Shown piece by piece: positions 1-39,059 of a stretch of 39,059 nucleotides of DNA. The notes under the pieces are model-generated. The model was not told where the DNA came from. It did no database searches and worked only from the letters and a program-made list of their open reading frames with translations. The position numbers were made by a program, and so were the translations under genes. Position 1 is the stretch's first letter; every line of letters begins with the position of its first letter. This stretch comes from a bacterium (GTDB lineage Bacteria > Bdellovibrionota > FAC87 > UBA2466), in contig RFNT01000165.1 in the NCBI GenBank assembly GCA_009927045.1, positions 1 to 39,059 of the forward strand, written 5' to 3'.

Positions 1-325
1 AAACGGTCAGAGGACCCGCTCCCCATTGCGATTCAATCGACTGAAAAACAAAGTAAGTGAACATGATAAAGAAAATAAAAAATAACGGGTTGGTGGGCGT
101 CGAAGCAGGATCCGACATGGGAAAAGCAAACAAACGCCACCATTCGCCACCTTCTCGAATGGCAACTGGATCAAACATGAATCGATCTGCGGCGCTAAAC
201 CCAGAAATTTGGGCGAAATAGGCCATGGCACCGAGCCCACAAACGAGCATGCCTAAGTTAGGCAGCCCCAAAAAACTCAGCTTGTTCACAATTAATCTCA
301 ACCACTTTGGAAAGCGATGATCCAT
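1..325 (-). CDS. Rhomboid-like membrane protein, N-terminal part (cut by window edge)
   Basis: An open frame runs from an ATG at 325 to the window edge without a stop, giving the first 108 residues. An in-frame TAG lies four codons upstream of that ATG, so the start is well bounded. A first hydrophobic segment (about residues 17-40) is followed by a segment reading DPVAIREGGEWWRLFAFPM, then a second hydrophobic stretch and SIESQWG. From memory, DP-x-A-I...G-E-W-W-R-L followed by NP-L-F-F-I-F and E-x-x-WG is the N-terminal signature of a group of rhomboid-like multi-span proteins. The catalytic Ser/His region would lie outside the window, so protease activity cannot be judged. It starts 19 bases after the pdxT stop and is probably the third gene of the pdxS-pdxT transcript. 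The gene call is solid; the family is likely but not certain. Confidence 0.7.
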   Translation of the reverse strand, partial: MDHRFPKWLRLIVNKLSFLGLPNLGMLVCGLGAMAYFAQISGFSAADRFMFDPVAIREGGEWWRLFAFPMSDPASTPTNPLFFIFFIMFTYFVFQSIESQWGAGPLTV

Positions 326-344
326 AGATGAAAACTATACCTGC

Positions 345-923
345 TTAGCAGGATTCTTGACAGAGTTTCAGGAAGAATTGATGAAATTTATTTGCGGAGG
401 TTAACTCAGGATGAAATGAAGACGCGAGAGTTTTGCCCTGATGAAGCATCACGGGTTCCGAGTCCAATGAAAATAAGATTTTCACTTGAGGTCCGAGAGT
501 TTCAAAACGAGGCGCTCGAATGAAGACACCCTCCATCGGTTCAGCATCCATCCACTGAACACTCGGCTTTACTCGTTCGATAAAACTTTCTGTTTGTCTG
601 CCATAGGCATTTCTCACCGCCCGCACATCCAAAGCTTCAAGTGATGGTTGTTGAGGAGATACCACTTCTTTGGCTAGTAAAATAGCGCCTGCACAAATGC
701 CCCAAGTGGGCTTCTTTTGAACAAAAAGTTTCAAAGGCTCCCACAAATGAGCTTTACGGAGCAAATGGAGCATTGTGGAGCTTTCTCCACCTGGCAGAAT
801 GATTCCTGATAGGTCCTCCAGATCTTTGGGTTGTTTCACCCAATGACCTCTCACACCAAGCTCACTCAGCTTGTCCAAGTGTGGGCTCACGGCTCCTTGT
901 AATGAGAGTATTCCGATCTTCAT
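345..923 (-). CDS. pdxT: Pyridoxal 5'-phosphate synthase, glutaminase subunit PdxT
   Basis: PdxT hydrolyses glutamine and channels ammonia to PdxS for cofactor-independent (R5P plus G3P) vitamin B6 synthesis in the cytoplasm. The 192-residue length is normal. The class I amidotransferase features are visible: GGESSTM at residues 45-51 (oxyanion region), nucleophile Cys77 in GICAGA, and the His171/Glu173 pair in SFHPELT. It lies 15 bases downstream of pdxS on the same strand, the standard pairing for this enzyme complex. Only a weak ribosome-binding sequence precedes the ATG, so translation may depend on coupling to pdxS. No oddity in the coding sequence is apparent. Confidence 0.96.
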   Translation of the reverse strand: MKIGILSLQGAVSPHLDKLSELGVRGHWVKQPKDLEDLSGIILPGGESSTMLHLLRKAHLWEPLKLFVQKKPTWGICAGAILLAKEVVSPQQPSLEALDVRAVRNAYGRQTESFIERVKPSVQWMDAEPMEGVFIRAPRFETLGPQVKILFSLDSEPVMLHQGKTLASSFHPELTSANKFHQFFLKLCQESC

Positions 924-938
924 TTGGAGTTTACTTGG

Positions 939-1817
939 CTACCAGCCTCTTTCTGCAAGACGTTCTTCGGGTTTGAGCAAATGAACATCGAGACCACGCA
1001 TTGCACTTCCCAAGCCTCGCGAGCATTTGGCTAGGAGGGCTGCATCTTCAAAATGCGTAGTGGCTTCTACAATCGAATGGGCCAATTGCTCTGGATTTTC
1101 AGATTTGAAAATACCAGAACCCACAAAGACCGACTCCGCTCCCAGCCATCGGCAAAGAGCAGCATCTGCTGGCGTTGCGACTCCACCCGCTGCAAAATTC
1201 GGAACCGGCAGTTTGCCGTTCTTAGCGACCCACTCAACGAGTGTGAGAGGTGCTCCCAGCTCTTTCGCTTCGTTCACGAGTTCTTCATGTCCCAAAGTCG
1301 TGAGTCTTCGGATTTGACTGCGCAAAGAACGTAAATGGCGGACAGCTTCTACAATATTTCCAGAACCAGCCTCACCTTTTGTGCGGATCATAGCGGCTCC
1401 CTCTCCAATCCGGCGGAGTGCTTCACCCAAATTTCTAGCGCCACACACGAAGGGAACTTTGAATTGAAATTTATCGATATGATATTGCTCATCAGCGGGA
1501 GTAAGCACTTCACTTTCATCGATGAAATCAACCCCCAGATTTTCCAAAATCATAGCTTCTACAAAATGCCCGATGCGAGCCTTAGCCATTACGGGAATGG
1601 AAACGACTTCCATAATTTCTAAAACTTTGTCGACCGGCGACATCCGAGCTACGCCCCCTTCTTTTCGAATATCGGCTGGAATTCGCTCTAAAGCCATGAC
1701 GGCTACAGCGCCTGCTTTTTCCGCGATTTTGGCTTGTTCGGCGTTCACAACATCCATAATGACGCCGCCTTTAAGCATTTCTGCTAACCCAGTTTTTAAT
1801 TTCATTTCTGTAGCCAT
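939..1817 (-). CDS. pdxS: Pyridoxal 5'-phosphate synthase, synthase subunit PdxS
   Basis: PdxS is the TIM-barrel subunit that condenses ribose 5-phosphate, glyceraldehyde 3-phosphate and ammonia into PLP. The 292-residue protein is full length. The family's catalytic residues are present: Asp22 in [11 protein letters not shown], Lys79 in [10 protein letters not shown] and Lys147 in [10 protein letters not shown]. The start at 1817 is supported by AGGAG at about 1826-1830, nine bases upstream. A second Met at residue 5 is a less likely start. It is the first gene of pdxS-pdxT-rhomboid-like and is divergent from the pyrimidine operon. Having PdxST implies the deoxyxylulose-dependent (PdxA/PdxJ) route is not needed, although I cannot see the rest of the genome. 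Confidence 0.97.
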
Positions 1818-1942
1818 GGGAAGAACTCCTGTAAGGGATTATGACCAGAGATAACGCAGTTAGACTCACTAAGCAATATCGGTTGAGAAAACCGCAATTC
1901 CACTTCCCATTCGTTTCAATTTGGCCTACTCTTCAGAGCCAC
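1818..1942. promoter_or_regulatory. Divergent pdxS / pyrB intergenic region with small inverted repeat
   Basis: This 125-base gap must hold promoters for both the pdxS transcript (leftward) and the pyrimidine operon (rightward). A short inverted repeat, CGGTT at 1880-1884 and AACCG at 1890-1894 with a five-base loop, sits near the middle and could be an operator or leader hairpin. I could not find a convincing sigma-70 pair on either strand, and no classical attenuator with a T-run precedes pyrB. The region is open in the pyrB frame back to an ATG at 1841, so part of it could in principle be translated. Confidence 0.35.
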
Positions 1943-2917
1943 ATGAACCCAGCCGCTCACCCTACGGGAAATGCGCTTCACCTGAAGTCACTGCTCGGGA
2001 CAGAATCTTTAAAAACAGAGCAAATTCAAATACTTATATCTACAGCCCTGGCATTTAAAGATCGCTGGGACCAACAAGAACCCATTCCTCCGACTTTGGC
2101 AGGAAAATCAGTTGTCATGTTGTTTTTCGAAGCCAGCACACGCACCCGAAGCTCCTTCGAATTAGCTGTGCAAAGACTCGGTGGGAACCCTCTTGTTCTC
2201 ACCAAATCGGGGAGTTCTACGGAAAAAGGGGAAACTTTACTCGATACTGCCAAAAATATTGAGGCCATGGATCCCGATCTCTTGGTTCTAAGACATCCAT
2301 CAGCGGGCACGCCCTTTCTTTTAGATAAAACCTTGTCATTGCCCATTGTGAATGCGGGTGACGGATTTCACGAACATCCCACGCAAGCTCTTTTAGATCT
2401 CATGACGATTTTTGAACGTAGAAAAAGAATCCAAGGTATTCGGGTCCTGATCGTGGGAGATATTGCCCACAGCCGAGTTGCTCGTTCGGATATTTATGCT
2501 TTGCAGGCCATGGGGGCAGAAGTCTCTGTATGCGGTCCCCCTACATTGTTACCACCCAAAGTTGAAAAAATGGGGGTTACACTTTTTCATCACCTAGAAC
2601 AAGCAGTTGAAAATCAAGATGTCGTTATGATGTTGAGAATTCAGCATGAACGATTCAGTTCAGGACAAAGTCCCTCCAAGGGTGAGTACGCACGATTCTA
2701 TGGCATGAATCAACGCATTTTAGAAATGTGTTCTTCAGATGTTCTGATCATGCATCCAGGTCCTGTCAATCGAGGAGTGGAACTTTCAACTGAAGTTGCA
2801 GACAGTTCCCGCTCGGTCATTCTGAATCAAGTGGCCAATGGGGTTTTTCTCAGAATAGCAGTGATGCATTTACTGTTAGGGGGGGAGCCATTCTCCTGGA
2901 AGGAGTCCGTTCGATGA
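1943..2917 (+). CDS. pyrB: Aspartate carbamoyltransferase catalytic chain
   Basis: PyrB joins carbamoyl phosphate and aspartate to form carbamoyl aspartate, the committed step of pyrimidine synthesis. From the ATG at 1943 the protein is 324 residues, close to the family norm. The carbamoyl-phosphate loop is STRTRSS at about 65-71. The SSTEKGE loop (about 91-97), RHPS (117-120), HEHPTQ (about 143-148) and HPGPVNRG near the C-terminus are all present. The frame is open upstream to an ATG at 1841. Those 34 extra residues resemble nothing in the family and overlap the divergent promoter region, so the shorter start is preferred although its ribosome-binding site is weak. No pyrI regulatory chain is adjacent. 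The stop overlaps the pyrC start (ATGA). Confidence 0.93.
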   Translation: MNPAAHPTGNALHLKSLLGTESLKTEQIQILISTALAFKDRWDQQEPIPPTLAGKSVVMLFFEASTRTRSSFELAVQRLGGNPLVLTKSGSSTEKGETLLDTAKNIEAMDPDLLVLRHPSAGTPFLLDKTLSLPIVNAGDGFHEHPTQALLDLMTIFERRKRIQGIRVLIVGDIAHSRVARSDIYALQAMGAEVSVCGPPTLLPPKVEKMGVTLFHHLEQAVENQDVVMMLRIQHERFSSGQSPSKGEYARFYGMNQRILEMCSSDVLIMHPGPVNRGVELSTEVADSSRSVILNQVANGVFLRIAVMHLLLGGEPFSWKESVR

Positions 2918-4215
2918 GCGTATCGCAATCACTTTTCATTCGAAATGGACGCATCGTAGATCCCAGCCAAAAGTTGGATCAAGTCACCGATCTGTGGGTA
3001 AGAAATGGAAAAATAGAAGCGGTTGGAAAAAACTTTTCTTTGCCTTCGGAAGTACATGTTCAAGAGATCGATGCAACGGGTTTGATTGTAACTCCTGGGT
3101 GGATTGATATTCACACCCATCTTCGGGAACCTGGAGGAACTCATAAAGAAACGATTGAAACTGGGTCTCGCGCTGCAGCTGCAGGAGGCTTCACCAGCAT
3201 TGCCTGCATGGCAAATACTCAACCGGTGAATGATAGTTCGTACATCACGACTTACATCAAACAGAGAGTAGCTGCGGAATCTCCTGTGAATGTTTTTCCT
3301 ATTGGAGCCGTGACTAAAGGGCTCAAAGGAGAAGAACTGGCTGAAATTGGTTCTATGAGAGAAGCGGGAATTGTCGCGATTTCTGATGATGGCAAAACGG
3401 TGATGAATGCTTACTTATTCAGAAAGGCGCTCGATTACTCTCGCCGTTTTGATTTAGTGGTGATCAGTCATGCCGAAGACCTCAATCTGAAGGGGCTAGG
3501 TGTGATGAATGAAGGCTATCATTCAGCTCGGTTTGGACTCAGGGGAATTCCTAAAGCAGCTGAAGAAGTGATCATCGCTCGAGATATTTACTTGGCTGAG
3601 CTGACCGGCGCTCGGCTGCATATTGCCCACGTTAGCACAGCAGGAAGCGTGGCGTTGATTCGTGAGGCCAAGCGTCGAGGACTTCAAGTCACTGCGGAAG
3701 TCACTCCGCACCACCTCACTTTGACGGATGAAGCAGTAGGCTCCTATGATACTAATACCAAGGTGGCACCTCCTTTACGAGAAATGGAAGATATTGAGGC
3801 TCTACAAGAAGCAGTGGCTGATGGGATCATCGATGCGTTGGCATCAGATCACGCCCCTCACTCAAGGGAAGATAAAGAAGTGGAATACGATCAAGCAGAA
3901 TTTGGGATGGTAGGGTTGGAAACGGCTTTTCCATTATATTACTCAAAAGTTCTCAAAAATCATTGGGACCTTTCCAAACTCGTTGCTGCGATGACGATTC
4001 AACCTGCAAAAATCATAGGGGTGAAGAAGGGGACACTCAGTCCTGGCAGTGATGCAGACATTTCCATTTTTGATCCCAAAAAGACTTGGACTGTAGACAA
4101 GAACCAGTTTCGGTCTAAAAGCCAAAACACACCTTTTCACGGATGGGAGCTTCAAGGGAAACCCATTTACACTATTGTGGCCGGACAAGTGGTGTATTCA
4201 GAGGTGAAAAAATGA
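2914..4215 (+). CDS. pyrC: Dihydroorotase (class I, long type)
   Basis: This enzyme cyclises carbamoyl aspartate to dihydroorotate. The 433-residue length and motifs fit the class I dihydroorotases (Bacillus/Aquifex type) rather than the shorter E. coli type. Zinc-site motifs are IDIHTHLREPG (His67 and His69), ISHAEDL (His186), LHIAHVS (His236 and His239) and ASDHAPH (Asp312). The acidic SDD near residues 157-159 is where this class places its bridging Asp. The start overlaps the pyrB stop as ATGA, so the two are translationally coupled. In some bacteria class I DHOase forms a complex with ATCase, and this gene order is compatible with that. The stop overlaps the carA start in the same way. 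Confidence 0.95.
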   Translation: MSVSQSLFIRNGRIVDPSQKLDQVTDLWVRNGKIEAVGKNFSLPSEVHVQEIDATGLIVTPGWIDIHTHLREPGGTHKETIETGSRAAAAGGFTSIACMANTQPVNDSSYITTYIKQRVAAESPVNVFPIGAVTKGLKGEELAEIGSMREAGIVAISDDGKTVMNAYLFRKALDYSRRFDLVVISHAEDLNLKGLGVMNEGYHSARFGLRGIPKAAEEVIIARDIYLAELTGARLHIAHVSTAGSVALIREAKRRGLQVTAEVTPHHLTLTDEAVGSYDTNTKVAPPLREMEDIEALQEAVADGIIDALASDHAPHSREDKEVEYDQAEFGMVGLETAFPLYYSKVLKNHWDLSKLVAAMTIQPAKIIGVKKGTLSPGSDADISIFDPKKTWTVDKNQFRSKSQNTPFHGWELQGKPIYTIVAGQVVYSEVKK

Positions 4216-5333
4216 GTGAGCAGGCTTGGAAAGCTGCGCTTTACCTAGAAAATGATCATCTCTTCTTGGGAAGAGGTTTTGGTGCTCAAGCCATGCAAGG
4301 CGGAGAAGCTGTATTCAATACAGGGATGATGGGATATCAGGAAGTTTTTTCCGATCCTTCCTATTCTCACCAAATCGTAGTGATGACTTATCCTCAAATA
4401 GGTAATTACGGTATTCAAGCTGCTGATTCGGAATCTCCCACGCCCTTACTCAAGGGAGTCGTAGCTAGAGAATATTTTTCCCGTCCCTCCAGTTGGCGGT
4501 CTGAAATGAGCCTGGGGCGGTATCTGGATGCCGCAGGGGTTCCTGGGATTTCTGAGGTAGACACTCGTCGAATTACGCAGGTACTGCGAGATGAGGGTGC
4601 CCAGCGGGGCATCATTTTTCCAATCGATTCCGAAGATGAAACAAAAATACGGCTTAGAGGTCGAGAGTTGCTCAAGCAAGTGCCGGTGATGGAAGGTCTC
4701 GACTTGGTCAGTCAGGTCAGCTGCAAAAAGTCTTGGGAGTTTGACGAAGCGCTGAACCAAAAAAGAAATGTCCAGGGCACCATAGTCGTTTATGATTACG
4801 GAGTGAAATGGAATATTTTAAGAAGTTTATCTTCAAGAAATTTTCGTGTTCGGGTGGTCCCCTACAACACGCCTGCTCAAGACATCTTGGCAGAGCGTCC
4901 TTTGGCGGTTTGTTTATCCAACGGTCCAGGAGATCCGGCCCAAGTACCTCATGCGGTGCAAGAAATTCAAAACCTGTTGGGAAAAGTTCCGGTGTTAGCC
5001 ATTTGTATGGGACATCAGTTACTGGCTCGAGCTTTGGGTGGTGAAACCTTTAAGTTGAAATATGGACACCACGGAGTGAACCATCCAGTGAAGGAACTGA
5101 GTTCTGGTCGTATCATGATCACTTCTCAGAACCACGGGTTTGCGGTTAAAACTGATTCTCTTCCTGCTCGTGAAGTTTCTGTAAACTTAGTCAATTTAAA
5201 TGACCAGACGTGCGAAGGGTTTTTGTCTGAGAATATGAGAACGATGAGTATCCAATTTCATCCTGAGGCAAAACCAGGTCCTTCGGATGCAGATTTTCTT
5301 TTTGACCAATTCATTAAGGGGTTCGTCCTATGA
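4212..5333 (+). CDS. carA: Carbamoyl-phosphate synthase small (glutaminase) subunit
   Basis: CarA releases ammonia from glutamine for CarB. From ATG 4212 the protein is 373 residues, the usual size. The N-terminal CPSase small domain carries NTGMMGYQE (about 36-44). The C-terminal class I amidotransferase domain has LSNGPGDPAQ, nucleophile Cys265 in AICMGHQ and the catalytic pair His350/Glu352 in FHPEAKPGP. The nucleophile loop reads ICMGHQ where ICLGHQ is more common. The start is fixed by the pyrC TGA overlap (ATGA) and by GAGGTG at 4201-4206. An upstream in-frame extension to 4143 lies inside pyrC and is rejected. The stop overlaps the next gene's start as ATGA, but the next gene is not carB. 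Confidence 0.96.
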   Translation: MSEQAWKAALYLENDHLFLGRGFGAQAMQGGEAVFNTGMMGYQEVFSDPSYSHQIVVMTYPQIGNYGIQAADSESPTPLLKGVVAREYFSRPSSWRSEMSLGRYLDAAGVPGISEVDTRRITQVLRDEGAQRGIIFPIDSEDETKIRLRGRELLKQVPVMEGLDLVSQVSCKKSWEFDEALNQKRNVQGTIVVYDYGVKWNILRSLSSRNFRVRVVPYNTPAQDILAERPLAVCLSNGPGDPAQVPHAVQEIQNLLGKVPVLAICMGHQLLARALGGETFKLKYGHHGVNHPVKELSSGRIMITSQNHGFAVKTDSLPAREVSVNLVNLNDQTCEGFLSENMRTMSIQFHPEAKPGPSDADFLFDQFIKGFVL

Positions 5334-6004
5334 TCACTGAACTACATACTTCTAAAAGAAACTCGGCCAATGCGCTTTATCCTGATTTTGTGGCCATTGT
5401 AGATGAGTTGATTGAACTGGTGGACCAGAAGGACTTAGAAACCTTAAGAAAAGATTTCCACACCCGGCTCCGTATGACGTTATCTCAGCCCGAGCGAGCT
5501 GAACTTGTAGAGGACCTGTGGGACTTCTTTTATGACTGGTGCTTATTTGAAAAAGAAATTCCTGGCCAATTAGAAAAGCTATCGTCAAAAGGCCAAGGGC
5601 TGTGGGCGCAGTTAAAAACTGGGAATTTACGTGGTTTGTACCACGTTCAAAAAATAAACGATGATGGTTTAAAGCTGAAGGAACTTTTCACCAGTAAAAC
5701 TCACTTTGTTCCTAGAAAGTACGATACTGATTTTTTGGGACTTCAAAAAGGGGATCTCATAGAGGGACGGTTGATTCCTGATGCTTCCGGTGAAGTGGAA
5801 GGTAGCGCATTTGTTCGGCGGCCTTCTTATCACCCTGTGGAAGTCCACGACTACATCAAGTCAAAAGTAAAACAGTTTAAAAAGGATAAAGATTTTGAAA
5901 CCTACCAAAGTTGGCTCTGGCTTCTGGTGGGGATGTATTTGAAATATCGGATGTACGAACACATGCCCATCGATAAGATTTACGATGATAACAGTAGGAT
6001 TTAG
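5330..6004 (+). CDS. Unknown protein encoded between carA and carB
   Basis: I do not recognise this 224-residue protein. It has no signal peptide. The N-terminal half (about 1-90) is acidic and helical, with [11 protein letters not shown] around residues 63-73. The middle (about 98-160) reads as a small beta domain, with [18 protein letters not shown] and then [13 protein letters not shown]. That pattern recalls accessory beta domains of some SEC-C-type proteins, but only weakly. The C-terminal part is basic then hydrophobic ([19 protein letters not shown]). The start overlaps carA (ATGA) and the stop lies five bases before carB, with the carB ribosome-binding site GGGGA across the junction. 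It is therefore certainly translated with carAB. A role in CPSase assembly or regulation is speculation from position only. Confidence 0.88.
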
Positions 6005-6009
6005 GGGAG

Positions 6010-9000
6010 ATGCCAAAGCGGAGTGATATTCAAAAAGTATTAGTGATTGGCTCTGGGCCTATCATTATTGGCCAAGCCTGTGAATTTGATTACTCCGGTA
6101 CTCAAGCCTGTAAAGCACTCAAAGAAGAGGGCTACGAAGTTGTTTTAGTAAACAGTAATCCAGCCACTATCATGACGGATCCGATTTTTTCTGATCGGAC
6201 GTACATTGAGCCCTTGACCGTGCCCTACCTTGAAGACCTCATCGCACGAGAACGACCTCAAGCAATTTTACCGACCGTCGGTGGACAAACAGCTTTGAAT
6301 TTAGCCATGGCCCTGCATCGCGAAGGCATTCTGAGCAAGTATGGCGTAGAACTCATTGGCGCCAACGAAATAGCTATTGAGAAAGCAGAAAACCGAGAAC
6401 TGTTCAAACAAGTCTTGATTCAATTAAACATCGATTTTCCTAAGAGTGGTGAGGCCAAGACGAGCGACGAAGCGCTTGCGGTAGCAGCCGAAATAGGATT
6501 CCCGTGTGTGATCAGGCCCTCATTTACCTTGGGAGGCACTGGGGCGAGCATTGCCTACAATATCGAAGAATTTAAAGTGGAATCCATTCGAGGATTGGAA
6601 GCAAGCCCTGTCAGTCAAATTCTCATTGAAGAGTCAGTATTAGGATGGAAAGAGTTCGAATTGGAACTCATTCGAGATCGAAAAGATAATGTAGCTGTCG
6701 TGTGCTCCATAGAAAATTTAGATCCTATGGGCGTGCACACGGGCGATAGCATCACAGTAGCCCCTGCACAGACTCTCTCGGACCATGAGTATCAGGATCT
6801 GCGAAATAAAGCCTTCGCGATCATTCGTGAAGTGGGAGTGGAAACCGGGGGGTGCAATATCCAATTTGCTGTAAATCCAAAGAACGGCCGGGTAGTAGCC
6901 ATAGAAATGAATCCAAGAGTTTCTCGAAGCTCAGCATTAGCTTCAAAAGCCACTGGCTTTCCAATAGCTCGCATCGCCACCAAATTGGCGGTGGGTTATA
7001 CGCTCGATGAAATTCCCAACGATATCACTCAAAAGACTCCCTCTTGTTTTGAGCCCACTATCGATTATGTCGTAACAAAAATACCTCGATTTGCTTTTGA
7101 GAAGTTTCCACGGTCCGACTCCCGACTTTCTCCTGCGATGAAATCAGTGGGAGAGGTGATGGCGATTGGGCGTACTTTCAAAGAGTCCCTCCAAAAGGCG
7201 ATGCGGTCTTTAGAAGTGAAATGGTGGGGCTTCAATCCGCTCTCAGAACGGAGAAAAATCAAAACTGAGGGGAGTTGGGTTGAGGGGATTAGAAACTACA
7301 TCAAGACTCCCAAGCCAGATAGAATTTTGTGGATAGCTCAAGCATTTAGAGAGGGTATCACTGAGGAAGAAGTTTACGAGCTCACAGCAGTCGATCCTTG
7401 GTTCTTAAGGCAGATCCACGAGCTCACCCAAAAAGAATCAGAAATTTCAAAATATCGTGGCAAGGTATCTCATATTTCTCGCGAACAATGGTGGGATTGG
7501 AAACGTTTGGGCTTTTCAGATCCAGCGCTAGCTCACTTTTTAAAGGCAACTGAGGAACAAGTTCGGCAAGCTCGCTTAGCTCTCAATGTGAAACCTGAAT
7601 TCAAATGTGTGGACACCTGCGGTGCTGAATTTGAAGCAAGCACTCCCTATTTTTATTCCAGTTATGAGCTTTTTGGAGATTCCTTTCCTGAAAGCAAAAA
7701 AGATCGAGTGATTATTTTGGGAGGAGGCCCCAATCGTATTGGGCAAGGGATTGAGTTTGATTACTGTTGTGTTCAGGCACTTTTTGCACTTCGTGAAGAA
7801 GGCGTAGAGAGCATCATGGTGAACTGCAATCCCGAGACTGTGAGTACGGATTATGACATGAGTGACAAGCTTTATTTTGAACCGCTCACTTTGGAAGATA
7901 TCTTACACATTTGTGAAAAAGAAAAGCCCTCGGGAGTGGTGGTTCACTTTGGTGGGCAAACTCCGCTCAATCTGAGCCGAAGCCTGGCTCAACTCGGCAT
8001 TCCCATCATGGGAACTTCTGCTGAAGCAATTCAAGTTGCGGAGGACCGAGATTTGTTTAGAGAGTTGTGCACTCGGCTAAAATTAAAGCAACCAGAAAGC
8101 GTTGCTGTAACAGATCCTGAAAATGTTTTAGAAGCTGCTGAAAAGATCGGTTTCCCTCTGTTGGTACGGCCTTCTTTTGTCTTGGGCGGAAGAGGGATGG
8201 AAATCATTTACAATAGCCGAGAATTACAGAAGTGGTTGAGGAAAAAACATGAGATCTCTGAGGATTCTCCACTCCTCATGGATAGATTTCTAAAAAACGC
8301 TGTTGAGGTTGATGTAGATGCCATTTCTGATGGAGAAGATCTTCTGATCGTAGGGATGATGGAGCAAATTCATGAAGCGGGAGTTCACTCGGGAGATTCT
8401 GCCTGCAGCTTGCCACCTTTTACGCTGTCATCAAAAGTTCAGCAGGAACTCAAAAAACAAACTGAGCTCATAGCCCGAGAGTTGAAAGTAAAGGGTCTCA
8501 TTAATATCCAGTTTGCGATTGAAAATGACGAAGTTTATATTATTGAAGTCAACCCCCGGGCATCGCGGACCGTTCCATTTGCAAGTAAAGCTCGAGGGAT
8601 TCCCTTTGCAAAAATCGCTATGAAGGTGATGCTGGGTCGGAAACTGCGTGATTTGAAAATCGAAGAGAAGAAAATGGATTTAGTGTACGTGAAAGAATCT
8701 GTTTTTCCCTTTAAACGCTTTCCTGAAACAGACATCGTCTTAGGGCCTGAAATGCGGTCTACAGGCGAAGTGATGGGAGTTGGGAAGACTTTTGGAGAGG
8801 CCTTTGGCAAGGCTACGCTGGCATCGGGCTATCCGCTGCCGCTCCAAGGAACAGCTTTTTTAAGTGTGAAGGATTCCGATAAAGAAGCCTGCTTTCCAAT
8901 TGCTCGAGATTTGGTCCAATTAGGATTTGAACTGGTGGCTACGCGAGGTACTGCGAAGTATTTGAAAGATCGGGCAATTCCTGTTCGTAGTGTGAATAAA

Positions 9001-9243
9001 GTGAATGAAGGCCGTCCTCATATAGTCGACCATATTAAAAATGGCGAAATCAATTTAGTGGTCAACACCTCAGCTCTCGGTGTACATGAAGTGGGTGCTG
9101 CCTATGAGTTGAGAAGAAACACTTTGATGCGTAATTTATGTTACTTTACGACCATATCCGCAGCTCGAGCAGGAGTTCAGGCGATAGGAGAACATAAGCG
9201 GGTTTCTCCAAGTACCCATTGTTTGCAGGAGCGAGAATTATGA
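6010..9243 (+). CDS. carB: Carbamoyl-phosphate synthase large subunit
   Basis: CarB makes carbamoyl phosphate from bicarbonate, ammonia and two ATP, supplying pyrB and arginine synthesis. At 1077 residues it is full length. Two homologous synthetase halves are visible, each opening with a glycine-rich motif: [17 protein letters not shown] near residue 14 and [16 protein letters not shown] near 575. Each contains an ATP-grasp domain with RPSF-x-LGG and E-x-NPR(V/A)SRS/T signatures. The last ~140 residues form the MGS-like allosteric domain. The start ATG is preceded by GGGGA in the unknown gene's stop region. The C-terminus overlaps greA as ATGA. Nothing is missing; the unusual feature is separation from carA by an unrelated gene. 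Confidence 0.97.
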
Positions 9244-9713
9244 GTTCAGTACCCATGACGTTGACCGGTAAAAAAAAGCTGGAAGAAGAACTCAAACAGC
9301 TGAAATTCACTGAACGACCCAAAGTTATTCAAGAAATTGCAGAAGCACGGTCGCATGGTGATTTATCTGAAAATGCCGAATACGATGCTGCTCGCGAGAA
9401 ACAAGGGTTCATCGAAGGTCGTATCAAAGATCTTGAAGATAAAATTGCACGTGCTCAAGTGGTAGACCCGTCCCAAATCAAAACCGATCGAATTGTTTTT
9501 GGAGCTTCTATTCAGGTAAAAGATTTAGAAACGGACGAAGTGAAGCACTATCAGATAGTTGGAGTGGATGAGTCTAATGTTAAGGAAGGCAAGTTATCTA
9601 TTGAATCTCCTATTGCTCGGCAACTACTCAATAAAAAAGAGGGAGATATAGTTACCATCCGCGTTCCAAAAGGTGAGTTAGAATACGAAGTGATCAGCGT
9701 TCGCTATGAGTGA
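9240..9713 (+). CDS. greA: Transcription elongation factor GreA
   Basis: GreA inserts its coiled coil into the RNA polymerase secondary channel and stimulates cleavage of backtracked transcripts. From ATG 9240 it is 157 residues, the family size. The N-terminal coiled coil carries the acidic tip [17 protein letters not shown], with Asp41 and Glu44 as the catalytic acids. The C-terminal FKBP-like domain follows (about 80-157). The start overlaps the carB stop and has AGGAG upstream near 9228. A seven-residue extension to 9219 is possible but unneeded. The last eight bases overlap recG (ATGAGTGA). Confidence 0.96.
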
Positions 9714-11790
9714 TGTTTTAAGTTCTCCCATTCAGTACGCCAAGGGAGTAGGTCCCAAACTAGCCAAGATCTTATCGAAAAAAGGTATTTCTACTTTTGA
9801 AGATGCGCTCTATTTTTTACCCCGGGATTATGAAGACCGACGTCAATTGACACCACTGGTAAATCTTCGTGCGGGCACCTTTGCTGTGATCTTCGGAAAA
9901 GTGACGCACGTCAAGCCCCAGCGGATTGGCCGAAGACATCGTTTGGAAGTGACTTTGGCTGATACTACGGGTGAAATCCATCTTTTTTGGTTTCATGCCT
10001 ATGCAGCTTTATTAGATGAATTTGAACTGGGACAAAATGTGGTAGCTGCAGGAGATGTCCGCCAAGTTGGACGAGGACTTCAAATAGCGCACCCAGATTT
10101 TGAAAAAGTCACAGAGCTGAAAAATGGCAATCCGGTGATCAGCTTGAATTTCGGTCGAGTAGTTCCTATTTACAGCGAGACAGAAGGGCTTCATCAAAAA
10201 ACACTCCGAAAAGTGATGCGGGAAGCTCTTGTAGCGTCTTTGCCACATCTGAGAGAAAGTCTTCCCAGTTCACTACTTCAAGAATTAAAGCTTCCAAGTC
10301 TGAGGCAAAGTTTTACACAGATTCATTTTCCGGAAACTGTCCCCGGTCAAGAGGGTAACGACCAAGCTCTACAGAGAATTATTTTTGAAGAGTTTTTCAT
10401 CCTAGAAATTGGCTTGGGGCTGAGAAAACAGAAGCACCAACGAGAACGCGCACCCGTTCTTTCTGCTGGAAGTTCTCAATTGGACGCTTTCATCGAGAGT
10501 TTGCCATTTACTTTGACTCCCGATCAGCAACAAGTCCTTCAAGTGATTAAAAAAGATTTGTCCCAGGGTCAATCCATGTGTCGATTAGTTCAAGGAGACG
10601 TGGGTTCCGGTAAAACAGTAGTTACTCTGGGGGCTGCAGTTCTTGCCAGCGGAAGCGGGTATCAAACCGCGCTGATGGCTCCTACAGAGCTTTTAGCTCA
10701 ACAGCATCATCGAACAGCACAAGCCTTTTTGAAAGTTCAAGGAATTCCAATACTCCTACTCACGCAATCGCAGGAGGGTAAGCAGGAGACACTTCGGAAA
10801 TTGCAGGAGAGTGAAAATGCAATCGTCATCGGAACTCACGCGCTCTTCCAAGAGGGGGTCCAATTTAAAAATTTGGGGCTGGTGATCGTGGATGAGCAAC
10901 ATAGATTCGGGGTGGAGCAACGTGCGCAATTGCTCAGAAAAGGTCCCGGAGGCACTCCGCACCTCTTGATGACGACAGCAACCCCCATCCCAAGAACCTT
11001 AGCGCTCACCCTCTACGGGGATTTAGATTTGAGCATCATTCGCCAAAAACCCGCTGGGAGAAAGCCTATCCGAACACGTATCATCCGAGATCGTCAGCGG
11101 CCTCAGCTCTACAAGACAATTGAAGAAGTCGTTCGCAAAGGGCAGCAAGTTTACATCATTTATCCCTTGGTGGAAGAGTCGGAAAAAATGGATCTTAAAT
11201 CCGCTACGGAGATGTATCAAAAACTAAGCCAAGAAGTGTTTCCCCATTTAAAGGTTGCTTTGGTCCATGGCCGCCTGAAGGGGGAAGTTAAAGATCAAAT
11301 ATTGGCAGAGTTTAAAGACAAAAAATGGGACATCTTGGTTTCTACAACTGTGATTGAAGTCGGCATTGATGTTCCCAATGCTACATTGATGGTGATTGAA
11401 CATCCAGAGCGTTTAGGATTATCTCAGCTCCATCAGTTGCGGGGCCGAGTAGGTCGCGGAGCGGAGTCCAGTGAGTGCTTATTGGTGGCCGATCAATACG
11501 TCACAGAGCGATTGAGAATCATGACCAAAACCGAGGATGGGTTTGTGATAGCTGAAGAGGATCTCAGAATTCGGGGACCTGGAGAGTTTTTAGGAACTCG
11601 ACAGAGTGGTCTACCTGGATTTCGGGTTGGAAACATTCTGAAGGATGCGGTTCTTCTTGAAAAAGCGAAGGAAGAAGCAGAAAAACTCCTTCGGAAAGAT
11701 CCTGATTTAAAAATGCCAGAACATGGGGTAATCAGGAGCTTAGTTGAAAGTCGCTGGAAGCAAAAAATAGAGCGTCTTCGGGGGGGCTAA
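9706..11790 (+). CDS. recG: ATP-dependent DNA helicase RecG
   Basis: RecG reverses stalled replication forks and processes branched DNA. The 694-residue length is typical. The N-terminal helix-hairpin-like region ([12 protein letters not shown], 12-23) and wedge OB-fold (about 50-140) precede the SF2 motor. Motor motifs are GDVGSGKT at 297-304 (Walker A), [14 protein letters not shown] at 396-399 (motif II), [10 protein letters not shown] (motif III) and QLRGRVGRG (motif VI). The C-terminal TRG-type region is present. It overlaps greA by eight bases and abuts the next gene with no spacer. Pairing with greA may reflect shared work at transcription-replication conflicts, but that is inference. 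Confidence 0.97.
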
Positions 11791-12552
11791 ATGTTAAAAA
11801 AACTAGGCCTTTATTTCGTTGTTCTGGGTTTATCCTGGAGTGGTTTCGCTCAGAATCCGGATATTTTTCTCTACACAGATCGAGGGGCTTGGGAACCTGG
11901 GCTTGAGAACCTCCACGAGTTTCTTGTTGAACACGATTATTCTTTTGAAAACAAAATTGCAGCCCAACTCCAATCAGGGGAATTAGTCACTGAAAAGCCC
12001 CAGCTATTGATTATGCCGGGGGGCGAGTCTTGGGTTTACCTGGAAGACCTGAAGGAGCAGGGAGGAGATGCGATCAAAACATTTGTGGCTCAAGGAGGCT
12101 CCTACTTAGGAATCTGTGCAGGCGCGTTTTATGCGACTTCGCATCGCAAGGGCGGAGCTGCCACGGGTCCTTACGGTATTGGGCTCTTGGAGGGGACTGC
12201 GGTAGACGATACGGCTTTGAACCACTCCGGGTATATTGAGGGAGTGATGGATTTTCATTGGGAAATGGGCAATCCATTCACTCATGGTCTAGCGAGCCAG
12301 ATCAAAATGTTGTTGTATGGAGGTCCCTCTTTTGAGTATTCGGATCAAGAGGCTCAAAGAAAGCAAGTTCAAGTGGTTCAACGGTTCGCACACTCTCAAA
12401 AGATTTCGATGATTCACTTTAAGTACGGAAAAGGGCGGGTGTTTCTTGCGGCTCCTCACTTTGAAATAAAAAAGGAAGCGGGTGAGGAACCTAAACATGA
12501 TCTTGCGTGGCCTTTTCTCAAACGAATCCTGGATTCACTGATGACTCCCTAA
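11791..12552 (+). CDS. Secreted class I glutamine-amidotransferase-like (BPL-N type) protein
   Basis: This 253-residue protein begins with a Sec signal peptide (LGLYFVVLGLSWSGFA, probable cleavage after residue 20). The mature part has the class I amidotransferase fold seen in the N-terminal domain of large biotin-protein ligases: MPGGES at 75-80 and a candidate nucleophile Cys109 in GICAGAFYA. A late His lies in AAPHFE. The fold assignment is fairly safe. Glutamine is an unlikely substrate in the periplasm and no synthetase domain is attached, so the reaction is unknown. The ATG directly follows the recG TAA, with a G-run of recG acting as ribosome-binding site. It is followed by thioredoxin-like and msrB genes, hinting at an envelope-quality role that the sequence does not prove. 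Confidence 0.85.
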   Translation: MLKKLGLYFVVLGLSWSGFAQNPDIFLYTDRGAWEPGLENLHEFLVEHDYSFENKIAAQLQSGELVTEKPQLLIMPGGESWVYLEDLKEQGGDAIKTFVAQGGSYLGICAGAFYATSHRKGGAATGPYGIGLLEGTAVDDTALNHSGYIEGVMDFHWEMGNPFTHGLASQIKMLLYGGPSFEYSDQEAQRKQVQVVQRFAHSQKISMIHFKYGKGRVFLAAPHFEIKKEAGEEPKHDLAWPFLKRILDSLMTP

Positions 12553-12566
12553 TTAGCGAGGTTGAA

Positions 12567-13121
12567 ATGGCACTCACGCCTTCCAAAATGTTACCCTTAG
12601 GTACCAAAGCTCCCGAATTCTCTTTGCCTGATTTCGCAGGGAGAATAGTGACTTTGGCTAAAGTTAAGAATAACAAGCCTTTTTTAGTCATGTTTATTTG
12701 CAATCATTGTCCCTATGTTAAACACATCAGAAAAGAGCTTGCGCAATTGACCACGGAGTTTCAGAAAAAGGGCATCGCTGTTTTTGGGATTAATTCCAAT
12801 GACGTTAACAATTACCCTGAAGACAGTCCGGAAAAAATGGCACTGGAAGCTCAATCCGCGCAATATACTTTTCCCTATTTGTTCGATGCGAGCCAAGAAG
12901 TCGCAAAAGCGTATCAAGCCGCTTGCACCCCTGACTTTTTTCTGTTTGATTCCCAAGGATTATTAGTTTACCGGGGGCAGTTTGACGAAAGCCGCCCTGG
13001 GAATCAGATCCCTGTGACAGGTGCTGACTTGAGAAAAGCGATTGAGGCGGTTTTGAAAGGGCAAAACCCTCTACCGGATCAAAAGCCAAGCATTGGATGT
13101 AATATCAAATGGAAAAATTAA
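12567..13121 (+). CDS. Thioredoxin-like / AhpC-TSA family protein
   Basis: A 184-residue thioredoxin-fold protein with no signal peptide, so probably cytoplasmic. The AhpC/TSA-type opening (GTKAPEFSLPDFAG, 12-25) leads to a redox motif Cys45-Asn-His-Cys48 within FICNHCPYVKH. A cis-proline-type loop, ACTPDFFLFD (Cys120, Pro122), and a C-terminal IGCNIKWK (Cys178) follow. This arrangement matches a common but little-characterised thioredoxin/redoxin family. The start at 12567 has AGCGAGG nearby. An in-frame start at 12507 would overlap the previous gene by 46 bases and is not favoured. It overlaps msrB by 13 bases; methionine sulfoxide reductases are recycled by thioredoxins, so it may be the dedicated reductant. 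That last point is inference. Confidence 0.9.
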   Translation: MALTPSKMLPLGTKAPEFSLPDFAGRIVTLAKVKNNKPFLVMFICNHCPYVKHIRKELAQLTTEFQKKGIAVFGINSNDVNNYPEDSPEKMALEAQSAQYTFPYLFDASQEVAKAYQAACTPDFFLFDSQGLLVYRGQFDESRPGNQIPVTGADLRKAIEAVLKGQNPLPDQKPSIGCNIKWKN

Positions 13122-13516
13122 AGAAGCCAGATTCTTTCTGGAAAGAAAAACTCAGCTCGGAACAGTACGCTGTTTGTAGACAATCTGGAACTGAAAGACC
13201 CTTTACAGGCCAATACTACCATCACAGTGAGCCAGGGATATACTCCTGCGTGGCGTGTGATTTACCCCTGTTTCGTTCAGAGCAAAAGTATGAGTCCGGA
13301 AGTGGTTGGCCTAGTTACTGGGCGCCATTGGATCCTGCTCACATCGAAGTGAGAGTTGACGATTCCCATGGCATGGTTCGAGAAGAAATCCGGTGCGCGC
13401 GCTGTGAGTCCCACTTAGGCCATGTGTTTGACGATGGTCCCGAGCCTACCGGCAAACGTTTTTGCGTGAACTCGCTGGCTCTTAAATTCAGTAGTGCTTC
13501 AACTACCAGTAAATAA
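13109..13516 (+). CDS. msrB: Peptide-methionine (R)-S-oxide reductase MsrB
   Basis: MsrB reduces methionine-R-sulfoxide in proteins. The 135-residue sequence is a stand-alone MsrB. The zinc-binding pairs are Cys47/Cys50 (CVAC) and Cys96/Cys99 (CARC). The substrate pocket motif SGSGWPSYW is at about 63-71, and the catalytic Cys119 lies in GKRFCVNS. No signal peptide is present. The start overlaps the upstream thioredoxin-like gene by 13 bases, and GGAT lies before the ATG inside that gene. It ends the long plus-strand chain. Its 3' end overlaps by 14 bases the convergent lipoprotein gene, leaving no room for an ordinary terminator between them. Confidence 0.96.
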   Translation: MEKLKKPDSFWKEKLSSEQYAVCRQSGTERPFTGQYYHHSEPGIYSCVACDLPLFRSEQKYESGSGWPSYWAPLDPAHIEVRVDDSHGMVREEIRCARCESHLGHVFDDGPEPTGKRFCVNSLALKFSSASTTSK

Positions 13517-15032
13517 CTTCATTGGTGTAGCAGGTCGCGCGTCTTCCTGCTTGGTCCACGATTCTAGCGGTGACTCGCCAAGTTCCAGGATAAGTGAAGT
13601 AAACATATCTGTAGATAGGACCTGGGGCAAACATTGAATCAAAAGTTGTGCTGTAATTTTGATCCATAGTGAAATACTCTGGGCGCTCGGCAGTTAAACT
13701 TTCTAACCAATAGCTACCCTGAGCGCCGGATCCAGTCACTGTGGCTAAAATCCAAGTATCAGTATAAGTCGGATTTGGAGTCATGCTGAGCGTGCAAGTG
13801 AAAGTTGAAGAGGAAGATGAAATCTCAATCGTAGATTGTAAAAGAGCGCCAGCGTTGCAGAGAATGCCCGTGCTTGCTGAACGAGCTCGCGCAGTCACAG
13901 ACTTATAGCCAGCGGAATAGAAACGGATATTAGGATTTTGTGAGGCAGTTCCACCCACTACATATCCATCTTGAACATAGAGCTCGGTCACTATCAAACT
14001 CTCACCCGTACTTGCGGTGATGCTGTAAGGAACCGTATCTCCGGGATAATAAGCTCCCGCGGGATAAGTGATGGAACAATTCAAAGTGCTTGACCCTGCA
14101 GTGAAAGTTACAGGAATGGATGAGGTTGCTGTTTGGCTGCCGGCGGTTGCAACGACAGTGACTGTCCCAGTACGAGTCACTAAAGCATCTACAGCAGTGA
14201 CAGTCGCTACAGCACCACTTGCGCTGAGATTCAATCCGGAGCCAGCAATGGAATAAGTGAATGTAGGTGTGGAGCTAAAGTTGGTTGCGGTGGCTGTAAT
14301 GGTCATTGCGGAAGTTGCAGGAACCGTAGAAGCCGGAGTGGCTGTTAAACTGACGGTTGGACCGCTTTGAACGGTGACCGTTCTTGCACAAGTTGCGCTA
14401 TTGCCAAGTGAATCAGAAATATAAAAAACAGCAGTGTTCAAGCCTGCAGCAGAATACCTAGCTCCCGCAGTAGCCTGTGTCGTATTGATTTGATTGAGCG
14501 ATGCAGTGATGACTCCAGTGCCGCCAGGGATAAAGCCAGTAAAAAAGTAAGTTGATCCGCCTCCGGCCGCAGTCGCAGTGTACGTCACACTTTGGTTGAT
14601 ATTTGGGGTCGTTGTAGAAGCAGCCACTGTGCATGATAAAGGATCTGTGGAGTCTTCAGGAACTACGGTGATCGCCAATTGACAGGTAGTGGATCGTCCT
14701 CCGCTATCTGTGACCGTGAATCGGGTCGTAGTGACTTGGCTATTATCTCCAGTGTTCGTAAGAGTTTGTGGAATCGTGTAAGTCGTTAAAAAACTCCCGC
14801 TAAAACCAGAGAGCGAGTAGGGTCCGGCACCACCGATGACCTGAATCGTAACGGGAAAGCTTTGGCCTGAGACCACCTGATTGAGACTGGTGGTGGCTGC
14901 ACAAGTCAGAGAGGTTCCGATAGTCCCTGGAGCTACTGTTACTGTAAGAGGTGGGGCTTCAAAGCGACAACTGCTGAGAGCAAGCACCGCAATAAGGCCT
15001 GAAAGAACTCTCCACGATTTGAAAAACTTCAT
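13503..15032 (-). CDS. Secreted lipoprotein with tandem Ig-like domains
   Basis: From the ATG at 15032 (preceded by AGGAGT) the protein is 509 residues. The N-terminus is a lipoprotein signal, LALSSC with lipidated Cys22. The rest is Ser/Thr-rich and built from about five Ig-like or PKD-like units. Several units open with a Cys and a repeating pattern: TSLTCAATTSLNQ, LSCTVAASTTTPNINQS, PTVSLTATPAST, LNCSITYPAG and FTCTLSMTPNPTYTD. No enzyme motif is visible. The protein probably acts as an exported adhesin or structural surface protein; the specific role is unknown. A start 11 codons upstream is possible but puts basic residues before the signal. The 205 bases upstream (15033-15237) contain no gene and should carry its promoter. 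Confidence 0.88.
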   Translation of the reverse strand: MKFFKSWRVLSGLIAVLALSSCRFEAPPLTVTVAPGTIGTSLTCAATTSLNQVVSGQSFPVTIQVIGGAGPYSLSGFSGSFLTTYTIPQTLTNTGDNSQVTTTRFTVTDSGGRSTTCQLAITVVPEDSTDPLSCTVAASTTTPNINQSVTYTATAAGGGSTYFFTGFIPGGTGVITASLNQINTTQATAGARYSAAGLNTAVFYISDSLGNSATCARTVTVQSGPTVSLTATPASTVPATSAMTITATATNFSSTPTFTYSIAGSGLNLSASGAVATVTAVDALVTRTGTVTVVATAGSQTATSSIPVTFTAGSSTLNCSITYPAGAYYPGDTVPYSITASTGESLIVTELYVQDGYVVGGTASQNPNIRFYSAGYKSVTARARSASTGILCNAGALLQSTIEISSSSSTFTCTLSMTPNPTYTDTWILATVTGSGAQGSYWLESLTAERPEYFTMDQNYSTTFDSMFAPGPIYRYVYFTYPGTWRVTARIVDQAGRRATCYTNEVIYW

Positions 15033-15237
15033 AAAGTAACTCCTAAAACTTCTCTTGGTTCTCAAAGCTCAAGTCGCGCAGACAGAGAGCATGCGATTTG
15101 GGGTTGCAAGTTCAAGGCCCTCTCGAACAGGACAGTGGGGAGGTTTATTTAAGAAGTGATTAGCGAAATTTAGAATGTATCCTAGATGTCATCGCACACT
15201 ATCAGTGGATGACTATGGCCTCGACAGATGAATTGCC

Positions 15238-16926
15238 TTAAGCGCGAACGCTGATAATTTTAAATTCCTCGACATCGACTAATCCTTTATCCGTCATTTT
15301 GAGAGCCGGGATTACAGGAAGACATAGAAAGGCAAGTTGCAGAAAAGGCTCTGAAAGCTCACATTGAATCTCTCGACTGGCGGCTCTTAATCGCTTCAAA
15401 GATTCGGCAATTTCAGGATGAGAAAGCGTGGACATCAGACCTGCAACTGGAAGAGCTAATTGCGCAATGACTTGTTGATTTTTAACCACCACAAAGCCAC
15501 CGCCTGCTTGAACGAGCCACTTCATGGCTACTTCCATGTCTCGAGTCTCTTTACCAATAACACATAAATTGTGGCTGTCGTGTCCTACGCTGGAGCCAAT
15601 AGCCCCGGCGAGAGATGCGCCAAAACCCGAAACATAACCATTGGCTGGGGGGCTGCCATTTCCATAGCGTTCCAAGACAGATAATCGAGCAACTGCGGGG
15701 TCTTTCGATGAGCGAACACTCCGTTGGGTGATGATTTTTCCAGGAAGCACATCGATGCAATGGATGGAGCCCACAGGACCTTCCAATTCAGAAGCTGCAG
15801 GCGCCTCAGCGCGAATAGAGTTTTCAAACGAGCTTCCGGTAATATTTGGAAAGGCTAGTTCTGAAACGAGCTGCCCAGACTTAAACACTTCTCCAATCGC
15901 ACAGGAGTTCACATCGTCTAAAATCACTAAGTCTGCCGCATAACCAGGAGCAATGAGTCCTTTTCTATTAGGTCCCTGGTCTAATCCATAATGTCGGGCA
16001 ACTGACCAGGAAGCGGTTCGATAAACGAGAGGGGCTGAAAGTCCTAATTGAATGGATTTTCGGATCAAGTGATCGATGTGGCCTTCTTCAGCGATATCTA
16101 GAGGGTTTCTGTCATCCGTGCAGAATCCAAGGAAGGGTGAATTCCAGAGTGTCAGTAGCGAAGCCAATGCGTCTAAATCTTTGGCAACACTTCCTTCTCG
16201 AATCCAAATGGAGAGCCCCCTCTTTAACTTCTCCTCCGCCTCATTCAACTCAGAGGACTCGTGGCAGCTTGCGATGCCGGTTGCTGCATAAGCATTCAAT
16301 TCATTTCCTTGGAGTAGAGGACAATGCCCATCTATAGGACGGTTTGAGAAAGCCTCAATTTTTGCGATTGAATCCGGATCTCCTGAAAGTACGCCGGGCA
16401 CATTCATCATTTCAGCAAGTCCCCAGGCTTTCGAATATTTTAGGAGCGGCACGAGATCCTGAGCTCGGAGGTGACCCCCACCGTTTGTTTCCATGTGAGT
16501 TGCTGGCACACAACTGCTCAGCATCACTTTTAAATCCAATTGGAGCGTTTCCGCTGCTTTTAAAAAGGTTTCAATTCCACGAACACCTTCAACGTTGGCG
16601 ATTTCATGCGGATCACAGATTGCGGTGGTGGTTCCTTTAGGGAGTACTGCTTTTTGAAACTCATGAGGTAGGAGTAGGCTACTTTCAACGTGCACGTGCG
16701 CGTCAATGAATCCGGGAACTACCCAGCGATCTTTTAAATCCAGTTCTCGTTTCCCTTGGAATCCGCGACCAAAAGCGGCTAAAACTCCATCGATGATTCC
16801 CAAATCTAAAGTTTCCCAATCCCCAGTGAGGCTGTTCAGGACCTTTCCGCCTTTTAAAACCCAATCGCATGGAATTCGTCCCATAGCAGCATCAATACGT
16901 CTTTTCAGTAAATCGATTTGCTTCAT
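15238..16926 (-). CDS. ade: Adenine deaminase
   Basis: This amidohydrolase converts adenine to hypoxanthine for purine salvage. The 562-residue length fits the Ade family. The metal motif is PGFIDAHVHVESS (His77 and His79), followed by CDPHEIANVEG and the SGDP loop. DGHCPLLQG carries a further His, and FCTDDRNPLDIAEEGHID is the characteristic Ade motif with metal-linked Asp. The C-terminal Ade-specific domain contains SVGHDSHNLCVIG and GGGFVVV. The start ATG has GAGGAAG about 12 bases upstream. It is transcribed alone, divergent from the papain-type protease gene. No purine riboswitch is apparent in the 153-base upstream gap. Confidence 0.95.
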   Translation of the reverse strand: MKQIDLLKRRIDAAMGRIPCDWVLKGGKVLNSLTGDWETLDLGIIDGVLAAFGRGFQGKRELDLKDRWVVPGFIDAHVHVESSLLLPHEFQKAVLPKGTTTAICDPHEIANVEGVRGIETFLKAAETLQLDLKVMLSSCVPATHMETNGGGHLRAQDLVPLLKYSKAWGLAEMMNVPGVLSGDPDSIAKIEAFSNRPIDGHCPLLQGNELNAYAATGIASCHESSELNEAEEKLKRGLSIWIREGSVAKDLDALASLLTLWNSPFLGFCTDDRNPLDIAEEGHIDHLIRKSIQLGLSAPLVYRTASWSVARHYGLDQGPNRKGLIAPGYAADLVILDDVNSCAIGEVFKSGQLVSELAFPNITGSSFENSIRAEAPAASELEGPVGSIHCIDVLPGKIITQRSVRSSKDPAVARLSVLERYGNGSPPANGYVSGFGASLAGAIGSSVGHDSHNLCVIGKETRDMEVAMKWLVQAGGGFVVVKNQQVIAQLALPVAGLMSTLSHPEIAESLKRLRAASREIQCELSEPFLQLAFLCLPVIPALKMTDKGLVDVEEFKIISVRA

Positions 16927-17020
16927 GTGCTAATCACTTCCTCTCTCTTTTTGCTGCCATGCAAGAAAACGAAAGTTAACAAGAACAATCCTAGCAGAAG
17001 CTTTCGAAGAAGAGTTTTAA

Positions 17021-17026
17021 TATAAT
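17021..17026 (+). promoter_or_regulatory. Candidate -10 element (TATAAT) before the papain-type protease
   Basis: A perfect TATAAT lies 54 bases upstream of the protease ATG, centred in a short A/T palindrome (TTTAAT-ATA-ATTAAA). No good TTGACA-like -35 element is found 16-18 bases upstream, so this rests on the -10 match and position alone. Confidence 0.4.
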
Positions 17027-17079
17027 TAAAGGAATCTGATTCTCACCGCTGAAAATAAACTTCATCCATTGAGGCATTC

Positions 17080-18570
17080 ATGAAAAAAACTTGGGGAGTA
17101 GTCGCATTACTTGTACTTGGCAGCGGAGCTTTTGCTGCCCCTTTGACTTTGGAGCGTTTGAATCAGAGCTTGGTCTCGGAAAAGAGCTCGTGGCAAGCTG
17201 CCCCCAACAAAATATCCCGTATGACAGACCAAGAGAAAAAAAATCTCCTGGGTCTCAAATTAGATGAAGGTTTTGGGGATGTATTTAAACCCACCGCAAA
17301 AACTAGGGCAGCAGCGGCAGTGCCTGCTCGTTTTGACTGGAGAAATAAAGACGGGGTGAACTATTCCTCGCCTATTTTGAATCAAGCCAACTGCGGTAGT
17401 TGTGTGGCTTTTTCGGCCATTGGTGCATTGGAAACTCAAATGAATATTGTGAATAAGACGCCTCATTCACCTTGGTCGTACTCTCCCCAACATTTATTTT
17501 CCTGTGGGGGGGGCGCTTGTCAAAATGGGTGGCATCCCATGATGGCTGTTCAGTTTTTGCAAAAAACCGGGGTTCCGGATGAAACTTGTTTTCCTTATCA
17601 GAGCGGCGGAGATGGAAAAGATTTGGCATGCAGTCAAACGTGCTCGGATGCCAGTAAACGTTCACTGCGGATTACAGGGTATTCACAACCGTCTTTTTTC
17701 TTTCAAGACGCGAATGCAGTTAAACAAGCTCTGTTAAAAGGACCCCTCATGACCACCATGATGGTCTATGAAGATTTTCTTTTCTATAAGTCGGGAGTTT
17801 ATAAGCATACCACTGGAGACCAATTGGGAGGCCATGCCATCACCTTAGTGGGCTGGGATGACAATCAAAAAGCTTGGATTCTCAGAAATAGTTGGGGGGA
17901 AGATTGGGGCGAAAAAGGTTACTTTCGAGTAGCGTATGACGATTCTTCGGGTATCGGCAATCAAACGTGGGGCCTTGAAGTGCCCAATCTGAACGGATTC
18001 GTTACTTTGGGTGGGTTGAGAGATCAGTCGGTTCTCTCAGGAACAGTGGAAGTGAAGTTGGAATCGACTATTCCAGGAACTAAAGTGATTGATGTCACCG
18101 TTAACAAAAACGGAAGTCCAATTTACTGGGACCAAGGCCATTCGGGAAATCGAATGTCCGTTGATACGACCCAGTTTCCGGATGGTACCTATACAGTCGT
18201 AGCTGTTGCCAATACAGCAAGTGGAAAGATCCCCTCTCAACCTAAAACTATTTATGTGCTTAATGGAGCTCACCAGGGGCGAGCGGAGTTTGTAAATTTG
18301 GTGGAAGGTGAAACCATTACGGATAAAAAAGAATTGGAAATCAAAACTCAAGGCAGCCCGGTGCCGTTCACTGAGATTAAATTCAAAGCAGTGAACCTAG
18401 CAACAGGGGAGGAAAATATTCGCTCTACCTACACGGTACTTCCTGAAATGATTATGTTGTGGCGAGCGCAGTATTTACCGAATGGCGATTACCGAGTCAC
18501 TCTTGAAGCTTCGGTGGGCGATAAAGTGAAAGTGAGTACCACGCCTATTCGGGTGAAAGTCAGTCACTAA
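17080..18570 (+). CDS. Secreted papain-type (C1) cysteine protease
   Basis: The 496-residue protein starts with a Sec signal peptide (cleavage near residue 19-20, GAFAA). A short pro-region (about 20-80) follows. The C1A peptidase domain (about 82-310) carries all four key residues: Gln102, Cys108 in NCGSCVAF, His252 in GGHAITLVGW and Asn270 in RNSWGEDWGEKGYF. The usual Trp after the catalytic Cys is Val here. Several extra Cys residues (142, 147, 170, 184, 188) probably form disulfides. The last ~185 residues form beta-rich, Ig-like domains, plausibly for substrate or surface binding. It likely digests protein outside the cytoplasm. GAGGC precedes the ATG, and a strong terminator follows at 18594-18631, so the gene is a single unit. 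Confidence 0.93.
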   Translation: MKKTWGVVALLVLGSGAFAAPLTLERLNQSLVSEKSSWQAAPNKISRMTDQEKKNLLGLKLDEGFGDVFKPTAKTRAAAAVPARFDWRNKDGVNYSSPILNQANCGSCVAFSAIGALETQMNIVNKTPHSPWSYSPQHLFSCGGGACQNGWHPMMAVQFLQKTGVPDETCFPYQSGGDGKDLACSQTCSDASKRSLRITGYSQPSFFFQDANAVKQALLKGPLMTTMMVYEDFLFYKSGVYKHTTGDQLGGHAITLVGWDDNQKAWILRNSWGEDWGEKGYFRVAYDDSSGIGNQTWGLEVPNLNGFVTLGGLRDQSVLSGTVEVKLESTIPGTKVIDVTVNKNGSPIYWDQGHSGNRMSVDTTQFPDGTYTVVAVANTASGKIPSQPKTIYVLNGAHQGRAEFVNLVEGETITDKKELEIKTQGSPVPFTEIKFKAVNLATGEENIRSTYTVLPEMIMLWRAQYLPNGDYRVTLEASVGDKVKVSTTPIRVKVSH

Positions 18571-18593
18571 AGTTTAAAGCCATATCCCCAAAT

Positions 18594-18631
18594 CGGGCTC
18601 ACTGGAATCACCCAGTGGGCCCGTTTTTTTT
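18594..18631 (+). terminator. Rho-independent terminator after the papain-type protease
   Basis: A 12-base stem (18594-18605 with 18612-18623, one G-T pair) closes a six-base loop and is followed directly by eight T residues (18624-18631). This is the clearest intrinsic terminator in the window. The T-run ends at the stop codon of the convergent acyltransferase gene. On the minus strand there is no matching T-run after the stem, so strong termination is expected only for the protease transcript. Confidence 0.92.
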
Positions 18632-19358
18632 ACAGTTTAACAAGTGACGTTTCCAATTCGGTTAATGTTTTTTCCATGGCCTCTCGTACCGTTTGAACCA
18701 AGCGATCTACGTCATTTTCATTCATGCCTGTAGTTGAAAAGGGCGGTAACACACGGATGGGAATAATAGCTGAACACAAAGTCTTTTTTTGCCAGTTTGC
18801 AATATCTCCCAAAGGCGCGACCACTAAAGTAATGATGGGAACTTGGGCTTTAATAGCTAAATGAAAAGCTCCTTTTTTGAAGGGGAGGAGTCCTTTCCCT
18901 GCTCGGTTCCGAGTGCCTTCAGGAGTGATTCCAATTCCAAAACCTTCACCACTTTTTATGAAGTCAACTTGTTGATCTAAAATACCCTTGGCAGCTTGAG
19001 CTGCTGAACGATTGATGAGTCGAGCTCCACATGCAACAAACCACCAACCAATGATTAGAATCCATCCGATTTCTCTTTTACCAATTGGAACTACTTTGGC
19101 AGGCCAGATACTTCCGAGGATGAGCGTGTCTAAAAAGCTTTGGTGATTGGATACCATAACAGCAGGAAGCTCTTTTAAATAATCCTGCCCTTCAATCGTG
19201 GTTTTAAGTCCCAGTGCTCGCAAGCCTCCCCAAGCCAAGAAACGTGCAGAGATGGAAAAAAGCTTTGGATTCCTCCAGCTGAAGAGAGCGACAAGAATCC
19301 ATAACGTGCAAGAAAACAGAACCCAAATTACAGATAAAGTCACTCGGAGATAAAACAT
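18630..19358 (-). CDS. 1-acyl-sn-glycerol-3-phosphate acyltransferase (PlsC-type)
   Basis: A 242-residue membrane-associated acyltransferase that probably adds the second acyl chain in phospholipid synthesis. The N-terminal hydrophobic segment (about 5-28) anchors it. The catalytic HX4D motif is NHQSFLD with His72 and Asp77. The second family block is PEGTR at 146-150, followed by FKKGAFHLA. Length and motif spacing are typical of PlsC/LPLAT proteins. Substrate choice among family members cannot be read from sequence, so the symbol is left open. The stop codon overlaps the T-run of the neighbouring terminator. It lies upstream of the barrel gene on the same strand reading direction, with a 39-base gap. 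Confidence 0.9.
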   Translation of the reverse strand: MFYLRVTLSVIWVLFSCTLWILVALFSWRNPKLFSISARFLAWGGLRALGLKTTIEGQDYLKELPAVMVSNHQSFLDTLILGSIWPAKVVPIGKREIGWILIIGWWFVACGARLINRSAAQAAKGILDQQVDFIKSGEGFGIGITPEGTRNRAGKGLLPFKKGAFHLAIKAQVPIITLVVAPLGDIANWQKKTLCSAIIPIRVLPPFSTTGMNENDVDRLVQTVREAMEKTLTELETSLVKL

Positions 19359-19397
19359 GCGATCAGTGTACGAAAGTTTGGGATCGGTGGCAAAAGG

Positions 19398-20060
19398 TTA
19401 GTCGTTGAGGAATTTCGAACTGCTCATGGATTTAAACTCAAGTCGAACACCAAAAGAAGGACCCGAAAAATCTTTGGCATCGGACATGTGGACATACTGA
19501 GCCGTAAATAGCGCTTTCCAGCCCTGACCTAAACGGAATCCAAAAGCAGCACCGGGTTGTGCCACGTAATAAGACTTCTGGCTCAGACCGATGGATTGAA
19601 TTTCCCCTTGTCCATACCCAATCAACAGATCAAATTCGAAGAGAGTCTTTTTGGAGTTTAGGAGCTCCCAGCCCAGTTGAATGCCTCCGAAGGTCAGGTA
19701 CTCATCGGTGAGTGCTTTTCCTCGAGGCGTTCCGTAGTAGGCCCCAAAGCCCCAGTAAAGCTGAGAATCGCCAAAATATCTTGCCCATCGCAAACCTGTG
19801 AGCCAGCCAATAGTTTCTTGGAGGTTGGGTTTGAAGGCACTGACATCGAGACTGAGCTTGGTCCGATATCGGTCGTCTGCGAGGGCAGTCCCCGAGTTTA
19901 GAGAAGCCATCAGCAACACGATCCAAAATAATCTTTGAAAGAAATATGAAGGCACACCCTCATTTCGGGTGAAATGCAGGTTTTCTAAATAACGCTTAGC
20001 AGTGTGACCCCGCGCCTGAACGCATCTGTAACCCATTGAAAACAATGAACTAAAAATCAT
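19398..20060 (-). CDS. Probable outer-membrane beta-barrel protein
   Basis: No named family is recognised. The recognisable part begins with a Sec signal (LFWIVLLMASLNSGTALA) followed by DDRYRTKLSLDVSAF. After that come about 140 residues of alternating, aromatic-rich strands with glycine turns (YWGFGAYYG, LTFGGIQLGWELL, FGVRLEFK), typical of small barrels. The start is uncertain. GAAGGA at 20067-20072 favours the third of three consecutive ATGs (20060), but that leaves about 40 residues before the signal's hydrophobic core. A GTG at 19955 would give a compact signal peptide but has poor spacing from GAGGG. The open frame reaches 20306, but that would overrun the divergent gene. Confidence 0.7.
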   Translation of the reverse strand: MIFSSLFSMGYRCVQARGHTAKRYLENLHFTRNEGVPSYFFQRLFWIVLLMASLNSGTALADDRYRTKLSLDVSAFKPNLQETIGWLTGLRWARYFGDSQLYWGFGAYYGTPRGKALTDEYLTFGGIQLGWELLNSKKTLFEFDLLIGYGQGEIQSIGLSQKSYYVAQPGAAFGFRLGQGWKALFTAQYVHMSDAKDFSGPSFGVRLEFKSMSSSKFLND

Positions 20061-20122
20061 CATCATTCCTTCACAATGAATAGCTAAACTCACATTATCT
20101 GTTTTTTTTAGAGGAACGTTTG

Positions 20123-20644
20123 GTGAAACTGTCGCTCGCTTTGCACTTACTACTTCTGGTTTTCTTGCGGGCAACGCCCGTCTTTGCGGATGGTTCCGAT
20201 TGGTACACTTACTATATTCAATGTGTCGCGAATTCATCTCAGGAGGAAACCTGTTACCAAGCGGTCCAGGAGTTTCTAGCTTCAGATGAGGGACGTAAAC
20301 AAGCAAAGGAACTGGGGTTTAAGAGACAGCGGCAGAACAACTTAGAACAAATGGTAGCTCAATCCGTCGTGATCACTTCTCGCATTCAGCAAATGGAAAG
20401 TTACCTAGCCAGTGCTATGGAAACTGCGAGCGAAGACAGCGATACTGTCCGCACTTATTGCTTGATTGAAAAACAAGCCCAAATCAGAACTTTGAAAAAA
20501 TCTGCGGAAGAGAAAAAAGAGGAGCTCTTTAAAACTCCCCAAAATGATTCTAATCGCAAAGTAGAGGACCAGTACCAAACTCTCCTCTCTTTTAATTCTC
20601 TAGCAAACGAGATTTATCAACAAGCCCGTAAATGTCTGAAATAA
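20123..20644 (+). CDS. Small secreted helical protein of unknown function
   Basis: This 173-residue protein is not recognised. It has a clear Sec signal peptide (LSLALHLLLLVFLRATPVFA). The mature part is charged and largely helical, with likely coiled coil around residues 65-150 (Gln/Lys/Glu-rich). Cysteines occur in QCVAN, ETCYQ, TYCLIE and RKCLK and could form two disulfides. There is no ATG. GTG at 20123 has GAGGA at 20111-20115 at good spacing; the TTG at 20120 is the alternative start. It is divergent from the barrel gene and precedes the MscS gene by about 60 bases, so the two may share a transcript. Confidence 0.78.
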   Translation: MKLSLALHLLLLVFLRATPVFADGSDWYTYYIQCVANSSQEETCYQAVQEFLASDEGRKQAKELGFKRQRQNNLEQMVAQSVVITSRIQQMESYLASAMETASEDSDTVRTYCLIEKQAQIRTLKKSAEEKKEELFKTPQNDSNRKVEDQYQTLLSFNSLANEIYQQARKCLK

Positions 20645-20706
20645 AGCAATTTGACGGTGAGTGTTGAAAGCTTTTAGTTAGCGAGTTGAACTGTCGATAA
20701 GTATGC

Positions 20707-21750
20707 GTGCCTCCCCAATTTACTCAAAATCTGATTTCGATTGATCGCCTCGAGCAAAGCCTTCAGCTCGAACCTACTTTATTTGTTTTATTGACCGCGC
20801 TTTCCTCTCTCATCGTTTACTTGGTAGGGCTCCGGAATCTGAGTAAAGAAAGACATCAAAATATTCGGGCACTCTTCAGGAATTTATTTGGTCATGGCTT
20901 AGTCGCTCTGACTTTGCTGACCTTGTTTTGGTTGCTTCGAGCAGAGACTCTATATTTGCCCAAATTAATTCCCTTCGTTGGAATCGCTGCAGTGTTTTGG
21001 GGGGCCATTGTTCTCATCAAAAGCTTCCGAATTTTTAGTTTCGAATATCTATTCTTTATGAACATGCACACGGGAGTGCCTCTGCTCTTAGTGAACATGC
21101 TGACTTTACTCATGTCGCTGGTTTTAGCGTCCTGGATTGCAACGAGTGTCTTTGGATTTCGCTTAGCACCTGTATTGGCGACTTCCGCTCTTTTCTCCAT
21201 TGTTGTGGGTCTTGCGCTTCAAGACACTCTGGGAAATTTATTCTCCGGAATCGCGCTTCAAATAGATAAGCCTTATCTTCTGGGCGACTGGATAGAAATT
21301 CAAATGGGAGCACAAAAACTAGTGGGTCAAGTCAACGAGATCACTTGGCGAGCTACTATTCTCATCAGTTTAACCGAGGAGTGGATCACCATTCCGAATC
21401 GAGTGGTTGCCCAATCTCAGGTTCTGAACTTTTCAAGGACAAAAAAGCCCATTTTGCGGAATCAAATTTTTCGTTTGCCGTTTTCAGTATCTATAGAAAA
21501 GACCAAAGCACTCTTGGTCGATGCCATCAAAGATATCAAGGGGATCAGTCGGTACTCCCAACCTATCGCCTTGCTCTCTGAAGCAGGAGAATCTTGGTTA
21601 ACGCTCAAGCTGGTCTACGCTGTCAAGGACTATGAGGATCAGTGGAAAGTAGGAGATGAAGTGATTGAGCAATGTCTGAAAAGGCTGCACCAGGAAGGCA
21701 TTCCCTTAGCAGGTCCTCGTCTACAAATTATCCAGGAAAAAATAGTTTAA
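20707..21750 (+). CDS. Small-conductance mechanosensitive channel family protein (MscS)
   Basis: A 347-residue inner-membrane protein with four to five hydrophobic segments (about 25-42, 65-85, 90-108, 128-150 and 155-180). The diagnostic MscS pore and first beta-domain block is VVGLALQDTLGNLFSGIALQ, leading to DKPYLLGDWIEI. WRATILISLTEEWITIPNR is the conserved beta-domain segment that usually reads R-x-T-x-L-x-x-x-D-x-x-x-x-x-x-PN. The C-terminal alpha/beta domain is present. It should open under hypo-osmotic stress. The start is GTG at 20707, because an in-frame stop lies three codons before it; the nearby ATG at 20703 is in another frame. Its 3' end overlaps the convergent gene by 23 bases. 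Confidence 0.9.
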   Translation: MPPQFTQNLISIDRLEQSLQLEPTLFVLLTALSSLIVYLVGLRNLSKERHQNIRALFRNLFGHGLVALTLLTLFWLLRAETLYLPKLIPFVGIAAVFWGAIVLIKSFRIFSFEYLFFMNMHTGVPLLLVNMLTLLMSLVLASWIATSVFGFRLAPVLATSALFSIVVGLALQDTLGNLFSGIALQIDKPYLLGDWIEIQMGAQKLVGQVNEITWRATILISLTEEWITIPNRVVAQSQVLNFSRTKKPILRNQIFRLPFSVSIEKTKALLVDAIKDIKGISRYSQPIALLSEAGESWLTLKLVYAVKDYEDQWKVGDEVIEQCLKRLHQEGIPLAGPRLQIIQEKIV

Positions 21751-22633
21751 GGCAAAAAACAGAGCCACCGGATTTCATGAATTCCCCAGTTTCTACTTCT
21801 CTCACTTGAAAGCCCTTTCCTTTTAATTCAGCAAGAAAAGTAGGAGAGCCGCTCTGTAAAATCACATGCCGGCCATCAGGGCTAAAACAGTTTCCGCAGA
21901 AAAAGCGTTTATTCTCCTCATAGGGGATTTCAATCAGTGTTTTGAAAAAGCATTTCAAAAGAGCAAGCCCTTCTGAAGAAAAAGCCTGCGGCTGTATGGC
22001 TGCTACATCTCGAGACAAAACAGAGAAACAGGTATCTAAATGATAAAAATCACTTGAGCAGAGCTTTAAGCGAGCCACTTTCAGTTTGAAGCGTTCGGAG
22101 AGCTCTTCATAAACTTCTTGATCTGTTCGGGGTCCAAAGCCCCCAAAAACCACACCATGTTCGGGTGAAAAAATAGCATCTCCATTGCCTTCAAAAGCAC
22201 CTGAATACTCTAATTGGTGCACAGGAAAGCCTTGTTGCTTCCAAAAGCGTTCAAAAAATGGAACTTCCTGAGCTCGCTCTGGACTTCTCATTTTGGAAAG
22301 AATGATTTCGTACTGACCCGTGGAGGCATTCCAAAACGGAAACGATTGATTCGCCGTAAACACGATATCCGGGAGACCTTGAATTCCCGGAAGACTTACC
22401 ACCTTTAATCCCAAAGACCGGAAGACACTCAAAAGTGCATTCCATTGCTCTTGTGCTTGGGATTTGTTGACTTGTTGGAGTGCTCCCGATTTGGGATCAG
22501 TCATATAAGGATTGATGGCATAAGCCACTTCAAAAAAAGAGGGTTCCGCCACTAAGACAGCATTGAAGTGAGGCAACGCCGTGGGAGCGTTCTTTAGAAA
22601 TTCGGCAGCTTGTGAAGCTCTATCAAAAATCAC
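21728..22633 (-). CDS. Dimethylargininase / amidinotransferase-family hydrolase
   Basis: A 301-residue guanidino-group-modifying enzyme of the DDAH / arginine-deiminase superfamily. The visible active-site pattern is FEGNGDAI (Glu148, Asp152), FYHLDTCFSVL (His198) and SGGSVFCL (Cys294, the nucleophile at the extreme C-terminus). LPDIVFTAN near 88-95 is the substrate-loop motif typical of N-dimethylarginine dimethylaminohydrolase homologues. It could use methylated arginine or another guanidino compound; sequence alone does not decide. The start is GTG at 22633, directly after the TAA of the upstream gene, implying coupling. No ADI-pathway genes are nearby, which argues for a scavenging role. 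Confidence 0.85.
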   Translation of the reverse strand: MIFDRASQAAEFLKNAPTALPHFNAVLVAEPSFFEVAYAINPYMTDPKSGALQQVNKSQAQEQWNALLSVFRSLGLKVVSLPGIQGLPDIVFTANQSFPFWNASTGQYEIILSKMRSPERAQEVPFFERFWKQQGFPVHQLEYSGAFEGNGDAIFSPEHGVVFGGFGPRTDQEVYEELSERFKLKVARLKLCSSDFYHLDTCFSVLSRDVAAIQPQAFSSEGLALLKCFFKTLIEIPYEENKRFFCGNCFSPDGRHVILQSGSPTFLAELKGKGFQVREVETGEFMKSGGSVFCLKLFFPG

Positions 22634-23215
22634 TTACAGAGCTATAGCAGTCCCGATGACCGGAGAAAACAATAAGTTTCCATTCAAAGTTCCGATTCGA
22701 GGTGCGAACATCACCAGATTCCCAGACCCCACGGTTAAATGGAAAGCCGGTTTGATGAGTAAACTGAAGTAAGTGTCGCTGTAATCCCGTCCCCCAGGCT
22801 TAGAAGAGTTATCGAAGCTGACTAAGCCGATTCCTGGTGCCAGACCCAGCATTAAATAGGCCTGGGAAGTGAAATCGAATCGTGCCGAAATGCTTGCGGC
22901 GATAGGAATATAAGTTCCGAATTGTGGAGTGGTGTAGAAATAGGTCCCCGTTTCAAGTCCAGCGTACAAGCCGGAATTGCCCAAAGCGGTTTGTGCCCCG
23001 ACATGCAGTCCAGGCTGAGCTCCAAGAATTGCAGTGGTGACTCCGGTAGCCACTTCCAAAACAGTGGTAGAGGTCGATTTCGAAGTAACCGTCGTTGAAG
23101 ACTGGGCAGGTGTAGCTGCAGCAGCGGGTGCTGGGCTCACGTTTTCGGTAAGCACTGAAGCGTTCAAAGCACTGCAAAGCAACCCGACCAAACTCAAAGC
23201 TTTAAAAGCCTGCAT
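22634..23215 (-). CDS. Probable outer-membrane barrel-like protein
   Basis: A 193-residue exported protein. It has a Sec signal (about 1-19, ending SALNA), then a low-complexity Ala/Pro/Ser/Thr linker (about 25-50), then a strand-rich domain (about 60-193). That domain has alternating hydrophobic and glycine pattern, for example GLYAGLETGTYFY and AYLMLGLAPGIGLV. It looks like a small outer-membrane barrel, but I recognise no named family. The ribosome-binding site GGAGGT at 23221-23226 is the strongest on this strand locally, so expression may be high. The next gene starts immediately at its stop codon. Confidence 0.78.
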   Translation of the reverse strand: MQAFKALSLVGLLCSALNASVLTENVSPAPAAAATPAQSSTTVTSKSTSTTVLEVATGVTTAILGAQPGLHVGAQTALGNSGLYAGLETGTYFYTTPQFGTYIPIAASISARFDFTSQAYLMLGLAPGIGLVSFDNSSKPGGRDYSDTYFSLLIKPAFHLTVGSGNLVMFAPRIGTLNGNLLFSPVIGTAIAL

Positions 23216-23272
23216 AACGAACCTCCGTGGAAGCCATTCTATAAAACAAATAATGACTCACCGCAACATAAA

Positions 23273-24220
23273 TCAGCCCACCCATTGGGTAATGGTTTTT
23301 TGCTTTATGATATCAATAGCTTGTGACTGGTCTCGGGCCATGAATTTAGTTTCGGTGACCTCAGCAGCTGAACACGTCAAAGCCTGTGAATACCCCCGGT
23401 AGTGCCGAGCTCTTCCCAGGACTCGTGTAGTTTTGGAAAGTCGGGGAATCACCCAATTCGGGGATTGTTTCCGAACACAAACAAGAAAACTTGTGGGGAG
23501 AGCCCGCAAATCAATTCCTAAGCGTTGAGAAAATTCACTCCACTGGGAACTTTGAAAAACAGAGGACGGAGGTGGGGCAAAAAAGTGACACCAATCCTGA
23601 GTGTTCTTCGCTATTAATCCGCAAGCACCCTGATGGGGGCAGGGAGCCACGACTTCAAAAGAACTGCGCAACTGCTCTCGAACCCGAATGAGCGCTTGGC
23701 TGAGTTTTGGTGTGCCCGGCTCAATCCAAACGAGCCAATCTGCTTTCTGGACTAATAAGAGGAGGGAATCGAGCTCTCGAGGGGAGAGTTCATTTAAGAC
23801 GTGACTAATGCAAAGGGAAAAATCAACGTTAGAAAGCCTTTCAAGCCCGCTGGTAATTTCTATTTGGGGATACTGGTCCTGAATTCTTTTTTTCGAATAC
23901 TCTATAGCCAAAGGAGATCGATCCCAAAGAACTAATCGAGCAACTTGATCTGGATCGAAAACTTGTAGAAACGTCCGAGATGCAATACCGGTTCCGCAGC
24001 CCCAATCGACCAAAGTGATGGGATTACGTGGGGCGCACTGGCGTTCGGCAAGCTCACCCAGAACTGCTCGCCATTTCCAGCCGATCCGTTCTGCAAACGT
24101 GTGATCATATTGAACGAGGGTTTCCGATTCCTTCCAATAAGAACCCCCCGAAAACTTTTCTTCAAGAAACCTTTGGCGGAGCTCCTCCAGAAGTTTCCAG
24201 TTGGGATGAAAAGGTTGCAT
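23273..24220 (-). CDS. Rsm22/METTL17-family methyltransferase-like protein
   Basis: A 315-residue protein with a Rossmann SAM-binding core: VDWGCGTGIASRTF (about 71-84, motif I), then VLWDRSPLAIEYSKKR (97-112) and CISHVLNEL (137-145). The downstream PCPHQGACGL (Cys194, Cys200), DWCHF (Cys211) and LVC (Cys248) give four cysteines. This is the pattern of the Rsm22 family, whose mitochondrial members bind the small ribosomal subunit and carry an iron-sulfur cluster. By that relationship it probably acts in small-subunit assembly. Whether it methylates anything is unproven. GGGGG lies right before the ATG. It is 34 bases after the Cys-rich gene in reading order and may be co-transcribed with it. 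Confidence 0.85.
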   Translation of the reverse strand: MQPFHPNWKLLEELRQRFLEEKFSGGSYWKESETLVQYDHTFAERIGWKWRAVLGELAERQCAPRNPITLVDWGCGTGIASRTFLQVFDPDQVARLVLWDRSPLAIEYSKKRIQDQYPQIEITSGLERLSNVDFSLCISHVLNELSPRELDSLLLLVQKADWLVWIEPGTPKLSQALIRVREQLRSSFEVVAPCPHQGACGLIAKNTQDWCHFFAPPPSSVFQSSQWSEFSQRLGIDLRALPTSFLVCVRKQSPNWVIPRLSKTTRVLGRARHYRGYSQALTCSAAEVTETKFMARDQSQAIDIIKQKTITQWVG

Positions 24221-24254
24221 CCCCCATGGGTATCACAGAAGTAAAAATATGAGG

Positions 24255-25583
24255 CTATTTTTTTATGATGAGGTCGTCAGAAGTATTTGCTTTACCATCC
24301 GGACCGACTGAAATGAGCTTGTAGCTCTTTCCATCGCTCACATACAAGAATTTACCAAACACACCGCTGAACGGATCTCGGGGCGGTTCTTTCCGACCAT
24401 TAAATGTCGTGGGGTTTGCTAGCAAACTCTCTCCTTGTTGAGAGACTAAAGCTCCCAATCCGAGTTGGGTGCTAGGATATTTACCATGAGCTTTAAAATA
24501 CTTTTCCAATGCAATCGCAAATAAATCTAATTGATTATTTGCTAGAGCATAAGCATCGCGGTCTCGGAGGGCTACGGGCCCTGTGAATTTAGGTTGGTTG
24601 GGATTGCGGCATTCATATTTATTCGAGCTGAGCACGCCCTGAAATGTTTTAACGCACTCAAGGCCTTTATCACATTTAAATTCAAAAAGTCCACGAGAGC
24701 CAGGCCCAGGACAAGCTGCTCCGATGAAGGAGCGAGCTCTGCACTCAGTAAAGTGGCTCTTATTCTTATCTTTAACAAGAACGCATCGGCCAACAAGCCA
24801 ATCAGAATCCTCTCGGTAACAGTCGGAATCCTGCTTACACAGCGGAGTTTGAACATAATAGTTTAAAAAGGAAAGACGAGACTGAATGTCTTGCTTGATC
24901 GTTTTAAGAACGCGGCCCAAGCAGATTTTGCAGCGACGCTCAATATCTCCCTGAGTCGTATAGGCAGGTACTTCGCCCAACGAGCAAATGTCTTCACCTT
25001 CAAAATATTCGGAACGTAAACGTTCCACATTGGTTCCACCCTCCAAACCCACTTTGAGAAGATCGAGCCCAGGCATTTTTGCTTCCATTCCCAGGACTAA
25101 ACCCGTTTGATGATAATCGCTGAGCGCTTCTCGATGGGAAACCTGACAGCTGACTTTCCCTGGAACCAAAACAGAACGTCCTTTAGCATCCCAAATATTC
25201 TGGTCTTCAGGAATATTTTCAGCACGAAAGAGCCAACGAGAAAGGGTTTCACTGCGGCGGGTGAGTTCCACATTGCCTACGACTCCCACTGGACCCACTT
25301 TTACATTCACGCGGAAAGGAGCCACAGAAGTTCCAGACATTTCTAAAATGCCTTCTTGATGGCTTCTCGTTCGTTCATCCCGCTCCTCTTGGGGTTTTTC
25401 CTCGGGAACTAATTTGTTGACTGTGACGGGTCGGGCTTGGGTGTCTCTGTACTTGTGATGGAGTTTATTGAAATAGGGATTGTTGAGATTATGGGGATCA
25501 TCAAAAACGGAAAAGGGATCCGCCGCAAAAACGAGCGTCGAGTAGAATCCAAAAGCGAATAAGAATAAATAACGTAACAACAT
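24255..25583 (-). CDS. Secreted Cys-rich protein with C-terminal GspG-like domain
   Basis: The 442-residue protein has a Sec signal (LFLFAFGFYSTLVFA) and no pilin-type prepilin-peptidase motif. Residues ~25-145 are of unknown fold. About residues 145-325 contain at least twelve cysteines (CSL, RRCKICLG, PLCKQDSDCY, CVL, TECRA, AACPGP, FKCDKGLEC), suggesting a disulfide-knotted module. The last ~90 residues match the soluble part of the type II secretion major pseudopilin GspG: QLDLFAIALEKYFKAHGKYP, RDPFSG, FLYVSDGKSYKLISVGPDG and TSDDLII, including the calcium-loop pattern. It may interact with the secretion pseudopilus or have reused the fold. Start: ATG 25583 is chosen; an in-frame GTG at 25595 adds four residues. 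Confidence 0.86.
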   Translation of the reverse strand: MLLRYLFLFAFGFYSTLVFAADPFSVFDDPHNLNNPYFNKLHHKYRDTQARPVTVNKLVPEEKPQEERDERTRSHQEGILEMSGTSVAPFRVNVKVGPVGVVGNVELTRRSETLSRWLFRAENIPEDQNIWDAKGRSVLVPGKVSCQVSHREALSDYHQTGLVLGMEAKMPGLDLLKVGLEGGTNVERLRSEYFEGEDICSLGEVPAYTTQGDIERRCKICLGRVLKTIKQDIQSRLSFLNYYVQTPLCKQDSDCYREDSDWLVGRCVLVKDKNKSHFTECRARSFIGAACPGPGSRGLFEFKCDKGLECVKTFQGVLSSNKYECRNPNQPKFTGPVALRDRDAYALANNQLDLFAIALEKYFKAHGKYPSTQLGLGALVSQQGESLLANPTTFNGRKEPPRDPFSGVFGKFLYVSDGKSYKLISVGPDGKANTSDDLIIKK

Positions 25584-25710
25584 CCTACGTCCCACTTCAT
25601 TCCCATTCCTTGATAGGAATGAGAATTCTGGTTCCCTAATGCAAGACCCAGGACCCCTCAGGAGCTTTTAAAAACATAAAGAATACAGAGGTTTATATAT
25701 CACCATAAAA

Positions 25711-25733
25711 ATAACGCAATGTAGCATTGTTAT
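25711..25733. promoter_or_regulatory. Imperfect inverted repeat in divergent intergenic region
   Basis: ATAACGCAATG at 25711-25721 pairs with CATTGTTAT at 25725-25733 (nine pairs, two-base bulge, three-base spacer). It sits between the divergent Cys-rich and choloylglycine-hydrolase-family genes, about 50 bases before the latter. It could be an operator or hairpin; no T-run follows, so it is not a terminator. The rest of this ~200-base gap is A/T-rich and shows no gene. Confidence 0.3.
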
Positions 25734-25784
25734 CCAGGTGTAAATCAGGTAAACACTGGGCGCTTTCATTGGGAAAGGGTGGTT

Positions 25785-26831
25785 ATGCCGGTTTTGAAGT
25801 CTTTCGTTTTTTTCCTTTTATTGTGTCACACACATCTACTCTTAGCCTGTACCGCTTTTCACTGGAAAGGCGCTGAGGGCGCATTTGCAGGAAAAAGCTA
25901 CGATTGGAATCACCCGCAAGCCTTGCTCTTAACCAATAAAAGAGGCGTGAAGAAACAAGGCTTCACTATCAGACCTTGGGAAAGTGGCCCGACTTGGACT
26001 TCTCGTTTAGGCAGTGTGACGTTCAATCAGTACGGAAGAGAATTTCCCAATGGGGGCATGAACGAGGCCGGGTTGATGGTGGAAGTGCTCTGGCTCAACT
26101 CCAGCGAGTATGAGGGGTTTGATTATCGACCCGTTCTGAATCAGCTCACTTGGGTTCAGTACCAACTGGATAATTTCACTCGAGTCTCAGAAGTGATTGA
26201 TGCACTCCCTCAGTATCGGATGTCACCGATTCAAGGAAAGATTCATTATTTTGTATGTGATGCTGAAGCCAATTGCGCAGTAGTGGAATGGCTCAAAGGT
26301 AAACCGGTGGTTCATTCGGGTGCTCAACTCAATCCGCAAGCCATCACCAATCATACCTTCGAAGAATCGCTTGTGTCGTTACGAGGCATTCAGGGACAAC
26401 TCCAATTGAAAACGAGTCTCAACTCCACCGACCAAAGTTCATTGAACCGCTTCAAAACAGTCGTGGAGGCAATGAAGACTGAAGTGCCCTCTGTGGGTCA
26501 GAGCTTCAACCTATTATCAGCTGTGAGAATCCCTCAGTTAACCACTTGGCATATTGTTTACGATATCACTCGAAAAGAAATTCATTATCGAACCAAAGCA
26601 AACGAAGCCATTCGAAGTGTACAGATCGAATCTTTTGATTTTGATTGTAAAAAAGAAGTGCAGATGTTGGGAGTTGATGAAGGAACGGGTGCTGTGAATT
26701 CTTTATTTACTTCTTTCGACGAGAATAGAAATTATGCTGTGATTCAGGAAAGCCTCAGCGACGTTAACTTTGCTTGGATGCTGGCTCCAATGTTGAGCCG
26801 ATATCCGGGCACGACGGTTTGTACCCAGTAA
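25785..26831 (+). CDS. Choloylglycine-hydrolase-family (Ntn) amidase, exported
   Basis: A 348-residue linear-amide C-N hydrolase. A signal peptide (LKSFVFFLLLCHTHLLLA) ends exactly before Cys22 in LLLACTAFHW. In this family the N-terminal Cys is the catalytic nucleophile, so signal cleavage would expose it. The next blocks fit the family: GKSYDWN (about 36-42), NQYGREFPNGGMNEAGLMVE (about 82-101), a conserved Asn further on and ITRKEIHYRT near the C-terminus. Homologues split bile salts, penicillin V or acyl-homoserine lactones; the substrate here cannot be read. LLAC also resembles a lipobox. ATG 25785 is chosen because AAGGG precedes it at good spacing; a GTG two codons earlier is possible. 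Confidence 0.88.
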   Translation: MPVLKSFVFFLLLCHTHLLLACTAFHWKGAEGAFAGKSYDWNHPQALLLTNKRGVKKQGFTIRPWESGPTWTSRLGSVTFNQYGREFPNGGMNEAGLMVEVLWLNSSEYEGFDYRPVLNQLTWVQYQLDNFTRVSEVIDALPQYRMSPIQGKIHYFVCDAEANCAVVEWLKGKPVVHSGAQLNPQAITNHTFEESLVSLRGIQGQLQLKTSLNSTDQSSLNRFKTVVEAMKTEVPSVGQSFNLLSAVRIPQLTTWHIVYDITRKEIHYRTKANEAIRSVQIESFDFDCKKEVQMLGVDEGTGAVNSLFTSFDENRNYAVIQESLSDVNFAWMLAPMLSRYPGTTVCTQ

Positions 26832-26841
26832 AAAAGAGCTG

Positions 26842-28089
26842 TTAGTGGCTAGCGTTCCAATCCAGATCAAAAATAGATTGATAGTGTTGATTGATGCTTC
26901 GACTGTCTACGGAAATGGCCGTTTCCCGATTATTCTCCACTGAATTTTGATTCCAGTTGATGGAACTGATCAGTGTTTTATAACCATCTGCCAAAGCCCC
27001 TTTATTGTGGATGTACTTCACTCGCATTTTGGGTAAATCTGCAATCATCGCTTTCAAAGAAATTTTATTTTGTTTGGCCAACTGTTCGATAGTTTCAATA
27101 AGTTCGATGTCATTTTCATTTGTTCCACCAAATACTGTGGAATCATTCACTAGCACTCTAATTTTTACTCCCCGTTTTCCCGATGCGACTAAAGCATTCA
27201 GCAAGGGCGAAACTTCGCCCGTTTTTCCCCACATGGGATTGAAGCTCATCAGTTCTAAATCCAAAGTTTCCTGAGCAGACTCAATGAAAGCCAGAATACC
27301 GACTAAACTTGACTCTGGAGAGGTGAGAAACTCCACATGATCCGCTTCCAAGGTTTTGGGCTCATCTGACAGCGCCCAAGCGAATCTTTTTGTGATGCTA
27401 GTTGCTGCATTTTGCATACTGCTTACCCAATCAGCCACTGTTCCCATCATTCTAGGTAACGATAACTTCGGGCTGTAGAGGGTGATCAAGTCTCCGTGAC
27501 TTGTGTTGCAATCCTTCTTAAAGACTGCCAAGAAATTCTTAGCCATTTGTTCATCATAAATGAAGGTCTGCCACCCGCGGGTTCCCCCTGCAGAGCCAGG
27601 TTCGGGTTGACCAGATGGAGAATAGTTTTCGGAACCTACCATGACGGCTTTTTCATCGATCACAATGTATTTAGCGTGATTGTAGCGAAAACGACGCTTT
27701 CCCTTCGGAGTTTGGGAAGTCATTACTAAATAACTGTGGAGTTGTGAGGAGGCATTTTCCTCCATCGCTTTAACAATTTTTTTCTGAATATCGGCTGCTT
27801 CGGAAACTAATCCGCCGACCGGTTGACCTTCCTGAAGAATTTCAACCCGGACACCTTCTTTGATTTTTTGGATCAGTGCATCGGCTACATCGTAGGATGT
27901 GAGCTCGTAAGCATTCATAACAATGCTTATCTGGGCACTCAAAAGGGCTCTTAAAGACAAAACAAGATTACTGCGAGGAGATTCAGAAACATCCAGCGTG
28001 ACTGCTTTCAATGGCAAAGCCACTAAACATGCCGCGATTACTAATAATCTTCGGGACAGACTGCCAAATTTGGCGTCGAGGTGATCCAT
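26842..28089 (-). CDS. Phospholipase D-family (HKD) protein, exported
   Basis: A 415-residue protein with two HKD active-site motifs. The first is RYNHAKYIVIDEKAVMVGSENY (His138, Lys140, Asp145). The second is KYIHNKGALADGYKTLISS (His361, Lys363, Asp368), followed by NWNQNSVENNRE. Two motifs in one chain make a complete PLD-type active site. An N-terminal signal peptide (RRLLVIAACLVALPLKA, about 13-29) indicates export. It could be a phospholipase, cardiolipin-type transferase or nuclease; sequence does not decide. ATG 28089 is preferred because it places the signal near the N-terminus; the frame is open 22 codons further. GGGGGAAA lies upstream, as it does for the subtilase gene. The 3' end faces the amidase gene with a 10-base gap. 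Confidence 0.88.
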   Translation of the reverse strand: MDHLDAKFGSLSRRLLVIAACLVALPLKAVTLDVSESPRSNLVLSLRALLSAQISIVMNAYELTSYDVADALIQKIKEGVRVEILQEGQPVGGLVSEAADIQKKIVKAMEENASSQLHSYLVMTSQTPKGKRRFRYNHAKYIVIDEKAVMVGSENYSPSGQPEPGSAGGTRGWQTFIYDEQMAKNFLAVFKKDCNTSHGDLITLYSPKLSLPRMMGTVADWVSSMQNAATSITKRFAWALSDEPKTLEADHVEFLTSPESSLVGILAFIESAQETLDLELMSFNPMWGKTGEVSPLLNALVASGKRGVKIRVLVNDSTVFGGTNENDIELIETIEQLAKQNKISLKAMIADLPKMRVKYIHNKGALADGYKTLISSINWNQNSVENNRETAISVDSRSINQHYQSIFDLDWNASH

Positions 28090-28202
28090 CAAGTTGTTTC
28101 CCCCGTAAGTTATTTTTATCAAGTCAAACATATGCAGGCCCATCCGGCAACGCACAGAGTGCTAATTTCGCGTTAGGATTTGGTTAGCAAAAAACCATTG
28201 CG

Positions 28203-28312
28203 AGGCACTGAGTTAAGTTCTGGAAATCTAAAGTTTAATATCATGACTCAGAACAGCTCACGGTGTGCGTTGGCGTTGAGCATCTACTCAGTGCCTTAAA
28301 TTCCTGAGCTGT
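28203..28312 (+). promoter_or_regulatory. Candidate structured leader upstream of the epimerase gene
   Basis: A perfect 11-base inverted repeat (28203-28213 with 28286-28296) encloses two smaller nested helices: 28217-28222 with 28249-28254 (six pairs) and 28256-28260 with 28277-28281 (five pairs). Together they describe a three-way junction. A competing eight-base pairing, 28253-28260 with 28305-28312, would break both inner helices and reach to 14 bases before the ATG. No T-run follows. This could be a cis-regulatory RNA, an operator pair, or coincidence. The remaining bases between 28090 and 28326 hold no gene. Confidence 0.35.
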
Positions 28313-28326
28313 GGTATGTCAGAGCC

Positions 28327-29250
28327 ATGAAATTTTTGGTCACAGGCGGCGCTGGCTTCATTGGTTCTCAACTGGCCTTACAGCTGGAAAGAGCTGGTCA
28401 TGAGGTTTGTGTCGTGGATGATTTTTCCTCTGCATCTCAGGACAACTTGAGGGGATTTCGTGGAGCTTTGATTCGCCAAGACATTTCTCAGTCCTTTCCT
28501 ATTCCCGAAGATCTCAATGCTATTTTTCATCAAGCGGCTATTACGGATCCCAGATATCCAAACGGCGAAGAACTTATAGAGAAAAATGTGGGCGGTTTTC
28601 AAAAGCTTTTGGATCACTGTGAAAAAAAAAGAGTTCCTTTGATTTATGCCTCTACTGCCGGTCTTTATGGGAACGGTCCCGTCCCCATGGAGGAAGACCA
28701 GTCGAAAGAGTGTACGACAGCCTATGCCCGCTCTAAATTTCGAATGGACGAACTGGCCGAACACTATCGAGAAAAAGTATTTTCAGTAGGGCTTCGTTAT
28801 TTCAATGTGTTTGGGCCGAATGAAGCGCATAAGGGCCGGCCAGCATCCATGATTTATCACCTTTGGAAACAAATGCGGGAGGGAAAAAGACCGCGAATTT
28901 TCAAATGGGGTGAACAGGTCCGAGATTTTATCTATGTAAAAGATGTGGTGCGCGCAAACCTCTGCGCTCTCACCGGGAAGCCTGGAATTTATAATGTGGG
29001 AACCGGAGTGGGTACTTCATTCAATGATTTAGTCGTTATTTTGAACCGCGTGATGGGGACTCAATTAGAGCCAGATTATTTTGAAATGCCATTTTCCAAA
29101 GATACTTATCAAGGGCACACGCTCGCGAGCACCTTGAGAGCCGAGAAAGGGTTAGGGTTCAAAGCCGAATGGGGTTTAGAACGAGCGATTACTGACTATT
29201 TGGCTACTCTCCAATATCCTCATTCCAAAGCTGAGGATGGGCGCGAATAA
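28327..29250 (+). CDS. NAD-dependent epimerase, ADP-heptose 6-epimerase-like
   Basis: A 307-residue extended short-chain dehydrogenase/epimerase. The dinucleotide motif is TGGAGFIG (6-13) with acidic DDFSS (31-35), favouring NAD. The catalytic set is Ser109/Thr110 and Tyr133-x-x-x-Lys137 (YARSK). RYFNVFGPNEAHKGRPASM followed by FKWGEQVRDFIYVKDVV closely resembles ADP-glyceromanno-heptose 6-epimerase (HldD), which makes the LPS core heptose precursor. Other sugar epimerases share parts of this, so hldD is probable rather than certain. No hldE or heptosyltransferase is adjacent. The 3' end overlaps the convergent deaminase by 47 bases, the largest overlap in the window. No strong ribosome-binding site precedes the ATG. 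Confidence 0.85.
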   Translation: MKFLVTGGAGFIGSQLALQLERAGHEVCVVDDFSSASQDNLRGFRGALIRQDISQSFPIPEDLNAIFHQAAITDPRYPNGEELIEKNVGGFQKLLDHCEKKRVPLIYASTAGLYGNGPVPMEEDQSKECTTAYARSKFRMDELAEHYREKVFSVGLRYFNVFGPNEAHKGRPASMIYHLWKQMREGKRPRIFKWGEQVRDFIYVKDVVRANLCALTGKPGIYNVGTGVGTSFNDLVVILNRVMGTQLEPDYFEMPFSKDTYQGHTLASTLRAEKGLGFKAEWGLERAITDYLATLQYPHSKAEDGRE

Positions 29251-29644
29251 AAGACTCCATGAGTTGAATACATTGGGGGTCATTCAGAATTTTTAAACTC
29301 ACACCTCGAGATTGAACATATTTCTCTGGTCCCTGAAACGTTTGATTCTCTCCGATCACTATTCTGGGAATTTTGTAGAGAAGGGCCGTGCCGCTGCACA
29401 TATCGCAAGGCGAGAGCGTGGAATACAAAGTAGCACGAGCATAATCCTTGGCTGAAAGTCGGCCGGCATTTTCTAAACAATCCATCTCAGCATGCAAAAT
29501 TGCACTGCCTTTTTGAACTCGGCGGTTGTGGCCCCTTCCAACAATTTTTCCATCAATGATTAGAACCGAGCCAATAGGAATCCCGCCTTCTTCAAGGCCC
29601 TTTTTGGCTTCTTCAATTGCAGCAGCTAAGAAAGGATCCGACAT
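29204..29644 (-). CDS. Cytosine deaminase, fungal (FCY1)-type
   Basis: A 146-residue zinc-dependent deaminase. The zinc site is His51-Ala-Glu53 and Cys80-x-x-Cys83 (SPCDMCSG). Beyond the shared CDA fold it follows the yeast cytosine deaminase along its length: GGIPIGSVLI, GRGHNRRVQKGSAILHAEM, LENAGRL, TLYSTLSPCDMC, IPRIVIGEN, EKYVQSRG and a C-terminal PQLWNEDIGE. That last block is typical of the fungal-type enzymes and argues against TadA or guanine deaminase. It should convert cytosine to uracil for pyrimidine salvage. It lies eight bases after the subtilase stop in the same direction, probably one transcript. The ATG has only a weak GAAG upstream. Confidence 0.9.
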   Translation of the reverse strand: MSDPFLAAAIEEAKKGLEEGGIPIGSVLIIDGKIVGRGHNRRVQKGSAILHAEMDCLENAGRLSAKDYARATLYSTLSPCDMCSGTALLYKIPRIVIGENQTFQGPEKYVQSRGVSLKILNDPQCIQLMESFIRAHPQLWNEDIGE

Positions 29645-29652
29645 TGGCGGCT

Positions 29653-31035
29653 TCAGTATTTAGAAATGGTATCTGCCGCTTTAAATACATTGAGTCTGCC
29701 CTCAGAGACAGTAATGCCCTTGAGGCTGTCTACTTTATCCACGGATTCAAGGAGAATGGACTTCAGTTCCTTAGCAGCTTCTGCAGGATTATCTGAGTAC
29801 AGGTCCAAAAACTTTTTGCTCGCAACACTAAAAAGGAGAGCAATGGAACCGGTTACGTGCGGAGTAGCCATAGAAGTGCCTGTGAGTTTTTTAGTTTTGT
29901 CTCCGGGTACAGTCGATAAAATATCAGTACCTGGCGCTCCTAAATCCACATGTTTTTTTCCGTATCCACACCCATCAGAGTATTTCTTATCCTCTGAATC
30001 GGTATTGGTGACAGCAATAATGTAAGCACTGGAGCAAGCGGAAGGAACGTCACCAACCTCGTCTACATTCACATCTGCATTGGAAGTGGCTACTACCGAA
30101 AGAATGCCTAATTTTCCCATTTCATTATAAAGGTCATTCCAAACGGAGTATTCAGCACCAGAACAATCTCCTTCATCCACTCCAAAACTGGAGTTAGTGA
30201 CAACGACGTTCGCTCCTTTTTTGCCTCGGCTCTTTAACCAGAGCTTCTTTTGCTCAATCACATAACCATATGCTTTTGCTACCACTGAAGTTTCTCCAGA
30301 GGAACCCACCAAAGCCATGATCTTGGTGTTCCAATTCAGACCCGCAACTTGAAGTTTGTTGTTGCCTTGAGCTCCAATGATACCGGCCACGTGCGTGCCG
30401 TGCATGTAGCCTTGATCATGAAGCTCCCCTTTGACTTTGCTGGAGTTTTCAATGGCATTCCAACCATGAATGTCATCTACATAACCATTTTTATCATCAT
30501 CCACGCCGTTATCCGCAATTTCATCCCGGTTGATCCAAATATTTGCTTTTAAATCTTTGTGAACAGTATCAACTCCGCCATCAACCACTGCGACCACTAC
30601 ATCATTCCCTGCGGCGTCTTTACCACCTGTCCCCAGTTCCCAAGCCCGAAGAGCTCCGATGTTTCCGCGTTCTGTTTTTCCGTTCAAACTCCATTGGTCC
30701 GAAAGTTCAGGATCATTGGGATTTTGTCTGAGTTTAACAACATGATCCGGTTGGGCATATTGAACTAGGCCTGCGGGACGGGAGAATGTCTTCAAAAATG
30801 CAGTTCGGGTATTGGGTCGCTTAAAAGTGACCGAATATAAGTTCATGGAAGGGACCAGCACTTCTACATGCTCCACTTCCTGAGGACTTAACAAAGCTCT
30901 AATATCTTGTTCTTGAAGACCGCTTTGGAAACGAATGATGACCTTCTTAGGGTGGCTCCTAATCGGAGTTCCCTCAGTTGCTAACCCAAGTGTTGCTAAC
31001 CCAGCTAGAAGAAGAGCATAAAGGTGCTTAGCCAT
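29653..31035 (-). CDS. Secreted subtilisin-family (S8) serine protease
   Basis: From ATG 31035 the protein is 460 residues. It has a Sec signal (LYALLLAGLATLGLA), an inhibitor-type propeptide (about 25-105, KVIIRFQ...YAQPDHVV) and the subtilase domain. The triad is Asp152 in VVDGGVD, His212 in HGTHVAG and Ser388 in GTSMATPH. The oxyanion Asn is Asn319 in ATSN, where AAGN is usual. An acidic NGVDDDKNGYVDD insert (about 176-188) looks like a calcium site. It likely degrades external protein alongside the papain-type enzyme. A start 14 codons upstream would put a charged stretch before the signal. GGGGG lies about ten bases before the chosen ATG. Cytosine deaminase follows eight bases after the stop. 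Confidence 0.93.
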   Translation of the reverse strand: MAKHLYALLLAGLATLGLATEGTPIRSHPKKVIIRFQSGLQEQDIRALLSPQEVEHVEVLVPSMNLYSVTFKRPNTRTAFLKTFSRPAGLVQYAQPDHVVKLRQNPNDPELSDQWSLNGKTERGNIGALRAWELGTGGKDAAGNDVVVAVVDGGVDTVHKDLKANIWINRDEIADNGVDDDKNGYVDDIHGWNAIENSSKVKGELHDQGYMHGTHVAGIIGAQGNNKLQVAGLNWNTKIMALVGSSGETSVVAKAYGYVIEQKKLWLKSRGKKGANVVVTNSSFGVDEGDCSGAEYSVWNDLYNEMGKLGILSVVATSNADVNVDEVGDVPSACSSAYIIAVTNTDSEDKKYSDGCGYGKKHVDLGAPGTDILSTVPGDKTKKLTGTSMATPHVTGSIALLFSVASKKFLDLYSDNPAEAAKELKSILLESVDKVDSLKGITVSEGRLNVFKAADTISKY

Positions 31036-31176
31036 TTGTGATTTCCCCCAAAATCTTAGCAAAAAACCAAAACCCAAAACTACATCTGTGAAACCAGGAA
31101 ACTAGTCACGGACTTAGAAAAATAAAACCTTTAAAAGGGGGATACCGAGATAAGTGTTAGCGGTTGTTTCACCTGG

Positions 31177-32538
31177 TTAATGCTGTGCGCTAATTGAATG
31201 AAGCCCTAATTCTTGAAGCTTTCGATAGAAAGTCGCCTTGCTGAGTCCGAGTGCTTTCATGGCCTTTGCTTTGTTATTAGAGTGCTGCTGGAGTGCCTGT
31301 TCAAAGGCTTTACGCTCCAGTCGCTGAACTTGGGCTTCTAAGCTCAGTGCTCCTGAGTTGGACATCGAAAGTCCGTTCAAGTTTTGGAAATCGTAAATTT
31401 CGAATCGGTCGATTTGAGAACCGTTTGAAAAAATCAAAGCCCGTTTTACTGTAGATTCCAATTGGCGGATATTGCCCGGCCATTCGTAGGCCATCAGTTG
31501 ATCCAAAGCCGACGGACTGACTTGAGTTGGAATGCCGAGCGAGTGCTTCTGAAGAAAATGCTCAACTAAAAATGGGATATCTTCTTTGCGTTTTCGCAAA
31601 GGGGGTAAAGTGAGCACGACATCTCCCAAACGATACAAAAGATCTTCCCTAAATTTTCCTTTTTGTATGAACTCAGCGAGTGGTTGATTGGTGGCAGAAA
31701 TAACTCGTAATTGGAGCGATTGAGTTTTGTGCGATCCCAGTCGTTGAATTTGGCGTTCTTGTAAAACGCGTAAAATCTTACTTTGCATCTCAAGCGGCAA
31801 ATCCCCAATTTCATCTAGGAAAATATCGCCCGTATCTGCGAGTTCAAACTTCCCGGGTCTGGAACATTTAGCATCGGTGAAAGCCCCTTTTTCGACCCCA
31901 AAGAGTTCTGACTCGAGCAAATTGGTGGGGATTGCAGGCATGTTCGCTACGACAAAGGGGCGTTGTGGGGTGCCTTCTTGCTGATGCAGGAGTCGAGCAA
32001 CGACTTCTTTTCCAGTGCCGCTCTCCCCAAGAATCAGGACATTTAATTGAGTTTTATTTCTTAAAAGCTGTATTTTTTCAATGAGCCCCTGGAGCTGTAT
32101 CGATTGGCCAATAAAAGAAATAGGTAAGGGGTGTATGAGCGGCTCTAATTTTTCCAATGAAGATTTCATTTTGTGCCGCTCGAGTGCCTTGTCAACAACA
32201 TGAAGAAGCAATTCGGGTTCAAAAGGTTTCACTAAATAATCTAATGCCCCCATTCTTAAGCACTCAAGGGCAACTTTTATTTCTGGTTGTCCACTCAGAA
32301 TCAAAATTTCCAACGAGGGGAATCGGCTTTTCCAATGAGAAATTTGCTTTTGGCTATTTTGAGAACCTAAGTGGAGATCCAGCAAAACACATTGGATAGA
32401 GTGTTGCTCCAAAACTTGTTGTGCAGCTTCCAAAGTAGGCGCAGTGAAGAGATGGGCTTTGGGTGCTAACAGATTCTTCAAAGCAAGTATCAGTAAGTGA
32501 TCGTCTTCAACGATTAGAATGGATGCTTTTTTCAGCAT
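31177..32538 (-). CDS. Sigma-54-dependent response regulator (NtrC family)
   Basis: The 453-residue protein has the full three-part NtrC layout. Receiver domain (about 5-118): Asp12/Asp13, phospho-acceptor Asp54 in VLLDLHLG and Lys104 in VKPF. AAA+ domain (about 143-370): Walker A GESGTGKE at 171-178, sigma-54 loop GAFTDA at 218-223, Walker B IFLDEIGDLP at 239-248 and the R-finger region. C-terminal Fis-type helix-turn-helix: NNKAKAMKALGLSKATFYRKLQELG. The common loop form is GAFTGA; GAFTDA is also found in active members. No histidine kinase is adjacent, so it is an orphan here. I found no clear -24/-12 promoter in the window. A run of eight G residues precedes the ATG. Confidence 0.94.
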   Translation of the reverse strand: MLKKASILIVEDDHLLILALKNLLAPKAHLFTAPTLEAAQQVLEQHSIQCVLLDLHLGSQNSQKQISHWKSRFPSLEILILSGQPEIKVALECLRMGALDYLVKPFEPELLLHVVDKALERHKMKSSLEKLEPLIHPLPISFIGQSIQLQGLIEKIQLLRNKTQLNVLILGESGTGKEVVARLLHQQEGTPQRPFVVANMPAIPTNLLESELFGVEKGAFTDAKCSRPGKFELADTGDIFLDEIGDLPLEMQSKILRVLQERQIQRLGSHKTQSLQLRVISATNQPLAEFIQKGKFREDLLYRLGDVVLTLPPLRKRKEDIPFLVEHFLQKHSLGIPTQVSPSALDQLMAYEWPGNIRQLESTVKRALIFSNGSQIDRFEIYDFQNLNGLSMSNSGALSLEAQVQRLERKAFEQALQQHSNNKAKAMKALGLSKATFYRKLQELGLHSISAQH

Positions 32539-32610
32539 CAGGCCCCCCCCTTACTTTAATTAAGGGCTAACACGATTTATTGCGATGCGGCAACCTTGGA
32601 TTCTGAGCCA

Positions 32611-32639
32611 AGGAGGGACCACCAATGTTTAGTAAATAA
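32611..32639 (+). other. Possible leader mini-ORF (four codons) with strong ribosome-binding site
   Basis: AGGAGG at 32611-32616 is followed eight bases later by an ATG (32625) that opens a four-codon frame, Met-Phe-Ser-Lys, ending in TAA at 32637-32639. This is the best ribosome-binding site in the gap before the TPR gene, yet it serves only this tiny frame. It could be a leader peptide or a chance match. Confidence 0.3.
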
Positions 32640-32723
32640 AATCAATTATTTATGGTTTCATTCGGCTGTCCTTAAGTTTCCACTCAAAAAAGGCGAATCG
32701 AATAAAAGGAATTTCATAGAGTT

Positions 32724-32957
32724 ATGGTTATTTTGCGTACTTTATTTTTGGGGGCGATGTTACTGGGTTCTCCCAGTGAGGCCTCCACGGTTTTGCTGAA
32801 ACAACTCCTACAGGAGAATCGAACGGAGGAGGCGGTACCGATTTGTAGACAGTACGAAGTGCTGCCCAGCCGTGATGAAGCCATTTATCTCGCTTGTGCG
32901 TGGGTGTACTACCGAACTTATCGAGTGGCCGCCGCTGAGACCTGCTTTCAAAATTAA
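32724..32957 (+). CDS. TPR protein, N-terminal fragment of a frameshifted gene
   Basis: A 77-residue frame with a Sec signal (LRTLFLGAMLLGSPSEA) followed by helical repeats (EEAVPICRQYEVLP, DEAIYLACAWVYYRTYRVAAAETCFQN). The frame ends at TAA 32955-32957 in the middle of what reads as a TPR helix. The -1 frame continues without interruption into the next reading frame as KLKNLQTLPEYQLLK. One extra A in the four-A run at 32950-32953 would join the two into a single exported protein of about 450 residues. Either the gene is broken, the sequence has a one-base error, or frameshifting occurs. GAG lies five bases before the ATG. Confidence 0.7.
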   Translation: MVILRTLFLGAMLLGSPSEASTVLLKQLLQENRTEEAVPICRQYEVLPSRDEAIYLACAWVYYRTYRVAAAETCFQN

Positions 32958-32971
32958 AAAATCTCCAAACA

Positions 32972-34096
32972 TTGCCCGAATACCAACTCTTAAAAATTTA
33001 TGCCTCAGTTGCCAATCAATTATTGCCACCGGATCAATTAAAAACGTTGGAGTCATCTGCAAAAGAGCAATACGAAGAGAAACTCAAAGTACGGCTATCA
33101 GAAGCCCAGAAACAATTAGAGGCTTTCCTCATCCAGCATAAGGCGACTCCCATGGGAAAGTTGGCTCAAGAACTTAGTGCCGAATTTTATGAGCTGAAGG
33201 GTCAGCTAGATCCCGCCGCATTTTTGTATCGTGGTTTGATTGCCGATTATCCCAAGAGTGGACGAGCGCACTGGGGCTTGGGCCGCTATTACTTAGCGCG
33301 AGGAGATATTCGGCGCGCAAAAGTCTCACTAGAAAAGGTGGCGGAATTTTGGCCGAAGCATGTGGGTTCCCGTTATAACTTAGGATTGATCGCTATCACA
33401 GAGGGGCCTGAACACTACCGTGAGGCCGCTCGTTGGCTCGCTGAAGCTTTTAAGTTGAATAGTGCGGATGTGGGTGTTCTGGAACAAATTGGGGTGTTAT
33501 TAGAAGCGCATAATAAAATACCCGCTGCAGTGAAATACTGGCGTCGAGCCTTAGAACTCAACCCCAGCGCGCCCATAGCTTTGAAAAAAGTCCATCAGCA
33601 CTCAGGCGCTGTCATCGAGGATTTAATAGCTAAAAAAAGCTGGAAAGAGGCACTTGAAAAAATCGAGACCTTGAAGGAGGGAGCTGCTTCAGACAATGAG
33701 TATCTTCTGTATCAAGGGATTTGCTTTCGCAATCTCGGAGAGTTTGAAAAAGCCAAAAAAGCTCTATCACCCGTTGTTGAAAACAGCCCCAAAAATGCCC
33801 TGGCACTTCGTGAGCTCGGAATTGCTGAATTGAATTTGGAGCAAACTGAAAGCGCTGTGGATTTGTTCAAGCGAGCTGGGGTTTTAGAGCCCAAAGAGCC
33901 ACTGAATTTTGCTTGGTTAGGTTTTGCCTTGGAGGCAAAAAAGGATTACGGTGGAGCTATATCTGCTTGGAATTCTGCTGCAACATTGTTCACTGAGCCC
34001 GAAGAAATCAAAAAAGCTCTAAAAAAAGTGGTCAAGCTCGAACAGAAATTCACAAAAAGGGGCATGGCTTCTGAGCCCAAGGCAGAAGAGGATTGA
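32972..34096 (+). CDS. TPR-repeat protein, main part (probably continuous with preceding fragment)
   Basis: A 374-residue frame of tandem tetratricopeptide repeats, roughly eight units. Clear examples are PAAFLYRGLIADYPKSGRAH, WGLGRYYLARGDIRRAKVSL, AAVKYWRRALELNPSAP, EKAKKALSPVVENSPKNALA and ESAVDLFKRAGVLEP. The first start codon in frame is a TTG at 32972 with no ribosome-binding site, 14 bases after the upstream frame's stop. Independent initiation is therefore unlikely, and the N-terminal fragment with its signal peptide is its natural beginning. TPR proteins are scaffolds; an envelope role is suggested by the signal. The TGA stop overlaps the first possible start of the prmA frame, and the whole set to thiQ forms one compact chain. 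Confidence 0.85.
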   Translation: MPEYQLLKIYASVANQLLPPDQLKTLESSAKEQYEEKLKVRLSEAQKQLEAFLIQHKATPMGKLAQELSAEFYELKGQLDPAAFLYRGLIADYPKSGRAHWGLGRYYLARGDIRRAKVSLEKVAEFWPKHVGSRYNLGLIAITEGPEHYREAARWLAEAFKLNSADVGVLEQIGVLLEAHNKIPAAVKYWRRALELNPSAPIALKKVHQHSGAVIEDLIAKKSWKEALEKIETLKEGAASDNEYLLYQGICFRNLGEFEKAKKALSPVVENSPKNALALRELGIAELNLEQTESAVDLFKRAGVLEPKEPLNFAWLGFALEAKKDYGGAISAWNSAATLFTEPEEIKKALKKVVKLEQKFTKRGMASEPKAEED

Positions 34097-34107
34097 GGAA
34101 TGTCTCC

Positions 34108-34998
34108 ATGGAATGGTTTCAAATTCAAGTTTTGGTCAGCGATGAGTCTTTCAAAGAAGCAATATCCAGCTACTTCTTTGACCTGGGGGCGGAAGGCATC
34201 AGCGAAACCGTCGATAAAGGGGTCTCACAAGGGTTGTGTGCTTGTTTCCCCACCCAACGTCAAACTGAGATCGAGAGCCAATTCAAAGAATACCTGGACT
34301 CGATTCAGGCCATCTCTCCGCAATCCGCACAAATCTCTTGGTCGATAAACCCGGTTTCCAAAGAGAACTGGGCAGAGAAATACAAAGAGTTTTACCTAGC
34401 ACAAAAATTAACTCATCGATTTTTTCTAAGGCCCCGATGGGATACAGAAACTGCGATTCCCAATGATATGTATCCGATTCTTTTGGATCCTGGGCAAGCG
34501 TTTGGAACCGGATTGCACCAAAGCACTCGTCTCAGCATGAAACTCATGGAAGATGTGGCGGGATTATTCCCGGCCTTAGAGCCGGTTTCTCTTCTCGATG
34601 TGGGAACAGGGAGCGGGATTTTGGCTATTGCTGCTCATCATTTGGGATTTGGGAAAATTGTAGCGATTGATAATGACCTCGATGCGATTCGAGTAGCTCA
34701 GGAAAATATGAAGTTTAATGGCGCAGAAAAAGTCCAAGTGACCGGTACTCTCATCTCGGAACTCGACGCCCCTTTCGATATTGTGGTCTCCAATATTCTT
34801 TTGGAAACGCATACGCAGTTAGCTATGCATTATCAAAGGTTGTTGAAGCCCGGGGGATTGCTTATTTTATCGGGGCTCCTCGGAGGCCAACTCAACTTTT
34901 TGGAACCCGAACTTAAGAAATTACGTTTCGAATTTCAGCAAAGTTATTTGCTGCAGGAATGGGCAGCCTTCAGTTATGTATTGAGACCAAAACCATGA
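34108..34998 (+). CDS. prmA: Ribosomal protein L11 methyltransferase PrmA
   Basis: PrmA trimethylates ribosomal protein L11. The 296-residue length is typical. The family-specific block DPGQAFGTGLHQST is at 127-140, SAM motif I DVGTGSGILAIAA at 164-176, the acidic loop IDNDLDA at 188-194 and the catalytic-loop SNILLE at 228-233. The N-terminal L11-recognition domain (1-~60) is present. The ATG at 34108 has AGGA at good spacing. A TTG five codons upstream overlaps the previous gene's stop and is less likely. The stop overlaps the next gene as ATGA. Confidence 0.95.
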   Translation: MEWFQIQVLVSDESFKEAISSYFFDLGAEGISETVDKGVSQGLCACFPTQRQTEIESQFKEYLDSIQAISPQSAQISWSINPVSKENWAEKYKEFYLAQKLTHRFFLRPRWDTETAIPNDMYPILLDPGQAFGTGLHQSTRLSMKLMEDVAGLFPALEPVSLLDVGTGSGILAIAAHHLGFGKIVAIDNDLDAIRVAQENMKFNGAEKVQVTGTLISELDAPFDIVVSNILLETHTQLAMHYQRLLKPGGLLILSGLLGGQLNFLEPELKKLRFEFQQSYLLQEWAAFSYVLRPKP

Positions 34999-35384
34999 GA
35001 GGTGTATTAATACTGGGTCTAGTTCTCTCTGCTGTTCTAACAGCAGATGAACTGAATCAATGTGTGGAACGGCTTCAAAAGTTGAATTTGCGCGTTCGGA
35101 GTGGGCATTGGACAGTATGGGCTCACCTCAACCCCAGTTTTCAAGCTTGGGTTTCGATTTCCGAAGGGCGTTTGGAATCTTATCGATTCTCAGAACCCTT
35201 TGGAAATGTATCCAAAGAAAATCCCCAATCATTTCTGTATTCAAATGCAGTGGAGAGTTGTCGCGAGTTTTGCGATGATTTCGAATCAGAAATAAAAAAA
35301 CAAATTGGGTTCCAATTAGTTGCCACCGGTTTAGTGGCTGGGTTAGTACTTCTAAGTCTAAGACGATTCAAGAGAAGGCCATGA
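34995..35384 (+). CDS. Small bitopic membrane protein of unknown function
   Basis: A 129-residue protein, not recognised. It has a signal peptide (GVLILGLVLSAVLTA) and a periplasmic segment of about 80 residues with three cysteines (NQC, SCREFC). A C-terminal transmembrane helix (QLVATGLVAGLVLLSL) ends in a basic tail, RRFKRRP. That predicts a single-pass protein with its body in the periplasm. Both ends overlap neighbours as ATGA: prmA before and thiB after. No GlyGly-CTERM, PEP-CTERM or LPXTG signature is apparent. A role with the thiamine transporter is suggested only by position. Confidence 0.82.
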   Translation: MRGVLILGLVLSAVLTADELNQCVERLQKLNLRVRSGHWTVWAHLNPSFQAWVSISEGRLESYRFSEPFGNVSKENPQSFLYSNAVESCREFCDDFESEIKKQIGFQLVATGLVAGLVLLSLRRFKRRP

Positions 35385-36388
35385 TTCGACTGATCCTATT
35401 CATTCAGCTGCTGATGGGTTTCTCACTGGCAGAAACTCAGAACGCGCCCGTGCGTGTCTATACCTATGATGCGTTGACGGGAAAGGGGAGCTTTGCCGCT
35501 TATCTAGGGGAAGAATTCAAGAAAAAGGGGGGATCCGTTGAATGGATTTCCTTTGGAACTGCAGGTGAAGCACTCAATCAAATCGTAATTGAGGGTGAAA
35601 AGACTCGAGCAGATGTGATTATGGGATTGGATCCCGTGCTGTTTCAAAAAGGTGCAGATCGAAAAATTTTTGAGCCTGTATCAGCGGATGTGAAGAGAAA
35701 CATTTTCCCAGAGCTTCTTTTAAAGCAGGCACCTGCTTTCGTGCCATATGATTTTGGTTACCTAGCCTTTGTCTACGATAACCGGGTCACCCCCGCGCTC
35801 TCATCACCCTCATTGGAAAGTTTTGTAACGCAGATTCGAAAAACAGATAAGGTCGTTCTTCAGGATCCACGTACCTCGCTTTTAGGAATGGAGTTTTTGA
35901 TTTGGACTCGGGAAAAACTAAAATCGGGATTTAGCCAGTTTTGGACAAACTTAGTCCCCCATATTTTAACCATTTCTCCTGGATGGTCGGGTGCCTATGA
36001 ATTATTTCTTCGGGGGCAGGCCCAGTACGTGCTTTCATACACCACCAGTCCTGCTTATCATGTCATGCGGGAAAATAAGGACCATATCCGAGCGGTTCTT
36101 TTTCAGGAGGGGCATTTTAAACAGGTGGAGGGATTAGCCCTGCTAAAAACCAGCAAACAAAAACATAAAGCGCTGGAATTGATTCGGTTAGTTTTAAGTC
36201 AAGAAGCCCAAACTCAATTGCCCACTTATCAATGGATGTATCCTGTTCATAAAAATGTAAAGTTGCCAAAGGAATTTACAAAACTAGAAGTTCCAAAAAT
36301 GGCAGAAATGAATTGGCAAAGAGTTTTCCGTGAAAAAGAGCAGTGGATCAAAGAGTGGACACTGATTATGAGTAAGAAATCACCATGA
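35381..36388 (+). CDS. thiB: Thiamine ABC transporter, substrate-binding protein
   Basis: The periplasmic thiamine/TPP-binding protein (ThiB/TbpA), 335 residues. A Sec signal (LILFIQLLMGFSLA, cleavage near residue 17) precedes VRVYTYDALTGKG. Family blocks are ADVIMGLD, FVPYDFGYLAFVYD, LQDPRTSLLGMEFLIW, SGAYELFLRGQAQYVLSYTT and SPAYH, then EGHFKQVEG and QWMYPVH. SGW/SGAY with LVLSYTTSPAYH is diagnostic for the thiamine branch. It starts inside the previous stop (ATGA) and ends in the thiP start (ATGA). No TPP riboswitch is seen before it. Confidence 0.94.
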   Translation: MIRLILFIQLLMGFSLAETQNAPVRVYTYDALTGKGSFAAYLGEEFKKKGGSVEWISFGTAGEALNQIVIEGEKTRADVIMGLDPVLFQKGADRKIFEPVSADVKRNIFPELLLKQAPAFVPYDFGYLAFVYDNRVTPALSSPSLESFVTQIRKTDKVVLQDPRTSLLGMEFLIWTREKLKSGFSQFWTNLVPHILTISPGWSGAYELFLRGQAQYVLSYTTSPAYHVMRENKDHIRAVLFQEGHFKQVEGLALLKTSKQKHKALELIRLVLSQEAQTQLPTYQWMYPVHKNVKLPKEFTKLEVPKMAEMNWQRVFREKEQWIKEWTLIMSKKSP

Positions 36389-37908
36389 ATTGGATCTTAA
36401 CTCTGCCCATCTTGGTGTTCATGGTTTCCTTTTTTGTTCTGCCCATCGGGAATCTTTTTTTCCTGACTTCTAGTGGTGTTGCAGAAAATATCTTTCAGGA
36501 TCCTTATTTCAATCATGTGTTGCGCTTCACGTATCTGCAGGCGGCTTACAGTGCTTTCTTGAGTGTTGGGTTTGGATTTGTTGCTGCGTTTCTTATCAAA
36601 GAATGGCGAATTTTAGGTGGGAACTTGTTGTGGCGTCTCGGGTTGTTATTTTCCTCTCTGCCCTCCATTGTGGTTGCTTTAGGCCTTCTGGGGAGCTGGG
36701 GTCCTAGTATCGGATTTGGTTGGACTGGTATTCTGATCGGCCATTTGTTTTTGAATTTTGGGATTCCGATGCGGCTCATCGGGGTCGCTTTGCAGGATAG
36801 AAATCGTACCCCAGAGTTGTTGGCCAATTCGCTGGGGATGAATAAGAGGCGTGTATTTTTTGAAATCACATTGCCACAACTCAAAAGCAGCCTGATGGCT
36901 TCATGGATTCTTTCCTTTTTGTACAGTTCTACTAGTTTGTTTATTGTGATGTTTTTGGGGGGAGGTCCTCGTTTCACAACCTTGGAAGTCTTGCTCTACG
37001 AAGCAGTGAAATTGAATCTGAACACTCCAAAAGCAATTCAAATCGCTTCTCTCCAGGCGCTGATCGGAGGCCTGTTATTCCTTTGCTATTATCGAATGCA
37101 AAAACGTCGGGTTCAGGAAGGACAACAACCCCGAGTGAATCTTTTTCTCTCGGAAAAAAGATGGGTTAGGGTTTCGGTTTCGCTGGTGTTTTGGGTCATT
37201 ACCATTTCAATGCTGGGTATTCCTCTTATTTTCATCTTAAAGGATGCCGCGTGGGACTGGTCTTCCAACTTTACGAGCTCTCTACTTCAAGCCACGGTCT
37301 CTTCTCTGAAAATCGGCTTCTGCGTGGTGGTCTTAGGAAATTGCATCCTTTATCCTTTTTTACATTATATCTATCGGGAAAAAGGTAATCTCCTTCGTAG
37401 TGGGAGTGTTTGGTTGGTCATTTTACCCCAGTTTTTTTCAGGGGCCGTGGTGGCCTTTGCCCTTTCTGTATTTTACCCCTCACTAAGAGGAAATGATGAA
37501 TGGGGAATCTTGGGTGTTGTATTAACGCAAACCTTGTTTGCAGTTCCTCTGATGTATTTTGCCCTAAACGAAGGGTTTGAAAGGATGGCTCAAGAAAGAT
37601 TTTGGATTGCCCAGAGCTTGGGTGCGAATCGTTGGCAAAGATTTTTCCATGTTGAGTTGCCCAGTATGAGGCGTCCTTTACTTTTATCAATGCTTATCGG
37701 CTTTGGCTTTTCGCTGGGAGAAGTGGTGAGTTTGTTGCTATTTGCCCCTGCACATTTGCAGACATTGTCATTAACATTATTTCAAGCCATGAGCAGGTAC
37801 CGATTTCAGGAGGCGCACGCGGCTACTGGAGTTTTATTAGTGATGATTATCGTCCTTTTTTTAATTATGGGCTCCGTGGAGGAAAAAGATGGCTCTGGTC
37901 AATATTAA
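36385..37908 (+). CDS. thiP: Thiamine ABC transporter, permease
   Basis: A 507-residue inner-membrane protein with about twelve hydrophobic segments in two homologous halves, the fused-permease form seen in ThiP. Each half has an EAA-type loop that contacts the ATPase: ELLANSLGMNKRRVFFEITLP near residue 145-165 and IAQSLGANRWQRFFHVELP near 410-430. A central variable loop (about 230-255) separates the halves. The start overlaps the thiB stop (ATGA). The 3' end overlaps thiQ by 20 bases, with the thiQ ribosome-binding site inside thiP. Confidence 0.93.
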   Translation: MNWILTLPILVFMVSFFVLPIGNLFFLTSSGVAENIFQDPYFNHVLRFTYLQAAYSAFLSVGFGFVAAFLIKEWRILGGNLLWRLGLLFSSLPSIVVALGLLGSWGPSIGFGWTGILIGHLFLNFGIPMRLIGVALQDRNRTPELLANSLGMNKRRVFFEITLPQLKSSLMASWILSFLYSSTSLFIVMFLGGGPRFTTLEVLLYEAVKLNLNTPKAIQIASLQALIGGLLFLCYYRMQKRRVQEGQQPRVNLFLSEKRWVRVSVSLVFWVITISMLGIPLIFILKDAAWDWSSNFTSSLLQATVSSLKIGFCVVVLGNCILYPFLHYIYREKGNLLRSGSVWLVILPQFFSGAVVAFALSVFYPSLRGNDEWGILGVVLTQTLFAVPLMYFALNEGFERMAQERFWIAQSLGANRWQRFFHVELPSMRRPLLLSMLIGFGFSLGEVVSLLLFAPAHLQTLSLTLFQAMSRYRFQEAHAATGVLLVMIIVLFLIMGSVEEKDGSGQY

Positions 37909-38593
37909 TCAATTGAAAGTGAGACAGGGCGCTTTTGAGTTGAGCATTCCAGAATTGAGAATAGAAGCTGGTCAGATTTTAGGGGTTATGGGGAAGAGTG
38001 GGGCCGGTAAGACTACTTTTCTTCACGCGCTGATGGGATTTCTACCGATCCTTTCCGGTGAAATAGAAGTCAAGGGTCAATCCGTTGGGAATCTTTCGAC
38101 AGAAAAAAGAGGGATTGCTCTGATGTTTCAGAAACCGTGGTTGTTTGAACATCAGACGGTGATTGAAAATGTAGGGTTTGGCCTCGCCATTCAGGGAATT
38201 TCAAAGGAAGCCCGTCTGACTCAAGCAAGAGACTGGTTAAAAAAAATGCAGATTGCCGATTTGGAAGATCGAAAAGCCTGGGAAGTATCGGGCGGACAAG
38301 CTCAACGAGTAGCCCTGGCGCGTGCGATGGCTGTGGGCTTTCCGTTACTGCTTTTGGATGAACCCTTTTCTGCCGTAGAAGCCCCCTTGCGGAAAGATCT
38401 CAGAAAGCTCGTGAGGGATCTCATTCAAGAATCCCAAAAAGCAGCTATTGTTGTGAGCCATGATTGGCGTGATCTGGAAGAGCTTGCCGCACACATCCTG
38501 GTATTAGACCGGGGGGAGATTATTGCAAATGAAACCCCACAAAACTTGAAAACACATCCTGACTTACAAATTCGTTCTATCTGCGAATCCTAA
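37889..38593 (+). CDS. thiQ: Thiamine ABC transporter, ATP-binding protein
   Basis: A 234-residue ABC ATPase. Walker A is GKSGAGKT (35-42), the Q-loop Gln81 lies in MFQKPWLF, the signature is VSGGQAQRVALARA (133-146), Walker B is LLLLDE (153-158) and the switch His191 lies in VVSHDW. The D-loop reads SAVEAPLR, where SALDPxLR is usual. Position after thiB-thiP makes thiamine import the clear assignment. A strong GGAGG lies upstream within thiP. The last 17 bases overlap the convergent lpxC gene. Confidence 0.93.
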   Translation: MALVNINQLKVRQGAFELSIPELRIEAGQILGVMGKSGAGKTTFLHALMGFLPILSGEIEVKGQSVGNLSTEKRGIALMFQKPWLFEHQTVIENVGFGLAIQGISKEARLTQARDWLKKMQIADLEDRKAWEVSGGQAQRVALARAMAVGFPLLLLDEPFSAVEAPLRKDLRKLVRDLIQESQKAAIVVSHDWRDLEELAAHILVLDRGEIIANETPQNLKTHPDLQIRSICES

Positions 38594-39059
38594 GTGCTTT
38601 CCCTTGAGAAGCTGCAGCGGCAGGATAGGGACGAAGAGATTCGGGAGCGAGAGTCTCCCAATGATGAGGATGGGTGGCTAAAGCCTTTAGCAGGGCGAGA
38701 TGAATCGCATGCCCGCCTCTAAAACTCACTAATTCACCTTCAACCCATGAACCGCACAATGCGAGATCTCCCAGAGCATCCAACCATTTATGTCGCACGC
38801 ACTCATCTTGAAATCGCATGCCTTCTGGATTGAGAACTGAGGTCTCCGAAAATCCTAAAACATTTTCCAGCGAAGCTCCGAGGGCCAGTTGTCTTGCTTT
38901 TAACCGATCGAGATCCGCTAAAAAGCCAAAAGTACGAGCGGATCCTATCATCTCAGAAAAAGACTTCGGAGAAACATCCATGGCAAAAGTTTGAGCTCCA
39001 ATTTCAGGATGAGGAAAATCAATCGAAGTCGTGAGCCGTAAGCTTTTGCGGGGTAAAAG
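38577..39059 (-). CDS. lpxC: UDP-3-O-acyl-N-acetylglucosamine deacetylase LpxC, C-terminal part
   Basis: The frame runs open from the window edge to TAG at 38577-38579, giving the last 160 residues; the N-terminus lies outside. LpxC is the zinc-dependent, committed enzyme of lipid A synthesis. Visible motifs: ARTFGFLADLDRLKARQLAL, LGASLENVL, VLNPEGMRFQDECVRHKWLD and GDLALCGSWVEGELVSFRGGH. His90 and Asp94 in RHKWLD are two of the three zinc ligands, and His117 in GGHAIH is the conserved catalytic-site His. The open frame extends beyond the apparent Met at 38981, and its residues (SIDFPHPEIGAQTFAMDVS) match the family, so that Met is internal. It confirms an outer membrane. Confidence 0.95.
   Translation of the reverse strand, partial: LLPRKSLRLTTSIDFPHPEIGAQTFAMDVSPKSFSEMIGSARTFGFLADLDRLKARQLALGASLENVLGFSETSVLNPEGMRFQDECVRHKWLDALGDLALCGSWVEGELVSFRGGHAIHLALLKALATHPHHWETLAPESLRPYPAAAASQGKALRIRR

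Follow-up and report, generated by a model that had tools for sequence, protein, structure and literature searches.

Within a 39,059-nucleotide contig from the phylum Bdellovibrionota (hereafter the window, i.e. the whole stretch of DNA that was analysed), one gene is a genuine, lineage-specific domain fusion, in which most of the globular domain of the T2SS pseudopilin GspG follows a Cys-rich secreted protein. The product is not a pseudopilin, even though most of a pseudopilin's globular domain is present. The fusion would most likely have come about by domain shuffling and the module would be calcium-stabilised, to judge from its sequence. We consider it on balance probable that an exported disulfide-rich protein gained the C-terminal soluble part of a GspG-type protein, in this lineage only, as a stabilising or binding module.

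Architecture of the fusion protein

The coordinates given for the gene in an earlier note, made from the letters alone, were borne out by a minus-strand ORF running from an ATG at 25583 (or a GTG at 25595, giving 446 aa) to a stop at 24255 (Table 1). The same note had read an ordinary signal peptide and a Cys-rich module ahead of a C-terminal GspG pattern, and all three were recovered. The signal peptide is of Sec type, ends in VFA-AD, carries neither a lipobox nor a prepilin motif by sequence reading and hydropathy scan, and belongs to the only long hydrophobic segment of the protein (residues 1-27). All 12 Cys lie between residues 146 and 325.

Table 1. Features of the fusion gene and its surroundings, with comparable loci; positions are those of the window except in the last three rows, which are loci of two same-family genomes.
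Feature	Position	Strand	Basis
Whole fusion gene, 442 aa	24255..25583	-	ORF list and translation
Sec-type signal peptide, residues 1-21 (MLLRYLFLFAFGFYSTLVFA, followed by A)	25521..25583	-	Sequence reading and hydropathy scan
Host part, about residues 70-336, secreted Cys-rich family, 12 Cys	24576..25374	-	Homologue comparison
Junction, residues 332-342; orthologues terminate shortly past here	24558..24590	-	Orthologue alignment
GspG-type (T2SSG, PF08334) soluble domain, residues 346-437	24273..24548	-	Pfam, PDB and profile searches
Calcium loop GPDGKANTSDD, residues 427-437, exact PERCAL match	24273..24305	-	Sequence reading; PMC3396595
Rsm22-type methyltransferase, downstream neighbour, synteny anchor	23273..24220	-	Same neighbour in both congeners
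CBAH/linear amide hydrolase, upstream divergent neighbour, synteny anchor	25779..26831	+	Same neighbour in both congeners
L045, signal-peptide and TM protein ending in GspG-type calcium-loop piece	1357-1782	-	
L047, small multi-TM protein ending in GspG-type calcium-loop piece	1069-1641	+	
L051, small multi-TM protein ending in GspG-type calcium-loop piece	1072-1620	+	

The C-terminal domain was assigned to GspG by several searches. Pfam returned a single family for the whole protein, T2SSG (38.1 bits, E 1.8e-9, against a gathering cut-off of 21), with a match that spans profile positions 12-101 of 108 and so exceeds the cut-off over most of the domain. A phmmer search of the PDB retrieved GspG structures only (3g20, 2kep, 1t92), and profile comparison gave a probability of 98.7%. 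Against an HMM built from the GspG of 40 relatives, the domain scored 61.5 bits, the best of 2000 shuffled sequences reaching 7.8. Twenty of the 30 conserved soluble-domain columns are retained, including YP, G-L-x-A-L, DP, the DG preceding β2, S-x-G and the calcium aspartates; half of the ten lost positions cluster at residues 383-393, in the α2-β1 region. The calcium loop, which the earlier note had also picked out, is intact and fits the PERCAL motif GxDGxx[GN][TN]xDD exactly at the sequence level. The pseudopilin structure 3G20, in which the corresponding aspartates bind calcium, was one of the sources for the description of that motif (PMC3396595).

AlphaFold models built on alignments of three sequences (full length) and one sequence (domain alone) had low confidence, with pLDDT values of 51 and 46, respectively; GspG sequences taken from the whole-genome searches formed no part of the input. 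The low-confidence domain model contains helices at 10-35 and 51-58 and strands at 77-85, 89-95 and 101-110 (construct numbering), an order of elements roughly like the α1-α2-β1-β2-β3 of GspG; fold searches returned no significant match.

What makes a pseudopilin of such a domain is missing, as the earlier note had pointed out for the prepilin motif. A motif scan of the fusion protein found no GFxxxE-like sequence (GF[TS]LxE...), and hydropathy near the domain peaks at 0.49 over residues 290-442 (Kyte-Doolittle, 19-residue window), without any hydrophobic helix. An upstream pilin-type N-terminus missed by the choice of ATG or GTG start was considered and rejected, the domain being in frame behind the host protein and the orthologues also having signal-peptide-like beginnings. 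The NCBIfam GspG model TIGR01710 matches the protein (E 3.4e-6) at 27.1 bits, below its equivalog cut-off of 88.85; together with the missing leader and helix, this score sets the protein apart from pseudopilins. Helix α1 forms the pseudopilus core, and pilus subunits bury chiefly α1 (PMC6692295). As the membrane half of this helix is absent here, the domain cannot be a normal filament subunit, in agreement with the earlier view that the usual entry into a pseudopilus is closed to it.

Host family and origin of the fusion

Syntenic orthologues of the host gene occur in two congeners (G001 and G002), between the same Rsm22-type methyltransferase and linear amide hydrolase genes, and share 56% and 46% identity with the host part; both lack the GspG domain. 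Another 22 genomes of the phylum encode more distant relatives of about 330-550 aa (L057-L078). Congeners included, the family is present in 25 of 291 genomes of this phylum. We aligned 13 members, ten of them distant. Nine residues are invariant (C146, C255, W262, C267, C281, C291, C304, C310 and C325), the host C-terminus is variable, and the ten distant members are likewise devoid of a GspG domain. The host part has no match in Pfam, NCBIfam or the PDB. A non-significant match to Prokineticin and a non-significant procolipase fold match give no more than a hint of a possible colipase/Dickkopf-like Cys fold.

The absence of the domain from the congeners and from all ten distant members makes it most likely that about 300 bp were inserted, in this lineage alone, in the interval separating the host gene from the gene next to it. 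The host gene of G001 stops about 33 bp short of the methyltransferase gene, and that of G002 overlaps it; in the window, the reading frame continues for about 300 bp past the host end, followed by a 34-bp spacer to the methyltransferase gene. In the GspG tree the window genome and G002 are sisters, with G001 outside, so that one gain is more parsimonious than two losses. The GC content of the domain is slightly lower (0.43 versus 0.47), which by itself says little.

A fresh duplication of the resident gspG was rejected: identity between the fused domain and the GspG encoded in the same genome is no higher than 31-37%, whereas the GspGs of the window genome and G002 share 95.5% identity (52-58% for flanking genes), and the domain also lacks the 'C[ED]DGQ' segment of the clade. 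A donor search of 369 genomes of the phylum gave ordinary-looking GspGs at 35-45% identity as best matches; among plasmids it returned one ordinary gspG, and among viral contigs none. In the GspG tree the fused domain sits on a long branch (2.65) and its placement is unsure. Both an already diverged leaderless GspG-type gene as donor and very fast evolution after capture fit these observations.

T2SS context and possible roles of the domain

Another contig of the same genome (C149) holds an apparently complete T2SS operon, to whose genes we assign the letters C, D, E, F, G, H, I, J, K, L, M and N from gene order and features, gspG alone being profile-tested. The fusion gene, on C140, is not part of a gsp operon, and its neighbours are unrelated to secretion. 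The co-occurrence with T2SS genes suggested as a check holds as far as the presence of the operon goes, but it does not discriminate: gspG is present as well in both congeners that lack the fusion, so that co-occurrence shows no functional tie. Two candidate secreted proteases are encoded elsewhere in the window, a papain-family cysteine protease (PF00112; 17080-18570, plus strand) and a subtilase (PF00082; 29653-31077, minus strand), together with a 520-aa ORF (13503-15065, minus strand) that has no Pfam match at E 1e-5.

Because the host family has no Pfam or PDB match, the role of the GspG module is something we infer. The ordinary signal peptide, read from sequence, would lead the host part through the inner membrane. 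The appended domain, deprived of the membrane helix of the pilus core, cannot polymerise, given established pilus structure. Bound to calcium, it should take up a compact fold, either in the periplasm or beyond the cell, and serve the host protein as a C-terminal stabilising or binding module. It would have arrived already diverged, or have diverged very quickly, and is not a young copy of the genome's own gspG.

Four other explanations were weighed against this stabilising or binding role. That the host simply does the job of its family and the domain is near-neutral, tolerated ballast heading to loss, we regard as unlikely. The presence of the domain in one species only, its far-reaching divergence and the variable C-terminus of the host family agree with such an extension, yet long neutrality should erase the motif, and here the core and the calcium residues are intact and 90 codons have stayed open.

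A docking module, by which the T2SS partners of GspG (pseudopilus flank, tip complex or assembly platform) would recognise the domain and recruit the host protein as an exported substrate or regulator, seems distinctly unlikely. The genome does hold a T2SS operon (C to N as read) with a normal gspG, and the fused domain retains the fold core and the calcium site positions. On the other hand, the PulG segment 86-97 takes part in contacts between neighbouring subunits (PMC6692295), and the losses at residues 383-393 fall near it, which is mildly against preserved pilus contacts. The low identity between the domain and the resident GspG, the lack of linkage to T2SS genes and the fact that gspG-bearing congeners manage without the fusion also speak against docking. 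The more specific proposal that a detached pseudopilin head acts as an address tag, binding T2SS components and routing or tethering the Cys-rich protein to the machine, is in our judgement quite improbable.

The earlier note suggested that the protein may cap or block the pseudopilus, or be a substrate mimicking it. This found no support: nothing in our results indicates that the protein touches the pseudopilus, its gene is on a different contig from the T2SS operon, and the congeners, with an ordinary gspG and the same host gene, lack the domain. Binding of the domain to the growing end, stopping growth, draws on the homology itself and nothing else, and is very improbable. A growing pilus receives its subunits at the inner-membrane base, a site to which a domain without an anchor would have poor access; the burial of chiefly α1 between subunits (PMC6692295), when the membrane half of α1 is absent here, and the absence of T2SS genes from the neighbourhood count against it as well. 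Finally, that two genes were joined artificially during assembly or sequencing can scarcely be the explanation: the fusion is known from a single draft genome of 263 contigs, but both flanks are syntenic with the two congeners and the insert is in frame, has no close match elsewhere in the genome and carries its own stop 34 bp ahead of the next gene.

Comparison with related modules

The module shares with GspG (PulG, XcpT, EpsG; 3g20, 2kep, 1t92) the C-terminal half of α1, YP..GL..L, DP[WF], DG and the S.GPDG....DD loop. Unlike GspG, it has no prepilin leader, lacks the membrane half of α1, shows an altered α2-β1 region and sits behind a 340-residue Cys-rich protein outside any gsp operon.

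As to the search for the same fusion in other genomes, proposed at the outset, the two congeners and the ten distant family members are without it. Leaderless GspG-type C-terminal pieces with a calcium loop occur on non-pilin proteins in two same-family genomes (L045, L047 and L051; 18-20 bits). No prepilin motif is visible in these three proteins, which resemble the window protein in carrying the C-terminal part of GspG and its calcium loop outside any pilin. They match part of the domain, just under the Pfam cut-off, whereas the window protein has nearly the whole soluble domain and is a soluble exported protein. A PF08334 match on a 745-aa protein of another genome (G014) was judged a chance coiled-coil match, as that protein reads like a Wzc-type chain-length protein. 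Three adjacent pilin-type proteins of about 400 aa (L044, L046 and L048, on contig C389 of G004) combine a prepilin leader with a GspG-like segment and also have a long extension at the C-terminus.

A parallel outside pilins is provided by the PERCAL proteins, bacterial animal-type peroxidases that also carry the GxDGxx[GN][TN]xDD loop (PMC3396595); there the calcium loop alone was inserted, whereas the window fusion involves a GspG domain. Our literature search found no paper on leaderless GspG fusions.

The fusion thus offers a clearly bounded case in which the globular domain of a secretion-machine subunit has moved onto an unrelated exported protein, in one species and not in two syntenic congeners. 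The marks that designate T2SS substrates are still unsettled, and if the domain does bind the machine, an exported protein with a domain of that machine would allow them to be probed directly; were it to act as an address tag, pseudopilin folds would be recruitable as substrate-targeting modules. If there is no binding, the protein would be an example of the GspG fold used as a generic calcium-stabilised module.
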